Shown: one piece after another, positions 1 to 64,000 of the stretch
Layout of the letters: each line of letters starts with the position of its first letter
Numbering within the stretch: position 1 is the first letter of the stretch
DNA from: Candidatus Planktophila lacus
GTDB lineage: Bacteria > Actinomycetota > Actinomycetes > Nanopelagicales > Nanopelagicaceae
Reading direction: 5' to 3'
Assembly: GCF_002287925.1 (NCBI RefSeq)
Contig: NZ_CP016769.1
Location: forward strand, 1,116,001-1,180,000
Length of the DNA: 64,000 nt
The notes under the pieces: generated by a model
Seen by the model: the letters and a program-made list of their open reading frames with translations, nothing else
Database searches by the model: none
Told to the model about the DNA's origin: nothing
Translations under genes and position numbers: made by a program

Positions 1-358
1 GCCATTTTAGCGAGACTTTATCTTTAATATCTTTTGAAATAACTTCGCGCATGGCGAGAGCGGCTAAGAAAGAGATAAAACTCCAATCGCTGCGAGCACG
101 CTTCGGTGCAACGTAAAGAGAGAATAAGAGCGCGCTCTTTGGCGGCGCTTCGAATGTTCTATCTAGGCGACCGCGTCCATTACTTTGAAATTCTGCAGCA
201 ATTACTTCACCAGATTTTGCTACTGAAGAGTTAACTAACTCTGCAAGATCGCTTTGTGTGGATGCAGTGAGATCAACCACGCTTACCCGCCAGTACTGCG
301 AAATATTTGCGTCGATGATCGACTTATTAAGTGGCGCTCTTGGCGCTTGGCTACCCAC
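1..358 (-). CDS. birA: Biotin--[acetyl-CoA-carboxylase] ligase, 3' end missing
   Basis: Attaches biotin to the carrier Lys of acyl-CoA carboxylase, whose genes start just across the divergent gap. About 119 N-terminal residues are in the window. The reading contains the conserved DLTASTQSDL stretch, then AAEFQSNGRGRLDR, the biotin/ATP-binding GRGRxxR signature, and SALLFSLYV; it runs off the edge at KVSLKW, just where the PND motif is expected. There is no N-terminal winged-helix domain, so this is a catalytic-only (class I) ligase without repressor function. I chose GTG at 358 because no ATG is available in frame and a TACGGT hexamer lies 7 bases before it. Family identity is secure; the start is an inference. 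Confidence 0.88.
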   Translation of the reverse strand, partial: MGSQAPRAPLNKSIIDANISQYWRVSVVDLTASTQSDLAELVNSSVAKSGEVIAAEFQSNGRGRLDRTFEAPPKSALLFSLYVAPKRARSDWSFISFLAALAMREVISKDIKDKVSLKW

Positions 359-376
359 GACTAGTACCGTAGAGCC
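359..376. promoter_or_regulatory. Divergent promoter gap between birA and pccB
   Basis: Only 18 bases separate the two start codons. On plus, TACCGT (365-370) ends 6 bases before the pccB ATG; on minus, TACGGT (371-366) ends 7 bases before the birA GTG. Both would be -10 elements for leaderless transcripts and they overlap almost completely. No good -35 is seen. Low to moderate confidence, from sequence only. Confidence 0.4.
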
Positions 377-1948
377 ATGAGCCCAGATCTGCATACAACT
401 TCAGGAAAAATTGAAGATCTCCGACTTCGTGTCGAGGAAGCGGTCCATGCCGGATCAGCGCGCGCCGTTGAAAAGCAGCATGCCAAAGGAAAGTTAACTG
501 CTCGTGAGCGTATTGATCTACTGGTCGATGCTGACTCCTTTACCGAGATCGATGAATTTGCGCGCCACCGTTCTACGCAATTTGGAATGGAGAAGAACCG
601 TCCCTATGGAGATGGTGTTGTAATCGGAACTGCCACAGTTGATGGGCGTCCAATCGCGCTTTACTCACAAGATTTCACCGTTATGGGTGGAAGTCTTGGT
701 GAAGTTCATGCCGAAAAAATTGTAAAGATCGCTGAGTTTGCACTTAAGAGCGGTATCCCATTAATTGGAATAAATGACTCTGGTGGAGCCCGTATTCAAG
801 AAGGCGTGGCATCGCTTAATGGATATGGAAAAATCTTCCGTTTAAATACCCGTTCTTCTGGAGTTATCCCTCAGATCTCTTTAATTCTTGGGCCTTGCGC
901 CGGTGGTTCTGCTTATTCGCCTGCCTTAACGGATTTCACGGTAATGGTTAATGAGACTTCTCATATGTTTATTACAGGTCCTGATGTAATCAAAACGGTT
1001 ACTGGTGAAGATGTCGATATGGAAGAACTCGGTGGCGCATTTACTCACAATACGCGTTCCGGAAATGCTCATTACCTAGCTGATAGCGAAGCAGATGCTA
1101 TTGATTATGTGAAGGCACTTCTTTCATATCTGCCATCTAACAATATGGATGGCTCACCGCATCTTCCTCCAACTCAGAACCTAGATGAAAACGCGGCAGA
1201 TGCTGCGCTAAATACCTTGATTCCAGATAGCCCTAACCAGCCATACGATATGAAGACTCTGATCACCACTCTGGTTGATGAGGGAGAGTTCTTAGAAGTG
1301 CACGCTTTGTATGCGCCAAATATCGTCGTCGGCTTTGCGCGCATTGAAGGCGAATCAGTTGGCATTATTGCCAACCAACCTTCGCAACTTGCCGGCACTT
1401 TAGATATCAATTCCAGTGAAAAAGCAGCGCGCTTCTTACGCTTCTGCGATGCCTTTAATATTCCAATTCTTACCTTGGTAGATGTTCCTGGATTCTTACC
1501 TGGCACCGAACAAGAGTGGAACGGAATCATTCGCCGTGGCGCAAAGTTGCTTTATGCATACGCTGAAGCATCAGTTCCGCTAGTTACTTTGATTACCCGC
1601 AAAGCCTACGGTGGAGCTTTTATCGTTATGGGTTCAAAGTATTTGGGTAGCGATATTAACTTTGCATGGCCGAGTGCGGAAATCGCAGTTATGGGCGCAC
1701 AAGGTGCGGTAAATATCTTGTACCGCAAAGAGATTGCCGATGCTAAAGATCCAGAGAAGGTTCGTGCAGAGCTAGTTTCTGATTACACCGAGACGCTATC
1801 TAATCCATATGCAGCCGCAGAGCGCGGCACCATCGATAGCGTAATTGAGCCTCATCAATCACGAGCCTACATAACCAAAGCCTTCCGTACTTTAAAGACT
1901 AAGCGCGATACTTTGCCGGCACGCAAGCATGGGAATATTCCGCTCTAA
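377..1948 (+). CDS. pccB: Acyl-CoA carboxylase, carboxyltransferase (beta) subunit
   Basis: Transfers the carboxyl group from carboxybiotin to propionyl-CoA and/or acetyl-CoA. At 523 residues it has the usual length for actinobacterial AccD/PccB proteins. Visible features are the N-terminal crotonase-like half with [12 protein letters not shown] and [13 protein letters not shown] (oxyanion-hole glycines for the acyl-CoA thioester), and the C-terminal half with [13 protein letters not shown] and [14 protein letters not shown] (biotin site). The stop codon shares one base with the start of the epsilon-subunit gene. The row pccB-epsilon-maf-accA with birA divergent is a common actinobacterial arrangement. 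Substrate preference (propionyl versus acetyl) cannot be settled by eye; the overall look is PccB-like. Confidence 0.93.
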
Positions 1949-2133
1949 TGAAATTTACAATCACATCTGGCAATCCAACTGATGAGGAATTGCTTGCTCT
2001 AAAGGCTGCAATTGATCACCATAAGATTCAGAATTTGGTTCCAGTAATTAAGCGCAGCGTCTTTGGTCTGCCACAATTGCGCCAACCACTTCCCCATCAG
2101 ATCACCTTTGGTGCCCGGAGAAAATCTCACTAA
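1948..2133 (+). CDS. Acyl-CoA carboxylase epsilon subunit, small
   Basis: A 61-residue protein placed between the carboxyltransferase gene and maf, exactly where actinobacteria encode the small epsilon subunit that stabilises or stimulates the alpha-beta carboxylase complex. The N-terminus ([20 protein letters not shown]) has the typical short beta strand followed by GNPTDEELAAL-like helix, and the tail carries a Trp-less, basic stretch rather than the common W-x-R ending. It overlaps both neighbours by one base (TAATG junctions), so it is translationally coupled to them. Epsilon subunits are poorly conserved; the call relies on the N-terminal motif plus context. Confidence 0.8.
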   Translation: MKFTITSGNPTDEELLALKAAIDHHKIQNLVPVIKRSVFGLPQLRQPLPHQITFGARRKSH

Positions 2134-2735
2134 TGCCAAAGATAGTTCTTGCTTCACAATCAACTTCGCGCCGCCGCTTGCTGGAGGGCGCTGGAATTAA
2201 TCCGACGATCATCGTTAGCAACGTAGATGAAGAAACCGTTTTCTTTAACGCGATGTCACCGGCTGACATGGTTATTGCGCTAGCCGTGACGAAAGCTCAC
2301 ACAGTTCGCGAGCAGATTGATTACCCCGCGCTGATAATTGGGTGCGATTCAACTTTTGATGTTGATGGCGTCTCATTCGGAAAGCCAGGAACTCCAGATA
2401 TAGCCCGCGAACGCGCCAAGAAAATTAGCGGTCGATCAGGTTTGCTACATACCGGCCACTGCATTATCGATACCGCTCAGGGACGAGAAATAGCAGATCG
2501 AGTTACAACAAAGGTGACTTTTTCAGAGTTAACCGATCACGAGATCGAGGATTACATAGCATCCGGAGAACCGCTTCAAGTTGCAGGTGGTTTTACTCTA
2601 GATGGTTTTGGTTCGCCATTTATTCCTGTTATCGAAGGCGATTACACAAATGTGGTCGGGCTATCAATGCCGTTCTTACGATCTGCAATGTCACAACTTG
2701 GATACTCTTGGCCAGAAGTTAAGGAGATGCGATGA
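2133..2735 (+). CDS. maf: Maf-family nucleotide pyrophosphatase
   Basis: Hydrolyses non-canonical or modified nucleoside triphosphates (dTTP/UTP or m7GTP class) to monophosphates and pyrophosphate. The 200-residue protein begins with the family signature [17 protein letters not shown], has the conserved IIGCDS acid region and the [13 protein letters not shown] stretch near residues 95-115, and ends with the VVGLSMP motif. It sits inside the carboxylase operon, overlapping the upstream gene by one base and the downstream gene by four (ATGA), as in many actinobacteria. This is a neighbour by tradition rather than pathway. Which Maf subclass it belongs to is not decided here. Confidence 0.9.
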
Positions 2736-4450
2736 AACGCGTTCTAATTGCTAACCGTGGCGAAATCGCGCTACGCGTTATTCGCGCTTGCCGTGATCAT
2801 GGAATTGAGAGCGTCGCTGTTTACGCCGAGGAAGACCGCGATGCCCTACACGTTAAGAGCGCTGACTTTGCCTTCTCGCTAAATGGCGTTACTGCAACTC
2901 AAACTTATTTAGATATTTCAAAGATTATCGCTGCAGCAAAGTCTTCTGGAGCAGATGCGGTTCATCCAGGATATGGATTCCTTTCAGAGCGAGCAGATTT
3001 TGCACAAGCAGTTATTGACGCTGGATTGATTTGGATCGGCCCACCTCCTGCCGCGATTAGCGCGTTAGGTGACAAGGTTTCAGCGCGACGAATCGCTGCC
3101 AAAGCAGGAGCACCGCTAGTCGCCGGAACTAAAGATCCTGTGGCAGGTGCGGAAGAAGTCACCGCCTTTGCAAAAGAACATGGCTTACCTGTCGCAATTA
3201 AGGCAGCTTTCGGTGGTGGAGGTCGTGGATTAAAGGTTGCGCACACCATGGAAGAAATTCCTGAACTATTTGCATCTGCTGTTCGTGAGGCTATTGCTGG
3301 TTTCGGACGCGGCGAATGCTTTGTAGAACGCTACTTGGATAAGCCTCGTCACGTAGAAACCCAAGTCTTAGTTGATCAACATGGAAACGCAGTAGTTGTT
3401 AGTACGCGTGACTGTTCGCTGCAACGCCGCCATCAAAAGCTTGTAGAAGAAGCGCCCGCTCCATTCTTAACTGATGCGCAGAATGAAGAGCTCTACCGCT
3501 CAAGTAAAGCGATCATGAAAGAGGCTGGCTATGTGGGTGCCGGTACCTGCGAATTCTTAGTTGGCGCGGATGGAACTATCTCCTTCCTAGAGGTTAATAC
3601 GCGCCTGCAAGTCGAACACCCAGTCAGCGAAGAAGTAACTGGAATCGACTTGGTACGTGAACAATTTAGAATTGCGATGGGCGAGAAACTTGGTTTCACG
3701 GATCCAGAAATTCGTGGCCATTCTCTTGAATTTCGAATCAACGGCGAAGATCCAGGACGTTCATTCCTGCCAGCCCCAGGTCAAATAACACAATGGAATT
3801 TACCCTCTGGTCCTGGAGTACGCGTTGATGCGGGATTTAAGAAAGGCGACACAATCGGTGGCAACTTTGATTCACTTCTAGCGAAGTTGATCGTCACTGG
3901 CGCAACGCGTAAACAAGCCATCGAGAGAGCACGTCGCGCACTTGCAGAATTTGAAGTGGATGGTTTAGCAACAGCAATCCCATTCCATCGCGCGATTCTG
4001 GAAGATCCGGCATACACAGAAGAATTCAAGGTCTATACAAGTTATATTGAAAATGAATTTAAGAACGATATCCCGGCATTTTCCGCCACACCTATTCCTG
4101 TAACAACTAAGGTAGCGGCAGAACATTTAGTTGCTGAAGTAAATGGCAAACGCTTCGAGGTAAAACTGCATACGCCAGAACCTGTTGTTAAGCGCCATCG
4201 TGCTAAAGAATCAAAGGTAAGCGGTGCAGGTGGATCAGGTTTAGCAAGCCCAATGCAAGGAACAGTAGTAAAAGTTGCAGTTGAAGAGGGCGCTCTTGTT
4301 GAGATTGGTGACTTGGTTATTGTCTTAGAGGCGATGAAGATGGAGCAACCACTGCTTGCCCACAAAGCAGGCAAAATCGCTAATCTAAAAGCGGTTATTG
4401 GCGAAATTGTTTCAAGTGGCACAGTTTTGTGCGACATTCTTGATGCATAA
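2732..4450 (+). CDS. accA3: Acyl-CoA carboxylase alpha subunit (biotin carboxylase + BCCP)
   Basis: Carboxylates its own biotin with ATP and bicarbonate, then hands the group to the beta subunit encoded upstream. The 572 residues hold a biotin carboxylase N-domain ([18 protein letters not shown]), an ATP-grasp with [13 protein letters not shown] (glycine-rich loop near residue 160), the [16 protein letters not shown] catalytic stretch, a biotin carboxylase C-domain, and a C-terminal BCCP domain from about 500. The biotin-accepting lysine is K536 in EAMKM, 35 residues from the end as expected. It overlaps maf by four bases and ends the operon. Known AccA3/PccA proteins of actinobacteria serve several beta subunits. 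Confidence 0.95.
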
Positions 4451-4470
4451 TTTCCTTTCCTAACTCGCAA

Positions 4471-4505
4471 TTCACAAGTTGATTTAATCCAGTTACGCTG
4501 GGGCT
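4471..4505 (+). promoter_or_regulatory. Predicted promoter for the mutase-deoC operon
   Basis: TTCACA (4471-4476), a 17-base spacer, then TACGCT (4494-4499), which ends 6 bases before the ATG at 4506. There is no Shine-Dalgarno sequence, so a leaderless transcript is predicted. Seen in sequence; not tested. Confidence 0.45.
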
Positions 4506-6137
4506 ATGAACGCGCAGCTTTTGGCCGAAGTACAAGCCTGGATAGCCGATGATCCAGATCCAAAGACCGCAGCGGAGTTATCGAAACTTATTGAATCAGG
4601 CGACGAAACGACTTTAAGAAAGTATTTCGCAGGGTTTCTCCAATTCGGAACTGCAGGGCTGCGCGGACCAATCGGCCCAGGCCCTTCATCTATGAATCGC
4701 GCTGTTGTAGGGCGCACCGCTGCCGGTTTAGTTGCTTACATGAAAGAGCGCGGACTCAGCCGCGTGGTAATTGGACGCGATGCGCGTTACGGATCAGAAG
4801 ATTTCACAGAAGAATCTGCTCAGATATTTTCAGGTGCAGGATTTGAGGTATTTGTCCTGCCGCGACCACTTCCAACTCCAGTACTAGCTTTTGCTACCCA
4901 TGAACTTAACTGTGATCTCGGCGTTATGGTCACCGCTAGCCATAATCCACCGCAAGATAACGGCTACAAGGTTTATATCGGGCCAACTGCCGACGGTATT
5001 GAATACGCCGCATCACAAATCATCAATCCAACTGATGGCTTGATCGCAAAAGAGATTGATTTAGTTAACTCTCTCAAGGCTGTACCTAGAGGTAAATCAT
5101 GGACTGTCTTAAATGATGTGGTTGTAGATAAATACGTTGCACGTACAGCAAAACTTGCGCCACGACCTGGTTCTCTCAAAATTGTTTACACCGCAATGCA
5201 TGGTGTTGGTACTGAGACTGTAGAAAAGGTATTTGCTAAAGCGGGCTTTCCCAACTTGGTTTTAGTTAGTGAACAAGCAGAACCTGATCCAGATTTCCCA
5301 ACTGTGGCATTTCCAAACCCAGAAGAACCAGGTGCGATTGATTTAGCGCTAGCAAAAGCGCGCCAAGTTGGCGCCGATTTAGTTATCGCCAATGACCCGG
5401 ATGCCGATCGCTGCGCTGCTGCAGTAAATGGCCCAAGCGGTGGCTGGCGAATGCTGCGTGGTGATGAACTCGGCATAATCTTCGGAGAATGGATTGCGCG
5501 ATCGATGGTGCAAGATAAGACAAAGACCGGCGCCTTTGGTAATTCGATCGTCTCTTCATCGGCGCTGAGCAAGATTGCTGCTCACTATGTAATCGACTTT
5601 AAAGAGGTTTTAACCGGCTTTAAATGGCTCGCCAAGATCGAAGATCTCGCCTTTGGTTACGAAGAAGCGATCGGTTACTCAGTCGATTCTGAGACTGTTA
5701 ACGATAAGGACGGCATTTCTGCAGCACTTTTCTTAGCTCAAATTGCAACTGATCTAAACGCTGACGGAAAAACGCTCGTAGATCTATTAAATGAGGTTTG
5801 GGCTCGTCACGGTTTCCATGGCACTGAACAAATCTCAATTCGAGTTAGCGATATGTCCCGCATTACCGAACTTCTGGCGGGATTGCGTAAGAACCCTCCT
5901 GCAGAAATTGCAGGCCGTGCGGTATCGTCAATCGATGATTTGGCAGCGCCTAAAGATGGACTTCCCCCAACAGATGGGTTACGGATCTGGCTTGATGGAG
6001 GAATTCGCATCATTATCCGTCCGAGCGGAACTGAAGCAAAGATGAAGTGCTACATCGAGGTCATAACTAAAGATGAAAAGTCGGCAAACGATCTTTTGAA
6101 CCAATTGCGCCAACCACTTAAGGATTTTCTCGCATGA
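4506..6137 (+). CDS. pmmB: Phosphoglucomutase/phosphomannomutase family (possible phosphopentomutase)
   Basis: A 543-residue alpha-D-phosphohexomutase: TASHNP (phosphoserine loop near residue 150), NDPDADRCAA (metal-binding DPDADR near 300), a GYEEAIGYSVD sugar-binding loop and the C-terminal phosphate loop RPSGTEAKMKCY. Members of this family lie in nucleoside-catabolism clusters of actinobacteria next to deoC, add, deoA and cdd, and there a phosphopentomutase role (ribose or deoxyribose 1-phosphate to 5-phosphate) is expected because no deoB-type gene is present. That role is inferred from context; sequence alone supports only a phosphosugar mutase. The stop overlaps the deoC start by four bases, which argues for a joint function. 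Confidence 0.85.
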   Translation: MNAQLLAEVQAWIADDPDPKTAAELSKLIESGDETTLRKYFAGFLQFGTAGLRGPIGPGPSSMNRAVVGRTAAGLVAYMKERGLSRVVIGRDARYGSEDFTEESAQIFSGAGFEVFVLPRPLPTPVLAFATHELNCDLGVMVTASHNPPQDNGYKVYIGPTADGIEYAASQIINPTDGLIAKEIDLVNSLKAVPRGKSWTVLNDVVVDKYVARTAKLAPRPGSLKIVYTAMHGVGTETVEKVFAKAGFPNLVLVSEQAEPDPDFPTVAFPNPEEPGAIDLALAKARQVGADLVIANDPDADRCAAAVNGPSGGWRMLRGDELGIIFGEWIARSMVQDKTKTGAFGNSIVSSSALSKIAAHYVIDFKEVLTGFKWLAKIEDLAFGYEEAIGYSVDSETVNDKDGISAALFLAQIATDLNADGKTLVDLLNEVWARHGFHGTEQISIRVSDMSRITELLAGLRKNPPAEIAGRAVSSIDDLAAPKDGLPPTDGLRIWLDGGIRIIIRPSGTEAKMKCYIEVITKDEKSANDLLNQLRQPLKDFLA

Positions 6138-7081
6138 GCTTCTATGGAATAGTCGATGGCAGTGAAGGTTCGCTTAAGAACTTTCTCTCACAACTTCCTG
6201 GCGTAGACCAAGTTGGCGCGGAAGCTCGCGCTGCCATGTTGGCAACTCGCAGCATCAAGACAACTAGCAAACGTTGGGCGATAGACACTGCCATTTCAAT
6301 GGTTGATCTAACAACTTTAGAAGGTGCTGATACCCCTGGAAAGGTTCGCGCGCTTTGCACAAAGGCGGTACGCCCTGATCCAACTGATTTAACGATTCCA
6401 AGTGTTGGTGCGGTCTGCGTTTACAACGATATGGTTTCGATTGCACGAACCCATTTAGATGCGATCGGCGGCAAGCACGTTCCAGTTGCTGCTGTCTCAA
6501 CTGCATTCCCATCAGGTCGCGCATCGATGGAAGTTAAGATCCAAGATACCCAAGATGCGATCGATGCTGGCGCGGCCGAAATAGATATGGTGATCGATCG
6601 TGGCGCTTTCTTATCGGGCAAATTTGGGCTGGTTTTTGATGAGATCGTAAAGATCCGCGAAGTTTGCGGTGATCGTGCGCATCTAAAGGTTATCTTTGAA
6701 ACTGGCGAATTAGTTACCTATGACAATGTTCGCAAAGCCTCGTATCTAGCGATGCTCGCTGGCGCAGATTTCATCAAGACTTCAACGGGAAAGGTCGCAC
6801 CTGCCGCCACTCCCCCAGTTGTCCTTGTGATGTTAGAGGCGGTCCGTGATTTCTATGCGATGACAAATCGCCGTATCGGAGTAAAGCCTGCCGGCGGAAT
6901 TAGAAATACTAAAGATGCGATCAAGCAGTTAGTTCTCGTTAATGAGACCGCGGGCCCAGAATGGCTAACACCAGAGTTTTTCCGCATTGGAGCCAGCGCT
7001 CTTTTAAACGACCTTTTGATGCAACGCATGAAAATGGATGATGGCTACTACGCTAGCCCTAACTACGTAACGATCGATTAA
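6134..7081 (+). CDS. deoC: Deoxyribose-phosphate aldolase
   Basis: Cleaves 2-deoxyribose 5-phosphate to glyceraldehyde 3-phosphate and acetaldehyde, the final step of deoxyribonucleoside breakdown. The 315-residue sequence carries the Schiff-base lysine region FIKTSTGK, the conserved AAEIDMVIDRGA segment and GVKPAGGIR, which holds the second active-site lysine. It is longer than the E. coli type enzyme because of an N-terminal helical extension, as in other actinobacterial DeoC proteins. It is coupled to the upstream mutase (ATGA overlap) and is followed after 22 bases by an aldehyde dehydrogenase that could oxidise the acetaldehyde. Confidence 0.94.
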   Translation: MSFYGIVDGSEGSLKNFLSQLPGVDQVGAEARAAMLATRSIKTTSKRWAIDTAISMVDLTTLEGADTPGKVRALCTKAVRPDPTDLTIPSVGAVCVYNDMVSIARTHLDAIGGKHVPVAAVSTAFPSGRASMEVKIQDTQDAIDAGAAEIDMVIDRGAFLSGKFGLVFDEIVKIREVCGDRAHLKVIFETGELVTYDNVRKASYLAMLAGADFIKTSTGKVAPAATPPVVLVMLEAVRDFYAMTNRRIGVKPAGGIRNTKDAIKQLVLVNETAGPEWLTPEFFRIGASALLNDLLMQRMKMDDGYYASPNYVTID

Positions 7082-7103
7082 GAGAAGGCGCAAAGGATCA
7101 GTC

Positions 7104-8537
7104 ATGACTTTAGAATATGCACCAGCACCCGAGTCTCGCGCAATCGTTTCGATTAAACCGAAGTACGGACACTTCATAGATGGCAAATTTGTTAATGGGC
7201 GCAATCACTTTGCCACAATTAACCCAGCAACTGAAGAAGTGCTTAGCCAGATCGCTCTCGGAAACGCCAGTGATGTAGATAAGGCAGTTATTGCTGCGCA
7301 GAAGGCCTACACAAAGACTTGGTCAAAACTATCTGGCAAAGAACGCGGTAAGTACCTGTATCGCATAGCGCGCATCTTGCAAGAGCGCGCCCGCGAATTT
7401 GCAGTCCTTGAAACTCTAGATAACGGTAAGCCAATTCGCGAAACCCGCGATATCGATATTCCGTTAGTTGCCGCGCACTTCTTTTATCACGCCGGATGGG
7501 CCGATAAATTAGATTACGCCGGCATGGGTAAGTCACCAAAGCCACATGGAGTCGCCGGCCAGATAATTCCTTGGAACTTCCCGTTATTGATGTTGGCGTG
7601 GAAGGTAGCGCCAGCTCTTGCAACTGGAAATACCGTTGTGTTAAAACCTGCTGAGACAACCTCGCTGACCGCACTTTTATTTGCTGAGGTTTGCCAACAA
7701 GCTGAACTTCCAAATGGCGTTGTAAACATTGTTACTGGCGATGGATCTACAGGATCTGCGATCGTTAACCACCCTGGCATCCACAAGATCGCATTTACTG
7801 GTTCTACTGAAGTCGGCAAGAAGATTGCTCGCGCCATCGCCGGCACCAATAAGAAAGCCACCCTTGAACTAGGCGGAAAAGGCGCAAATATCGTCTTTGA
7901 TGACGCCCCTGTCGATGAGACGGTCGAAGGCATTGTTAACGGTATTTTCTTTAATCAGGGACATGTCTGCTGTGCTGGATCACGTTTGATCTTGCAAGAA
8001 GGTATCGCAGATGAAATTACCGAAAAGTTAAAGGCTCGCATGTCAAAGATTCGCGTAGGAGATCCATTAGATAAGAACACTGATCTTGGCGCAATTAACT
8101 CACGCGAGCAGTTAGCAAAGATTCATGAGTTATCTGCAGCAGGAGATTCTGAAGGCGCCGAACGCTGGAGCCCGGCTTGCAACTTATCCGATAAAGGTTT
8201 CTGGTTTGCACCAACTATCTTTACCGGTGTTACGCAAGCCCACCGCATCGCGCGCGAAGAGATCTTTGGACCAGTACTTTCTATTCTCACTTTCCGCACG
8301 CCACAAGAGGCGATCGAAAAAGCAAATAACACTCCATTTGGGTTATCTGCAGGCGTATGGAGTGAGAAAGGCTCGCGAATTCTTTGGGCCACTCAACAAC
8401 TACGCGCCGGCGTTATCTGGGCCAATACCTTTAACAAATTTGATCCAACATCACCATTTGGTGGATATAAAGAATCCGGCTGGGGACGCGAAGGCGGAAA
8501 ACATGGCCTGGCTTCTTATCTGAAGGAGGGAAAGTAA
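7104..8537 (+). CDS. NAD(P)-dependent aldehyde dehydrogenase
   Basis: A complete 477-residue aldehyde dehydrogenase. Visible signatures are IIPWNFPLLM (155-164, NAD pocket and oxyanion Asn), the FTGSTEVGKKI Rossmann turn, LELGGKGANIVF with the general base E256, GHVCCAGSR with the catalytic cysteine at about 289, and EEIFGPVLSI near the C-terminus. Acetaldehyde made by the adjacent DeoC is the obvious substrate, giving acetate or acetyl units, but this is inferred from position. A ribosome-binding site (AAAGGATC) precedes the ATG. The gene is immediately followed by a second, shortened family member that starts right after its stop codon. Confidence 0.9.
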   Translation: MTLEYAPAPESRAIVSIKPKYGHFIDGKFVNGRNHFATINPATEEVLSQIALGNASDVDKAVIAAQKAYTKTWSKLSGKERGKYLYRIARILQERAREFAVLETLDNGKPIRETRDIDIPLVAAHFFYHAGWADKLDYAGMGKSPKPHGVAGQIIPWNFPLLMLAWKVAPALATGNTVVLKPAETTSLTALLFAEVCQQAELPNGVVNIVTGDGSTGSAIVNHPGIHKIAFTGSTEVGKKIARAIAGTNKKATLELGGKGANIVFDDAPVDETVEGIVNGIFFNQGHVCCAGSRLILQEGIADEITEKLKARMSKIRVGDPLDKNTDLGAINSREQLAKIHELSAAGDSEGAERWSPACNLSDKGFWFAPTIFTGVTQAHRIAREEIFGPVLSILTFRTPQEAIEKANNTPFGLSAGVWSEKGSRILWATQQLRAGVIWANTFNKFDPTSPFGGYKESGWGREGGKHGLASYLKEGK

Positions 8538-9374
8538 ATGTCACGTCTTGAAGTGAAGAAGACTTACAAGCTCTACATCAATGGCGCTTTCCCACGTAGT
8601 GAATCAGGGCGCATCTACGAAGTAACCGATGCAAAGGGAACTTTCATCGCTAATCCTGCGCTGGCATCACGTAAAGATCTACGCGATGCAGTTGTTGCCG
8701 CGCGCGCTGCACAGATTGGTTGGGCAAAAGCAACTGCCTACAACCGCGGACAAATTCTCTATCGCATTGCAGAGATGCTCGAAGGTCGCGCAGATCAGAT
8801 TGCCAACGAAATTTCTGCCACATCTGGCGTAACTCCCAAGAAGGCGCATGAGCAACTTATGGCTGCGATCGATCGTTGGGTTTGGTATGCCGGCTGGAGC
8901 GATAAGTTGGCTGCAGCATTTGGCTCAACAAACCCAGTTGCTGGCCCTTATTACAACTTCACTATCCCTGAAGCGCAAGGCGTTATTGCAGTTGCGCCAA
9001 AAGATGAATTCTTAGCCTTTATCGATTCCATCGCGCCAGTTATTACATCTGGTAATTCAGTTATCGCCCTAGTGCCTGGTGCATCAGCGGTTCCGGCGAT
9101 GACCTTTGCCGAAGTTTTAGCGACTAGCGATCTACCTCATGGAGTTATAAATATCCTTACTGGTTCACATGACGAGCTTGCTCCTTGGGCGGCATCACAT
9201 ATGGATATCGATGGCATGGATATATCTGGAATCGATAAGAAGAAGCGCACCGCACTTAAAGAAGCAGGCGCTGAAAATCTAAAGCGGATCCATCATTTTG
9301 ACGATGCCCAGACCCCAAATCGTATCTATGCATTTATGGAAGCAAAGACGGTCTGGCACCCAATCGGGGTTTAA
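8538..9374 (+). CDS. Truncated aldehyde dehydrogenase-family protein, probably non-catalytic
   Basis: A 278-residue relative of aldehyde dehydrogenases that covers only the coenzyme-binding part. The N-terminus (YKLYINGAFPRSESGR) aligns with the family start, and DLPHGVINILTG corresponds to the turn near residue 205 of the upstream enzyme. It then departs, with no ELGGK general base and no catalytic-cysteine motif. Usual family length is about 480. Nothing in other frames downstream restores the missing half, and the frame is clean, so it looks like a deliberate short protein rather than a recent break. A short partner of this kind beside a full-length enzyme is, from memory, also present in other actinobacterial deoC clusters. 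A subunit or regulatory role with the upstream enzyme is a guess. Confidence 0.75.
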   Translation: MSRLEVKKTYKLYINGAFPRSESGRIYEVTDAKGTFIANPALASRKDLRDAVVAARAAQIGWAKATAYNRGQILYRIAEMLEGRADQIANEISATSGVTPKKAHEQLMAAIDRWVWYAGWSDKLAAAFGSTNPVAGPYYNFTIPEAQGVIAVAPKDEFLAFIDSIAPVITSGNSVIALVPGASAVPAMTFAEVLATSDLPHGVINILTGSHDELAPWAASHMDIDGMDISGIDKKKRTALKEAGAENLKRIHHFDDAQTPNRIYAFMEAKTVWHPIGV

Positions 9375-9377
9375 CTC

Positions 9378-10472
9378 TTATTCAGCAGAAATCTTTGCAA
9401 AACCTGGCTTTACGATCTCATCGATAATCGCCAGACGCTCTTCAAATGGAATAAATGCGCTCTTTAGCGCATTGATAGTCACGCGCTGCAGATCTAAGAA
9501 ACTCCAGTTAAAGGCTTTAACCAACTCGTTCATTTCGCGGGTCATCGAAGTTGCTGACATTAAACGGTTGTCGGTATTAACTGTTACACGGAAGCGAAGT
9601 TTGGCGAGATCTCCGATTGGGTGATCTGCAAAGTTTGCAGCAGCACCTGTTTGAATATTTGAAGAAGGACACATTTCCAAAGGAATGCGACGATCACGAA
9701 CATAGGCGGCCAGTTTTCCAAGGCGAGCCGGTGTGTGATTCAAGTCAATATCGTCGATGATTCGTACGCCGTGACCCAAACGTTCTGCACCGCAGAGTTG
9801 AATCGCTTCCCAGATTGAAGGAAGTCCGTAAGCCTCGCCCGCATGAATTGTGAAGTGAGCATTTTCGCGGCGTAAGAATTCAAAGGTATCTAACTGATCA
9901 CTTGGTGGAAAGCCATCTTCGGGGCCGGCGATATCGAAGCCAACGACGCCACGATCGCGGTATTTAACTGCTAATTCAGCTACTTCTTGCGAAAGTTTAT
10001 TCTGGCGCATTCCGCACAGGAGCAGAACTGCGCGAACCTTGCCTCCAGTTTTAGCAACTTCTTTCTCGCCTTCTTGGAAACCTTGCAAGATCGCTTCAAT
10101 CGCTTGGGAAAGAGTAAGACCTTTTTCAGTTAACAACTCGGGAGCCATGCGAATTTCGGCATAGACAACGCCATCTTCGGCTAAGTCGATCACGCATTCA
10201 CGTGCAACTCGCACAATATCTGCAGGGCGCTGCATAACTGCAACAGTGTGCGCGAAGGTTTCAAGATAGCGGACTAGCGAACCTGAATCACATGATGCGC
10301 GGAACCACTCGGCCAACTCTGTTGCATCATAGGTTGGGAGTTCGTGGCCAATCTCTTTGGCAATATCAATAATTGTTTGCGGGCGAAGGCCCCCATCCAA
10401 GTGATCGTGCAGCAAAGCCTTAGGTAAGCGCTTGACTTGTTCTGGGGTTGGAATCAAATTTAAAGTGCTCAT
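9378..10472 (-). CDS. add: Adenosine deaminase
   Basis: Converts adenosine and deoxyadenosine to inosine and deoxyinosine plus ammonia. The 364 residues include [10 protein letters not shown] (the HxH zinc pair near residue 23), FTIHAGEA (third zinc histidine and nearby glutamate), RLGHGVRI, and VTVNTDN, where the zinc-bound aspartate is expected. The gene lies tail to tail with the aldehyde dehydrogenase-family gene, with three bases between stops and no obvious terminator. It shares one base with the upstream thymidine phosphorylase stop-start junction, so add, deoA, cdd and the BMP protein form one minus-strand operon for nucleoside use. Confidence 0.94.
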
Positions 10473-11770
10473 TAACCTATCCGCTCGATTACTAGAGGCA
10501 GACGATTTACTGTTCCACCTTCCTTGATGGAAATTGCACCTTCTAGAATTTCTAAGGCGCGTTCAAATCTAGCTGGTTCATCGGTATGCAAAGTAAGTAG
10601 CGGTGCACCTGCCTGAACATAATCTCCAGGTTTGGCATGCATCTCGATACCTGCACCTGCTTGCACCTTCTCGCCTTGCTTAGAACGGCCTGCGCCTAAG
10701 CGCCATGCACTTACGCCGACTTTCATCGCATCCATCGTGGTCATCGTTCCAGAATTTTGAGCGGTGATTACATGTTGTTCGCGTGCAACTGGCAGTTTGG
10801 CATCTGGATCTCCGCCTTGTGCGGCAATCATGCGGCGCCAATGATCCATCGCAGAACCATCTTGCAGGGCAACTGCAGGATCTTTTCCAACAATTCCGGC
10901 GGCATCGATCATCTCGCGCGCCAAAAGAATGGTTAACTCAACAACATCTGCAGGTCCCCCACCAGCTAAAACCTCAATAGATTCACGTACTTCAAGGGCA
11001 TTTCCGGCCGTTAGCCCAAGTGGAACATCCATCGCCGTAACGAGAGCACGTGTCTTCACACCAGCATCGATGCCAAGTTGAACCATGGTGCGTGCAAGTT
11101 CGGCGGCTTGCTTCGGATCGCTCATAAATGCGCCGCTACCGGTCTTAACATCTAAAACAAGGGCTGAAGTACCTTCGGCAATCTTCTTAGACATAATTGA
11201 TGAAGCAATAAGTGGGATCGCTTCAACTGTCGCTGTTACATCACGCAGTGCATAAAGTTTCTTATCGGCCGGAGCAAGGCCAGCACCTGCTGCGCAAATA
11301 ACTGCTCCAGTGTCTTGCAATACTTTTAACATCTCTTCATTGGAGAGTGAGGCGCGCCAGCCGGGAATTGATTCGAGCTTATCGAGCGTTCCGCCGGTGT
11401 GGCCAAGGCCGCGTCCTGAAAGTTGCGGAACCGCACCACCACAGGCAGCAACTAGCGGTGCCAAAGGAAGAGTTATCTTGTCGCCAACGCCACCAGTTGA
11501 ATGTTTATCTGCAGTTGGGCGATCAAGCATCGACCAGTTCATACGTTCGCCAGAGTTAATCATCGCAGTCGTCCAGCGTGAAATTTCGCGGGAGTTCATG
11601 CCATTTAGCAAGATCGCCATCAGGAGAGCTGACATTTGCTCGTCAGCAATTACTCCGCGGGTATAGGCATCAACTGTCCAGTCAATCTGTTTATCGGTAA
11701 GTTCGTTGCGATCGCGTTTGGCAGCGATAATTTCTACAGCGGCAAACGGTTCAACAGAGTTGCTAGTCAA
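10472..11770 (-). CDS. deoA: Thymidine phosphorylase
   Basis: Phosphorolysis of thymidine and deoxyuridine to base and deoxyribose 1-phosphate. The sequence has [11 protein letters not shown] (phosphate-binding glycine-rich signature), [17 protein letters not shown], and KTGSGAFM. The open frame runs upstream to 11899, but that part is the cdd gene in another frame and gives an unrelated leader. I take TTG at 11770, which yields [15 protein letters not shown], 432 residues, the usual family size. That start overlaps the cdd stop by eight bases, like other couplings in this window. Deoxyribose 1-phosphate would go through the mutase to DeoC, encoded nearby. Confidence 0.9.
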
Positions 11771-12161
11771 GACGCTTTTCCATCTCTTCTGGGCCAAATG
11801 CCCAAGGCAATAGTTCAGCGAGAGTTTTGATGCCATCATCTGTTGCCAATTGCAGTTTTGAGCCGCCGTGTTCTTGAAGAAGTTGGCGACAGCGACCACA
11901 CGGCATTAACAAGTTCCCTGAGATATCAACGCAGGTAAATGCAATTAAGCGTCCTCCACCAGAGTTAATAAGTGAAGAAACCAAGCCGCATTCTGCGCAT
12001 AAAGTGAGGCCATAACTGGCATTTTCCACGTTGCAACCGGTCACGATGCGACCGTCATCTACAAGTGCAGCAACACCTACTGGAAACTTTGAATACGGTG
12101 CATAGGCCTGCTTCATCGCCGCAGTTGCCTGCTCTTTAAGATGCTCCCAATTAATTTGCAT
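11763..12161 (-). CDS. cdd: Cytidine deaminase
   Basis: Deaminates cytidine and deoxycytidine to uridine and deoxyuridine. The 132-residue protein shows AYAPYSKFPVG, NVENASYGLTLCAE (zinc cysteine plus the catalytic glutamate of the CAE motif) and PCGRCRQ (the other two zinc cysteines), so it is the tetrameric three-cysteine type. An upstream in-frame ATG at 12182 would add seven residues; I prefer 12161 because MQINWEHLKEQA matches where family members begin. It overlaps the end of the BMP-protein gene upstream and the start of deoA downstream, indicating tight coupling. Confidence 0.92.
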   Translation of the reverse strand: MQINWEHLKEQATAAMKQAYAPYSKFPVGVAALVDDGRIVTGCNVENASYGLTLCAECGLVSSLINSGGGRLIAFTCVDISGNLLMPCGRCRQLLQEHGGSKLQLATDDGIKTLAELLPWAFGPEEMEKRLD

Positions 12162-13140
12162 ATGCTGCACTCGCTGCCGCATTGATCGCTGCGCTTTGGG
12201 CAGCTAACGGCTTAGATTTAATAACTATTTCAATTCCTTTATCGCTAATTCCGTAACGGTGTCCGTAGATGCCGGCTTTAGCATCAATAACATCCGAGAG
12301 TTGGCTGTTGTTAACTGCTTTGCCGATAATCGCAGATACTGCAACATCCACTCGCTTAACAACAGATGCAATAAGGTACTTCGAAGTTGCAGGAGTGACG
12401 CTTAGATAAAGATCAGGTTCGGTAATAATCAAATTAACTTCAGGGGCGTTCTTCTTGCGACTCTTTGAGGTGTTCGCCTTAACTATCGCCTCAAACAAAC
12501 CATCAGCTGATCCAGTTGTGGCATCGTAGATGACATCTATACCTAGGGTAATAAGCGCCTTTGCGGAGACCACAGATTCAGTTGCGGTGTACTTTACAAA
12601 AGACCTAACGTTCTTCTTTGCTGCTGTAACGCCAAGGAGAAATCCATTTTCATAACCATCTGCATTTGAAGGCGTAGTTACCATCGCTACCTTGCCACTT
12701 TTAGTGGCTAGCGCTGCGCTATAACCCGCTAAGAATGCCGCTTCGTTCTCAGAGAAGATAATTGATGTGACATTTAAAGAAGGAATTGAGGCATCCCCGA
12801 TAATGGCAAATTGGGTATTTGGAAATTCAATTGCGAGCGGTTCGATAATTTTTGCGTATTGACCGCCAACTGCAATTATTGTCGTGCAACTCTTGGTAGT
12901 GAGTGTGCGGATTCGCTTACTGCGATCGGCGTTGGTGCCATCAGTAACAACGCTTTCGAATGTAAATGAGTACTGACTCTGCGCCTTTTTAACGCCCGCT
13001 AGCGTTGCATCGTTATATGAGCGATCTCCTGGCCCACCAGTGTCATAAGCGATACAGATATTGCCTGCTGCACTGGCTTGTGGAGCGCTAAAAATCGAAA
13101 GCCCGATTGCAGCTATCGCTAGCGCTGCACGAAACTTCAT
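12151..13140 (-). CDS. BMP-family substrate-binding protein, probably nucleoside uptake
   Basis: A 329-residue secreted protein of the BMP/Med family, the binding component of nucleoside-type ABC transporters. Features are a signal peptide (hydrophobic stretch to about residue 24 ending ASA), then NICIAYDTGGPGDRSYND, which is the characteristic start of BMP proteins, and FLAGYSAALATKSGKVAMV in the middle. There is no lipobox: the only early cysteine follows GNI, so the protein seems to be cleaved by signal peptidase I rather than lipid-anchored. No permease or ATPase genes accompany it here. Position upstream of cdd, deoA and add suggests a nucleoside ligand, an inference from context. Confidence 0.82.
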   Translation of the reverse strand: MKFRAALAIAAIGLSIFSAPQASAAGNICIAYDTGGPGDRSYNDATLAGVKKAQSQYSFTFESVVTDGTNADRSKRIRTLTTKSCTTIIAVGGQYAKIIEPLAIEFPNTQFAIIGDASIPSLNVTSIIFSENEAAFLAGYSAALATKSGKVAMVTTPSNADGYENGFLLGVTAAKKNVRSFVKYTATESVVSAKALITLGIDVIYDATTGSADGLFEAIVKANTSKSRKKNAPEVNLIITEPDLYLSVTPATSKYLIASVVKRVDVAVSAIIGKAVNNSQLSDVIDAKAGIYGHRYGISDKGIEIVIKSKPLAAQSAAINAAASAAYAN

Positions 13141-14138
13141 TAGAGAACCAAGCCTAAATTTTTATAGGTCTGCGCCAGAGTTGCGCTGGCGACGGCGCGC
13201 GCTTTATCAGCGCCATCGTGAAGGACCTTGATTAGATGAGCCTCATCCTGCAGAAGTTCCAACGCCTGAGTGCGGATCGGACGTAGGTACTCAACAACTA
13301 CTTCGGCAACCGCGCCTTTAAAGTCTCCATAACCTTTTCCGGCAAATTCATTCTCTAATTCAGAAACGCTCTTTCCGGAAAGGGCTGAATGGATAGTTAA
13401 CAAGTTGCTGATGCCAGGTTTGCCTTTTTCGTCGAAGGTAACTTCGCGGCCAGCATCAGTGGTCGCGCTCTTAATCTTCTTGGTATTGGCCTCTGGCGTA
13501 TCCATAACTTCTAAAACACCTGCGACAGAGCCTGCTGATTTGCTCATCTTATTTGTTGGCTCTTGTAGATCGTAAATTTTAGATCCAGATTTCAAAATGT
13601 AACCCTCAGGTATTTTGAAGGTATCGCCAAACTTTGTATTAAATCGGATCGCTAAATCACGAGTTAACTCGATGTGTTGACGTTGGTCTTCTCCAACAGG
13701 CACTTGATCTGCTTGATAAAGCAGAATGTCGGCAGCTTGCAACATTGGGTAGGTAAAGAGTCCTACGCGCGCAGTATCTGCCCCACCTTTTGCTGACTTA
13801 TCTTTAAATTGGGTCATGCGGTTAGCTTCGCCAAAGCCTGCTATGCATTCCATAATCCAACCGAGTTGGTTATGTTCGGCAACATGTGATTGCACAAAGA
13901 GCGTAGATTTCTCTGGAGAAATTCCTAGGGCAATCAACTGCGCCGCAGATGAGAGAGTTCTTTTGCGAAGCAGCGCTGGATCGATATCACCGGTTAGGGC
14001 GTGCAGATCGACGATGCAGTAGAAGGCATCATTGCCGCTCTGGAGTTCGACCCATTGCTTTAGCGCACCGAGATAGTTGCCCAGGTGGAAGGAGTCACTG
14101 GTGGGCTGGATGCCCGATAGAACTCTCTTCTTTGTCAT
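13140..14138 (-). CDS. trpS: Tryptophanyl-tRNA synthetase
   Basis: Charges tRNA-Trp. The 332 residues are of standard bacterial length. The class I signatures are present: [18 protein letters not shown] (a HIGH variant, HLGN) at the N-terminus and KMSKSAGS near residue 198. [19 protein letters not shown] is the conserved adenylate and Trp-binding region. The start codon is preceded by GAGAAT seven bases upstream and no ribosome-binding site, which fits the leaderless promoter pattern seen elsewhere in the window. Its stop shares a base with the start of the BMP-protein gene, so the nucleoside operon may be read from the trpS promoter. Confidence 0.95.
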
Positions 14139-14161
14139 AGTTGTAATTCTCGCATGAATCG

Positions 14162-15454
14162 CTAGTTACGCGATATCAATAACTGCCCAGCGCGCTTGCC
14201 TTCCATAGTCAAAACAGTGATTCGAATCCCGTTAACGCCAACTACATCGTGTGCGACGGGAATTCTGCCTAAGAAATGCATCACAAAACCGCTCGCTGTT
14301 TCATATGGGCCTTCAGGGATTTCTATACCTGTCTGCTCACGTAAATCATCGATCGAAATCAGTCCATCAACCTCAAAATCACCTGTGCGCGATTCCATGG
14401 AAACATCGGCTTCATCGGTGTCGTATTCATCTTTGATATCGCCGATCAAGCATTCGACTAAATCTTCGAGGGTCACGATGCCGTCGGTGCCACCGTATTC
14501 ATCGAGCACGATAGCTAAATGTTGGCGTTGATTGCGCATCTCGGTAAGGGCAGGAAGAACTCCCTTGGTGCCAGGCAGAAACATGATGTTTCGAACAAGC
14601 TCTTGAATCTTTCCGCCGGCGCTCACCAACGTTGTATCAAGTAGATCGCGAACGTGGATAAATCCAATTACCTCATCGGTTGATCCACGAACAACTGGAT
14701 AACGTGAGTGAGCGCGATCAACGGCGAGCGCAATCGCCTTGCCTACAGTTAATGAGGCATCCATAAAATCAACTTCGGTGCGCGGAACCATAACTTCATG
14801 CACCTGGCGCTCTGAAGCGTTAAATACTTCTTCTACGATATCGCGTTCTTCTGCAGTCAAGGCAGCATGGCCAGTTACCAAATCAAGGAGTTCTTCTTCA
14901 GACATCTGGCTGCGTTGTTCTTTTGGATCAATTCCAAAGATACGTACAACAACATCAGTTGATCTAGAGAGCAGCCAAATCACAGGTCTAAAGAATTTGG
15001 CGGTTAAATCAATAGGGCCAGCGCTCCAAAGCGATATCTCTTCAGTGCGAAATAGCGCAAGACGTTTTGGAACGAGCTCACCAAAAACAAGTGAGAAGTA
15101 AGCGATTACTAAGGTGACGCCGATTAGCGAAGTTACATTTGCTGCATCATCTGACAGACCAAGATCAACCAACTGCGGAATGACATAAACGCCAAGTCTT
15201 TCTGCGCCAAGTGCGGCAGATAAGAATCCACAAACAGTTACGCCAACTTGAGCAGCGGCTAAGAAGCGATTTGGGTTAGAGGTAAGGACGGAAACCTTGG
15301 CGCCACGTTTACCTCTACTTGAGAGTTGGCGGACTTGGCTTTCACGAAGTGAGATCAAGGCGATTTCGGCTGCCACAAAGAATGAGCCGAGCAAGATCAG
15401 GCCAGCTACGGAGGCGAGATCGCCGATTAAAGAACCAATCGGGTAAGGGTCCAT
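14162..15454 (-). CDS. CorC/HlyC-type hemolysin-family membrane protein with CBS pair
   Basis: A 430-residue protein with three parts: an N-terminal DUF21/CNNM transmembrane region (about residues 1-190, several hydrophobic helices, with [10 protein letters not shown] and [13 protein letters not shown]), two CBS domains (about 205-330, starting [16 protein letters not shown] and including [21 protein letters not shown]), and a C-terminal CorC_HlyC transporter-associated domain ([15 protein letters not shown] onward). Relatives are involved in magnesium or other divalent-cation efflux; the hemolysin name is historical. A TAGAAT hexamer lies 10 bases before the ATG. It is divergent from the MsmK-type ATPase gene. 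Substrate is not evident. Confidence 0.88.
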
Positions 15455-15482
15455 GATGGGGGTAATTCTACGGCTTAGAACT

Positions 15483-15633
15483 GAGAGATGTGAACTCGCC
15501 CAGAGGCTATCTCTCTAGCCCCTTCCCTATTTGCCCACGCTTGGCATATCCTTTGCGAGCCTAGCCAACCGGCTAGCACCTTCATCCTACGGACCGTCGG
15601 GCACGTACCTGCCCGGAGAAGGAGATACCTTAA
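15483..15633 (+). promoter_or_regulatory. Promoter and structured leader of the MsmK-type ATPase gene
   Basis: The gap between the two divergent genes holds three perfect inverted repeats: 7-base arms at 15483-15489 and 15509-15515, 6-base arms with a 4-base loop at 15561-15576 (CTAGCC...GGCTAG), and 6-base arms with a 6-base loop at 15598-15615 (CGGGCA...TGCCCG). A possible promoter is TTCCCT (15524-15529), 17 bases, TATCCT (15547-15552), which would put the last two hairpins in the 5' leader. A strong ribosome-binding site, GGAGAAGGAGAT, precedes the ATG at 15634. Function of the hairpins is unknown. Confidence 0.45.
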
Positions 15634-16716
15634 ATGGCATCTGTTGTATTCGAAAACGCAACACGTATCTACCCAGGCACAACCAAACCTGCAGTCGACA
15701 AGTTAAACCTAACCGTTAAAGACGGTGAATTCTTGGTTCTTGTTGGTCCATCAGGTTGCGGTAAGTCAACATCACTACGTATGTTGGCAGGACTCGAAGA
15801 GATCGACGAAGGTCGCATTCTTATCGGTGACCGCGATGTAACAAATGTTGCTCCAAAAGATCGCGATATCGCAATGGTTTTCCAGTCATATGCGCTTTAC
15901 CCACATATGACTGTTGCAGAGAACATGGGATTCGCACTTAAGATCGCTGGAGTTTCCAAAGAAGAACGCGAAAAGCGCGTTAATGAAGCAGCGAAGTTGC
16001 TCGACCTTGAGCCATATCTAGAGCGTAAGCCAAAGGCTCTCTCTGGTGGACAGCGTCAGCGCGTTGCTATGGGTCGTGCGATTGTTCGCGAGCCACAGGT
16101 ATTCCTTATGGATGAGCCTCTCTCAAACCTTGATGCGAAGTTGCGCGTTGCAACTCGTACCCAAATCGCTGCGCTACAGCGCCGTCTTGGAATCACAACT
16201 GTTTATGTAACACACGACCAAGTTGAAGCTATGACTATGGGCGATCGCGTAGCAGTTCTTAAGGATGGTCTATTGCAGCAAGTTGATACACCTCGCAACC
16301 TTTATGACTCACCTGCAAATGCATTCGTTGCAGGCTTCATCGGCTCACCTGCTATGAACCTTCTCTCTGCTCCAGTAAGTGGCGGAAAGGCGATGCTCGG
16401 AGATCTCGCAGTAGACGTTCCAGGATCTGCTGGTTCATCAGTAACCGTTGGAATTCGTCCAGAAGGCTTTGCTCCTGCATCATCTGGCTTCAAGGTTCTA
16501 GTTGAAGTTGTCGAAGAACTCGGCGCAGATGCATTCGTCTACGGCAAGCCTGCAGATTCATCTGTGAACTTTGCTAACTCAACTGATGAAGGCGCACAAG
16601 TAATTGTTCGCTGGGATCCAAAGCACCCACCAAAGCCAGGCGACACAATCACTGTCACCGCTGCGGCTGCATCAGTTCACCTCTTCAACTCAACAACTGG
16701 AGAGCGTCTAAAGTAA
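15634..16716 (+). CDS. msmK: Sugar ABC transporter ATP-binding protein, MsmK/UgpC/MalK type
   Basis: A 360-residue cytoplasmic ATPase that powers CUT1-type sugar importers. Seen: Walker [10 protein letters not shown] (near residue 38), the Q-loop region [12 protein letters not shown], signature [14 protein letters not shown], Walker [17 protein letters not shown], switch histidine in [12 protein letters not shown], and a C-terminal TOBE/regulatory part (IRPEGF region, about 240-360) typical of MalK relatives. No permease or binding protein is encoded with it; the binding-protein/permease operon lies beyond a bidirectional terminator on the opposite strand and lacks its own ATPase. It probably serves that system and perhaps others, as known for MsmK-type ATPases. 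Confidence 0.93.
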
Positions 16717-16739
16717 TAAACAAGTAATTAATAAGTAGT

Positions 16740-16776
16740 AAATAACCCCCGTCACGCAATGTGGCGGGGGTTATTT
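16740..16776. terminator. Bidirectional rho-independent terminator, msmK / enolase
   Basis: A near-perfect hairpin with arms 16740-16755 and 16761-16776 around a five-base loop: outer AAATAACCCCC pairs with GGGGGTTATTT, and inner CAC with GTG. The A-rich left flank and T-rich right flank make it work in both directions between convergent genes. Confidence 0.9.
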
Positions 16777-16786
16777 ACTTTAAGAG

Positions 16787-18055
16787 TTAAAGAGCTTTAA
16801 AGGGGCGGGCAAATTCTGTTTCTTCAGTTGCCTCTAACTCAAGTAAACGATTCCATTTCGCGGTGCGCTCTGATCCATGTGTAGAACCGACTTTAATCTG
16901 CTGCGCCCGCCAACTGGTTGCAATATCTGCCAGCCAAGAATCTTCAGTCTCACCGCTGCGGGCCGAGACAACCGTTGCAAAGTTATTTGCGTGCGCATGA
17001 TCTAGGACGCGATGAGTTGAGGTAAGCAGACCATTCTGGTTGGCCTTGATCAAAATAGCGTTAGCGCTCTTTTCTGCAATACCGCGTTCCAGGCGATGTA
17101 AATTAGTTGTAAAGAGGTCATCTCCAAGAATTTGTAGATGTGCAGGAGCGCTTGCGGCAAAGGCTGACCATGAGGCCCAATCATCTTCGGCAAAGGGATC
17201 TTCAATCGATGAAATTGGGTAGGTAGTAACTAGATCAAGGATCTCTTCTACGAATTGATCTGGCGAATAAACCTGCCCAGATGTAGTTAACGAGTATTTG
17301 TGATCGGCAAAGAACTGGGTTGATGCAATATCGAGTGCCAGTGAAACTTTTCCAGATAGCCCAAGTTCTTCGATCTGCGACAAAACAAACTCGCAGGCAT
17401 CGTCGGTTGTTGGGAATGAGAGTCCTAATCCACCTTCATCAGCAACTAAATGAGTAACGCCATGAGCCTTGCCATCACTTGCTGCTCGTTCACGAATTGC
17501 AACGATCCAGGAAAGGGCTTCGGCAAAATTACTTGCGGCATGAGGAACAACTAGAACATCTTGAATATCAAGGCTGCGATTGGCGTGGGCTCCCCCAGAT
17601 AAAATATTTACCATCGGCATCGGCAGTAAGAGCGCACCTTCTGGCTGAAAGTATCTGACCAGAGATTTACCTGATGCATGCGCTGCTGCTTTTGCAACAG
17701 CGAGTGAGGTTGCTAGCGTTGCATTGGCGCCAATTACCTGATGACCCGGAGTTGGATCAACCTCGACGAGCAACCCATCTATCGCAGCTAAATTCAGGCT
17801 GTGGCCCAATAACTTAGGTGCAATCTTGGAATTAATATTTTCAACAGCTGAGTAAACAGATTTTCCGGCGTAGAAACTCTCTGCCTTCGTTGTTCCAGCA
17901 TCTCTGAGTTCGCGTGCCTCATGTGCACCCGTTGAAGCCCCTGATGGCACTCGTGCGGTGTGAAGCGAGCCATCGCTTAAGGTAATTGTTACCGCAACAG
18001 TGGGGCGGCCTCGTGAATCGAGTACTTGATAGCCAAGTAACTTCTTAATATTCAT
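16787..18055 (-). CDS. Divergent enolase-family protein
   Basis: A 422-residue full-length member of the enolase family (2-phosphoglycerate dehydratase). Metal and catalytic residues mostly match enolase: S41 in PSGASTGAHE, H157, E207 in ADEGG, D242, E285 in SIEDPFAEDD, D312 in GDDLFTTN, K337 in IKANQNG and K388 in QIKVGS. Two conserved positions differ: the site of the usual SHRSGETED histidine is alanine (A365), and the glutamate of the DIQEF motif is aspartate (D166). Genuine glycolytic enolase in actinobacteria usually lies by septum genes; here it follows an APH-type kinase and sugar permeases with a one-base overlap. It could be a paralog acting on another phosphorylated acid sugar, or a weak or sole enolase. 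Confidence 0.8.
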   Translation of the reverse strand: MNIKKLLGYQVLDSRGRPTVAVTITLSDGSLHTARVPSGASTGAHEARELRDAGTTKAESFYAGKSVYSAVENINSKIAPKLLGHSLNLAAIDGLLVEVDPTPGHQVIGANATLATSLAVAKAAAHASGKSLVRYFQPEGALLLPMPMVNILSGGAHANRSLDIQDVLVVPHAASNFAEALSWIVAIRERAASDGKAHGVTHLVADEGGLGLSFPTTDDACEFVLSQIEELGLSGKVSLALDIASTQFFADHKYSLTTSGQVYSPDQFVEEILDLVTTYPISSIEDPFAEDDWASWSAFAASAPAHLQILGDDLFTTNLHRLERGIAEKSANAILIKANQNGLLTSTHRVLDHAHANNFATVVSARSGETEDSWLADIATSWRAQQIKVGSTHGSERTAKWNRLLELEATEETEFARPFKAL

Positions 18056-19026
18056 TACTTGGCGCCTTCAAATAGCTGCTCAAAAGTCATAGTCGAATCT
18101 AACAGTGCAGACTTGGTGGTGGCTACCAGCCTTTGCTTCGCAGGCTCATCCAAGTAATTTACTGGTGATACCCCTTCAACCCGAGCCAAGGCGATGAGAG
18201 CAACATGTAGCGGAAGACTCTTGGCGATGCTTATCCGACTAGTTTCGCGATAAGAATTTAGGAAGTTCAAGGCAGTAGTGGCTAACGCATCTTTCTCTGC
18301 TTCGCTCTGCGTTCTTATAGTTTTGCATAACAGATGTGCGCTGACAAAAGCTAAATCAAAGACAGGATTTCCAGTATGTGCGACCTCGAAATCTAAGACT
18401 ATGGGGCTGTGATCAGGCGTTGCCAGGATGTTCTTTGGCGAAAAATCTCCATGCACCAAGGCGATTTTCTCGGTCGTAATCTCTTCAATCAATGAGTTAA
18501 TAACTTGTTGGAGATTAGGGTTCTTATCTGCAACTGCGCGATAGAAAGGACTTACTCGCAACTGCTCAAAAAGTTCGCCTTCCATAAACTTCGCCTTAAT
18601 CGCTGAATCAACGGCAGTTGTGTTGTGCCACTGCGCCAATACCTTGCCGAGTTTTTCACCCATTTCCGGATGGATTCGTCCTTCCAACATATCCTGCTTC
18701 CAGTTGGTACAGGTGTTTGGAAGACGTGACATTGTTAAAGTGAAATTGGCTTCGTCGCAATCAATCAACTCTGGAACGCTATCCGGAGTAATCGATTGAT
18801 AGACGCGCATCGCCTCTGCCTCAACAATTGCGCGGCGTTGATCGGCCACCCACTTTGCTTTTGTCTTTAGCTCAGGCAGAGCCTGCTTAACAACTAACTC
18901 GCGCTCGGCACTTTTGACCGCTAAGACAACACAGGAAACGCCACCTGTGAGAACTTCCACGGTGGCGTTGCCTGAAATTAATCCGCGCTCATTAAGGTAG
19001 GAAATTACCGAACCTTCATCGAGCAC
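18055..19026 (-). CDS. APH/choline-kinase-fold phosphotransferase
   Basis: A 323-residue kinase of the aminoglycoside phosphotransferase fold. The diagnostic catalytic loop is LVHGDFSPKNILATP (Asp and Asn of the HGDxxxxN motif, near residue 205), followed by PIVLDFEVAHTGNPVFDLAFV, the DFE metal-binding acid. The N-lobe nucleotide-binding loop VLTGGVSCVV and the lysine in ERELVVKQALPE are visible. Family members phosphorylate small hydroxylated compounds (aminoglycosides, choline, methylthioribose, homoserine, sugars); a resistance role is unlikely in this setting. It lies between sugar permeases and a divergent enolase, so a sugar or sugar-acid kinase is the natural guess, but the substrate is not readable. 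Confidence 0.8.
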   Translation of the reverse strand: MLDEGSVISYLNERGLISGNATVEVLTGGVSCVVLAVKSAERELVVKQALPELKTKAKWVADQRRAIVEAEAMRVYQSITPDSVPELIDCDEANFTLTMSRLPNTCTNWKQDMLEGRIHPEMGEKLGKVLAQWHNTTAVDSAIKAKFMEGELFEQLRVSPFYRAVADKNPNLQQVINSLIEEITTEKIALVHGDFSPKNILATPDHSPIVLDFEVAHTGNPVFDLAFVSAHLLCKTIRTQSEAEKDALATTALNFLNSYRETSRISIAKSLPLHVALIALARVEGVSPVNYLDEPAKQRLVATTKSALLDSTMTFEQLFEGAK

Positions 19027-19039
19027 GAGGTTTCTTTAC

Positions 19040-19933
19040 TTAACCCTTTAGCGAACCTGACAAGAGGCCACGCAAGAAGTAACGACCTAAGAATAGGTAG
19101 ACCAGCAGCGTTGGGATCGAAACGATCAACGATGCGGTCATGTTATTTCCGTAGTAAACCTGGTTGCCAGAACCAGTGATGAAGTTAAGCGCTGTTGTTG
19201 CAACAGATAACTTCGGAGAACCACCAGTTAAGAAGATCGCAAAGAGGAAGTCGTTCCAGGCAGATGTGAATTGCCAGATAAGAACAACAACAAAGCCCGG
19301 AATTGAGAGTGGCAAGAAGATGGTGCGGAAGATACGTACCATTCCGGCGCCATCAACACGTGCGGCCTCAATTAGTTCGTTTGGAATCGCTGCGTAGTAG
19401 TTACGGAAGATCAAGGTACAGATCGGAATACCGTAGATCACGTGGGCAAATACCAATACGTAGATCGTGTTACCGATTCCGGCCCACTGATTGAACTTAG
19501 TCAGTGGAATCATGATCGCTTGGTAAGGAATGAACATTCCGAAGAGGAAAGTTGTAAATACAAATGTAGATCCGCGGAAACGCCACTTAGCAAAGACGAA
19601 CCCGTTGATCGCACCGATTACCGCTGAGATAACTGAGGATTGGACTACGAAGAAGAGTGTGCGGAGCATAGGCTCGCGCAAGATCTCCCACGTTGGACCC
19701 CAAGCGCTGAAGTCGAGGGAAGTCGGTGGAATAAATGCTGCCGATTGAGTTACGCCAGTGATGCCCTTAACTGAGTTGATCACCATGATGTAGATAGGCA
19801 GAGCGGCGATTACAAAGAGAATGGTTAGCGCGAAATAGCGAAATACCAACCAGAATTGACCGACGCCATCGAGTTTCTTCTTATTGCGAACATCAACCTT
19901 GCGGGTGACGCGGGATGCGATATCTGAACTCAT
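19040..19933 (-). CDS. Carbohydrate ABC transporter permease, MalG type
   Basis: A 297-residue inner-membrane permease with about six transmembrane helices. The conserved EAA loop is seen as NELIEAARVDGAGMVRIFRTIFLPLSIPG (near residue 190), which docks with the ATPase. The N-terminus has a basic cytoplasmic stretch (RKVDVRNKKKLDG) before the first helix. It pairs with the MalF-type permease upstream (four-base ATGA overlap) and the binding protein further upstream. No ATPase gene is in this operon; the MsmK-type ATPase at 15634 probably energises it. Confidence 0.92.
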   Translation of the reverse strand: MSSDIASRVTRKVDVRNKKKLDGVGQFWLVFRYFALTILFVIAALPIYIMVINSVKGITGVTQSAAFIPPTSLDFSAWGPTWEILREPMLRTLFFVVQSSVISAVIGAINGFVFAKWRFRGSTFVFTTFLFGMFIPYQAIMIPLTKFNQWAGIGNTIYVLVFAHVIYGIPICTLIFRNYYAAIPNELIEAARVDGAGMVRIFRTIFLPLSIPGFVVVLIWQFTSAWNDFLFAIFLTGGSPKLSVATTALNFITGSGNQVYYGNNMTASLIVSIPTLLVYLFLGRYFLRGLLSGSLKG

Positions 19934-20835
19934 TTGTTCGCCTCCTCTGTCTTATTTACATAGATTAGATATGGAATGACTGCTACAGCGATCATCAAGA
20001 GGATCAAGATCGCAATTGCAGCTCCCTTGGCGTAGTTCTGGAAATCGAAGATAACTTGCCACATATAGATCGCAAGAACCTTGGTTACATAGCTCTTAGT
20101 TGCGATACCGAAGATGAGGTCGAAGACCTTCATCGAAATATGGCCCAAGATAATCAAGACCGTTAAGAATGTTGGTGATAGTTGTGGGAACAAGATGTGG
20201 CGATAGATCTTAAATTCGCTGGCGCCATCTACACGCGCTGCTTCGCGAAGATCATCTGGAATGCCACGGAAGCCGGCTAAGAAGAGCGCCATTACATAAC
20301 CCGCCATCTGCCAGATAGCAGGCAGTGACATCGCATACATGGAACCAGCCTCAGATGTGTACCAGTCGCTCTGAAGAGCGCCTAGACCTACTTGCTGCAA
20401 TAGGTAGTTAAGGCCTGTTGCATCTGCATCGCGGGCTGAGTCCATCAACCAGCGCCATGAAGTTCCCATAGCGATAAATGAGATCGCCATTGGATAGAGA
20501 TAAGTAGAGCGGAAGAAGCCTTCGCCCTTGATTCCCTTTTCTAACAATAAAGACATAATCAAGCCGGAGAGCAAACATCCGATCATAAATACTGCAGTGA
20601 ATTTTAGAAGGTTAGAGAGTGCGTGTGTAAATTCAGGATCTTGCCAAAGTTCTACATAGTTGGCGAAACCTACATAGCTAACATCTTCGGTGTATGAGTT
20701 GGTGCGATTCATCAAAGATTCACGAAGTGTGTAACCAATCATTCCGTATACGAAAACCGCCATCGCGATAATTGATGGGAGTACGAAAAAGAATCCGCCC
20801 CATGGGCTATGGACTCGATTTTTCTTTACTTTCAC
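19930..20835 (-). CDS. Carbohydrate ABC transporter permease, MalF type
   Basis: A 301-residue inner-membrane permease; hydrophobic segments begin at about residue 14 (FFFVLPSIIAMAVFVYGMIG) and continue through six helices. The EAA loop reads DDLREAARVDGASEFKIYRHILFPQLSP, typical of CUT1 importers. LYPMAISFIAMGTSWRWLM is the conserved pair of helices found in MalF/UgpA proteins. The gene follows the binding-protein gene after a 147-base gap containing a strong hairpin and overlaps the next permease by four bases. Sugar specificity is set by the binding protein and is unknown. Confidence 0.92.
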   Translation of the reverse strand: MKVKKNRVHSPWGGFFFVLPSIIAMAVFVYGMIGYTLRESLMNRTNSYTEDVSYVGFANYVELWQDPEFTHALSNLLKFTAVFMIGCLLSGLIMSLLLEKGIKGEGFFRSTYLYPMAISFIAMGTSWRWLMDSARDADATGLNYLLQQVGLGALQSDWYTSEAGSMYAMSLPAIWQMAGYVMALFLAGFRGIPDDLREAARVDGASEFKIYRHILFPQLSPTFLTVLIILGHISMKVFDLIFGIATKSYVTKVLAIYMWQVIFDFQNYAKGAAIAILILLMIAVAVIPYLIYVNKTEEANK

Positions 20836-20901
20836 TTAGGTGTCGCCTCTCAAAATATTTAGACTATTTAGAAACTTAAGAATCTCTAGAAATATTAAAA
20901 G

Positions 20902-20947
20902 TGTCGAAGTTCTGGCGAAACCTTTCGATTCCGCCAGAACTTCGACA
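20902..20947 (-). terminator. Intercistronic hairpin between binding protein and permease
   Basis: A perfect 16-base inverted repeat (arms 20902-20917 and 20932-20947, 14-base loop). Read on the minus strand it is followed by CTTTTAATATTT, so it resembles a leaky terminator or a 3' stabiliser of the binding-protein message. Such elements commonly make binding protein outnumber permeases. Structure is seen directly; role is inferred. Confidence 0.8.
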
Positions 20948-20982
20948 ACTTCTTTAAAACACTTACCTAAATAACTAATTAA

Positions 20983-22248
20983 TTAGCTATTTACGTGTGC
21001 CTTTAGAGCTGCATCGAGTGCCTTTGCAAAGCCCTTCTTATCTTTTCCTCCGCCTGAATAGAAGCGTCCAACTGCTGAGTTGTACGCAGCCATTCCAGCA
21101 TTGCCCCAGTTAACGCCGTGGACAGTTGAACCGACTAGGCGATCCTTCTTCCATGACTTCATTGCTGCCTGGAGGTAGCTGTCATATAGCTTTGGATTTG
21201 AATCTGTACGAACTGCGATTGAACCCTTCTTAGGGTTGAAGGCATCCTGTCCAGCCAAAGATCCGCAGACCTTCAACCAGGCGATACCTGCATCGCGGTT
21301 TACAGCGCCCTTAGGCAATGTAAATGAATCTGATAGCCACTGGTAGATACCGTTAGTACCTGGACCTGGAGCCCATGTGTAGTCCTTGCCTAGCTTTAGG
21401 CCTTCTGACTGCCACTGTGATGAAGCCCAGTCACCCATGATGAAGAAGCCGGCTTTACCTGTTGTTACAAGCTTGCCTGCATCTGGCCAGTCAAGTGACT
21501 TGCTTGAGTTACCGAATGCAAGAATCTTTGCAAGGTAATCAATTGCCTTAGCAACTTCTGGACCGCTCCACTTTGTCTTACCTGTCCATAGACCGTTGAA
21601 CTTATCTGGTCCCATTGAAGCAAGTAGTACGTAGTCGAATAGGTGAGCAATCGCCCAGTCGCCGTTACCAGCAAGTGCGATTCCGTCGATTCCGACCTTC
21701 TTGAACTTGGCCATGTCAACGAGCATTGCATCTAGTGATGCAGGAGCCTTAGTGATTCCAGCCTTCTTTGCAGCTGCTGGATTCCACCATAGAACGTTTG
21801 AACGGTGAATGTTTACAGGAACTGAGTAGATCTTTCCGTTTGTTGTAAGGGTCTTTACGAGATCCTTAGGGAAAATCTTGTCCCATCCTTCTGACTTGTA
21901 AAGGAATGAAAGGTCTTCAACCTGTCCAGCCTTTACATATGATGAAAGTTCTTCACCAGCATGTGCCTGGAATGTGTCAGGTGGATTTCCAGCTTGCATA
22001 CGTGATACAAGTACGCCCTTTGCGTTAACGCCAGCTGCACCTGCAACTGTTGCGTTAATAAATGGAGTCTTTGGGTTCTTTGCATTGAACTCAGTTGTCA
22101 TTCCTTCTAGACCTGCAGCTTCTCCGCCTGATGCCCACCAGGTAAAGATTTCAAGTTGCTTATCAGTTGCAGCAGATGATGCTGGAGCTGTTGTTACAAC
22201 AAGTGCAAGTGCAGCGAAGACAGCTGCTACTTTTGACTTCTTTAGCAT
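20983..22248 (-). CDS. Sugar ABC transporter extracellular binding protein
   Basis: A 421-residue family 1 solute-binding protein. It begins with a signal peptide (MLKKSK, hydrophobic stretch, cut near ASSAATDK), then LEIFTWWASGGEAAGLEGM, the start typical of sugar-binding proteins, with IMGDWASSQW and other aromatic residues that line sugar sites. There is no cysteine at the cleavage site, so no lipid anchor is evident, unusual for a Gram-positive binding protein. The C-terminal third (SWKKDRLVGSTVHGVNWGNAGMAAY) resembles glucose/xylose-type binders, but I would not name the ligand. It leads an operon with two permeases, an APH-type kinase and a divergent enolase, directly downstream of araA. 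Confidence 0.88.
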   Translation of the reverse strand: MLKKSKVAAVFAALALVVTTAPASSAATDKQLEIFTWWASGGEAAGLEGMTTEFNAKNPKTPFINATVAGAAGVNAKGVLVSRMQAGNPPDTFQAHAGEELSSYVKAGQVEDLSFLYKSEGWDKIFPKDLVKTLTTNGKIYSVPVNIHRSNVLWWNPAAAKKAGITKAPASLDAMLVDMAKFKKVGIDGIALAGNGDWAIAHLFDYVLLASMGPDKFNGLWTGKTKWSGPEVAKAIDYLAKILAFGNSSKSLDWPDAGKLVTTGKAGFFIMGDWASSQWQSEGLKLGKDYTWAPGPGTNGIYQWLSDSFTLPKGAVNRDAGIAWLKVCGSLAGQDAFNPKKGSIAVRTDSNPKLYDSYLQAAMKSWKKDRLVGSTVHGVNWGNAGMAAYNSAVGRFYSGGGKDKKGFAKALDAALKAHVNS

Positions 22249-22263
22249 GTAACGCCTTTCTCG

Positions 22264-22365
22264 ATGTAGAGGGATTTCCTACTACGGGATATGTATCAGC
22301 CTGGATTTTTTGGGGACCAGGAATCTACATATAGGTATCTTTGTTCGGGGTTAGGGGTGAGTCAA
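22264..22365 (-). promoter_or_regulatory. Promoter and nested inverted repeats upstream of the sugar-binding protein
   Basis: On the minus strand, TTGACT (22365-22360), 17 bases, AAAGAT (22342-22337) suggests a promoter with a start near 22330. The leader then shows two nested inverted repeats: ATGTAGA/TCTACAT (plus-strand arms 22264-22270 and 22324-22330) enclosing CCTGG/CCAGG (22300-22304 and 22317-22321). The outer stem would end just before the ribosome-binding site AGAAAGG. Arms are exact; promoter is moderate. Confidence 0.45.
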
Positions 22366-22404
22366 CCCATTGCGGCCCTTTGGCGGTAACGTTTAGGTTA
22401 CAAA

Positions 22405-22426
22405 GGGCGGGCTAAAAACCCCGCCC
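22405..22426 (-). terminator. Terminator after araA
   Basis: Seven-base GC arms GGGCGGG (22405-22411) and CCCGCCC (22420-22426), an A-rich 8-base loop on plus, and a short T run after the hairpin on the minus strand. Placed 14 bases after the araA stop, it should end the araA transcript before the binding-protein promoter. Confidence 0.75.
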
Positions 22427-22439
22427 AACGAAGGGTTCT

Positions 22440-23951
22440 CTAGGTAAGAGAAGAGAGCTTGTAATAAGCGCCATTCCACTTGATTTCCTTGTGGAACTCA
22501 TCGCTGGTGGTCGCGGCGCTGATGCGCAAGTGCTCTACGGAGGCGATATTGGCGAAATCATTTAGGGTCTCGATATCCAAAGATGTACTCAGGACGGTGT
22601 GGTGGGAGCCGCCGGCGTAGATCCAGGATTCGGCCGAAGTGGCAAGAGATGGGGCCGGCTTCCAGACCGCACATGCAACAGGTAACTTCTTTAACTCTTT
22701 ATCTGGCTTAACAACTTCGATGTCATTTGAAACGATGCGAAAACGATCACCGAGATCCATTAAACCAACTACGCGACCTTGTGCAGGTGTTGCGTTGAAA
22801 ACTAAACGAACTGGGTCATCTTTTCCACCGATACCAAGTGGATGAATTTCGCACTTTGGTTTTTGATCTGTAATTGTGGGACAGACTTCGAGCATATGTG
22901 CGCCCAAAACTTTTGGTTCGCCAGGTCCGAAGTGATAGGTGTAATCCTCCATAAATGAAGTTCCACCTTTCAGGCCTTCGGTCATGCTCTTAATAATGCG
23001 AAGTAGTGCTGATGTTTTCCAGTCTCCTTCCCCACCAAAGCCATAACCCTTCGACATCATGCGTTGCACTGCTAAACCTGGGAGTTGCTTGAGGGCTCCT
23101 AGATCTTCAAAGTTAGTTGTAAATGCGGTGAAGTTTCCGGCTTCTAAGAATCGCTCGAGCGCAATTTCAAGAGATGCCTGATAGCGCAGTGAATCGTGGC
23201 GGGCTCCACCTTTTTTAAGTTCGGCAGAAACTTCAAAGATCTTTTCATACTCGGCAACTAGCGAATCAATTGCGCTCTCTTCAACTGCAGCAACGGCGTC
23301 GACAAGTGCGTTTACACCGTATGCCTCAATAGACATGCCAAGTGCAATCTGGGCACTTGTCTTATCACCATCGGTAACTGCTACATAACGCATATTGTCG
23401 CCGAAGCGTGCGAGCTTTAAGTTTTGCGCTGTATGCCAACCAATAGCAGCGCGCATCCAATGTGCGATACGAGTTGTAACGTTCTTATCGCTTACATGCC
23501 CGGCAACTACTTTGCGCGCCATATGCAGGCGTGCTTGCACGTGGCCATGTTCGCGATCGCCGTGCGCGGCCTGATTTAGATTCATGAAATCCATATCGAT
23601 GCTTTCCCATGGAAGTTCAGAATTCGCCTGAGTATTTAAATGCAGGATTGGAACTTGAAGTGCGTTAAGGCCACCGATCCACATTTTGGCTGGTGAAAAT
23701 GTATGCATCCAAGTAATTACGCCTATGCAGTTGGGATTCGCTGAAGCTTCTAGACATAGCGCTTTAATCGCTTCAGGTGTTGTTAGCACTGGCTTCCAGG
23801 TCGCCTTAATTGGAAGATCACTTGCGGCATTTAGCGTTGCTACTACTTGCTTAGATTGTTCGGCAACTTGAGCCAAAATATCATCGCCGTAGAGTGGCTG
23901 GCTTCCGGTGAGAAACCAAACTTCTAAACCTTTTTCGCTAAGTGATTTCAT
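22440..23951 (-). CDS. araA: L-arabinose isomerase
   Basis: Interconverts L-arabinose and L-ribulose. The 503-residue length and sequence fit Ara[17 protein letters not shown] at the start, [54 protein letters not shown] (metal glutamate region near residue 304) and [14 protein letters not shown] (second metal glutamate). The gene stands alone: araB and araD are not in the window, and the nearby kinase has an APH fold rather than the FGGY fold of ribulokinase. A TACTAT hexamer seven bases before the ATG and no ribosome-binding site predict a leaderless transcript. It is cut off from the downstream transporter operon by a terminator. Confidence 0.92.
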
Positions 23952-23965
23952 TCTGCAGATAGTAC
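23952..23965 (-). promoter_or_regulatory. Leaderless-type promoter of araA
   Basis: TACTAT on the minus strand (23964-23959) ends seven bases before the araA ATG at 23951. No Shine-Dalgarno sequence lies between. A matching -35 is weak (TTTCCC at 23987-23982, 17 bases away). Confidence 0.4.
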
Positions 23966-23972
23966 ATGAGCG

Positions 23973-24680
23973 TTAGTTAATGGGAAATAGATCCGTGGCT
24001 ATCTCAATATCCCCACGCAAAATATGTACATTTCCACTTCCATATTTGCGCCAATTATCAGTAAGAACTAAGGCGGTATTCTCATCTATTCCCACAAGGG
24101 CGGTACCGGCATCTTTACGCATAATCGCCGCGGTAACGCGATCAGGTAGCCATCCTAAAAATTTGTCGTAATGCGGAATTACTTCGATTTCAGGTAAGAG
24201 ATTTAACCCAGGACTAATGTGCGATCGGCGAATTCCAATAATCTTGCCGCAGAAGGCCATCGCTCCTGCAGAGCAACCAGCTAGCGAAGCTCCTTCACGC
24301 CATGCGCTAACTATCGCTTCCCACATAGGAGTGTCTGCAAATACTTCAGATAAATGAACTGGGTCTCCCCCAGAAAAGTAAATTAATCCGGCGCTCTTTA
24401 TCGCTTCGATCCACTGCTCATTGAAAGCATCTTCACGGCTAAGCACCGGCAAGTATCTAACTTCGCAGCCAATGCGCGCTCCTTGATCGGCGCCGCGTCG
24501 TCGCCAGAAATCTAAACGGTCGTCGCCTTCTTTCCCGGCGGCGGTAGGAATCTGTACATAAGTATTTGATTTACCGCGAGAAATACCTAAGCGCAGTAGC
24601 TCTGTTTCGAGCAACTGCGCTTCGGGTAAATATTCTCCAGAACCAACTAGCGCTAAAGCACCCGGTTGGTTAACAGACAT
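23973..24680 (-). CDS. Peptidase S51 / cyanophycinase-like protein
   Basis: A 235-residue member of the class I glutamine amidotransferase-like superfamily, peptidase family S51 (dipeptidase E, cyanophycinase). LALVGSGEYLPEA starts the fold, YFSGGDPVHL is the conserved strand-turn, and SLAGCSAGAMAFCGKI holds the nucleophile serine in a CSAGA elbow near residue 140; IDENTALVL is the family C-terminal motif. It has no signal peptide, so it acts in the cytoplasm, probably on small acidic peptides. It follows icd by two bases and is likely co-transcribed with it. The substrate is not evident. Confidence 0.82.
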   Translation of the reverse strand: MSVNQPGALALVGSGEYLPEAQLLETELLRLGISRGKSNTYVQIPTAAGKEGDDRLDFWRRRGADQGARIGCEVRYLPVLSREDAFNEQWIEAIKSAGLIYFSGGDPVHLSEVFADTPMWEAIVSAWREGASLAGCSAGAMAFCGKIIGIRRSHISPGLNLLPEIEVIPHYDKFLGWLPDRVTAAIMRKDAGTALVGIDENTALVLTDNWRKYGSGNVHILRGDIEIATDLFPIN

Positions 24681-24682
24681 CT

Positions 24683-25897
24683 TTAGGCCATTGCAACTTT
24701 CAAGTTTTCATCAATTGAATTGAGGAACTCTTGAGTCGTTTGATATGGCGCATCCTTAGAGATGAGAAGAGATAGATCTTTTGTCATCTTCCCTGATTCA
24801 ACAGTTTCGATGCAGACACGTTCTAGCGTTGAACAGAACTTCGCAAGCTCAGCGTTGTTATCTAACTTGGCGCGGTGAGCAAGCCCCTGAGTCCAAGCAA
24901 AGATTGATGCGATCGGATTAGTTGAAGTAGCCTTACCTGCTTGGTGATCGCGGTAGTGGCGAGTAACTGTTCCGTGCGCTGCCTCTGATTCGCAGATCTT
25001 TCCATCTGGAGTCATAAGTACTGAGGTCATCAATCCTAGTGAGCCGTAACCTTGTGCGACGGTATCTGATTGCACATCTCCGTCGTAGTTCTTACATGCC
25101 CAGACATATCCACCTTCCATACGAAGTGACATAGCGACCATGTCATCGATAAGGCGGTGTTCGTACCAAATGCCAGCAGCATCAAATTGTGGCTTGAACT
25201 CAGCTTGGAAGATCTCTTCAAAGATATCTTTAAAGCGACCGTCGTATGCCTTAAGAATTGTGTTCTTGGTTGAAAGGTAAACCGGGAACTTACGAAGTAG
25301 TCCGTAGTTAAGTGAAGCGCGGGCAAAGTCGCGGATTGAATCATCTACGTTGTACATCGCCATTGCCACGCCTGAAGATTCGAAGTTAAAGACTTCAGTG
25401 TTAATTGGCGCAGAGCCATCTTCAGGAACGAATGAGATCGTTAGCTTTCCTGGACCTGGAACTTTGAAATCAGTTGCGCGGTATTGATCGCCAAATGCGT
25501 GACGGCCGATAACGATTGGCTTAGTCCAGTGAGGAACCAATCGTGGCACGTTTGAAATGATGATTGGCTCGCGGAAGATCACTCCACCCAAGATATTGCG
25601 GATTGTTCCGTTAGGTGACTTCCACATCTTCTTAAGGCCAAATTCTTCAACGCGCGCTTCGTCGGGGGTAATAGTTGCGCACTTGATACCAACGCCATGC
25701 TTTTGAATAGCGCGGGCCGAGTCAATAGTTACCTGATCATCTGTGGCATCGCGATGTTCCATGCCGAGGTCGTAGTACTCGAGGTTTACATCGAGGTAAG
25801 GAAGGATTAAGGAATCTTTGATGAACTGCCACATGATGCGGGTCATCTCATCGCCATCTAGTTCGACGACAGTTCCGGTTACTTTGATTTTGCTCAT
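24683..25897 (-). CDS. icd: Isocitrate dehydrogenase (NADP+), eukaryotic-like dimeric type
   Basis: Oxidative decarboxylation of isocitrate to 2-oxoglutarate. At 404 residues and beginning [24 protein letters not shown], it belongs to the homodimeric class also found in eukaryotes rather than the E. coli class or the 740-residue monomeric enzyme of many actinobacteria. [20 protein letters not shown] contains the substrate-binding Ser, Asn and Arg residues, and [19 protein letters not shown] the metal-binding aspartates. A ribosome-binding site (AAGGAAAAG) precedes the start. It is 12 bases downstream of mdh, so two TCA-cycle enzymes are transcribed together. Confidence 0.95.
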
Positions 25898-25909
25898 ATC
25901 TTTTCCTTA

Positions 25910-26875
25910 CTAGAGTGTCTGAACATCTGCTTGCTTGGCGCGGACTGCTTCCGCAGCTTCCTTTAGCCCAGCAAGTTCTGAATCGGTGAGTTTTGTTTCG
26001 ACAACTTTCTTTACGCCAGTGCGGCCTATCTCAGCTTCCACTCCGAGGTAAACGCCTGAGATTCCGTAATCGCCATCAACCCAAGCACAAACTGGCATTA
26101 CTGCACCTGAGTCTTCGATTACCGCTTTAGCCATGCGTGCAGCTGCAGCTGATGGTGCGTAGTAAGCAGAACCGGTCTTGAGGAGCGCAACAACTTCTGC
26201 GCCACCGTTACGAGTGCGATCTACAAGTTCATCAATTTCTGCCTGTGAAAGAAGTTCAGAGAGTTGCTTGCCATCTACAGTGCAACGGCTTGGGACTGGC
26301 ACCATCGTGTCACCATGTGATCCAAGAGTTAGCGTCTTGACTGAACCAACGGCAACGCCAAGTTTTTCAGCAACAAAGTTTGTAAAGCGTGCTGTATCAA
26401 GCATTCCTGCCTGGCCCATCACGCGATTCTTTGGAAAGTTAGTTGCAAGCTGAGTAAGCGCTGTCATTTCATCGAGTGGATTTGAGACCACAATGATCAC
26501 TGCATTAGGTGAGTGCTTTGCAATATTTTCAGCAACGCCGCGAACGATTCCGGCATTTACACCGATCAGATCCATACGGCTCATACCTGGTTTACGTGGC
26601 AAGCCTGCTGTAATGACAACAACATCAGAGTTTGCAGTTGCTTCATATCCTGCGCCATCAGCAGTTGTAGTCGCACCGATGATCTTGGTTTCAAATCCTT
26701 CGATAGAACGTGATTGGTTCATATCAAGCGCCAAGCCTTCAGGCTTTCCTTCGAGGATATCTGTGAGCACAACGGTTTCGAAGATGTTGTATTCAGCTAG
26801 ACGAAGGGCAGTTGTTGAGCCGTAGAAACCAGCTCCGACAACGGTGACTTTTCCGGAAATTGCTTTGGCAGACAT
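25910..26875 (-). CDS. mdh: Malate dehydrogenase, LDH-like type
   Basis: Oxidises malate to oxaloacetate with NAD. The 321 residues start with the Rossmann motif VTVVGAGFYGSTTALRLAE; the active-site loop is ITAGLPRKPGMSR, where the Arg after LP marks malate rather than lactate specificity; VSNPLDEMT and the catalytic histidine in LGSHGDTMVP follow. It belongs to the LDH-like, tetrameric group. Upstream is a 43-base gap with a palindrome, and a ribosome-binding site of modest quality (AGAAAGAG). Downstream gene is icd. Confidence 0.94.
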   Translation of the reverse strand: MSAKAISGKVTVVGAGFYGSTTALRLAEYNIFETVVLTDILEGKPEGLALDMNQSRSIEGFETKIIGATTTADGAGYEATANSDVVVITAGLPRKPGMSRMDLIGVNAGIVRGVAENIAKHSPNAVIIVVSNPLDEMTALTQLATNFPKNRVMGQAGMLDTARFTNFVAEKLGVAVGSVKTLTLGSHGDTMVPVPSRCTVDGKQLSELLSQAEIDELVDRTRNGGAEVVALLKTGSAYYAPSAAAARMAKAVIEDSGAVMPVCAWVDGDYGISGVYLGVEAEIGRTGVKKVVETKLTDSELAGLKEAAEAVRAKQADVQTL

Positions 26876-26895
26876 AACCGACTCTTTCTCTTACG

Positions 26896-26915
26896 TTCTC
26901 TTGATATCGAGAGAA
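26896..26915. promoter_or_regulatory. 20-base near-perfect palindrome upstream of mdh
   Basis: TTCTCT and AGAGAA arms surround a GATATC centre; only one pair is mismatched (T versus C at the seventh position). It lies 21 bases before the mdh start codon and is not followed by a T run on either strand, so it looks more like a protein-binding site than a terminator. Role inferred. Confidence 0.4.
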
Positions 26916-26918
26916 ACT

Positions 26919-27146
26919 CTACAACCCGCGCGGAAGTGAAATCGCCACGGCCAAGAGAGCCAGCGCTATTCCGAGGGCTAAATACCGTTCAACTTTTCCA
27001 GTTTTCCAATGTGCGATCGCAATCACACCCATACCGATGGCGATCGCGATCGAGCCGAGGCGAACAAAGGATGCCACCCCAGCTAGAAAACCAAGGCCAA
27101 TGATTAGGTATGCCAGACGCACACCGATTGAATTTATCTCTCGCAT
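26919..27146 (-). CDS. Small membrane protein, DUF3017 family
   Basis: A 75-residue protein with two to three hydrophobic segments ([54 protein letters not shown]) and a conserved-looking R/K-rich turn between them. It starts inside the end of folD (13-base overlap). Actinobacteria commonly encode a DUF3017 membrane protein next to folD and mdh, which is what identifies it here. Function is unknown. Confidence 0.75.
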
Positions 27147-27976
27147 GCTTCAACAACATTCTGTAGCAACATCGCCCGAGTCATCGGTCCGATTCCACCA
27201 GGCATAGGCGCAACAAAAGAGGCAATGTTCATAACACCTGGGTCAACATCTCCGAGTAAACCAGCAGAAGTTCTAGAGATTCCAACATCAATAACAACTG
27301 CGCCCTGTTTAATATCGCTCGCCTTTAAGAAATGTGCGCTACCAATTGCAGCGATAACAATGTCGGCACGCTTAGTGTGTGAAAGCAAATCTTTAGTGCC
27401 GGTGTGGGTCAGAGTTACTGTGGCATTTTCTTGCTTGCGAGTTAGCAGCAACCCAAGTGGACGTCCCACTGTTAGGCCGCGACCAATAACCACAACTTCT
27501 GCACCTGCTAGCGGAATTTTGTAATGGTTGATTAATTCGACGATGCCTCGCGGAGTGCATGGAAGTGGTGCATCAAAACCAGAGACAAGTCGACCTAAGT
27601 TAATTGGATGTAGACCATCAGCATCTTTTACCGGATCAATTGATTCCAGAACTAATTGAGTATTTATCCCTTTGGGAAGCGGCAGTTGCACGATATATCC
27701 AGTGCACTCTTTAGCGTTGTTTAAATCCTTGATTGCTGCAAGCACATCGGCTTGCGATGCATCTGCCTTTAGATCAACGCGAATTGAATTGATTCCGACT
27801 TCTTGGCAGTCGCGATGTTTTCCCGCAACATAAGAAATAGAACCTGGGTCATCGCCAACGAGAACTGTTCCGAGACCTGGCGCAATCCCATTAGCCTTTA
27901 GCGAGGTTACGCGTGCAGCAAGTTGCCCTTTGATGGTGGCGGCAAGTGCTTTGCCATCAAGGATTGTTGCTGTCAT
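27134..27976 (-). CDS. folD: Methylenetetrahydrofolate dehydrogenase / methenyltetrahydrofolate cyclohydrolase
   Basis: Bifunctional enzyme that interconverts 5,10-methylene-, methenyl- and 10-formyl-tetrahydrofolate and so supplies formyl groups to PurN and PurH encoded just upstream. The 280-residue sequence has [14 protein letters not shown] (catalytic lysine in the YxxxK pattern), [19 protein letters not shown] and [17 protein letters not shown] (the NADP-binding loop; usual wording GRSxxVGxP). The start follows TAGGAT by eight bases, and a GGAG lies just before the ATG, so initiation could be either leaderless or by ribosome-binding site. Confidence 0.94.
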
Positions 27977-28015
27977 AACTCCAGATCCTATTCGAGTTAG
28001 TTGTGGCTAGCGAAA

Positions 28016-29557
28016 TTAGGCGTGCGAGAAGTGGCGTGTGCCAGTAAAAAACATTGCAATTCCTGCGGCGTTTGCTGCTGCAATTACTTCTTCATCGCGA
28101 ACGCTGCCACCTGGCTGCACAACCGCTGTTACACCGGCATCGATCAGAATCTGTAAACCATCTGCAAACGGGAAGAAGGCATCACTTGCCGCAACTGTTC
28201 CGGCAACGCGATCGCCAGCGCGCGCAACTGCAAGTTTTGCAGAGTCCACGCGATTTACTTGGCCCATTCCGATTCCGATTGCTGCCCCATTGTGTGCCAA
28301 CAAGATCGCATTGCTCTTAACTGCGCGCACCGAGCGCCAAGCAAATTCGAGATCAGCTAACACTTCAGCGGAAACTGCAGCACCTGTCACTTGCTTCCAG
28401 TTAGCTGGAGAATCACCTTCGGCGCTGATCTTGTCGGTATCTTGAAGAAGTACTCCACCTGATACGGGGCGAATTTCAAAGGGCGATAGAAAGGTATTAG
28501 CGCAGGTGAGAATTCTGATGGAAGGTTTACGCATCAGAATTTCCAACGCTGCTGGTTCGTACTCTGGAGCGATTATTACTTCAGTAAAAATCTGAGACAG
28601 CGGTTCGGCCATAGCAACGGTTACTTTGCGATTTGCCGCTACGACTCCCCCAAATGCTGAAACGGGATCACATGCATGCGCTGCTAAATAAGCGCTAGCG
28701 ATATCTTTACCAGTTGCTATTCCACATGGGTTGGCATGTTTAATGATTGCAACACAAGGCTGTTGGTGATCTAACGCTGCACGCCACGCTGCATCAGCAT
28801 CGGTGTAGTTATTAAATGACATCTCTTTGCCATGGCTCTGCACGGCGTTAACAATTCCCGGAGGACCACCGCGATAGATCGCCGCCTTTTGATGTGGGTT
28901 CTCGCCATAACGAAGCGAACTCTCGCGATTCCATATCAAGCCAAACCAATCTGGAATATCGGTGCTGATCTGTGTGCCAAGCCAAGATGCAATTGTTAAA
29001 TCGTATTCAGCGGTGGTGCGAAAGACTTCTAGGGCAAAGCGGCGACGTTCATCGAGCGTAGTTCCGCCACCTTTAATCGCTGTAAACAGATCGTCGTACT
29101 GTGAAACTTTTGAGATAACAGCAACTGAGCCGTGGTTCTTAGCTGCACCGCGCAACATCGAAGGACCGCCGATATCAATTTGTTCAATGCACTCGACATA
29201 TTCAGCGCCCGACATAATCGTCTGCAAGAACGGATAGAGATTGATAACAACTAAATCAAAAGGCTCGATATCTAATTCTGCTATCGCCGCTAAATGTTCG
29301 GGATTATCTTGATCGGCCAATATGCCTGAGTGAATCTTTGGGTGCAGGGTCTTTACGCGACCACCCATAATCTCGGGAAAACCGGTGTAAGAACTGACTT
29401 CGGTAACTGCGTAACCTGCTTGGGCTAACGTCTTTGCAGTAGATCCAGTTGAAAGTATTTCAATCTTGGCTTCGGTTAACACCTTGCCGAGTTCTAAAAG
29501 ACGATCTTTATCGTAAACGCTTACAAGTGCGCGACGGATAGCTTTGCGGTCAGTCAT
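28016..29557 (-). CDS. purH: AICAR transformylase / IMP cyclohydrolase
   Basis: Catalyses the last two steps of IMP synthesis. At 513 residues it has both domains: an N-terminal IMP cyclohydrolase ([28 protein letters not shown]) and a C-terminal AICAR transformylase, with [10 protein letters not shown] (catalytic Lys-His pair) near residue 265 and [12 protein letters not shown] toward the end. It overlaps purN by eight bases and precedes folD, so three folate-linked purine genes lie together. The C-terminus [10 protein letters not shown] is the standard family ending. Confidence 0.96.
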
Positions 29558-30128
29558 GAGACCTCACTGATTCGTTCAGTAGTTGTTGCAACGTCGCGAC
29601 ATAGAGACGTCTTTCGACAATCTTAATGCGTTCATGCAACGACTCTTCAGTATCGCTAGGCGTGATTTCAACTTCTTCTTGAGCGATTAACGCTCCGGTA
29701 TCTACTCCCGCATCAACCCAGTGGATGGTGGTCCCAGTTTTTCTAGCGCCAGCGGCCAGCGCATCTCGAACCGCGTGGGCGCCTGGAAAGAGCGGCAACA
29801 AAGCTGGATGGCTATTTACGATCTTAAATTTAGATACACAATCGGCCGAAAGGATCCGCATAAAGCCTGCGCTTGCGATGAGATCGGGTTGTAGATCAGT
29901 TAGCGCTGCAACAATTTCTTTATCCCAGTCCGTACGATTTTCGGTCATCGCAATAATTTTGGTTGGAATTCCTGCCGCTTCGGCGCGTTCTAAAACTCTG
30001 GCACTTGCTTGATCAGAGATAACGCAGGCGATCTCTGCTTTTAAGTCATCGCTGTGCTGCGCATCGATAATTGCTTGGGCGATACTTCCGCTACCTGAAG
30101 CCAGTATGACGATTCGCGGATTAGTCAT
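29550..30128 (-). CDS. purN: Phosphoribosylglycinamide formyltransferase
   Basis: Transfers a formyl group from 10-formyltetrahydrofolate to GAR. The 192 residues show [15 protein letters not shown] (phosphate-binding loop; the usual Asn after GSGS is Ile), and the catalytic [16 protein letters not shown] (Asn and His) plus [18 protein letters not shown] with the catalytic aspartate. Overlaps purH downstream (8 bases) and the membrane-protein gene upstream (ATGA). The substituted loop residue is common among actinobacterial relatives and need not affect activity. Confidence 0.94.
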
Positions 30129-31201
30129 CGTTTAGCGCGAATTCTTATCTGCGGCAGTAGAACTACCAGCGCGATTCCTAAAGCAATCTCAACTGCGATG
30201 GAAAGGGTGAATTTCCAAATTGATAAGCCAACCGCGCTCATTGCCGGCGTCATTAAAGAACCGCTGGCTAGATAACTTAAAAGAGCGGTTGCGATCAAGA
30301 GCTGCACGAAACTTTGAATAAGTGTTGTGGTACTAGAGCTCTGTGCCCATATCGCAAGAGCAGCGCCTACGACTACAACTAGTGCGACCGCAATTAGCGC
30401 CCACCGTGAAGAAGTTGTAGGAAGCACTGATAGAAGAGGAAGTGCGGGTAGTTCACCTAAGCGATGCGTGAATGGTGAGACTAAAGTTCCGGCGCCAACT
30501 GCAAAGCCAGTTCCGGTGAAGTATCCGAGTATCGATAGCGCCGCATTGGGAAGATAGAAAGCATTTAGCGCAAATAGTAAGAAGGAGCCGAGAATCCCCG
30601 GTTGTAAGACGATTGAGATATTCTTGAAGGTCGCAGTATTTGTAAAGATCAAAATTGCAAGAATGATAAATGAGAAGCCAAGCAAGATTGCTAGAACGCG
30701 GCTTGCTAAAGATGCTGCCTGCGAAATTCGAACTCGTGATCCGGCAGTTAATGCCGCTAGGTAGGCGATCCCAAAGGTAAATATGGGCGTTAGATACCAC
30801 TGTGGTGACACGTTGGTTGAACGGCTAAAGAGCGAAAGAAGTGTTGCGACCAATGCATATTGACCGGCAAAGATTGAACGAACGGTATTAATGTTATGAA
30901 AGTCGCCGTGTAATTTACTAAGGGCTTTAGTGAATCCAACTCGAAGCGCAAAGAATGGGATCAACATCGCACCAATCGGAAGGAAAGATAGATACCCAAT
31001 CGTTGTTCCGCTTAAGTTAAATGGAATGTGGTGCGCACCTAGCCAGAGCCAGAGCGCTGCCCGCATTGGATCTGAAGTATTTCCAGTTGCGCTTCCAGCT
31101 GTCGCCCAGGCGATTAGAGATATAAAGGCAAGCGGAAGAAGGATTACAAAGACGCTACGCAAAACCTGTGCAAACGAGACCGCTAGGACACGTTGCAACA
31201 T
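30125..31201 (-). CDS. Polytopic membrane protein, DUF6350-like (PerM family)
   Basis: A 358-residue integral membrane protein with about nine to ten hydrophobic helices and hardly any soluble domain. Actinobacteria encode a DUF6350 protein, annotated as cell division protein PerM in mycobacteria, directly between sucD and purN, as here; the assignment rests on topology and this conserved position. In mycobacteria PerM stabilises FtsB; whether that holds here is unknown. It overlaps purN by four bases, and sucD lies seven bases upstream. Confidence 0.72.
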   Translation of the reverse strand: MLQRVLAVSFAQVLRSVFVILLPLAFISLIAWATAGSATGNTSDPMRAALWLWLGAHHIPFNLSGTTIGYLSFLPIGAMLIPFFALRVGFTKALSKLHGDFHNINTVRSIFAGQYALVATLLSLFSRSTNVSPQWYLTPIFTFGIAYLAALTAGSRVRISQAASLASRVLAILLGFSFIILAILIFTNTATFKNISIVLQPGILGSFLLFALNAFYLPNAALSILGYFTGTGFAVGAGTLVSPFTHRLGELPALPLLSVLPTTSSRWALIAVALVVVVGAALAIWAQSSSTTTLIQSFVQLLIATALLSYLASGSLMTPAMSAVGLSIWKFTLSIAVEIALGIALVVLLPQIRIRAKR

Positions 31202-31208
31202 TTGACCG

Positions 31209-32090
31209 CTAGCGACCGAGTATGGCGCGCATTAAGCGCGCAGTTTCACTTGGAGTTTGTCCGACCTTAACGCCAGCTGCCTCAAGAGCATCTTTCTTTG
31301 CTTGCGCAGTTCCAGATGACCCAGAAACGATTGCGCCTGCATGGCCCATCGTCTTTCCTTCTGGCGCAGTAAATCCAGCGACGTAACCTACAACTGGCTT
31401 GGTTACATATTCAGCGATAAATGCAGCAGCGCGCTCTTCAGCATCTCCGCCGATTTCACCGATCATAACAATTGCAGTTGTATCAGGATCATCTTGAAAA
31501 GCCTTTAGGCAATCAATATGTGTTGTACCGATTACGGGATCTCCACCGATACCAACTGCTGTAGAGAAGCCGATGTCGCGGAGTTCGTACATCATTTGGT
31601 AGGTAAGAGTTCCGGACTTAGAAACTAATCCGATTGGTCCGCGCTTGGTGATATCCGCAGGGATGATTCCGACATTTGACTGTTCTGGGCTGATCAGACC
31701 TGGGCAGTTTGGCCCGATGATCTGCGTTGTGCCCTTTTGCAATGAGTATGCGTAGAAGTATGCAGAGTCATGAACTGGAATACCTTCAGTGATCACAACA
31801 ACTAGCGGCATCTTGGCATCAATAGCATCGATAACCGCAGCCTTTGCAAACTTTGGCGGAACGAATACAACTGAAACATTTGCCCCAGTTGCAGCCATCG
31901 CTTCAGCAACAGTGTTAAAGACTGGAAGTTGATGGCCATCGATATCGACGCTTTGTCCGCCTTTACCTGGCGTAACTCCACCAACAACTTTGGTGCCTGA
32001 TGCCAACATGCGACGAGTGTGCTTGGTTCCTTCAGAACCAGTCATACCCTGAACAATTACCTTGCTTGCAGAATTAATAAAGATAGACAT
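31209..32090 (-). CDS. sucD: Succinyl-CoA ligase (ADP-forming), alpha subunit
   Basis: Substrate-level phosphorylation from succinyl-CoA in the TCA cycle, with SucC. The 293 residues include [15 protein letters not shown] (CoA-binding), [17 protein letters not shown] and the phosphorylated histidine in [11 protein letters not shown] (near residue 245). The start codon shares one base with the sucC stop. Length and motifs are normal. Confidence 0.96.
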
Positions 32091-33256
32091 TACTTTGCCG
32101 CCAATTCTGCAGCGCGTGATGCTGCTCCATCCATAGTTTCAGCCTGCTCAATAAGCGGGTGGTTGGCTGCCTTCAAGATTGCGCGGCCTTCAAGGACGTT
32201 GTTGCCATCAAGGCGAACAACGATTGGCTTAGTGGCCTTTGCGCCAAGTAGCTCAAGTGCTTGCACAATGCCGTTTGCAACAGCATCACAAGCGGTGATT
32301 CCGCCGAATACATTTACAAATACGCTCTTTACATCAGGATCGCCCAAGATGATTGAGAGTCCATCGGCCATTACTTGGGCAGATGCTCCGCCACCGATGT
32401 CGAGGAAATTTGCTGGGCGCATGCCTCCGAATTTTTCGCCAGCATATGCAACGACATCGAGCGTTGACATAACCAGGCCAGCACCGTTGCCGATGATTCC
32501 AACCTGACCGTTATCTAGTTTTACGTAATTCAAACCTTTTTCTTTAGCCGCCGCTTCAAGCGCGTTTGCTGCATCGTGATCTACAAGCGCCTCATGTGTT
32601 GGCTGACGAAATTCCGCGTTGTCATCGAGAGTCACTTTGCCATCGAGTGCGATGATGCGACCATCTTCGGTCTTAACAAGTGGGTTGATTTCAACGAGAG
32701 TGGCATCTTCAGATTGGAAGGTTTCCCATAGTTTTACAAGAACATCTGCAACTTGATCTGCGATATCTGCTGGGAACTTAGCCTGCGCAACGATCTCTTT
32801 CGCTTTCGCAAGTGAGATTCCATCAACAGCAGTTACTGGAACCTTGGCAAGTTTTTCAGGTGCAGTGTGTGCAACTTCTTCGATATCCATACCGCCGGCA
32901 ACTGATGCCATTACAAGGAATGTACGGTTTGATCGATCTAGCAAAATCGACATGTAGTACTCGTCCACAATTGGCGCAGCTTGCGCGATCATAACTTTGT
33001 GAACTGTGTGGCCTTTAATATCCATTCCGAGAATGGCGCCGGCTTTCTCTTTCGCATCGTATGCATCAACGGCAAGTTTTACACCGCCTGCTTTTCCGCG
33101 ACCGCCAACTTTTACTTGGGCTTTAACAACTACCTTTCCACCCATTGCAGATGCTGCAGCGAATGCTTCATCAGCGGTAGTCGCAACAGCGCCTGCTAAA
33201 ACAGGTACGCCGTGCTTTTCAAAGAGGTCACGTGCTTGATATTCAAAGAGATCCAC
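32090..33256 (-). CDS. sucC: Succinyl-CoA ligase (ADP-forming), beta subunit
   Basis: Nucleotide-binding subunit of succinyl-CoA synthetase. It opens with [19 protein letters not shown], contains the ATP-grasp region [20 protein letters not shown] and [22 protein letters not shown], and the later [17 protein letters not shown] and [13 protein letters not shown], which contact the alpha-subunit phosphohistidine. At 388 residues it is standard. No clear terminator separates it from pcrA upstream, although a weak CTAGC/GCTAG inverted repeat is in the 76-base gap. Confidence 0.96.
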
Positions 33257-33332
33257 AGATAACTACCATTCGAAGAATTACTAGCTCGTCTTTGTGCTAG
33301 CGGATGTGGATAATCCTAATCCTTGCGAAAGG

Positions 33333-35612
33333 CTACAAAACCACAACAGGGGCATAGCGCAGCAAGAGGCGTTTTTCGCCGTATTGGCCGAAGTTGATCG
33401 TCGCCTCTGATTTATCGCCTTCACCCGCTAGCGCCACAACGGTGCCAAGACCGAATGTGTCATGTGACACACGCTGACCAACTTCAAGAACCATCGCAGA
33501 AGATGTTTTGCCGGTCGCTCTCGGCGGAGGTGTTGTCGGAGTACGACGGCGAAGTCCAGAACTTCCAGATGAAGATGAGGAACGCGCTTCGTTCTTCCAT
33601 TCGATTAAATCAGTTGGAATTTCATCTAAGAATCTTGAACCAGGGTTGTATTTAGGAGTTCCGAAAGTTAAACGATACTCCGCACGCGAAATATAAAGTC
33701 TTTTTTCAGCGCGCGTTAAACCAACGTATGCCAAGCGACGTTCTTCTTCAATCTCTTTGGGATCATCCAAGGTACGTGCGTGCGGAAAGATTCCATCTTC
33801 CATGCCAGTAAGAAATACCGTTGGAAATTCCAGACCTTTGGCGGTGTGCAGAGTCATCAAGGTAACAACTCCCCCATGATCTTCACCATCGGGCAATCCA
33901 TTCAATCCCGAATCGCTTTGCTTATCGGGAATGTCGTCAGCATCGGCAACTAGCGAAACTTTTTCCAGGAATCCAGATAGCGAAATTTCTTCATCTTCAC
34001 CGAGCTCTTCAATTGGGCGTTCTTCATATTCCATTGATGCCGAGACAAGTTCTTTTAAGTTTTCAACTCGTACTTCATCTTGCGGATCGGTGCTCGCTTC
34101 AAGTTCGGTGAGCAAACCTGATTGCTCAAGGACCGCTTCGATAATCACAGATGGCTTGGTCTTTGCCTCAACGAGTACAGAAAGGGCGGTAAGCATTGAG
34201 GTAAATGTGCCGATGGATTGCGCCGCTTTATTGGGAACGCTGGTTGCCTCGGTTACTCTTAATAAAGCTTGCCAGAAAGAGATTCCGTTGGCCTGCGAAA
34301 AGATTTCCACTTCTTCGAGGGCGCGATCGCCAACCCCGCGTTTTGGAAAGTTGATGATGCGGCGCAGCGAGACTTCATCATCTGGGTTAGCCAGCACGCG
34401 CAGGTAGGCAAGGAGATCTTTAACTTCTTTTCGTTCGTAGAAGCGCAAACCCCCAACGACTTTGTAAGGAATGGCAGCGCGCATAAAGATTTCTTCAAAG
34501 ATACGAGATTGGGCATTTGTGCGATAGAAAACCGCAGTATCTCCTGGATTGGAGTAACCCATATCTTGCAGTGAGCGAATCTCTGACTTTACGAATTCGG
34601 CTTCGTCATATTCGGATTCGGCGACATAACCAACTAGCGGCGCACCAGCACCAGCATCAGACCACAAGTTCTTCTCTTTACGAGATTCATTCTGTGTAAT
34701 AACTGCGTTCGCTGCGTTAAGGATATTTTGTGTCGAACGGTAATTTTGTTCGAGCAAGACGGTGGCCGCGTTCGGGTAATCAACTTCAAACTGCAAAATA
34801 TTGCGGATCGTTGCACCGCGGAAACCGTAGATAGATTGATCGGCATCGCCCACCACGCAAAGCTCGGCAACTGGAAAACCATCGCCTTCGGTGCCGGTGA
34901 GCTCTTTAACTAAAACATATTGTGCGTGGTTGGTGTCCTGGTATTCATCTACAAGGATGTGGCGAAAGCGGGAACGAAAGCGCGCCTTGGTTTCAGGGAA
35001 TTGCTGCAAGACCTGCACGGTCTTCATAATCAAATCATCGAAATCTAAAGCGTTGGCCTGCTTCAGACGTTTTTCATACATCGTGTAAACATCGGCGACG
35101 ATGGTTTCAAATTGGTTTTGCGCCGCAGATAGATATTGATAAGGAGTTTGCAGCTCGTTCTTGGCATTTGAAATTAGTGATTGGAATTGGCGTGCGGGAT
35201 AGCGCTTGGGATCAAGATTAAGAGTCTCCATCACTCGCGAAATCAACTTCTGCGAATCAGCGGAGTCGTAGATGCTGAAGGTGCTGCTATATCCCAGACG
35301 TTCTATCTCTTGGCGCAGTAAGCGCACACAGGCAGAGTGAAAAGTTGAGACCCACATTGATTTTGCGATCGGACCTACAAGTTCGGTGACGCGATCTTTC
35401 ATCTCACCAGCTGCTTTATTGGTAAAAGTGATCGCCAAAATTTCGTAGGGTTTAACTGAACGAGCCGCCATTAAGTAAGCGATACGACGAGTTAGAACTC
35501 GCGTCTTTCCAGATCCCGCACCTGCCACCACTAAAAGAGGTGCGCCTTCGCTGGCAACCGCTTTCTGCTGCTGCGGATTGAGCCCCGCCAGTAGCGCTTG
35601 CGTATCAACCAT
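33333..35612 (-). CDS. pcrA: ATP-dependent DNA helicase PcrA/UvrD
   Basis: Superfamily 1 3'-5' helicase for repair and replication. The 759-residue form starting at 35612 opens MVDTQALLAGLNPQQQKAV, the usual actinobacterial start. Motifs follow in order: Q-motif, Walker A GAGSGKT, AITFTNKAAGEMKDRV, HILVDEYQDTN, VVGDADQSIYGFRGA, LEQNYRST, and motifs V-VI MTLHTAKGLEFPTVFL and VGLTRAEKRLYIS. The tail ends in a Tudor-like domain (GQRVSHDTFGLGTVVAL). The frame stays open upstream to 35753, but that would run across the divergent deacetylase gene, so I use 35612, which has TAGACT seven bases before it. Confidence 0.95.
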   Translation of the reverse strand: MVDTQALLAGLNPQQQKAVASEGAPLLVVAGAGSGKTRVLTRRIAYLMAARSVKPYEILAITFTNKAAGEMKDRVTELVGPIAKSMWVSTFHSACVRLLRQEIERLGYSSTFSIYDSADSQKLISRVMETLNLDPKRYPARQFQSLISNAKNELQTPYQYLSAAQNQFETIVADVYTMYEKRLKQANALDFDDLIMKTVQVLQQFPETKARFRSRFRHILVDEYQDTNHAQYVLVKELTGTEGDGFPVAELCVVGDADQSIYGFRGATIRNILQFEVDYPNAATVLLEQNYRSTQNILNAANAVITQNESRKEKNLWSDAGAGAPLVGYVAESEYDEAEFVKSEIRSLQDMGYSNPGDTAVFYRTNAQSRIFEEIFMRAAIPYKVVGGLRFYERKEVKDLLAYLRVLANPDDEVSLRRIINFPKRGVGDRALEEVEIFSQANGISFWQALLRVTEATSVPNKAAQSIGTFTSMLTALSVLVEAKTKPSVIIEAVLEQSGLLTELEASTDPQDEVRVENLKELVSASMEYEERPIEELGEDEEISLSGFLEKVSLVADADDIPDKQSDSGLNGLPDGEDHGGVVTLMTLHTAKGLEFPTVFLTGMEDGIFPHARTLDDPKEIEEERRLAYVGLTRAEKRLYISRAEYRLTFGTPKYNPGSRFLDEIPTDLIEWKNEARSSSSSGSSGLRRRTPTTPPPRATGKTSSAMVLEVGQRVSHDTFGLGTVVALAGEGDKSEATINFGQYGEKRLLLRYAPVVVL

Positions 35613-35640
35613 GGCGCGGAGTCTATTAGGCTTAACTGTC
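35613..35640. promoter_or_regulatory. Divergent leaderless promoters, pcrA and PIG-L deacetylase
   Basis: The two start codons are 28 bases apart. Minus strand: TAGACT (35625-35620) seven bases before the pcrA ATG. Plus strand: TAGGCT (35627-35632) eight bases before the deacetylase ATG. No ribosome-binding sites are seen on either side. Confidence 0.45.
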
Positions 35641-36366
35641 ATGGAGCCGCTACCAAATTCAGAGATAAAGCGCGTACTTGTCATCAACGCACATCCCGAT
35701 GACTCTGATTTTGGCGCATCCGGAACTATCGCCCAATGGGTCAAGGCGGGCATTGAAGTCGCCTATGTCTTCTGCACCAATGGCGATCAAGGCGGCGAAG
35801 AATCGGGCTTCACCAAAGAAGAGATGCCAGCGATCCGCCAGCGCGAACAACGCGCAGCAGGTGCCGCAATCGGCGTCACCGACATTACATTTTTAAATTA
35901 TGTTGACGGACATCTCGAACCAACACTTGGGCTTCGTAAAGATATCGTCCGCCAAATTCGCATCAGCAAACCAGATCGCATGGTCTGCCAATCACCAGAG
36001 CGCAATTGGGATCGTATCGGCGCAAGCCATCCTGATCACCTGGCTGCCGGTGAAGCTGCGATCCAAGCGGTTTACCCTGATGCACGAAATCCTTTTGCAT
36101 TTACCGATTTATTAGATAACGAAGGTTTGCAACCACATCGCGTTAAAGAAGTTTGGATGATGGGCTTTGCAAACCCTGATCACTGGGTTGATATCACCGA
36201 TACCTTTGATTTGAAGATGAAGGCGTTAAACGCACATGCATCACAGACTGCGCACAATAAGGAACTTGAAAATATGGTGCGCGAGTGGGGTCACCGCAAC
36301 GCTGGAATGGGCGGCTTACCTGAAGGCCGCATTGCTGAAGCTTTTAAGATTATCAATACCAATTAA
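35641..36366 (+). CDS. PIG-L family N-acetylglucosaminyl deacetylase-like protein
   Basis: A 241-residue zinc hydrolase of the LmbE/PIG-L family. RVLVINAHPDDSDFGASGTI has the AHPDD zinc motif, with the aspartates as ligand and general base, and SHPDHLAAGEAAI supplies the later zinc histidine. The family includes MshB and Mca, which act on mycothiol precursors or conjugates in actinobacteria, as well as deacetylases of other N-acetyl-hexosamine compounds. The C-terminal HASQTAHNKELENMVREW is typical of the short LmbE group. Which substrate is used is not clear. The frame extends upstream to 35578, but that would overlap pcrA; the ATG at 35641 fits the family start. Confidence 0.85.
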   Translation: MEPLPNSEIKRVLVINAHPDDSDFGASGTIAQWVKAGIEVAYVFCTNGDQGGEESGFTKEEMPAIRQREQRAAGAAIGVTDITFLNYVDGHLEPTLGLRKDIVRQIRISKPDRMVCQSPERNWDRIGASHPDHLAAGEAAIQAVYPDARNPFAFTDLLDNEGLQPHRVKEVWMMGFANPDHWVDITDTFDLKMKALNAHASQTAHNKELENMVREWGHRNAGMGGLPEGRIAEAFKIINTN

Positions 36367-36379
36367 TAAATCTAAAAAA

Positions 36380-37057
36380 TTATCGAACAGTTACCGATTT
36401 GATCTCGATCGGCTGCACCGGAATTCCATCGCCTGCGTAGTAAGCGTTTCCGGTTGATTGATCAACTTGGTACGCGCCAACTTTTTCAATGCGAAGCAGT
36501 AGCGGCAAACCCGTCTTGATCTTGCCCCAGATTGTGTAGCTCGGTGGAAGTGTTGTGTCCTTATAGACCAAGAAGAACTGGCTGCCGTTGGTATTTGGGC
36601 CAGAGTTAGCCATAGCTACTGTTCCTGCGGGATAGGTAAGAATCTTCTTAGTTGGAAGGTTCTCGTCTTTATAGCCTTTCCAAGAACCAGGTGAACCATT
36701 TCCTTGCGCTGAAGGATCTCCGCATTGCAGAACATAAATGCCTTCAGTAGTTAGGCGGTGGCAGAAAGAGCCATCAAAATATTTAGAACGAGCAAGCGTT
36801 GCTAAGTTGGTAACGGTTTGTGGCGCTGCTGGATCAAGCGCGATAGTAATAACACCACAATTTGTAGTAATCGTCATCGTCTTTGCAAGTTTCTTGTCAA
36901 CGCTAGTTGGTTGCTTAAGCGTTGCTGGCACATGCGCCTTTGACGTTGGCTTTGCGCAACCCTTAACTGAAGTTGGGCGCTCAGCAGCAGATGCTGAAAT
37001 CGGCAACATAAAGAAAACCAGAGCCAAAGAAATAAACTTTTTCACGGTCACTCCCAT
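36380..37057 (-). CDS. Secreted cyclophilin-type peptidyl-prolyl isomerase
   Basis: A 225-residue protein with an N-terminal signal peptide (KKFISLALVFFMLPISASA) and a cyclophilin fold: MTITTNCGVITIALDPAAPQTVTNLATLA, YFDGSFCHRLTTEGIYVLQCGDP (catalytic-loop FHRL variant), GTVAMANSGPNTNGSQFFLVY (core GSQFF) and WGKIKTGLPLLLRIEKVG. It would assist folding of exported proteins outside the membrane. Several active-site positions deviate from the usual FHRVIPGFMIQGGD wording, so activity may be weak. The start may instead be the GTG at 37045, which has GGAG five bases upstream; ATG at 37057 lacks as good a site. No lipobox is seen. Confidence 0.85.
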   Translation of the reverse strand: MGVTVKKFISLALVFFMLPISASAAERPTSVKGCAKPTSKAHVPATLKQPTSVDKKLAKTMTITTNCGVITIALDPAAPQTVTNLATLARSKYFDGSFCHRLTTEGIYVLQCGDPSAQGNGSPGSWKGYKDENLPTKKILTYPAGTVAMANSGPNTNGSQFFLVYKDTTLPPSYTIWGKIKTGLPLLLRIEKVGAYQVDQSTGNAYYAGDGIPVQPIEIKSVTVR

Positions 37058-37081
37058 TCATTCTCTTTGCGAGTGTTCATT

Positions 37082-38635
37082 TCACTCCCACTCGATCGTT
37101 CCAGGTGGCTTACTCGTAACATCCAACACAACTCTGTTTACTTCGCGAACCTCATTGGTGATTCTTGTAGAAATCTTCTCTAGAGTTTCGTAAGGCACGC
37201 GCGACCAGTCTGCGGTCATGGCATCTTCACTTGATACCGGACGCAAAACTATTGGGTGGCCATAAGTACGGCCATCGCCTTGCACACCAACGCTACGTAC
37301 ATCAGCCAACAGAACGACCGGGCATTGCCAGATCTGACGATCAAGTCCTGCCGCCTTTAACTCTTCGCGCGCAATTAAATCTGCATGGCGCAGAATTTCC
37401 AGGCGATCTTGCGTTACTTCACCGATGATGCGAATACCGAGCCCTGGACCTGGGAATGGTTGGCGCCAAACGATTTCTTCAGGAAGACCGAGTTCTAAAC
37501 CGACCTGACGAACTTCATCTTTAAATAAAGTACGAAGTGGTTCGACAAGAGTGAACTTCAAATCATCTGGAAGACCACCAACATTGTGGTGTGACTTAAT
37601 GTTTGCAGTACCTGTACCGCCGCCTGATTCAACGACATCTGGGTAAAGGGTGCCCTGCACTAAGAATTCAACATCTCCCCCAGCAGCAATGTCGCGCGCT
37701 GCCTTTTCGAAGGAACGAATAAATTCACGGCCAATAATCTTGCGCTTGGTCTCAGGATCAGTAACTCCCGCAAGAGCGTTTAAGAATTGATCAACCGCAT
37801 CAACCACAACTAGATCAATACCGGTTGCAGCAACAAAGTCACGCTGTACTTGTTCGGATTCGCCGCTGCGCAACAAGCCGTGGTCTACGAATACACAAGT
37901 TAGCTGAGCACCTACTGCGCGCTGCACGATTGCGGCAGCAACTGCTGAATCAACGCCACCTGAAAGTCCGCAGATAACGCGCTTGCTGCCAATTAGCGTC
38001 TTCGCTTTAGCAACTTCATTCTCGGCAATGTTTCCGGTTGTCCAGTTTGGTGTGCAACCGGCGATATTAATCAACCAATTTTTCAGGATTGCTTGGCCGT
38101 GTTCAGAATGTAGAACTTCGGGGTGGAACTGAACGCCGGCAATCTTTCCGCTGGCATCTTCGAAAGCGGCAATAGGAGTATCTGCTGTTACTGCACAGAT
38201 AGTAAAACCTGCAGGTGCTTGAGTCACCGCATCGCCGTGCGACATCCAAACTCTCTGTGACGCAGGTAGCGTTGCAAAGATCTTAGAGCTTACTTCCGCT
38301 TTAATTTCAGTGCGGCCGAATTCTGATTTACCTGTCTGGCTTACAACGCCACCAAGAGCTGCGGCCATCGCTTGGAAACCATAACAAATTCCGAATACTG
38401 GAATACCGAGTTTGAGAATTTCAGCATCAAACTTTGGTGCGCGATCTGCATAAACACTTGAAGGCCCGCCCGATAGAACAATTGCAGATGGCGCCTTGGC
38501 CGAAACTTCAGCAGCGGTGATATGTGATGGAACGATCTCAGAAAATACATTTGCTTCGCGAACGCGGCGTGCGATCAGTTGTGCATATTGCGCACCGAAA
38601 TCAACGACCAGTACGCCGTTCTCCGAATTACTCAT
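37082..38635 (-). CDS. guaA: GMP synthase (glutamine-hydrolysing)
   Basis: Converts XMP to GMP. The 517 residues combine a class I glutamine amidotransferase ([20 protein letters not shown], nucleophile cysteine in [21 protein letters not shown] triad His/Glu), an ATP-pyrophosphatase domain ([15 protein letters not shown]) and the C-terminal dimerisation domain ending [11 protein letters not shown]. It abuts guaB3 without a gap, with the IMP dehydrogenase gene next, so the two steps from IMP to GMP lie together. Confidence 0.96.
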
Positions 38636-39745
38636 TTACGCCCCGTGAATGATTACTTCTACGCGCTGGAATGACTTAACATCTGAATAACCAGAGGTTG
38701 CCATTGCGCGGCGAAGTGCGCCAAATAGGTTCATTGAGCCATCAGATGTATGTGATGGTCCGTTAAGAATTTCTTCAAGTGTGCCAACGGTGCCAACATT
38801 TACGCGCTCACCGCGTGGAAGTTCTTGGTGATGTGCTTCAGATCCCCAGTGCCAGCCAAGTCCTGGCGCCTGTGTTGCCTTTGCAAGTGGAGAGCCCATC
38901 ATTACCGCATCTGCGCCAACGGCAATTGCCTTTGCGATATCACCAGAGCGACCAACTGAACCGTCTGCAATAACGTGAACATATCGTCCACCTGATTCAT
39001 CTAAGTATTCACGGCGCGCTGCAGCTACTTCAGCAACAGCAGATGCCATTGGAACTTCGATACCTAAAACTTTGCGAGTTGTGTGTGCAGCACCGCCACC
39101 GAAACCAACTAGAACACCAGCTGCTCCTGCGCGCATCAAGTGCAGCGCACCTGTTGCAGTAGCGACTCCACCAACAATTACCGGCACATCTAGTTCATAG
39201 ATGAATTTCTTGAGGTTAAGAGATGAATCATCATGTCCAACATGTTCTGCAGAAACTGTTGTTCCACGAATTACGAAGATATCTACGCCAGCATCGATAA
39301 CTGCCTTGTGAAGTTCTGCGGTGCGCTGTGGGGAAAGTGATGCCGCAACTGTGACACCAGAATCACGAATTGTTTTGATGCGCTCTTTGATTAACTCTGG
39401 GCGAATCGGTGCGCTGTAAATTTCTTGCATACGTCGAGTTGCATGCTTATCTGGCATCGATGCGATTTCACCGAGCGGAATGCGGGGATCGTCATAACGA
39501 GTCCAAAGACCTTCTAGGTTCAGAACTCCGAGTCCACCAAGTCTTCCAATTTCAATTGCTGTTTCAGGAGAAACAACAGAGTCCATTGGCGCGGCCATCA
39601 TTGGAATATCAAATTTATAAGCATCGATCTGCCACGCAGTTGAAACATCTTCGGGGTTTCGAGTACGACGGCTTGGAACGATGGCGATATCGTCAAATGA
39701 GTAAGCCTGGCGGGCACGTTTTCCTGGTGCGATCTCGATATCCAT
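38636..39745 (-). CDS. guaB3: GuaB3-family IMP dehydrogenase-related protein
   Basis: A 369-residue IMPDH/GMP reductase barrel without CBS domains, of the GuaB3 group that actinobacteria keep beside guaB. The TIM-barrel phosphate loop VHVIADGSVGRSGDIAKAIAVGADAVMMGSPLA is clear. The position of the IMPDH catalytic cysteine loop reads FGGGAAHTTRKVLG, with histidine (H221) where GuaB has cysteine, so ordinary IMP oxidation is unlikely from this sequence. The function of GuaB3 proteins is not settled. It lies between guaB and guaA, with a ribosome-binding site AAGGAAGG. Confidence 0.88.
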   Translation of the reverse strand: MDIEIAPGKRARQAYSFDDIAIVPSRRTRNPEDVSTAWQIDAYKFDIPMMAAPMDSVVSPETAIEIGRLGGLGVLNLEGLWTRYDDPRIPLGEIASMPDKHATRRMQEIYSAPIRPELIKERIKTIRDSGVTVAASLSPQRTAELHKAVIDAGVDIFVIRGTTVSAEHVGHDDSSLNLKKFIYELDVPVIVGGVATATGALHLMRAGAAGVLVGFGGGAAHTTRKVLGIEVPMASAVAEVAAARREYLDESGGRYVHVIADGSVGRSGDIAKAIAVGADAVMMGSPLAKATQAPGLGWHWGSEAHHQELPRGERVNVGTVGTLEEILNGPSHTSDGSMNLFGALRRAMATSGYSDVKSFQRVEVIIHGA

Positions 39746-39756
39746 AGCGGCCTTCC

Positions 39757-40899
<1,143 letters not shown>

Positions 40900-40916
40900 C
40901 TAGTCTAACTTGAGTT

Positions 40917-41792
40917 TTAGGCTCCTAAAGCCTGCTTAATCTGCGCGCAGGCTAGCGATAAATCATCAGCAAATGCCACATCGCCGCATTGATCGCGATC
41001 CCATCCCGGACCGCCCAAGATAAAGCGGGGCGCTGGGCGGATTGCAGGGATATCACGGAAGAATTTTGGGTCACCATTTTTTGAAAGTTGTGCCCAAAGG
41101 AAAACAGCAGGTGGGGCGCTGCGGGTGACAACATTTGATAACGCCTCTAGCGGGGTGCGTGCACCTAAGAAATGGCAATCAACTTTCGCTTCAGCAAGGG
41201 CGGCATGAAGTGCATGCAACGCTAAGCAGTGAAGTTCTTCACCTACGGATGCCAATAAAACTGGACGAGAATTTAGCGGCGTCTTTAGCTGCTTTGAACG
41301 TTCGCGCAGAATTGCAGTAATGGTTTCAGAGAGTAAATGTTCGACTTCAATTCCGGTGCCTGTTTCTTGCCAGGCATCTCCGACTATTACTAATACGGGA
41401 ACAATGACTTCCTGCCAACTATCAATAACCCCATATTTTTCAATATCTTTACGCAAGATACTTTCTACAAAATTTCGATCGAGTGAATTGGCTGCTTTGA
41501 CAATTGCAGCGACAACATCTTCGCGAACTTCAAAGGTCTTTAAAATCTTCTCTACTTTGACTTCACCCTTATGTGCCAGTGCTTGTTCGGCAGCTTCAGC
41601 GGGTGCAACGCCTGCGGTGATTAACCGGCGCATCAGAGTTAACTTGGCGAGATCGCTGGCGCAATATCTGCGGTGTTCGCCGGCTTCGTGGCTCGAGGGC
41701 CCCAGGCCATAACGGCGAGCCCAGGTCCGCAGAGTTGCTGGGGCTACGCCGATTTGGCGGGCAACGGCTGCAACCGTCAGGAGCTCTTCCAT
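40917..41792 (-). CDS. MerR-family regulator with cobalamin-binding domain (CarH/LitR-like)
   Basis: A 291-residue repressor-type protein. Residues 1-75 are a MerR helix-turn-helix (LTVAAVARQIGVAPATLRTWARRYGL, HRRY). A four-helix bundle follows, then a Rossmann-like B12-binding domain (VLLASVGEELHCLALHALHAAL, CHFLGARTPLEAL). Known light-sensing residues of Thermus CarH have counterparts at nearly identical spacing: W141, E151, H152 and H188 here against W131, E141, H142 and H177. The GExH lower-ligand loop has one extra residue (GEELH). The frame extends upstream to 41837, but MEELLTV is the family start. It is divergent from whiB3. A light- or B12-dependent role is inferred. Confidence 0.8.
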   Translation of the reverse strand: MEELLTVAAVARQIGVAPATLRTWARRYGLGPSSHEAGEHRRYCASDLAKLTLMRRLITAGVAPAEAAEQALAHKGEVKVEKILKTFEVREDVVAAIVKAANSLDRNFVESILRKDIEKYGVIDSWQEVIVPVLVIVGDAWQETGTGIEVEHLLSETITAILRERSKQLKTPLNSRPVLLASVGEELHCLALHALHAALAEAKVDCHFLGARTPLEALSNVVTRSAPPAVFLWAQLSKNGDPKFFRDIPAIRPAPRFILGGPGWDRDQCGDVAFADDLSLACAQIKQALGA

Positions 41793-41865
41793 GCGCCTAT
41801 GGTGGCGTGAACTGGCCCACCTCACCACTTGAAACACGCTCGCACCGTGACGAAACGAACAACTT

Positions 41866-41940
41866 TTGACCCGATAGGTACTTGAACAACCTATGGCGCG
41901 GTTGTATGGTTGGGCTAATCAACAAGGCAAGGAGAAAAAC
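41866..41940 (+). promoter_or_regulatory. whiB3 promoter with overlapping dyad and ribosome-binding site
   Basis: TTGAAC (41882-41887), 17 bases, TATGGT (41905-41910) is a well-spaced promoter. An exact inverted repeat, ATAGGT-N9-ACCTAT (41874-41894), covers the -35 and is a candidate operator for the divergent MerR-type regulator. A second -35-like TTGACC lies at 41866-41871. The ribosome-binding site AAGGAG is at about 41928-41933, before the ATG at 41941. Confidence 0.55.
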
Positions 41941-42240
41941 ATGGCTGAACTAACACGTCTTCCGCTTCCAATCGCAGATCATTGGGAATGGCAGTACGAA
42001 GGCGCCTGTCGCGAACTTCCTGCTGAGATGTTCTTTCATCCAGATGGGGAACGCGGCCCACGTCGTCGCAATCGCGAGAATGCAGCGAAGGCTGTCTGCG
42101 CAACATGCCCAGTAATCCAGGCCTGCCGCGCACATGCGCTAGCAGTGCAAGAGCCATACGGAATCTGGGGCGGTTTATCCGAAGATGATCGCGCAGTATT
42201 GCTTGGCAAAGAAGAGCCAACAATTTACGAAGCATCATAA
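41941..42240 (+). CDS. whiB3: WhiB-family iron-sulfur regulator, WhiB3-like
   Basis: A 99-residue transcription factor that binds a 4Fe-4S cluster through C23, C53, C56 and C62 (C-x29-C-x2-C-x5-C). The sequence WEWQYEGACRE, FFHPDGERG, CPVIQACRAHAL and EPYGIWGGLSEDDR matches the WhiB3 subgroup rather than WhiB1 or WhiB2. WhiB3 proteins respond to redox state or nitric oxide and interact with the principal sigma factor. An upstream ATG at 41893 would give 16 extra residues, but the AAGGAG before 41941 decides the start. It is divergent from a MerR/B12 regulator and convergent with groEL. Confidence 0.93.
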   Translation: MAELTRLPLPIADHWEWQYEGACRELPAEMFFHPDGERGPRRRNRENAAKAVCATCPVIQACRAHALAVQEPYGIWGGLSEDDRAVLLGKEEPTIYEAS

Positions 42241-42251
42241 GAAATTAAATA

Positions 42252-42286
42252 AAAATCCCCCGCACTCAATGAGTACGGGGGATTTT
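42252..42286. terminator. Bidirectional terminator, whiB3 / groEL
   Basis: Eleven-base arms AAAATCCCCCG (42252-42262) and CGGGGGATTTT (42276-42286), with an inner ACTC/GAGT stem in the loop. T-rich on both exits, so it serves both convergent genes. Confidence 0.9.
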
Positions 42287-42308
42287 CTATTTACAAATTA
42301 GTGGCTAC

Positions 42309-44242
<1,934 letters not shown>

Positions 44243-44304
44243 GGTGGTGCTCCTTTTATCTAGTTGTTACGGATAAAACTTCCTCTTTGGGAAGCCTGCG
44301 CGAA

Positions 44305-44331
44305 TTAGCAGACTCGACCCTTGAGTGCTAA
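44305..44331. promoter_or_regulatory. CIRCE operator (HrcA site)
   Basis: Nine-base arms around a nine-base spacer: plus-strand TTAGCAGAC (44305-44313), spacer, GAGTGCTAA (44323-44331). The consensus is TTAGCACTC-N9-GAGTGCTAA, so one arm is perfect and the other differs at two bases. It lies just downstream of the predicted groES promoter and thus over the transcription start, where HrcA repression is expected. Confidence 0.9.
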
Positions 44332-44336
44332 CGCTA

Positions 44337-44365
44337 AGCCTAGGGGGCGTTATTCCCAGCGGCAA
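44337..44365 (-). promoter_or_regulatory. groESL promoter
   Basis: On the minus strand TTGCCG (44365-44360), 17-base spacer, TAGGCT (44342-44337). It ends five bases before the CIRCE element and begins two bases past the tsaD stop. The match and position make it a good candidate for the housekeeping sigma factor. Confidence 0.65.
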
Positions 44366-44366
44366 A

Positions 44367-45398
44367 TTAAAGACTTACGCGCTCAACTGGCAGCGCAGAG
44401 TCAGCATCGAAGGCTTGTGGGCCAGGGGCTCGGCCAGCGGCGACCATCAGCGAGCCTAGGGCCGCGACCATCGCCCCGTTATCGGTGCAAAGGGCTGGGC
44501 TTGGAATCCGTAGGCGAACCCCAGCCTGGGCACAGCGTTCTTCGGCTACTGCGCGAAGCCGTGAATTGGCAGCAACTCCCCCTGCGATTACCAGTGAATC
44601 GATTCCGGTGGCTTTGCATGCAGCAAGTGATTTCTGCAGAAGTACATCGACGATAGATTCTTGGAAAGAAGCGGCAACGTCGGCTTTTGCATAATCCGGA
44701 GTGCTCTCTAAATAACGAGCTACCGCCGTCTTTAAACCAGAGAAAGAGAAATCATAAGGACGAGTTGCCCAATCGTTGCTCGTTGTTAAACCGCGTGGAA
44801 AATCAATTGCGGTTGGTGAACCAGAAAGAGCAGTGCGATCAATTGCCGGGCCTCCAGGAAAACTAAGGCCCATAACACGAGCAATTTTATCGAAGGCCTC
44901 ACCGGCAGCGTCATCCATCGTCGCACCGAGTTTGGTAATTGATGAAGTTATGTCATCTACCTGTAGAAGCGATGAGTGTCCGCCACTAACCAAAAGTGCG
45001 ATCGTTGGATCAGTTGGTTGATCGTGAGTTAGGAAATCAACGCTGACGTGCGCTGCTAAATGATTAACGCCATATAAAGGTTTACCAAGACCGAGTGCTA
45101 GACCGCTCGCCGATGCAACACCGACAAGAAGGGCACCGACTAAGCCTGGGCCTGCAGTCACAGCGACTGCATCAATATCCTTTAGCGAAATCTTGGAGTC
45201 TTTAACTGCCTTTTCGATACTAGGCAGCATCGCCTCCAAATGTGCACGGCTTGCGATTTCAGGTACGACTCCCCCGAAACGAGCATGTTCGTCAACGCTG
45301 GAAGCAATTACATTGGCAAGCAAGGTGCGGCCGCGAACAATGCCGATTGCGGTTTCATCGCATGATGTTTCAATACCCAGGACTATTGGCTCGCTCAT
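44367..45398 (-). CDS. tsaD: tRNA N6-threonylcarbamoyladenosine transferase TsaD
   Basis: Transfers the threonylcarbamoyl group to A37 of ANN-decoding tRNAs, with TsaB and TsaE encoded upstream. The 343 residues carry [14 protein letters not shown], the iron/zinc motif HLAAHVSVD (HxxxH near residue 115), VSGGHSSL, and [10 protein letters not shown]. Overlaps rimI by four bases. The gene is part of the conserved actinobacterial tsaE-tsaB-rimI-tsaD set and just precedes the groES promoter. Confidence 0.96.
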
Positions 45399-45853
45399 GC
45401 GCCAAACTCCTTACGCATTACAAAGGCATCAAGGCCTTGACCGTAATAGCTTTTACGTGTGGCAATAGTTTGATAACCCAGCTTTTCATACAAGGCGATA
45501 GCGCCACTATTTTCAACGCCGACTTCCAGCATCATCGCCGATGCCTCTTTCTCTTTCGACCATTTCTCAAGTTCGCCCATGAAATGCGTAGCGATGCCTT
45601 GCCGTGCGTATTCGGGCAGCACCGCAACCGTTAAGACATCGGCTTCTACGCCTGGGGCTACGACCAATACTGCGGCATAACCAACGATCTGGTCTTGCTC
45701 ATTTGTGGCAACTAAGAAGTGGCGAATTGTTGGAACACCTTGAAAGGCTTCTTTAAATTGTCCAGTTGTCCATGGTGAATCGGCGAAGAGAACTCGCTCC
45801 ATTGAAACTAGAACAGGAAGATCGATTTGAATCGCGGCACGGTAGCTAATCAT
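45395..45853 (-). CDS. rimI: Ribosomal-protein-alanine N-acetyltransferase RimI-like
   Basis: A 152-residue GNAT acetyltransferase. The acetyl-CoA-binding motif V-x-x-x-x-R-x-G-x-G/A appears as [17 protein letters not shown], and [16 protein letters not shown] is the C-terminal GNAT strand with the catalytic tyrosine region. Encoded between tsaB and tsaD with four-base overlaps on both sides, as in many actinobacteria. Its true protein target, S18 or others, is not given by sequence. Confidence 0.88.
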
Positions 45854-46383
45854 TTGCGCTCCGCAGTTGGCACGGCATCTGGACGACGCAAGTACATTGG
45901 CTCTGAAACATTTTGTGAAGCACTTAGCGCGACTAACTTCTTTAAATCTGGATACTGATCAATGATGAACCCAGATACCTCAGCAGGTTTACTAACTTCA
46001 GGGCCGGCAACTCGTTGCCCATCTTTATAACTAGCCCAGTATATCTCTTTGCGACGAGCATCGATCGCAACGGTGTATTCGTTTTGATCAACTGCAATTG
46101 CATCCAGTGAACAGACTCCTATTACCGGGATATCGCGGGCCATTGCAAAGCTGTGTGCAAATGTAATTCCCACTCTTAATCCAGTAAACGGTCCTGGCCC
46201 CATGCCGACAACTACTTGATCTGGCTTTGGGCAAACCGCTAAGGCTTTAACAACTAATTCGGTTATCGCAAAACCGTGTTCTGTTGCACCTTCATGAAAG
46301 CCTTCAAATAAGACTTTATCGCCGTCGAGAATTCCAACGATGGTGCGTGAGGTTGCGGTATCAATTGCAAGTGAGATCGTCAT
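45850..46383 (-). CDS. tsaB: tRNA threonylcarbamoyladenosine biosynthesis protein TsaB
   Basis: Inactive ASKHA-fold partner of TsaD, needed for t6A synthesis. The sequence starts MTISLAIDTATSRTIVG and has VVGMGPGPFTGLRVG (conserved glycine-rich loop). I take ATG at 46383, which gives 177 residues and an ATGA overlap with tsaE; a longer frame adds six residues inside tsaE. The protein is shorter than the E. coli type, as usual for a reduced C-terminal half. Confidence 0.92.
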   Translation of the reverse strand: MTISLAIDTATSRTIVGILDGDKVLFEGFHEGATEHGFAITELVVKALAVCPKPDQVVVGMGPGPFTGLRVGITFAHSFAMARDIPVIGVCSLDAIAVDQNEYTVAIDARRKEIYWASYKDGQRVAGPEVSKPAEVSGFIIDQYPDLKKLVALSASQNVSEPMYLRRPDAVPTAERK

Positions 46384-46817
46384 AGTTTGAAACCCGACCA
46401 ACGTGGGCCAACCGCACGAATAGTGACTTCACGTTCCTCATCGGTGCGATCGATATCTATTTCTAAGCGATCATCGGAAAGGCGAGCAGATTCTTCGCCG
46501 CCCCATTCGATAACGGTAACTGCGCTTTCGCGCGGCGTATCCAAATCGAGATCATCTAAGTAAAGCGCTGCTTTACCGCTTTCAAGTAAGCGATAGGCAT
46601 CGACGTGAATTAACGAGAGCGCACCCTTATGAATACGAGAGATAACAAAGGTTGGCGAAGTAACTTCGTGAAAACCCAACGCTGATCCAATTCCTTGTAC
46701 AAGAACCGTTTTACCTGCGCCGAGCGGGCCATTTAGAAGTATTAAATCCCCGGCGCGCAGTTGAGAACCGAGTTGTTGGCCCAGGCCGAACATCTCTTGC
46801 GCCGTAGAAATCTTCAC
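46380..46817 (-). CDS. tsaE: tRNA threonylcarbamoyladenosine biosynthesis ATPase TsaE
   Basis: P-loop ATPase of the TsaBDE complex. In 145 residues it shows the Walker A LNGPLGAGKTVLVQGI (residues about 28-43), the SPTFVISR switch-like motif, and HVDAYRLLESG; VIEWGGEESA holds the family W-x-x/E motif. It is first in the tsaE-tsaB-rimI-tsaD operon. In relatives it follows alr directly, but here the Liv transporter block intervenes. Confidence 0.93.
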   Translation of the reverse strand: MKISTAQEMFGLGQQLGSQLRAGDLILLNGPLGAGKTVLVQGIGSALGFHEVTSPTFVISRIHKGALSLIHVDAYRLLESGKAALYLDDLDLDTPRESAVTVIEWGGEESARLSDDRLEIDIDRTDEEREVTIRAVGPRWSGFKL

Positions 46818-46853
46818 TCACGAAGGATAGTTGGTTATAAAAAGTAGAGAATG

Positions 46854-46887
46854 CGAAAGGGCCCCGAGTTTCCTCAGGGCCCTTTCG
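46854..46887 (-). terminator. Terminator after the secreted hydrolase gene
   Basis: Perfect 11-base arms CGAAAGGGCCC (46854-46864) and GGGCCCTTTCG (46877-46887), with an inner GAG/CTC stem. Lies 10 bases beyond the hydrolase stop and isolates that transcript from the tsaE operon. Confidence 0.85.
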
Positions 46888-46897
46888 TACTTCAGAT

Positions 46898-48502
46898 TTA
46901 TCCGAAGTTGTACTTCAGATCAGTTGGGCGATAATCGAGATCATCGTTTAGGTAAGGAACCTTCTTGGCGATGTATTGAACATACTTGCCAGTTGGGATC
47001 TTTCCTGATTTAGCAGAGACAGCCAACATGCGAACCCAGGCCATTGTCTGGTCCGTGGTGAACGATTGGTGTCCGACGCCAGATGGTGATGGAGCTCCAG
47101 CAAGATCAGGCAAGCCTGCTGCTGTGAACTTTGTGTAGGTCTCTGGTGTCATCGCATAGAGAGCAAGTGTGTTCCAAACTGGCTTCTTACCAGACTTGCT
47201 TGCTTCCCACTTTGCAAGTGCTGCTTCGTAAACTGCGCGCTTCTTATCTACATAGCGAGCAGAGTTACCTGAGAACACAAGACGATCTGCTTCATTAGAA
47301 AGCAGAATCGTAGGATGCGTTGAGGCAAATGTTGATTTATCGAGCGCCTTGAACTTGGCGATTGCATCAGCGTTACCTGTAACGCGTGGCACAACAGCTA
47401 GAACTCCAAGCATTGCTGCGATCGCTTCATCACCTGAAAGTCCGAGGTTGTAACGACCAGCATCGCCCTCATCGAGCATCGCTGCCCAATCAGTCTTTGT
47501 GTTGTCGTAGAAGCCAGGACCTGTGAGTTCAGAGATTGATTGACCAGCAAGTGTGCCGGTTGCAATTGCTTCTCCCATGTTTTCAAGGATTGCAACTGTT
47601 GCGTTGATGCTGTGTTCAGCAATAACTGCGTTAGTTGAAATTCCATCCATGTGAGCGCTCTTTGTTGGAACTCCAGTTAGAAGACCAGTTAGAAGTAGCG
47701 CTGAACGTTGTGGAATTGGTGATCCCTTAAGTGGTGCTGGATATTCAAGTCCTGGTGCACCGAGGTTCTTGCTCCAAGTAGTAAGTAGTGCAACTACTTT
47801 GAGAAGTTCGCCAACTGATGCCATATGGCCAGGAACTCCCTTAACGCCCATCGCCGCGCAACCCTTGATGGTTGGGTCAGCAAAGATGCTCAAGAGATAG
47901 AAGATGTCGCATGCAGATTGAAGTGCATCAGCAGGAGAAGGAGTAAGTCCAGCCATGATGCCGACTGAATCAGCATAAGTTGGATACTTTTCAACGAATG
48001 GAGTGATGATTGCTCCCGCTTGGGATGAGCCGTAAACAACCTTCTTCGTAATTCGGGTTGTGTACTTAGCCATCGCAGTATCGATAACTTCCTTGAGCAT
48101 TTCTACACGGAAGGTGTTGTTCCAACCACGCATACCCTTGACGGTTCCATCGTATGCTGCAATGCCATAACCGGCGCGCAGCATCTCTTTTGTGACATCA
48201 GTTTTAGTAGTAGCGCTTGCAGGTGTCATTTCTTCGATACCAGTTGGGACAGCTGAAACACCTGGGTAGGTTGGACGGAATCCGTGCTCCCAGAAGAACA
48301 TTGTTCCACCGAAGTTTGTTGGCACGATAAACCGGTATGCAGCGCCATTTGCAAGCGTTCCATTACATGTCTCAACACCGGCTGTAGTTGTACAGGTAGG
48401 TGCTGCTGCAGTTGCCGAAGGTGTAATCGCAACGCTAAGTGTTAGTGCAAGCGTTGCTGCACCAAGTGTTGCGATTGATTTACGCATTTTTAGTGATTTC
48501 AT
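46898..48502 (-). CDS. Secreted alpha/beta hydrolase, substrate unknown
   Basis: A 534-residue exported protein with a signal peptide (MRKSIATLG, hydrophobic stretch, cut near ATA). The alpha/beta hydrolase nucleophile elbow is VVYGSSQAGAII with S160; plausible partners are D406 in LLSNEADRLVF and H478 in GVGHQSF. EHGFRP near residue 73 resembles an oxyanion-hole loop. It does not match a named family that I recognise; esterase or peptidase action on an extracellular substrate is the general expectation. It is the last gene after a Liv-type binding protein, four bases downstream, so hydrolysis and uptake are likely linked. The start at 48502 gives MKSLKMRKS; 48487 is an alternative. Confidence 0.7.
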   Translation of the reverse strand: MKSLKMRKSIATLGAATLALTLSVAITPSATAAAPTCTTTAGVETCNGTLANGAAYRFIVPTNFGGTMFFWEHGFRPTYPGVSAVPTGIEEMTPASATTKTDVTKEMLRAGYGIAAYDGTVKGMRGWNNTFRVEMLKEVIDTAMAKYTTRITKKVVYGSSQAGAIITPFVEKYPTYADSVGIMAGLTPSPADALQSACDIFYLLSIFADPTIKGCAAMGVKGVPGHMASVGELLKVVALLTTWSKNLGAPGLEYPAPLKGSPIPQRSALLLTGLLTGVPTKSAHMDGISTNAVIAEHSINATVAILENMGEAIATGTLAGQSISELTGPGFYDNTKTDWAAMLDEGDAGRYNLGLSGDEAIAAMLGVLAVVPRVTGNADAIAKFKALDKSTFASTHPTILLSNEADRLVFSGNSARYVDKKRAVYEAALAKWEASKSGKKPVWNTLALYAMTPETYTKFTAAGLPDLAGAPSPSGVGHQSFTTDQTMAWVRMLAVSAKSGKIPTGKYVQYIAKKVPYLNDDLDYRPTDLKYNFG

Positions 48503-48506
48503 GTGA

Positions 48507-49856
48507 TTAACCAACCTTTGGTAGGGCATCGGCTGCAATTGCAGGACGTGTGTACTTGAGTTCAGTTACAGGTCCCTTTGCAGAGTCTGTTGTCCAAACT
48601 TTACGAGTTGCATCAACTGGCTTTAGCACGGTTGTTGCATCGTATTTACCGATCCAGAAACCAGTGAAAGCTTCGTGAGTCTTTGTGCTGTAACCAAGTG
48701 GTGACAGCGCCGCACTTGGAAGCTTTGCAGCATTTGCTTCGACATATTTGATGATTCCTGGACGAGTTAGATCCTTACCAACACCCAATAGTGCAGAAGT
48801 AGTTAGGTATCCAATATTCATTCCCTGAAGAACGTTGTTATCCCAACGCTTATCTGGACCCTTGTTGAACTCATCGTTGATCTTCTTATATGCCTTCACG
48901 AACTCGTCATCGGCTTCACCTGGTGATGGAGCATGTGATGCTGAGATAGTTCCGGCTAGAAGAGCTGCTGAAACTGCAGGTGCAATTCCGCGAGCGCCAA
49001 GGATTGTCTGGAATGTAGTTGCATCTGCACCTACTGAGATTACGATCCACTGTGCTGGCTTGTAGCCAATCTTGTTTGCAGAAGAAACTGCTGCAGCAAA
49101 TGCTGAGGCAACTGCGCCAACGACAACAACATCTACGTTGTTATCTTTGAGCTGCTGCATCTGAGCATCAAGGCCTGAACCCTGAGTACCCGCAATAAAT
49201 GTTGCTGCAGTCTTCTTCGCTGTGAATGTCACACCAGCTGTAGCAAGACCTTCAACAGTGTTACGGCCGAAGTCATCTGTCTGATAAACGATACCGACAG
49301 TGTTCTTTGAGAAGTTTTCCTTGATGTGCTTTCCAAGGATCTTCGCTTCAACGACGTATGTGCCGAGGGCGCCGAAAGTTGTTGGGTACTTCTTTGGATC
49401 GGTGTAGAAGCCGCTGTATCCGCTGTTTACGAATAGATCTGGAATTCCACGACGGTTGATATCTTTGATAACAGAGATATGTGTCTGGGTTCCGACGCTT
49501 CCGACCATTGCAAAGACTTTATCTTTGTTGATCAGCGCAGATGCAGTAGAAACTGTTAGACCTGCCTTGTATGTATCGTCTTTGACGACCAAAGTTATCT
49601 TGCGTCCGTAAACGCCGCCCTTGGAATTTACATAATCAAAGTAGGCGCGCATTGCGTCATCTACTTTGTTATAGCCTGGGCTTGCTGGACCTGTTTGAGG
49701 TAGTTGCATTCCAAGAACAATTTCAGTGGCTGAAACACCAGGAGTGCTTGCTCCTTGCGCTGGAACTGCTGAAAGCGCTAGCGCGCCAGCAAGTACAACA
49801 GCGGCAGTTGAAATAAAACTGCGCGGTGATCTAGACAGAGATGCACGATTTCTCAC
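48507..49856 (-). CDS. livK: Branched-chain-amino-acid-type ABC transporter binding protein
   Basis: A periplasmic-binding-type receptor of the Leu/Ile/Val (HAAT) family, about 449 residues. Signal peptide SRSPRSFISTAAVVLAGALALSA cut near AQGAS, no lipobox cysteine. The mature part begins VSATEIVLGMQLPQTGPASPGY, then VNSKGGVYGRKITLVVKDDTYK, typical of this family, and VGIVYQTDDFGRNTV in the hinge. The ligand may be amino acids, amides or aromatic acids; this is not readable. The start could be ATG at 49889 or GTG at 49865 or 49856; I use 49856 for its AAGAG at a workable distance. Permeases and ATPases are upstream on the same strand. Confidence 0.88.
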   Translation of the reverse strand: MRNRASLSRSPRSFISTAAVVLAGALALSAVPAQGASTPGVSATEIVLGMQLPQTGPASPGYNKVDDAMRAYFDYVNSKGGVYGRKITLVVKDDTYKAGLTVSTASALINKDKVFAMVGSVGTQTHISVIKDINRRGIPDLFVNSGYSGFYTDPKKYPTTFGALGTYVVEAKILGKHIKENFSKNTVGIVYQTDDFGRNTVEGLATAGVTFTAKKTAATFIAGTQGSGLDAQMQQLKDNNVDVVVVGAVASAFAAAVSSANKIGYKPAQWIVISVGADATTFQTILGARGIAPAVSAALLAGTISASHAPSPGEADDEFVKAYKKINDEFNKGPDKRWDNNVLQGMNIGYLTTSALLGVGKDLTRPGIIKYVEANAAKLPSAALSPLGYSTKTHEAFTGFWIGKYDATTVLKPVDATRKVWTTDSAKGPVTELKYTRPAIAADALPKVG

Positions 49857-49942
49857 TACATTCACTCTTTCTCTATTCAATGAATGCAATGGAGAAAACG
49901 AGGTATCCCCATTGCCACCAACCCTGAACTGGGTTGAACGGC

Positions 49943-49974
49943 TTCACTTTAACCGAATGTGAACGTAAAGTGAA
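49943..49974. promoter_or_regulatory. Symmetric promoter/dyad before the Liv binding-protein gene
   Basis: An exact inverted repeat, TTCACTTTA-N14-TAAAGTGAA. It contains, on both strands, TTCACT, a 17-base spacer and TAAAGT, so it reads as a promoter in either direction. On minus it would drive the binding-protein gene; the plus-strand reading would run antisense toward the livM end. A regulator could also bind the dyad. Confidence 0.5.
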
Positions 49975-50040
49975 TGCGCGGCGACGAAACGCCGAAGGTA
50001 GTGGGGTGATCTCACGCCCGAGGGCGCCGCTTTATAACAA

Positions 50041-51048
50041 TTATTTATGCTTGTGTTTATGCAGGTGGGTGCCCGCGACCCCGGCAGGATTGATAACCAC
50101 GGTCAAAATCAATAAGAGGCTAGATACCAGGGCGGGCATGAAGTTAGAGACTTGCTCGCTTAATTCGAATTGGTGAAGCACCGCATCGATCCAATCCGGC
50201 AGGAATACAACGATTACCGTTCCGATAAAGGCTCCGAAGATGCTGCGAATGCCACCAAGAACTGCAGCTGTGAGAAGTAATAGCGAAAGTGAAACTGGGT
50301 AAACGCTGGGACCGACCAAACCGCGCAATCCGTAAAGGGCGCCAGAAAGACCAGCGAAGGTTGCCGATACAACGAAGACAAATATTTTTTGGCGCGAGAA
50401 GTTGACGCCACTTAGCGCTGCTGCTGTTTCGTTATCTCTAATCGCGCGCCACATACGACCAGTACGTGAGAGCAAAATATTGGAGGCCAAGAACAACGCG
50501 ATCGCTGCAAATGGAAGTGCTACATAGAGCTGCCATTGTTCGTAACTTGGTTCGCCAAATAAATTTGTAAACCAAACTGGTGGATAACCAACATCTACCG
50601 GTAGTCCCTCATCGCCTTTAAGCACCGACATAAATCGGTTCGCCAGAGTTGGGATCGCAAGAGCGATAACAAGAGTTGTGCCTGCAAGATATGGCCCAGT
50701 TAAGCGCGCTGCTGCAATTCCCAAGAGCAGACCGGCAAGTGCTGATCCAACTATCGCCAAAGGAATTGCTACCCATAGCGAGTAGCTCTGATTGATCATC
50801 AATAGCGCCATGCAATATCCGCCCACCGCCATTAACGCGCCTTGACCAAGTGAGAGTTGGCCAGAGATTCCGGTTAACAAAGTTACGGAAAGGACTCCGA
50901 TAAAGAGTATGAGAACTAAAGCCAACTGGGCTTGGTTGTAGGCATCGAAAGTAGATGCCGCGAAGAGAATTGCTACGACAAAAAAGATTGTCCGGCGCAG
51001 ACTCTTGCGAGCGATCGAGTGGTTCTTGGCTTTAGACACGGCGCGCAT
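50041..51048 (-). CDS. livM: Liv-type ABC transporter permease LivM
   Basis: A 335-residue polytopic permease with about nine to ten hydrophobic helices. The family signature GISGQLSLGQGALMAVGGYCMAL occurs near residue 60, and FSRQKIFVFVVSATFAGLSGALYG is the conserved loop and helix; GGIRSIFGAFIGTVIVVFLPDW follows. A strong GGGAG six bases before ATG 51048 decides the start, 21 bases inside a longer frame and overlapping livH by 17 bases. The tail THLHKHKHK is histidine and lysine rich. A 184-base gap with a symmetric promoter separates it from the binding protein. Confidence 0.9.
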   Translation of the reverse strand: MRAVSKAKNHSIARKSLRRTIFFVVAILFAASTFDAYNQAQLALVLILFIGVLSVTLLTGISGQLSLGQGALMAVGGYCMALLMINQSYSLWVAIPLAIVGSALAGLLLGIAAARLTGPYLAGTTLVIALAIPTLANRFMSVLKGDEGLPVDVGYPPVWFTNLFGEPSYEQWQLYVALPFAAIALFLASNILLSRTGRMWRAIRDNETAAALSGVNFSRQKIFVFVVSATFAGLSGALYGLRGLVGPSVYPVSLSLLLLTAAVLGGIRSIFGAFIGTVIVVFLPDWIDAVLHQFELSEQVSNFMPALVSSLLLILTVVINPAGVAGTHLHKHKHK

Positions 51049-51943
51049 CCTTTGCTCCCAAGATTCCACGTGGACGAATAATCAAGACCAGAATCAATAC
51101 CGCCAAGATCGCTAAGAAAACATCTTCCGGTGTGTCATAGAAGCTAACAAATGAGATAACCATTCCGACAAGGAAGCCGCCAATTACAGCACCAGCCGGG
51201 CTATCAAGTCCGCCTACAACTGCTGCGGTAAAGCCGATGATCAAAACTAAATCCAAAGTATTCGGTGAAAGGTTTGAAGTTGGCGTAATCAGAAGGCCAG
51301 CAAGTGAAGATGCCGCACCAGAAAACGCCCAGCTAAGTGAGCGAGTGAAGTTAGTTCTAATTCCACTGAGTCGAGCAACCTCTGAATTCAAAGCTGTGGC
51401 GCGCATTGCAAGTCCTACGCCGGTTTTCTTAAAGAAGAGCGTCGTTAAAGCCAAGGTAGATAAAACAACGGTAATTACAAATACATCGAATGAGGTAAAT
51501 GGCATCACATTGCCAGCAACGGTGAAACCTTCTTGCGCATATGGCGCTGGAAACCCTCGTTCCTCAGCAGCCCAAATAATTCCTGCTAAAGCTTGTAGAA
51601 CTCCCAAAATACCAAGGGATGCGATTACCGGAATCGCCGCGCGCATTGATTCGCTGCTCAAAAGTTCGGTCTTCTTTTTATTGGATAGTGGGCGCATTAC
51701 CAAGATATCTAACAAGGCTCCCATTACAGCGCCTACTAAAATTGCAACAACAAATGCCAACCAGTAAGAATTTCCATTGGTAATCATGGTCGATGCGATG
51801 TAAGTGCTAAACATCGCTTGGCCCATCTGGGCATAGTTAAGGATTCCAGCTCCGCGCCAAACGATGACAAGACCCAGTGCAACTAATGCATAAATTGCTC
51901 CGCGAGATGTGCCAGAGAACAGGGCCGCTAGAAATGTATCCAT
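51032..51943 (-). CDS. livH: Liv-type ABC transporter permease LivH
   Basis: A 303-residue membrane permease. It starts with FLAALFSGTSRGAIYALVALGLVIVWRGAGILNYAQMGQAM, the typical LivH N-terminus, and has LSWAFSGAASSLAGLLITPTSNLSP and AAVVGGLDSPAGAVIGGFLVG, the conserved pore-side loop. It shares one base with the livF stop and overlaps livM, so livG-livF-livH-livM are translationally coupled. Confidence 0.92.
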   Translation of the reverse strand: MDTFLAALFSGTSRGAIYALVALGLVIVWRGAGILNYAQMGQAMFSTYIASTMITNGNSYWLAFVVAILVGAVMGALLDILVMRPLSNKKKTELLSSESMRAAIPVIASLGILGVLQALAGIIWAAEERGFPAPYAQEGFTVAGNVMPFTSFDVFVITVVLSTLALTTLFFKKTGVGLAMRATALNSEVARLSGIRTNFTRSLSWAFSGAASSLAGLLITPTSNLSPNTLDLVLIIGFTAAVVGGLDSPAGAVIGGFLVGMVISFVSFYDTPEDVFLAILAVLILVLIIRPRGILGAKDARRV

Positions 51944-52656
51944 CAGTACCCCAAATATGCGGCGCGCAAATTAGCATCCGCCCTTAACTCAGCTGCTGGT
52001 CGATCGGCAACGACTTTGCCAAGTGCCAAAAGAACTCCGTGATCGGCTACGCCAAGTGCCGTATTGGCATTTTGTTCAACTAGTAAAACTGTGAGACCAG
52101 TTGTGCGACAGAGAATATTTATTGAATCAATGATCTGTTCTACAACTAACGGTGCAAGGCCAAGAGATGGTTCATCTAAAAGCAGTAACTTGGGGCGCGA
52201 AACCAGCGCGCGACTAATGGCCAACATCTGACGTTCGCCACCTGAGAGAGTTCCAGCCAACTGTTTGCGGCGTTCTTTCAAACGAGGAAATAGTTCGAAC
52301 ATCTCATCCTGTGCAGCAATTACATCTGCTTTGAATTTACGGCGCCGAAATAGCGATCCCATTGAGATATTTTCTTCAACGGTTAACTCTGAGATAACGG
52401 CGTGGCCTTCAGGAACATGGGCGATGCCATCTCGCACAATATCTTCGGCGCGCTTGCCGATTAGAGATTTTCCGCTCCAGGTGATTGAGCCAGACGCTGG
52501 ATGTTCTAGGCCAGAGATGGTGCGTAACAAAGTGCTCTTACCGGCGCCGTTTGCACCGATAACTGTTGTTATCTTCGATTCTTGTGCTGTAAACGAAACG
52601 CCGTCGAGTGCAATTACCGAACCAAAACTGGTTACTAAATCTTTAACTTCAAGCAT
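51943..52656 (-). CDS. livF: Liv-type ABC transporter ATPase LivF
   Basis: A 237-residue ATPase: Walker A GANGAGKST, HVPEGHAVISELTVEEN (PEGR-type LivF motif, here PEGH), signature LSGGERQMLAISRAL, Walker B LLLDEPSLGLAPLVV and LVEQNANTAL with the switch region. Overlaps livG by eight bases. Forms a heterodimer with LivG. Confidence 0.93.
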   Translation of the reverse strand: MLEVKDLVTSFGSVIALDGVSFTAQESKITTVIGANGAGKSTLLRTISGLEHPASGSITWSGKSLIGKRAEDIVRDGIAHVPEGHAVISELTVEENISMGSLFRRRKFKADVIAAQDEMFELFPRLKERRKQLAGTLSGGERQMLAISRALVSRPKLLLLDEPSLGLAPLVVEQIIDSINILCRTTGLTVLLVEQNANTALGVADHGVLLALGKVVADRPAAELRADANLRAAYLGY

Positions 52657-53437
52657 TGTTGACTCCTAATTGATCGGTGCCACTTTGATTTGAAGTTCCA
52701 AGATATGCCGCAAGAACTGCTGGGTCGCGCTTAACGGTATCGAAGGATCCGCTGGCGATAACTTTGCCAAAATTCAATACGTAGACTTGATCTGAAATCG
52801 CACCAATGAAATCAACGTGGTGCTCAACGATGATAATTGCACAGCGTTGCTTTAACTGCCTTAGCAAGTCGGCGAACTTATCAATATCATCTTGGCCAAG
52901 TCCAGCAGCTGGTTCATCAAGAAGTAAAATCTTTGGTTCTGAAACTAGAGCTCTTGCAATGGATACGCGCTTTGTTTCGGGATACGTTAACTCTGATGGC
53001 GTCTTATCTGCTAAATCCAGCGCTCCTGCCCAGGCCAGCGCATCTTGTGCTTTAGCGCGGAGTTTGCGTTCTGATTTTGCAGATAGCCCAAAGAGATCTT
53101 TTAGGAAATTGCTCTCACGCTTCTTATCTGCACCCATCATGACATTTTCAATAACACTTAACCCGCTAAATAGACCAACGCCTTGCAAGGTACGGCTTAT
53201 CTCAAAATTTGCTAGCTCGTAACTTTTTAGCCAATCAACTTTCTTGCCATGGATTGAGATCTCACCAGATGTCGGTGCGACTAAGCCTGAGATGCAATTA
53301 AACAAAGTGGTCTTGCCTGCGCCATTTGGACCAATTAGCCCAACGATCGAATTAGGCGCAACGTCGATGAAAACATCATCGAGGGCAATGAGTCCACCAA
53401 AGTTGACTCGTAAATTTGCAATCGCTAAAACGCTCAT
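52649..53437 (-). CDS. livG: Liv-type ABC transporter ATPase LivG
   Basis: A 262-residue ATPase: Walker A GPNGAGKTT, then FEISRTLQGVGLFSGLSVIENVMMG (LivG usually reads ARTFQ here), Walker B ILLLDEPAAGLGQDDID and IIIVEHHVDFIGAISDQV. The signature region is LTYPETKRVSIARAL instead of LSGG or LPYG; the family tolerates this (LPYGxQRRLEIARAL), but this copy is unusually divergent. Its ATG overlaps the alr stop by four bases, placing the transporter in the alr operon. Confidence 0.9.
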   Translation of the reverse strand: MSVLAIANLRVNFGGLIALDDVFIDVAPNSIVGLIGPNGAGKTTLFNCISGLVAPTSGEISIHGKKVDWLKSYELANFEISRTLQGVGLFSGLSVIENVMMGADKKRESNFLKDLFGLSAKSERKLRAKAQDALAWAGALDLADKTPSELTYPETKRVSIARALVSEPKILLLDEPAAGLGQDDIDKFADLLRQLKQRCAIIIVEHHVDFIGAISDQVYVLNFGKVIASGSFDTVKRDPAVLAAYLGTSNQSGTDQLGVNNA

Positions 53438-54534
53438 GGTTCGTAAATTCTAGGCACACGCGGGCCAATTCGGGTAACTATCTCGTAATTAATTGAGCCC
53501 GAAGCTGCACCCCAATCATCTGCCGTGTACTCACCATCTGCACCGGATCCGAAAACTGTGACCCAATCCCCAGATTGCGCAGTGGAATCCGCTCCTAGAT
53601 CAACAACGAATTGATCCATAGATACTCGTCCAATAATTTGTGCTTTTCCTCCCAGAAAACTCACACCCGCGCTTTGTGCAACACGTGGAATTCCATCGGC
53701 ATATCCCATCGCTACCAGACCCAGTTTGGTCGCTGACTTTGTAACAGCCGTTGCTCCGTAACCAACTGGGCTTCCGGCGGGAACTTTCTTTACAAGATGT
53801 AACTTGGCGCGCAAAGTCATCGCAGGAATTAGCCCAAGTTCTTTAGATGTACCGAGTGTTTTTACATCTGGACTAAGGCCATACATCGCAATTCCGGTAC
53901 GCACCATGTCGAAGCTGGATGCTTCATCAACTAGCGTGGCAGCAGAGTTTGAAAGGTGGCGAATCAAATTTGGGTATCCAAAAGATTCAAGGGATGCAAC
54001 CATCTTTTTAAATCTATTTAACTGACTTAAATTTTGTGGCTGTCCAGGTTCATCTGCGCGCGCGAAATGGGAGAAGATTCCAACTATCTCAACCCCGTGC
54101 AGATGGAGCGCATCAATCTTCGGCCATTCATCTAGAAATCCGCCGCGAGTCATTCCGGTATCAACTTCTAAATGAACGCGCGGACGCTTGCTGCTCTTTA
54201 CTGCGCTAACTTCATCCAACGCCTTTATTGATGCAACTGCTATATCGATGTCGTTATCTACCGCGCTTTGAAAATCTGATCCCGGTGGAACTAACCATGC
54301 CAAGATCGGTGCAGTTATTCCAGCAGCGCGAAGTGCGATCGCTTCTTCAAGGAGTGCAACACCTAACCAAGTAGCTTCGCCATCAAGTGCCGCTTTTGCA
54401 ACTGGCACGAGCCCGTGTCCATAAGCATCTGCTTTCACAACTGCCATTAAATCAACGCCAGCTTTCGCTTTTAGCGTTGCCACATTTGCTTTAATTGCAG
54501 AGAGATTTACTACTGCTTCTGCGCGATTTGTCAT
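53434..54534 (-). CDS. alr: Alanine racemase
   Basis: PLP enzyme interconverting L- and D-alanine for peptidoglycan. The 366-residue protein has [17 protein letters not shown] with the Schiff-base lysine near residue 34, [20 protein letters not shown], and the catalytic tyrosine loop [10 protein letters not shown], with [10 protein letters not shown]-like [14 protein letters not shown]. It overlaps acpS upstream and livG downstream by four bases each. In the usual actinobacterial order, alr is followed by tsaE. Confidence 0.94.
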
Positions 54535-54872
54535 CGCTCCACCACCACCATCGCCGATGCGATTCCGGCGTCATGAGAGAGTGAGAGATGCACGCGCGCA
54601 CCATCTACTAGCACTGCGATCTCGCCGCGAAAGAGAAAGTCTGGTTTACCGCTCTCGTGATTTATGACTTCGGCTTCGTGCCAAGAAAGTCCATGGCCAG
54701 CGTTAAGCGCTTTCGCTAAAGCCTCTTTGGCAGCAAAGCGCGCTGCCAGTGAATGAATTGGTTTTACTTGTTCAGCAGGAGTAAATAACTTTTCGCGTAG
54801 AGATGGGGTGCGCTCGAGTGATTGGGAGAATCGCTCGATATCAACGACATCTATTCCAATCCCATCGATCAT
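54531..54872 (-). CDS. acpS: Holo-[acyl-carrier-protein] synthase
   Basis: Transfers 4'-phosphopantetheine to acyl carrier protein. The 113 residues include [15 protein letters not shown] (metal aspartate) and [15 protein letters not shown] (glutamate and lysine), with [15 protein letters not shown] at the end. The start codon follows TAGACT by seven bases (54885-54880) with no ribosome-binding site, which predicts a leaderless transcript for acpS-alr-liv. Confidence 0.93.
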
Positions 54873-54885
54873 GGGATGGAGTCTA
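54873..54885 (-). promoter_or_regulatory. Leaderless-type promoter of acpS
   Basis: TAGACT (54885-54880 on minus) then seven bases to the acpS ATG, the same arrangement as for pcrA. The -35 region is weak. No ribosome-binding site is present. Confidence 0.4.
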
Positions 54886-54892
54886 ATTGGCG

Positions 54893-55561
54893 TTAGGAGA
54901 GTTGGCTATTAGATGGGTAATAGCGATCTACCGCGATCACCAAAACCAAGAGAGATGCGCCGATGAATAAACCGCCGAGTAGATCCGAGAACCAATGAGT
55001 GTCGCGGACTAAAGAGACTATGCAAACGGTCAAACTAATTGTGGCAACGCCTGCGCTAGCCAGACGGCCGCGATAACGATCGACGTGGGCATAGCGATAA
55101 ATTAAATATGCAAGGACTCCCCAAGTAAGAAGTGCATTTGAGGCATGGCCACTTGGGTATGACATTCCGCCGAAGTGAAGTAGATCGATTCCAACCTTTG
55201 GCTTGGTGCGACCTAGGCCAAATTTAAATAGACCTACAACTAAGTTAAGAGAGATCAACGAAAGAATTGCCAAATTCAGTGGACGCCAGGTTTTAAATCT
55301 CCGCGCAATGTAGAAAGCGGCGATAAGAAGTGCGGTAGCAGTAACGCCACGCAAACCAAGGTCATCTAATCTGCGAATAATGAATCCACTTACTCCACGA
55401 AATTCTGGACGCTCTAGATCATGGATCCATTTGTCGATTTCAATTAGCGGCCCATTAATGATTACTTGATGAGTAATTAGGAGAAATCCAGCAAATAGCG
55501 CTGCAGACCAGCGCGCAGCGCGCACCATCTGGGCGCGACGCGAATCAAGGACTGCCTGCAT
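54893..55561 (-). CDS. PAP2-family phosphatase, membrane-bound
   Basis: A 222-residue integral membrane phosphatase with about six helices. The three PAP2 motifs are visible: KFGLGRTKP (KxxxxxxRP variant), [10 protein letters not shown] (PSGH) and [14 protein letters not shown] (SRxxxxxHxxxD type). Members dephosphorylate undecaprenyl pyrophosphate or phosphatidate. Position by glmS/glmM and alr suggests recycling of the lipid carrier for cell-wall synthesis, an inference. It follows glmS by two bases. Confidence 0.85.
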
Positions 55562-55563
55562 AA

Positions 55564-57408
55564 TTATTCGACCGTTACTGATTTAGCTAAATTGCGTGGC
55601 TGATCAACATCATTTCCGCGCGCAATCGCCATTTCGTAGGCAAAGACTTGTAGGGGAACTGTGGCCAAGATTGGTTGAAAGAGCGGTGAGCACGCTGGGA
55701 TGCGAATGATGTGTTCTGCGCCAACAACTTCAGCGCCTTCGTGTGCGATGACAATTACGCGCGCACCACGAGCTTTCACTTCTTGGATATTGCTAAGCAT
55801 CTTTTCATCTAGTGAGTGATCGCTGCCGGAAGGCAAGATCGCGATTACGGGCGTGCCTTTTTCGGCATCGATTAACGCGATCGAACCGTGCTTGAGCTCT
55901 CCCCCAGCAAATCCTTCCGCGTGGATATATGCGAGTTCCTTCAGCTTCAAAGCACCTTCTAGAACAACTGGGTAACCAATATTGCGACCGATAAAGAGAA
56001 CGGTTTCAGATTTTGCAAAAGTGCGAGTAAGTGCGCGAAGTGGTTCGACGGTTTCGAGGATTTGTTCGATCTTGCCTGGTAGTTCGAGCATTTCGTTGTA
56101 AAGATCGCGAACCTGAGCATCGGTTAACTCACCACGAACCTGTGCCAAATGCAGACCAATTAAATCAACGGCAACGATCTGGGTTAGCAGCGCTTTAGTT
56201 GAAGCGACTGCAATTTCAGGACCGGCATGTGTGTAAAGAACGGCATCTGATTCGCGCGGAATCGTTGAGCTATTTGTATTGCAGATCGCAAGTACTCGCG
56301 CACCCGCAGCCTTAGCATGGCGGATAGCCATCAAGGTATCCATCGTTTCGCCAGATTGAGAAATGGCGATAACTAAAGTGTTGGAATCAATGATCGGATC
56401 GCGGTAGCGATATTCGCTGGCAATTTCTACTTCTACAGAAATCTTCGCCCATTTTTCAATTACATATTTAGCGATCATTCCTGCGTGATAAGCGGTTCCA
56501 CAAGCGATTACAACAATCTTCTTGAGCGCTTTAATTTCAGCCTCTGACATATGTAATTCATCGAGTTCGATCTTGCCGTTATCTGTTAAGCGGCCAATCA
56601 AAGTGTCGGCAACTGCCTTGGGTTGCTCGAAGATCTCCTTGAGCATGAAGTGGGAGTATCCACCTTTTTGCGCAGATGCTGAATCCCAAGTAATTGCATA
56701 TTCCTTGGGAACTACTGCTTTGCCATCTAAGCCAATGATGCTGATGCCAGCTGGCGTCATGGTGATGATCTCGTCTTGGCCAAGTTCTACCGCGCGCTTG
56801 GTGTAATCGATAAAGGCTGCAACATCGGAGGCCATAAAGTTTTCGCCATCGCCTAAACCAACAACGAGCGGTGAATTGCGGCGTACTCCAACAATTACTT
56901 CAGGGGCATCGGCGTGAACTGCAACGAGAGTAAATGAGCCGCGTAAGCGCTTTACCGCATCTAACATCGCAGCAGTTAAATCGCCGCCATGAGATTTACG
57001 AAGTTCAGAGAGTAAATGTGCAACTGATTCAGTGTCAGTATCTGATGAAAATTCGTGGCCGCGTGATTGGAGCTCGGCCTTTAGCTCTGAATAATTCTCG
57101 ATGATGCCGTTATGGATAACGGCAAGCTTTCCTTCATTGTCAGTGTGCGGATGTGCGTTGCGATCTGTTGGTCCACCATGTGTTGCCCAACGAGTGTGGC
57201 CAATTCCAGAGTGAACAACCGGCATATTTGCAGGCAGTGAGCCTTCAAGATTTGTTAACTTACCGGCGCGCTTTTCAATAAATAGAGCGCCCGATGTACC
57301 AAGTGCGATTCCGGCTGAGTCGTAACCACGATATTCAAGGCGACGTAGACCTTCGATGAGCGGAGTAATTGCAGACTGTGGCCCTGTGTAACCCACAATT
57401 CCGCACAC
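55564..57408 (-). CDS. glmS: Glutamine--fructose-6-phosphate aminotransferase (isomerising)
   Basis: Makes glucosamine 6-phosphate, the first step to UDP-GlcNAc. The 614 residues start MCGIVGYTGPQ, in which Cys2 is the amidotransferase nucleophile, with GHTRWATHGGPTDRNAHPH; two SIS domains follow (ACGTAYHAGMIAKYVIE, AISQSGETMDTL), and the C-terminus is PRNLAKSVTVE. It follows glmM by six bases. No glmS ribozyme-like leader is seen. Confidence 0.96.
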   Translation of the reverse strand: MCGIVGYTGPQSAITPLIEGLRRLEYRGYDSAGIALGTSGALFIEKRAGKLTNLEGSLPANMPVVHSGIGHTRWATHGGPTDRNAHPHTDNEGKLAVIHNGIIENYSELKAELQSRGHEFSSDTDTESVAHLLSELRKSHGGDLTAAMLDAVKRLRGSFTLVAVHADAPEVIVGVRRNSPLVVGLGDGENFMASDVAAFIDYTKRAVELGQDEIITMTPAGISIIGLDGKAVVPKEYAITWDSASAQKGGYSHFMLKEIFEQPKAVADTLIGRLTDNGKIELDELHMSEAEIKALKKIVVIACGTAYHAGMIAKYVIEKWAKISVEVEIASEYRYRDPIIDSNTLVIAISQSGETMDTLMAIRHAKAAGARVLAICNTNSSTIPRESDAVLYTHAGPEIAVASTKALLTQIVAVDLIGLHLAQVRGELTDAQVRDLYNEMLELPGKIEQILETVEPLRALTRTFAKSETVLFIGRNIGYPVVLEGALKLKELAYIHAEGFAGGELKHGSIALIDAEKGTPVIAILPSGSDHSLDEKMLSNIQEVKARGARVIVIAHEGAEVVGAEHIIRIPACSPLFQPILATVPLQVFAYEMAIARGNDVDQPRNLAKSVTVE

Positions 57409-57414
57409 TGTTAT

Positions 57415-58791
57415 CTACCCCAGCTCTGATTGAACGACCTTTGCCAAGTCGTTTGCTATTTCGCTGGCTAGGTTATCACTCTGGGCTTCAACCATCACGC
57501 GGACAAGCGGTTCGGTGCCAGATGCTCTTAATAAAACGCGACCATGTTCGCCAAGTTTTGCCTCTGCCGCTGAAACCGCTGCCTTAATCACTGCAGAATC
57601 TGCAAGACGCTCTTTGGCAACGTTCTTAACATTTACCAATACTTGTGGGAAACGCACCAATGTTGATGCAAGATCTTGCAAAGGTTGACCTGATTTAACA
57701 ACTTCTTGCGCAAGTGCAAGAGCGGTCAATATTCCATCGCCCGTTGTTGCGAATTCGCGCATGATTAAGTGGCCAGATTGTTCTCCGCCAAGTGAATAGC
57801 CTTTTTCCAGCATCTTCTCTAATACATAACGATCGCCAACGGCAGTTGTTTCAACGTTGATATCTGCGTTCTTCATGGCATGGAAGAAGCCGAGGTTGCT
57901 CATCACAGTTGCCACAATCGTGTTTGATTTCAGCGAACCAGATGCTTTAAATCCGCGCGCCAAAATAGTCATGATTGCATCACCATCGACCTCATTGCCT
58001 TGCGCATCTATCGCTAGCGCACGGTCGGCATCGCCATCGTGGGCAATTCCAAAATCAGCGCCTTCGCGAAGCACTGCAGTGCGAAGCTGGTGTAAATGTG
58101 TAGAGCCGCAATCATCGTTGATATTCCAGCCATCTGGGGCATCGAAGATTGAGATTACTTCGGCACCTGCGCGGCGGTAAGTATCAGGTGCAACAGTTGA
58201 AGATGCGCCATTTGCACAATCGACGACGATCTTTAAACCCTTTAGCGGTGTTGAAACGGATGAGAGAAGGTGTGAGATATAACGTTCGCGAGCGCTTTCA
58301 TCGTTGATCGCACGTCCCACACCGCTGCCGGTAGGGCGCTCCCATGGTTCGCCGATGCGCGCTTCGATCGCTGCTTCAATGGAATCGTCTAACTTTCCGC
58401 CACCGCGTGAAAATAACTTAATGCCGTTATCGGGCATTGGATTGTGTGATGCCGAAATCATTACGCCGAGGTCGGCACCGGATTCGGCAACTAAATGTGC
58501 AATTGCAGGAGTTGGTAGAACTCCTACGCGATAGACATCAACGCCGGCACTAGTTAGACCAGCAACAACTGCTGCTTCTAGGAATTCACCAGATGCGCGT
58601 GAGTCATGGCCGACGATTGCTATAGGTCGAGAATTGCTTGCAATCTCGCCAGAAGAACTAGGCCGGTGTGATTTATTAGGATTTGTTTCGACGAGAATAT
58701 GTGCAGCGGCAACGGCGACATCAAGTGCTAATTCAGCAGTTAAATCACGATTGGCTAAGCCACGTATTCCATCGGTTCCAAAGAGTGCCAC
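57415..58791 (-). CDS. glmM: Phosphoglucosamine mutase
   Basis: Converts glucosamine 6-phosphate to the 1-phosphate. The 458-residue protein begins MALFGTDGIRG, has the phosphoserine loop ISASHNPMPDNGIKLF, metal-binding AHDGDADRAL, sugar-binding GGEQSGHLIM and phosphate loop RASGTEPLVRVMV. The start is GTG, with AAAGG upstream. It lies 18 bases past rpsI, so ribosomal and cell-wall genes may share transcription. Confidence 0.95.
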   Translation of the reverse strand: MALFGTDGIRGLANRDLTAELALDVAVAAAHILVETNPNKSHRPSSSGEIASNSRPIAIVGHDSRASGEFLEAAVVAGLTSAGVDVYRVGVLPTPAIAHLVAESGADLGVMISASHNPMPDNGIKLFSRGGGKLDDSIEAAIEARIGEPWERPTGSGVGRAINDESARERYISHLLSSVSTPLKGLKIVVDCANGASSTVAPDTYRRAGAEVISIFDAPDGWNINDDCGSTHLHQLRTAVLREGADFGIAHDGDADRALAIDAQGNEVDGDAIMTILARGFKASGSLKSNTIVATVMSNLGFFHAMKNADINVETTAVGDRYVLEKMLEKGYSLGGEQSGHLIMREFATTGDGILTALALAQEVVKSGQPLQDLASTLVRFPQVLVNVKNVAKERLADSAVIKAAVSAAEAKLGEHGRVLLRASGTEPLVRVMVEAQSDNLASEIANDLAKVVQSELG

Positions 58792-58809
58792 GTTGGGGCG
58801 CCTTTGAAA

Positions 58810-59304
58810 TTAACGCTTGCTGTATTGCGAACGCTTACGGGCCTTCTTCAGACCGTACTTCTTGCGTTCGATAACACGTGCATCACGTGAAAGGAATCCA
58901 GCTTTCTTGAGCGCTGGACGGTGTGCTTCAACATCGATCTCGTTAAGTGAACGAGCAACGCCAAGACGAAGTGCACCGGCTTGACCAGATACTCCGCCAC
59001 CGTTGATACGAGCAAATACGTCGTACTGGCTTTCAGCACCAACAGTGCGGAATGGCTCAGAGACTAGTTGCTGGTGAACTTTATTTGGGAAATAGTTTTC
59101 CAGGGTCTTACCGTTTACAACCCAACGTCCTGTTCCAGGTACGAGACGAACGCGAGCGACTGCTTCTTTACGACGACCAGTGCCTGCACCAGGTGCCTTG
59201 ATTGCTGGGCGGTTAGTTGCAGCAGCTGGAGTTGCTGAAGAGTATGAAGTAGGAACTTCGTTCTCGTCTAGATCTGTAACTTCGTTATAAGTTGTATCTG
59301 ACAT
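58810..59304 (-). CDS. rpsI: 30S ribosomal protein S9
   Basis: A 164-residue S9 with an N-terminal acidic, Ala/Pro-rich extension of about 40 residues (to about [14 protein letters not shown]), then the core with [11 protein letters not shown] and the usual basic tail ending [11 protein letters not shown], which reaches the P-site tRNA. Extensions of this size are common in actinobacterial S9. Follows rplM after 14 bases. Confidence 0.96.
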
Positions 59305-59318
59305 TTGTTATGGGTCCC

Positions 59319-59771
59319 TTACTTTGCGATCTGTGAAACTTGAGTGAATACATATGGTGTTGGTGATTGAGCAGCGTGTGGGTGCTCAGGTCCTGCGTAA
59401 ACCTTTAGCTTTGATGCAACCTGCTGGCCAAGACGGTTCTTTGGAAGCATTCCCTTGATCGCCTTTTCAACAGCGCGTGTTGGGTGCTTTTCGATTAGCT
59501 CGCCGTAAACAGTTGAGCGAAGACCACCTGGGAAACCTGAGTGGCGGTGTTCAAACTTTGAAAGCGCTTTGTTTCCTGAAAGAGCAATCTTTTCTGCGTT
59601 GATGATTACAACAAAGTCGCCCATATCCATGTGTGGTGCAAATGTTGCCTTGTGCTTACCGCGAAGAAGAACAGCAGCATGTGTTGCAAGGCGGCCAAGA
59701 ACTACATCTTGTGCATCGATGACGTGCCATTTACGGACGACATCTCCGGCCTTAGGACTATATGTACGCAT
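59319..59771 (-). CDS. rplM: 50S ribosomal protein L13
   Basis: A 150-residue L13: [30 protein letters not shown], then [12 protein letters not shown] and [12 protein letters not shown]-like [29 protein letters not shown]. First gene of rplM-rpsI and perhaps of the onward glmM-glmS-alr region. Its promoter and an 85-base leader with a hairpin lie upstream. Confidence 0.96.
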
Positions 59772-59790
59772 GCTTTATTACCTTCTTCTT

Positions 59791-59892
59791 CTTAGTTTGA
59801 ACTTAGTTTGAGCTCTTGGTTCTGCGGTTTTGCCTTCGGCGCCTTATCTGGCGCAGGGGATGAACTTTACCTTTCATGCGTAGCAGGGTCAA
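59791..59892 (-). promoter_or_regulatory. rplM promoter and leader
   Basis: On minus: TTGACC (59892-59887), 17 bases, TAAAGT (59869-59864), a strong match. The leader holds a GCGCC-N6-GGCGC hairpin (59839-59854) and an 11-base tandem repeat with units CTTAGTTTGA on the plus strand (59791-59811). A ribosome-binding site of AGAAGG type follows. Autoregulatory leaders of rplM-rpsI are known in other bacteria; here only structure is visible. Confidence 0.6.
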
Positions 59893-59924
59893 AATGGCCT
59901 AAATCCACGCATACCAGCCGCCCC

Positions 59925-61526
59925 TTAATGGTCGAAGATCGGCTCTGGGCTCTCATAAACCTGGCCATTTGCCCCAAAGACCAAGAAGCGGGTAAATCCA
60001 CGAGTAAACCAGCGATCGTGAGTTACAGATAGAACTGTTCCTTCGTAACGATCGAGCGCTTTCTCTAAACTCTCGGCGCTCGCTAGATCTAAGTTATCGG
60101 TCGGTTCGTCAAGCAACAACAAAGTAGAGCCAGATAGTTCTAGCAATAAGACTTGAAAGCGCGCTTGTTGTCCACCAGATAGGGAAGAGAATTTCTGTTC
60201 TGCTTGCTTATCAATTTCATATTTGCGAAGCACGCCTTTAGCGGGGCCAAGTTGAAGTGAATACGTCTCCCACAAGATTTCTAGCAGAGTCTTTGATTCA
60301 AATTCTGGGTGAGCATGGGTCTGTGCGAAGTAACCGATCTCAACGCGTGCACCAATTTTAAAAGTGCCACCGTATTTAACAGTTTCATCGCCAGCGATCA
60401 TGCGCAGGAAGTGAGATTTGCCGGTGCCGTTCTTACCCAGCACTGCGATGCGATCGCCGAAGAATACTTCGAAGTTAAATGGTTCAGTTAAGTTAGCAAG
60501 AGATAAGTTTTCGAAGGTAAGTGCGCGCAGACCTGTGCGGCCGCCACGTAAACCGACTTTTACATCTTGTTCAATTGGTGGGGCTTCTGGCGCACCTGCT
60601 TCTTCAAATTTACGCAAGCGCGTCTGCATCGCATGATATTTACTTGCCATATCTGGAGAGATTGCGGCTTGTACCTGAAGCGTCTTAACTAGATCAATGA
60701 GGCGTTGGTGTTCTTGTTCCCAGCGGAGCAACATTTCAGCAAAGCGTTCGTTGCGCGCCTTGCGGGCATCATGCCAAGTCGAAAACTTTCCGCCATGCAC
60801 CCAAGTGGTATTTCCATTAACGCCTTGTTCGAGAGTCACAATTCGGTTAGCGGTATTTTCAAGTAATTCACGATCGTGGCTAACGAAGAGAACGGTCTTC
60901 TTAGTTGCACCGATAACTTCTTCCAACCAACGCTTTGAAGGAACATCAAGATAGTTATCTGGCTCATCAAGTAACAAGACTTCCTCAGGTCCTTCTAGCA
61001 AGGCACGCAGAACTAATTTTTTCTGCTCTCCCCCGGATAAAGTGTTCACCTTTCGGGCTGCAACTTGATCAAAAGATTTATTGAGCATCTCGGTGCAGCA
61101 GACATCCCAAATTAGTTCGAAGTCATATCCCCCGGCATCGCCCCAATCGATAATCGCTTGGGCGTAACTCATCTGATCTTTCTCTGATCCACTAGCGTTC
61201 ATCGCAGCTTCAGTTGTAACAACTTTTTCAGCGGCATCGCGGATTCGCTTTGGTGCAATTGAAAGCAGTAAGTCCCGCACTGTTGATTCATCGCGTACCG
61301 AACCAATGAACTGGCGCATCACACCTAAGCCACCAGTAATGGCAACCGCTCCTTCATCAGGTTTTAAATCTCCACAGATCATGCGGATTAAAGTTGTTTT
61401 GCCTGATCCGTTAGGACCAATTAGCGCAACCTTGGCGCCATCACCGACGCGGAATGAAACATCGTTTAGCAATACTCGGCCGTCAGAGAGCGAGTATTCA
61501 ACAGCGCTTACATCAATGTGGCCCAT
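59925..61526 (-). CDS. ABC-F family ATPase
   Basis: A 533-residue soluble protein with two ABC domains: first Walker A GPNGSGKTT, signature LSGGEQKKLVLRALLEGP, Walker B LLLDEPDNYLD; second GKNGTGKSH, signature LSGGQQARFQVLLL, LLLDEPTDNLD. The linker of about residues 250-320 is charged and helical (the P-site tRNA interaction motif). ABC-F proteins act on the ribosome E-site in translation or antibiotic protection; no membrane domain. Specific subfamily not assigned. One-base overlap with truA. Confidence 0.9.
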   Translation of the reverse strand: MGHIDVSAVEYSLSDGRVLLNDVSFRVGDGAKVALIGPNGSGKTTLIRMICGDLKPDEGAVAITGGLGVMRQFIGSVRDESTVRDLLLSIAPKRIRDAAEKVVTTEAAMNASGSEKDQMSYAQAIIDWGDAGGYDFELIWDVCCTEMLNKSFDQVAARKVNTLSGGEQKKLVLRALLEGPEEVLLLDEPDNYLDVPSKRWLEEVIGATKKTVLFVSHDRELLENTANRIVTLEQGVNGNTTWVHGGKFSTWHDARKARNERFAEMLLRWEQEHQRLIDLVKTLQVQAAISPDMASKYHAMQTRLRKFEEAGAPEAPPIEQDVKVGLRGGRTGLRALTFENLSLANLTEPFNFEVFFGDRIAVLGKNGTGKSHFLRMIAGDETVKYGGTFKIGARVEIGYFAQTHAHPEFESKTLLEILWETYSLQLGPAKGVLRKYEIDKQAEQKFSSLSGGQQARFQVLLLELSGSTLLLLDEPTDNLDLASAESLEKALDRYEGTVLSVTHDRWFTRGFTRFLVFGANGQVYESPEPIFDH

Positions 61527-62362
61527 TAGTTATCTTCTTCTTCGCGGCGGGCAACGGTCTTCTTAGCGCGCTCAAGTAGCTCTGCCGCATCAGGGTAATC
61601 GACTTTATAAAGGGATAAGCCATGAGCTGGAAACACCAGCGAATCACTTACACGCTCTTTATCTTCTAGCAACGTTGATATCCATTCGGGATCTTTGCGG
61701 CCATCGGCAACGCAGACTATTGCGCCAACCAAGTTGCGCACCATTGAGTAACAGAAGGCATCTGCAACAACATCGGCCACTAAGCAGCCTTCTTCGTCAC
61801 GGCGCCATTGGTAGGTCTCAAGAGTGCGGATCGTTGTTGCACCTTCACGGTATTTGCAGAAAGCGGCGTAATTGTGGGTGCCAAGCAGCAAAGCGCTGGC
61901 GCGGTTCATGACATCTACATCCAACGGGCGATACCAAGATGCGGTATTTAAACGAGCAAGTGGCTGAATAACTTTATTTTCATCAAGGATTCGGTATTCG
62001 TAATAGCGACGTAGCGCCGAGAAGCGGGCGTGAAAAGCAGTTGGTGCGATCTCGATCGCATTGATTCGTACATCTTCATCAAGAATTCGATTTAACTTAT
62101 AGGCAAGGTCTTCGAGCTCTAGGGTTTCTGGCAGATCAACGTGGATCACTTGACCCGTTGCATGTACTCCGGCATCGGTGCGACCGGCAACGATTGTCGG
62201 TGCAGGAGATTGCGCCACGGTGCTGAGTGCGGTTTCAACTACTTCTTGCACGGTGCGGCGATCAGGTTGAATTGCCCAACCCGAAAAGTTAGTGCCGTCG
62301 TATGCCAGATCTATCCGTAAACGACGAAACCCACTCTCGGGATAGAGAGTGGGCTCGGTCAT
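61526..62362 (-). CDS. truA: tRNA pseudouridine(38-40) synthase
   Basis: Modifies U38-U40 in tRNA anticodon stems. The 278 residues include IDLAYDGTNFSGWAIQP, the catalytic aspartate in GRTDAGVHATGQV (near residue 62), and FSALRRYYEYRI. The usual position in actinobacteria is just after rplQ, as here (33-base gap). Length is normal. Confidence 0.94.
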   Translation of the reverse strand: MTEPTLYPESGFRRLRIDLAYDGTNFSGWAIQPDRRTVQEVVETALSTVAQSPAPTIVAGRTDAGVHATGQVIHVDLPETLELEDLAYKLNRILDEDVRINAIEIAPTAFHARFSALRRYYEYRILDENKVIQPLARLNTASWYRPLDVDVMNRASALLLGTHNYAAFCKYREGATTIRTLETYQWRRDEEGCLVADVVADAFCYSMVRNLVGAIVCVADGRKDPEWISTLLEDKERVSDSLVFPAHGLSLYKVDYPDAAELLERAKKTVARREEEDN

Positions 62363-62395
62363 TTAATTATTTGTTAACTAGTTAAAACTTGAGAA

Positions 62396-62761
62396 TTAGT
62401 TATCTTTCTCAGTTAGAACTTCGATGACTGCCATTGGTGCGTTATCGCCCTTGCGAGGACCGATCTTGGTGATACGTGTGTATCCGCCATCGCGAGCTGC
62501 AAAACGTGGACCGATTTCAGTAAAGAGTGTGTGAACAACGCTCTTATTTGCAATGCGAGCCATGACCTGACGACGTGCTGGTAGGTCGCCCTTCTTTGCG
62601 AAGGTGATTAACTTTTCAGCCAACGGACGCAGGCGCTTAGCCTTTGCCTCTGTTGTTGTGATCTTTCCATGTTCGAACAACTGCTCAGCAAGTGTGCGAA
62701 GGATTAGACGCTCATGTGATGGGCCGGAGCCCAAACGAGGACCTTTAGTTGGTTTTGGCAT
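62396..62761 (-). CDS. rplQ: 50S ribosomal protein L17
   Basis: A 121-residue L17: [53 protein letters not shown], with [23 protein letters not shown] at the end. Actinobacterial L17 often has a long Glu/Ala-rich tail; this copy ends short. Follows rpoA by 11 bases with an AGGAGATA site. Confidence 0.96.
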
Positions 62762-62772
62762 TGTCGTATCTC

Positions 62773-63783
62773 CTAGGCCTGATCTGCTTCAGCGAAGTCG
62801 TCGTCTGATGCATTGAAGTTCTGGTGCTTTGTTGGATCGAATCCAGCTGGGCTGTCCTTAAGAGACATTCCCATTGAGACAAGCTTTGCCTTGATCTCAT
62901 CGATGGACTTTGAACCAAAGTTACGGATATCGAGTAGGTCTGCCTCTGAACGGTTTACCAACTCGCCAACTGTGTGAATGCCTTCGCGCTTCAAGCAGTT
63001 GTATGAGCGAACTGTTAGATCGAGATCTTCGATTGGAAGTGCAAGATCAGCAGCGAGAGCAGCATCCATAACAGATGGCCCCATCTCGATACCTTCTGCA
63101 TCAACGTTAAGTTCGCGAGCAAGTCCGAAGAGTTCAACAAGAGTCTTACCAGCTGATGCAACTGCATCGCGTGGCTTCATTGATGGCTTTGTCTCAACAT
63201 CAACAACAAGACGATCGAAGTCGGTGCGCTGTTCAACGCGAGTTGCTTCTACCTTGTATGTAACCTTCAAAACTGGTGAATAGATTGAGTCAACAGGAAT
63301 GCGACCGATCTCGGCACCCGCTTGCTTGTTCTGTACAGCAGTTACATAACCACGACCGCGCTCTACTGTGAGTTCGATTTCGAGGTTTGCCTTGCCGTTA
63401 AGTGTTGCGATGTGGAGTTCAGGGTTGTGAACTTCAACGCCACTTGGAACAGCGATATCAGCGCCTGTTACAGCTCCGGCACCTGATTTGCGGATGTAGA
63501 TGACGCTTGGCTCGTCGTTATCTGATGAGAGCACCAAGTTCTTGATGTTCAAAACGATATCGGTGAGATCTTCCTTAACGCCTTCAAGAGTGGTGAACTC
63601 ATGGAGTGCACCAGCAACGCGAATGCTTGTAACCGCTGCACCTGGAATAGATGAAAGCAGAGTACGGCGCATTGAGTTGCCGAGTGTGTAACCGAAACCT
63701 GGTTCCAACGGTTCGATGATGAACCGTGAACGGTTTTCGGAGATTACTTCTTCACTGAGGGTTGGACGTTGTGCGATTAGCAC
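62773..63783 (-). CDS. rpoA: DNA-directed RNA polymerase subunit alpha
   Basis: A 336-residue alpha subunit. The N-terminal domain has [30 protein letters not shown]; the C-terminal domain has [44 protein letters not shown], which contacts UP elements and activators. The start codon is GTG (plus-strand cac at 63781-63783) preceded by AGAGG. Part of the rpsD-rpoA-rplQ ribosomal block. Confidence 0.97.
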
Positions 63784-63844
63784 TGCTGAGCCTCTTTCTT
63801 CTCGCGGAAATCCACTATTTGATTTCCTCTTTTGGAATTAAAAA

Positions 63845-64000
63845 TTACTTGCTGTAGAGCTCAACAATGAGCTGTTCTTGAACCTGGGTATCGATTACTG
63901 AACGTGCAGGGACGCCGTGGATGATGATGCGCATCTGCGAACCAACAACCTCCATCCATGCTGGAACAGCTTTTTCACCAAGTTCAGCGCTTGCAACGAT
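63845..64000 (-). CDS. rpsD: 30S ribosomal protein S4, C-terminal end only
   Basis: The minus-strand frame reads from the window edge into WMEVVGSQMRIIIHGVPARSVIDTQVQEQLIVELYSK and a TAA at 63845, the conserved C-terminus of S4. The 5' part lies beyond the window. Position just upstream of rpoA is standard. A ribosome-binding site for rpoA follows in the 61-base gap. Confidence 0.93.
   Translation of the reverse strand: MVASAELGEKAVPAWMEVVGSQMRIIIHGVPARSVIDTQVQEQLIVELYSK

Follow-up and report, generated by a model that had tools for sequence, protein, structure and literature searches.

A CarH/LitR-like regulator with a B12-binding domain, divergent from whiB3 in Candidatus Planktophila lacus and its putative operator in the whiB3 promoter

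Introduction

WhiB3-type regulators have been studied mainly for the sensing of O2, NO, and redox state, and what acts on whiB3 transcription outside mycobacteria is, to our knowledge, poorly defined. In Candidatus Planktophila lacus, whose 1.46-Mb genome lies on a single contig and is closest, among public genomes, to those of freshwater actinobacteria (Candidatus Planktophila and IMCC26103 among them), whiB3 is divergent from a gene (merR) for a MerR-type protein with a B12-binding domain, hereafter referred to as the MerR-B12 protein. Does this protein control whiB3, and, if so, through which cofactor and in response to which signal? A literature search that combined WhiB with CarH, cobalamin, or light, and whiB3 with MerR, groEL, or guaB, retrieved no report of the pair among the papers listed, and we know of no report that whiB3 is controlled by a B12-type MerR protein. 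The locus was examined within a stretch of 64,000 nucleotides (the window), and its features are listed in Table 1.

Table 1 Features in and around the merR-whiB3 intergenic region (positions are those of the window)
Feature	Position	Strand	Evidence
merR: MerR-type, B12-binding (LitR/CarH-like) regulator, 291 aa	40917-41792	-	ORF, Pfam, phmmer, fold search
MerR winged-helix DNA-binding domain, residues 6-68; recognition helix RTWARRY	41589-41777	-	Pfam MerR_1, homologue alignment
Trp141, counterpart of CarH Trp131	41370-41372	-	104/111 homologues
Gln142, at the position of His132 in T. thermophilus CarH	41367-41369	-	His in 1/111 homologues
Glu151-His152, counterpart of CarH Glu141-His142	41337-41342	-	E in 111/111, H in 109/111
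His188, counterpart of the lower cobalt ligand His177 of CarH	41229-41231	-	111/111
Trp233, replacing Ser of the SxT/V B12 motif, family-specific	41094-41096	-	W in 109/111
Second conserved intergenic element CTCACCACTTGAAA, between operator and merR	41821-41834		Same-order alignment
whiB3 promoter: -35 TTGAAC (41882-41887), 17-bp spacer, -10 TATGGT (41905-41910)	41882-41910	+	Class-wide conservation
Putative MerR-B12 operator: inverted repeat ACAACC-N8-GGTTGT in the promoter spacer	41886-41905	+	Comparative
whiB3 ribosome-binding site AGGAG	41930-41934	+	Sequence
whiB3: WhiB3-type iron-sulfur regulator, 99 aa	41941-42240	+	Pfam, phmmer
Terminator-like hairpin between convergent whiB3 and groEL	42251-42287		1 found, 0.5 expected

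Conservation of the gene pair

The gene order guaA-guaB3-guaB-merR/whiB3-groEL-groES-tsaD recurs across the whole taxonomic order, and several further families of the class share it. Among 151 genomes of the same taxonomic order, 116 carry both genes, 24 carry neither, 8 carry whiB3 only, and 3 carry merR only. Two of the merR-only genomes have truncated merR copies, and the third (L128) has a damaged whiB3: in its region 3656-4715, merR is intact, whiB3 is internally shortened (61 of the 99 codons could be aligned), and the intergenic operator region is 7 bp long. Since draft assemblies can drop adjacent genes together, most of the argument for co-retention is carried by complete genomes; those of one genus (g3) are included among the 24 genomes that lack both genes. 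On this comparative evidence, the merR-whiB3 locus is old.

The genes merR, guaB, guaB3, and guaA lie on one strand (38635-41792) with gaps of 44, 11, and 0 bp, and, given this close spacing, the regulator may be co-transcribed with the GMP synthesis genes. A second MerR-B12 regulator was found in a few other Nanopelagicales (L144, 4733-5650; L143, 5159-6037) and was not found in the genome of the window. The copy in L144 has the canonical GxxW, EH, GxxH, and GGG features, and fasciclin-like secreted proteins are encoded among the neighbours of the second gene in both cases.

The two proteins

The whiB3 product matched the Pfam family Whib (E 2e-24) and was closest to M. tuberculosis WhiB3 (8cwr; phmmer, E 1.4e-33), so that the original prediction of a WhiB3-like neighbour holds. 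The four Cys ligands and the GxWGG turn are present, and WhiB3 is the best match among the Wbl proteins (E 1e-33 vs. E 8e-13 for WhiB1). With M. tuberculosis WhiB3/WhiD (8cwr), the product shares, besides the four Cys, the segments FFHPDGERG and YGIWGG.

For the MerR-B12 protein, Pfam reported MerR_1 (E 1e-11), B12-binding_2 (E 1.5e-7), and B12-binding (E 1.4e-5), and the B12 part consists of a four-helix region (residues 96-163) and a Rossmann region (178-264). Pfam, the AF2 model, and the fold search thus agree on the arrangement of LitR/CarH proteins, in which a two-part cobalamin-binding domain comes after the MerR domain. Among proteins of solved structure, CarH/LitR of T. thermophilus is closest (phmmer, E 7.5e-18 and 9.2e-18; PDB 5c8d, 5c8e, and the 8c31 series), and in it the order of MerR HTH, four-helix bundle, and Rossmann B12 domain is the same; the alignment with T. 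thermophilus CarH extends over the full length (E about 1e-17; profile E 4e-29). The structure prediction that had been proposed as a check gave a CarH-like fold: in the AF2 model (mean pLDDT 87), which backs the fold only, Foldseek placed the dark state of CarH first (E 5e-17), and VIA-align 2 gave Z 21 for photocobilins and Z 20 for CarH. The AppA SCHIC domain was also found as a structural neighbour (Z 18). The assignment to CarH/LitR-like MerR proteins, as originally made, is therefore backed by domain, sequence, and fold searches. In the recognition helix, T20, R22, W24, R27, and Y28 are each conserved in all 111 homologues examined (mostly from Actinomycetes, and used for all residue counts below), and the RxWxRRY pattern is shared with T. 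thermophilus CarH.

The cofactor pocket

In CarH, Trp131 stacks on the adenosyl group, and His132 is the light-state ligand. The original prediction had matched W141, E151, H152, and H188 of the MerR-B12 protein to W131, E141, H142, and H177 of CarH, and the alignments agree with it. The Wx9EH motif, which contacts the adenosyl group, is represented by W141-x9-E151-H152 with the same spacing as in CarH; the lower-ligand His in D/ExH is represented by E186-L-H188; and GxxxP is shared as well. Judged from the homologues, this match is beyond chance: E151 and H188 are present in 111/111, H152 in 109/111, and W141 in 104/111. In two closely related homologues (L066 and L096), Arg replaces the His of the near-invariant EH pair.

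An additional residue in the GEELH loop had been taken to leave cobalamin binding in doubt. This insertion was an alignment slip: the loops PVLLASVGEELH and PVLVTTPPGERH are 12 residues each and align without a gap, and the one-residue difference in the 152-188 interval sits in the linker ahead of the loop. As the loop length is unchanged, the doubt on this ground is unfounded; other changes in the pocket, on the other hand, leave the cobalamin question standing.

Three departures from the CarH pocket were found family-wide. One is that no His follows the Trp (Gln in place of His132); the Trp is missing in several carotenoid-linked homologues. Another is that the Gly of GxxH (Gly174 in T. thermophilus CarH) is replaced by Glu185, Gly being found in 5 of the 111 homologues. 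The last is that the Ser of SxT/V, which is kept in CarH and CtMerR, is Trp in the MerR-B12 family, and its replacement in 109 of the 111 homologues points to a remodelled nucleotide-tail pocket. Accordingly, the strict form of the complete B12 motif D/ExHx2G/Px41SxT/Vx22-27GG (PMC9304148) was not found in the MerR-B12 protein: it has ExH, GG, and the expected spacings, but Ala191 stands at the G/P position and Trp233 at that of Ser. Similarly, three of the four parts of the light-responsive signature GxxW/EH/GxxH/GxxxP (PMC11796333) were found, and at the place of GxxH the sequence is E185-E-L-H188. Judged by sequence, the pocket thus departs from the CarH one on the lower side of the corrin and at the His132 switch.

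Nevertheless, the protein likely binds a cobalamin whose upper ligand is an adenosyl group (AdoCbl), because E151 and H188 are invariant in the 111 homologues and the genome carries genes for handling AdoCbl. These genes encode a PduO-type adenosyltransferase, the AdoCbl-dependent NrdJ, and MetH, and by this gene content the genome is able to make and use AdoCbl.

Light, B12 supply, or another cofactor

Genes for a rhodopsin and phytoene synthase are present in the genome. Among the homologues of the MerR-B12 protein, one (L115) adjoins a photolyase gene and is divergent from the gene for an ECF sigma factor, and others adjoin genes for phytoene desaturase (L112, L114, and L121) or IPP isomerase (L119); in the tree, these photolyase- and carotenoid-linked homologues nest, with moderate support, among the whiB3-linked members. 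The gene context makes it very likely that the L115 homologue is Streptomyces LitR, and its closeness to LitR of S. coelicolor is likewise read from this context. It shares with the MerR-B12 protein the Trp at the Ser position and a replaced GxxH (D-E-Q-H in L115). In Streptomyces, LitR senses light through B12 and responds to added B12; it acts as a repressor in the dark and as an activator in the light, and in the litR-litS switch it controls litS and then carotenoid genes (PMC12705666). Family membership and the homologues in carotenoid and photolyase loci make light sensing by the MerR-B12 protein plausible.

One may suppose instead that the MerR-B12 protein reports the supply of coenzyme B12 through AdoCbl, with whiB3 under control when AdoCbl is bound and control lost when it is absent, and that light sensitivity is incidental. 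The order has been reported to depend on external B12 (PMC7527133), and AdoCbl is used for NrdJ. Moreover, His132 is required in T. thermophilus CarH for monomer formation and the light-state ligand switch (PMC10442372), and as this His is missing, a light-driven ligand switch of the CarH style cannot operate. However, His132 is not a prerequisite for a light response elsewhere: CtMerR of Chloracidobacterium thermophilum (8jbs/8jbt) and photocobilins (8j2w and 8j2y) are AdoCbl light sensors (structural Z 20-21 to our model) that have Arg (CtMerR), Gln (SasPcob), or Tyr (AbDPcob) at this position, and CtMerR and SasPcob respond to light (PMC11796333). They keep GxxH, unlike the MerR-B12 protein, and the photocobilins further differ from it by carrying a biliverdin domain and lacking the MerR DNA-binding domain. 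In addition, W141 and the EH pair, which give CarH its specificity for the light-labile AdoCbl, are strongly conserved, and homologues sit with photolyase and carotenoid genes. We regard a pure report of B12 supply as unlikely.

Alternatively, the B12 fold may have come to serve a different tetrapyrrole, for instance heme, or to hold no cofactor, with His188 as a heme ligand or a structural residue, and the protein would then sense redox, gas, or a partner protein. That conservation of the adenosyl-capping residues W141 and E151 would lack a reason makes such an adaptation quite improbable, as do two further points: heme biosynthesis is lacking in the order, as implied by PMC7527133, and a response to added B12 is reported for Streptomyces LitR (PMC12705666), a likely member of the same family. 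The idea draws on the replacement of Ser by Trp in SxT/V (109/111) together with the Trp of GGPGW (108/111), on the structural closeness of the AppA SCHIC domain, whose name refers to heme instead of cobalamin, and on the precedents of CarA, functional without B12, and class III LitR with another chromophore (PMC9304148, PMC9758184, and PMC6739363).

The whiB3 promoter and the putative operator

In the aligned intergenic regions, one block, TTGAACAACcTATGnnnCGrTTGTA (41882-41906), is strongly conserved class-wide, and in all 87 loci having this block a -10 of the form TAnnnT stands 17 or 18 bp from the -35. A simple sigma-70 scan did not report the whiB3 promoter because the -10 is TATGGT; the promoter call is based on conservation. 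The longest ORF had implied a start of whiB3 at 41893, which is inside the promoter; the start at 41941 is preceded by AGGAG and agrees with the relatives. The TATG within the promoter was also considered as a start codon and rejected, since its ATG is absent in 17 of the 87 loci and out of frame in 32. The element CTCACCACTTGAAA may be part of the merR promoter.

The operator of T. thermophilus CarH consists of tandem 11-bp repeats, whereas the conserved architecture here is a single inverted repeat: tandem TnnACA 11-bp repeats over the -35 or -10 (PMC9304148) were not found upstream of whiB3, where one TnnACA (41883-41888) overlaps the -35. The target is also different, namely whiB3 here and carotenoid genes for CarH. 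Furthermore, the score against the NCBI CarH equivalog NF052513 was 98.6 bits, below the cut-off of 400. Since the complete B12 motif, GxxH, the tandem-repeat operator, and a score above the equivalog cut-off are all lacking, the MerR-B12 protein is a LitR/CarH-like variant from which the name CarH is withheld.

The occurrence of the operator was examined in relation to merR. In a leave-one-out motif scan, the 93 distinct merR-whiB3 intergenic regions scored a median of 41 bits. There are 8 genomes in which whiB3 is kept and merR is cleanly lost; in 7 of these, the DNA upstream of whiB3 (up to 230 bp) was readable, and the best scores ranged from -40 to -0.0 bits, none above 0. Six of the 7 lie inside the range of shuffled DNA, and the remaining one (L130; -0.0 bits) lies above the shuffled maximum of -14 and about 41 bits under the median of the real sites. 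The eighth genome (L132) has 48 bp upstream of whiB3 on its contig and is given little weight. On the tree of the neighbouring genes, about four changes of merR state were counted, at least three of which are forced by well-supported branches.

With up to 3 mismatches allowed, the operator pattern has a single match in the whole genome, at whiB3, and mostly one in congeners; the reversed pattern gave no matches over 41 congeners, and by chance none is expected in the window. A wide regulon including rhodopsin and carotenoid genes was considered and rejected: these gene types are present in the genome, and the pattern occurs at whiB3 alone. At the carotenoid-linked homologues, an operator of the whiB3 type was not found (one weak, non-matching hit at L119), and the upstream DNA of L115 is likewise without it. 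In two genomes of one other family (L108 and L110), the merR-whiB3 pair is kept and the palindromes GAACTTGTTC and TGAACAAGTT replace the conserved element, which suggests operator drift.

The single operator in the genome and the loss of the element at all 7 readable whiB3 promoters that have lost merR indicate that the MerR-B12 protein is most likely a dedicated whiB3 regulator with a CarH/LitR-like mechanism. That the element belongs to another regulator, the MerR-B12 protein acting elsewhere, is very improbable: the target is assigned by comparative genomics and carotenoid-linked homologues lack the element, but it is lost with merR across at least three forced changes of merR state, has the form and position usual for MerR-family sites, and occurs once in the genome, adjoining merR. 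The comparative data thus give good support to the gene pair, the fold family, the operator as the target of the MerR-B12 protein, and its single-site nature.

Proposed mechanism and significance

Taken together, we consider it probable that this LitR/CarH-family factor binds the whiB3 promoter and switches whiB3 according to the state of its bound cobalamin, most likely AdoCbl. The cobalamin is likely held by His188, and the adenosyl group capped by W141/E151. In the dark, the AdoCbl form would occupy the inverted repeat between -35 and -10 and thereby keep RNA polymerase from the promoter. Cleavage of the Co-C bond by light, or loss of the cofactor, would then alter this occupancy and allow whiB3 transcription, so that an Fe-S regulator responsive to redox state and NO would be more abundant at times of expected photo-oxidative stress. 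An inverted repeat in the promoter spacer is the usual site of MerR-family proteins, and classical MerR activation proceeds by twisting of the spacer; as a 17-bp spacer is the optimum for RNA polymerase to begin with, we favour repression by occupancy over such activation. Dark repression may be followed in the light by relief or, by analogy with Streptomyces LitR, by a switch to activation.

The original prediction that light and redox signals meet at one locus stands in part: the link between the regulator and WhiB3 gained support from the operator evidence, and the contribution of light is drawn from the family and the loci of the homologues. Tentatively, for the Actinomycetes as a whole, an AdoCbl photoreceptor with a remodelled pocket could be a single-site whiB3 switch, from whose older whiB3-linked lineage the carotenoid LitR proteins would be offshoots; we hold this broader picture to be possible, a little short of an even chance.

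The present analysis offers, at a mapped and conserved whiB3 promoter, a concrete input that can be tested: cobalamin, and probably light. The conservation spans streamlined freshwater plankton as well as Actinomycetes with large genomes. The analysis also extends the B12 photoreceptor-like regulators past the published signature, which would miss most of the MerR-B12 family. A redox regulator may have its level set directly by light or by B12 status, and, if an AdoCbl photoreceptor is indeed the whiB3 switch, light would be wired directly into Fe-S redox control.
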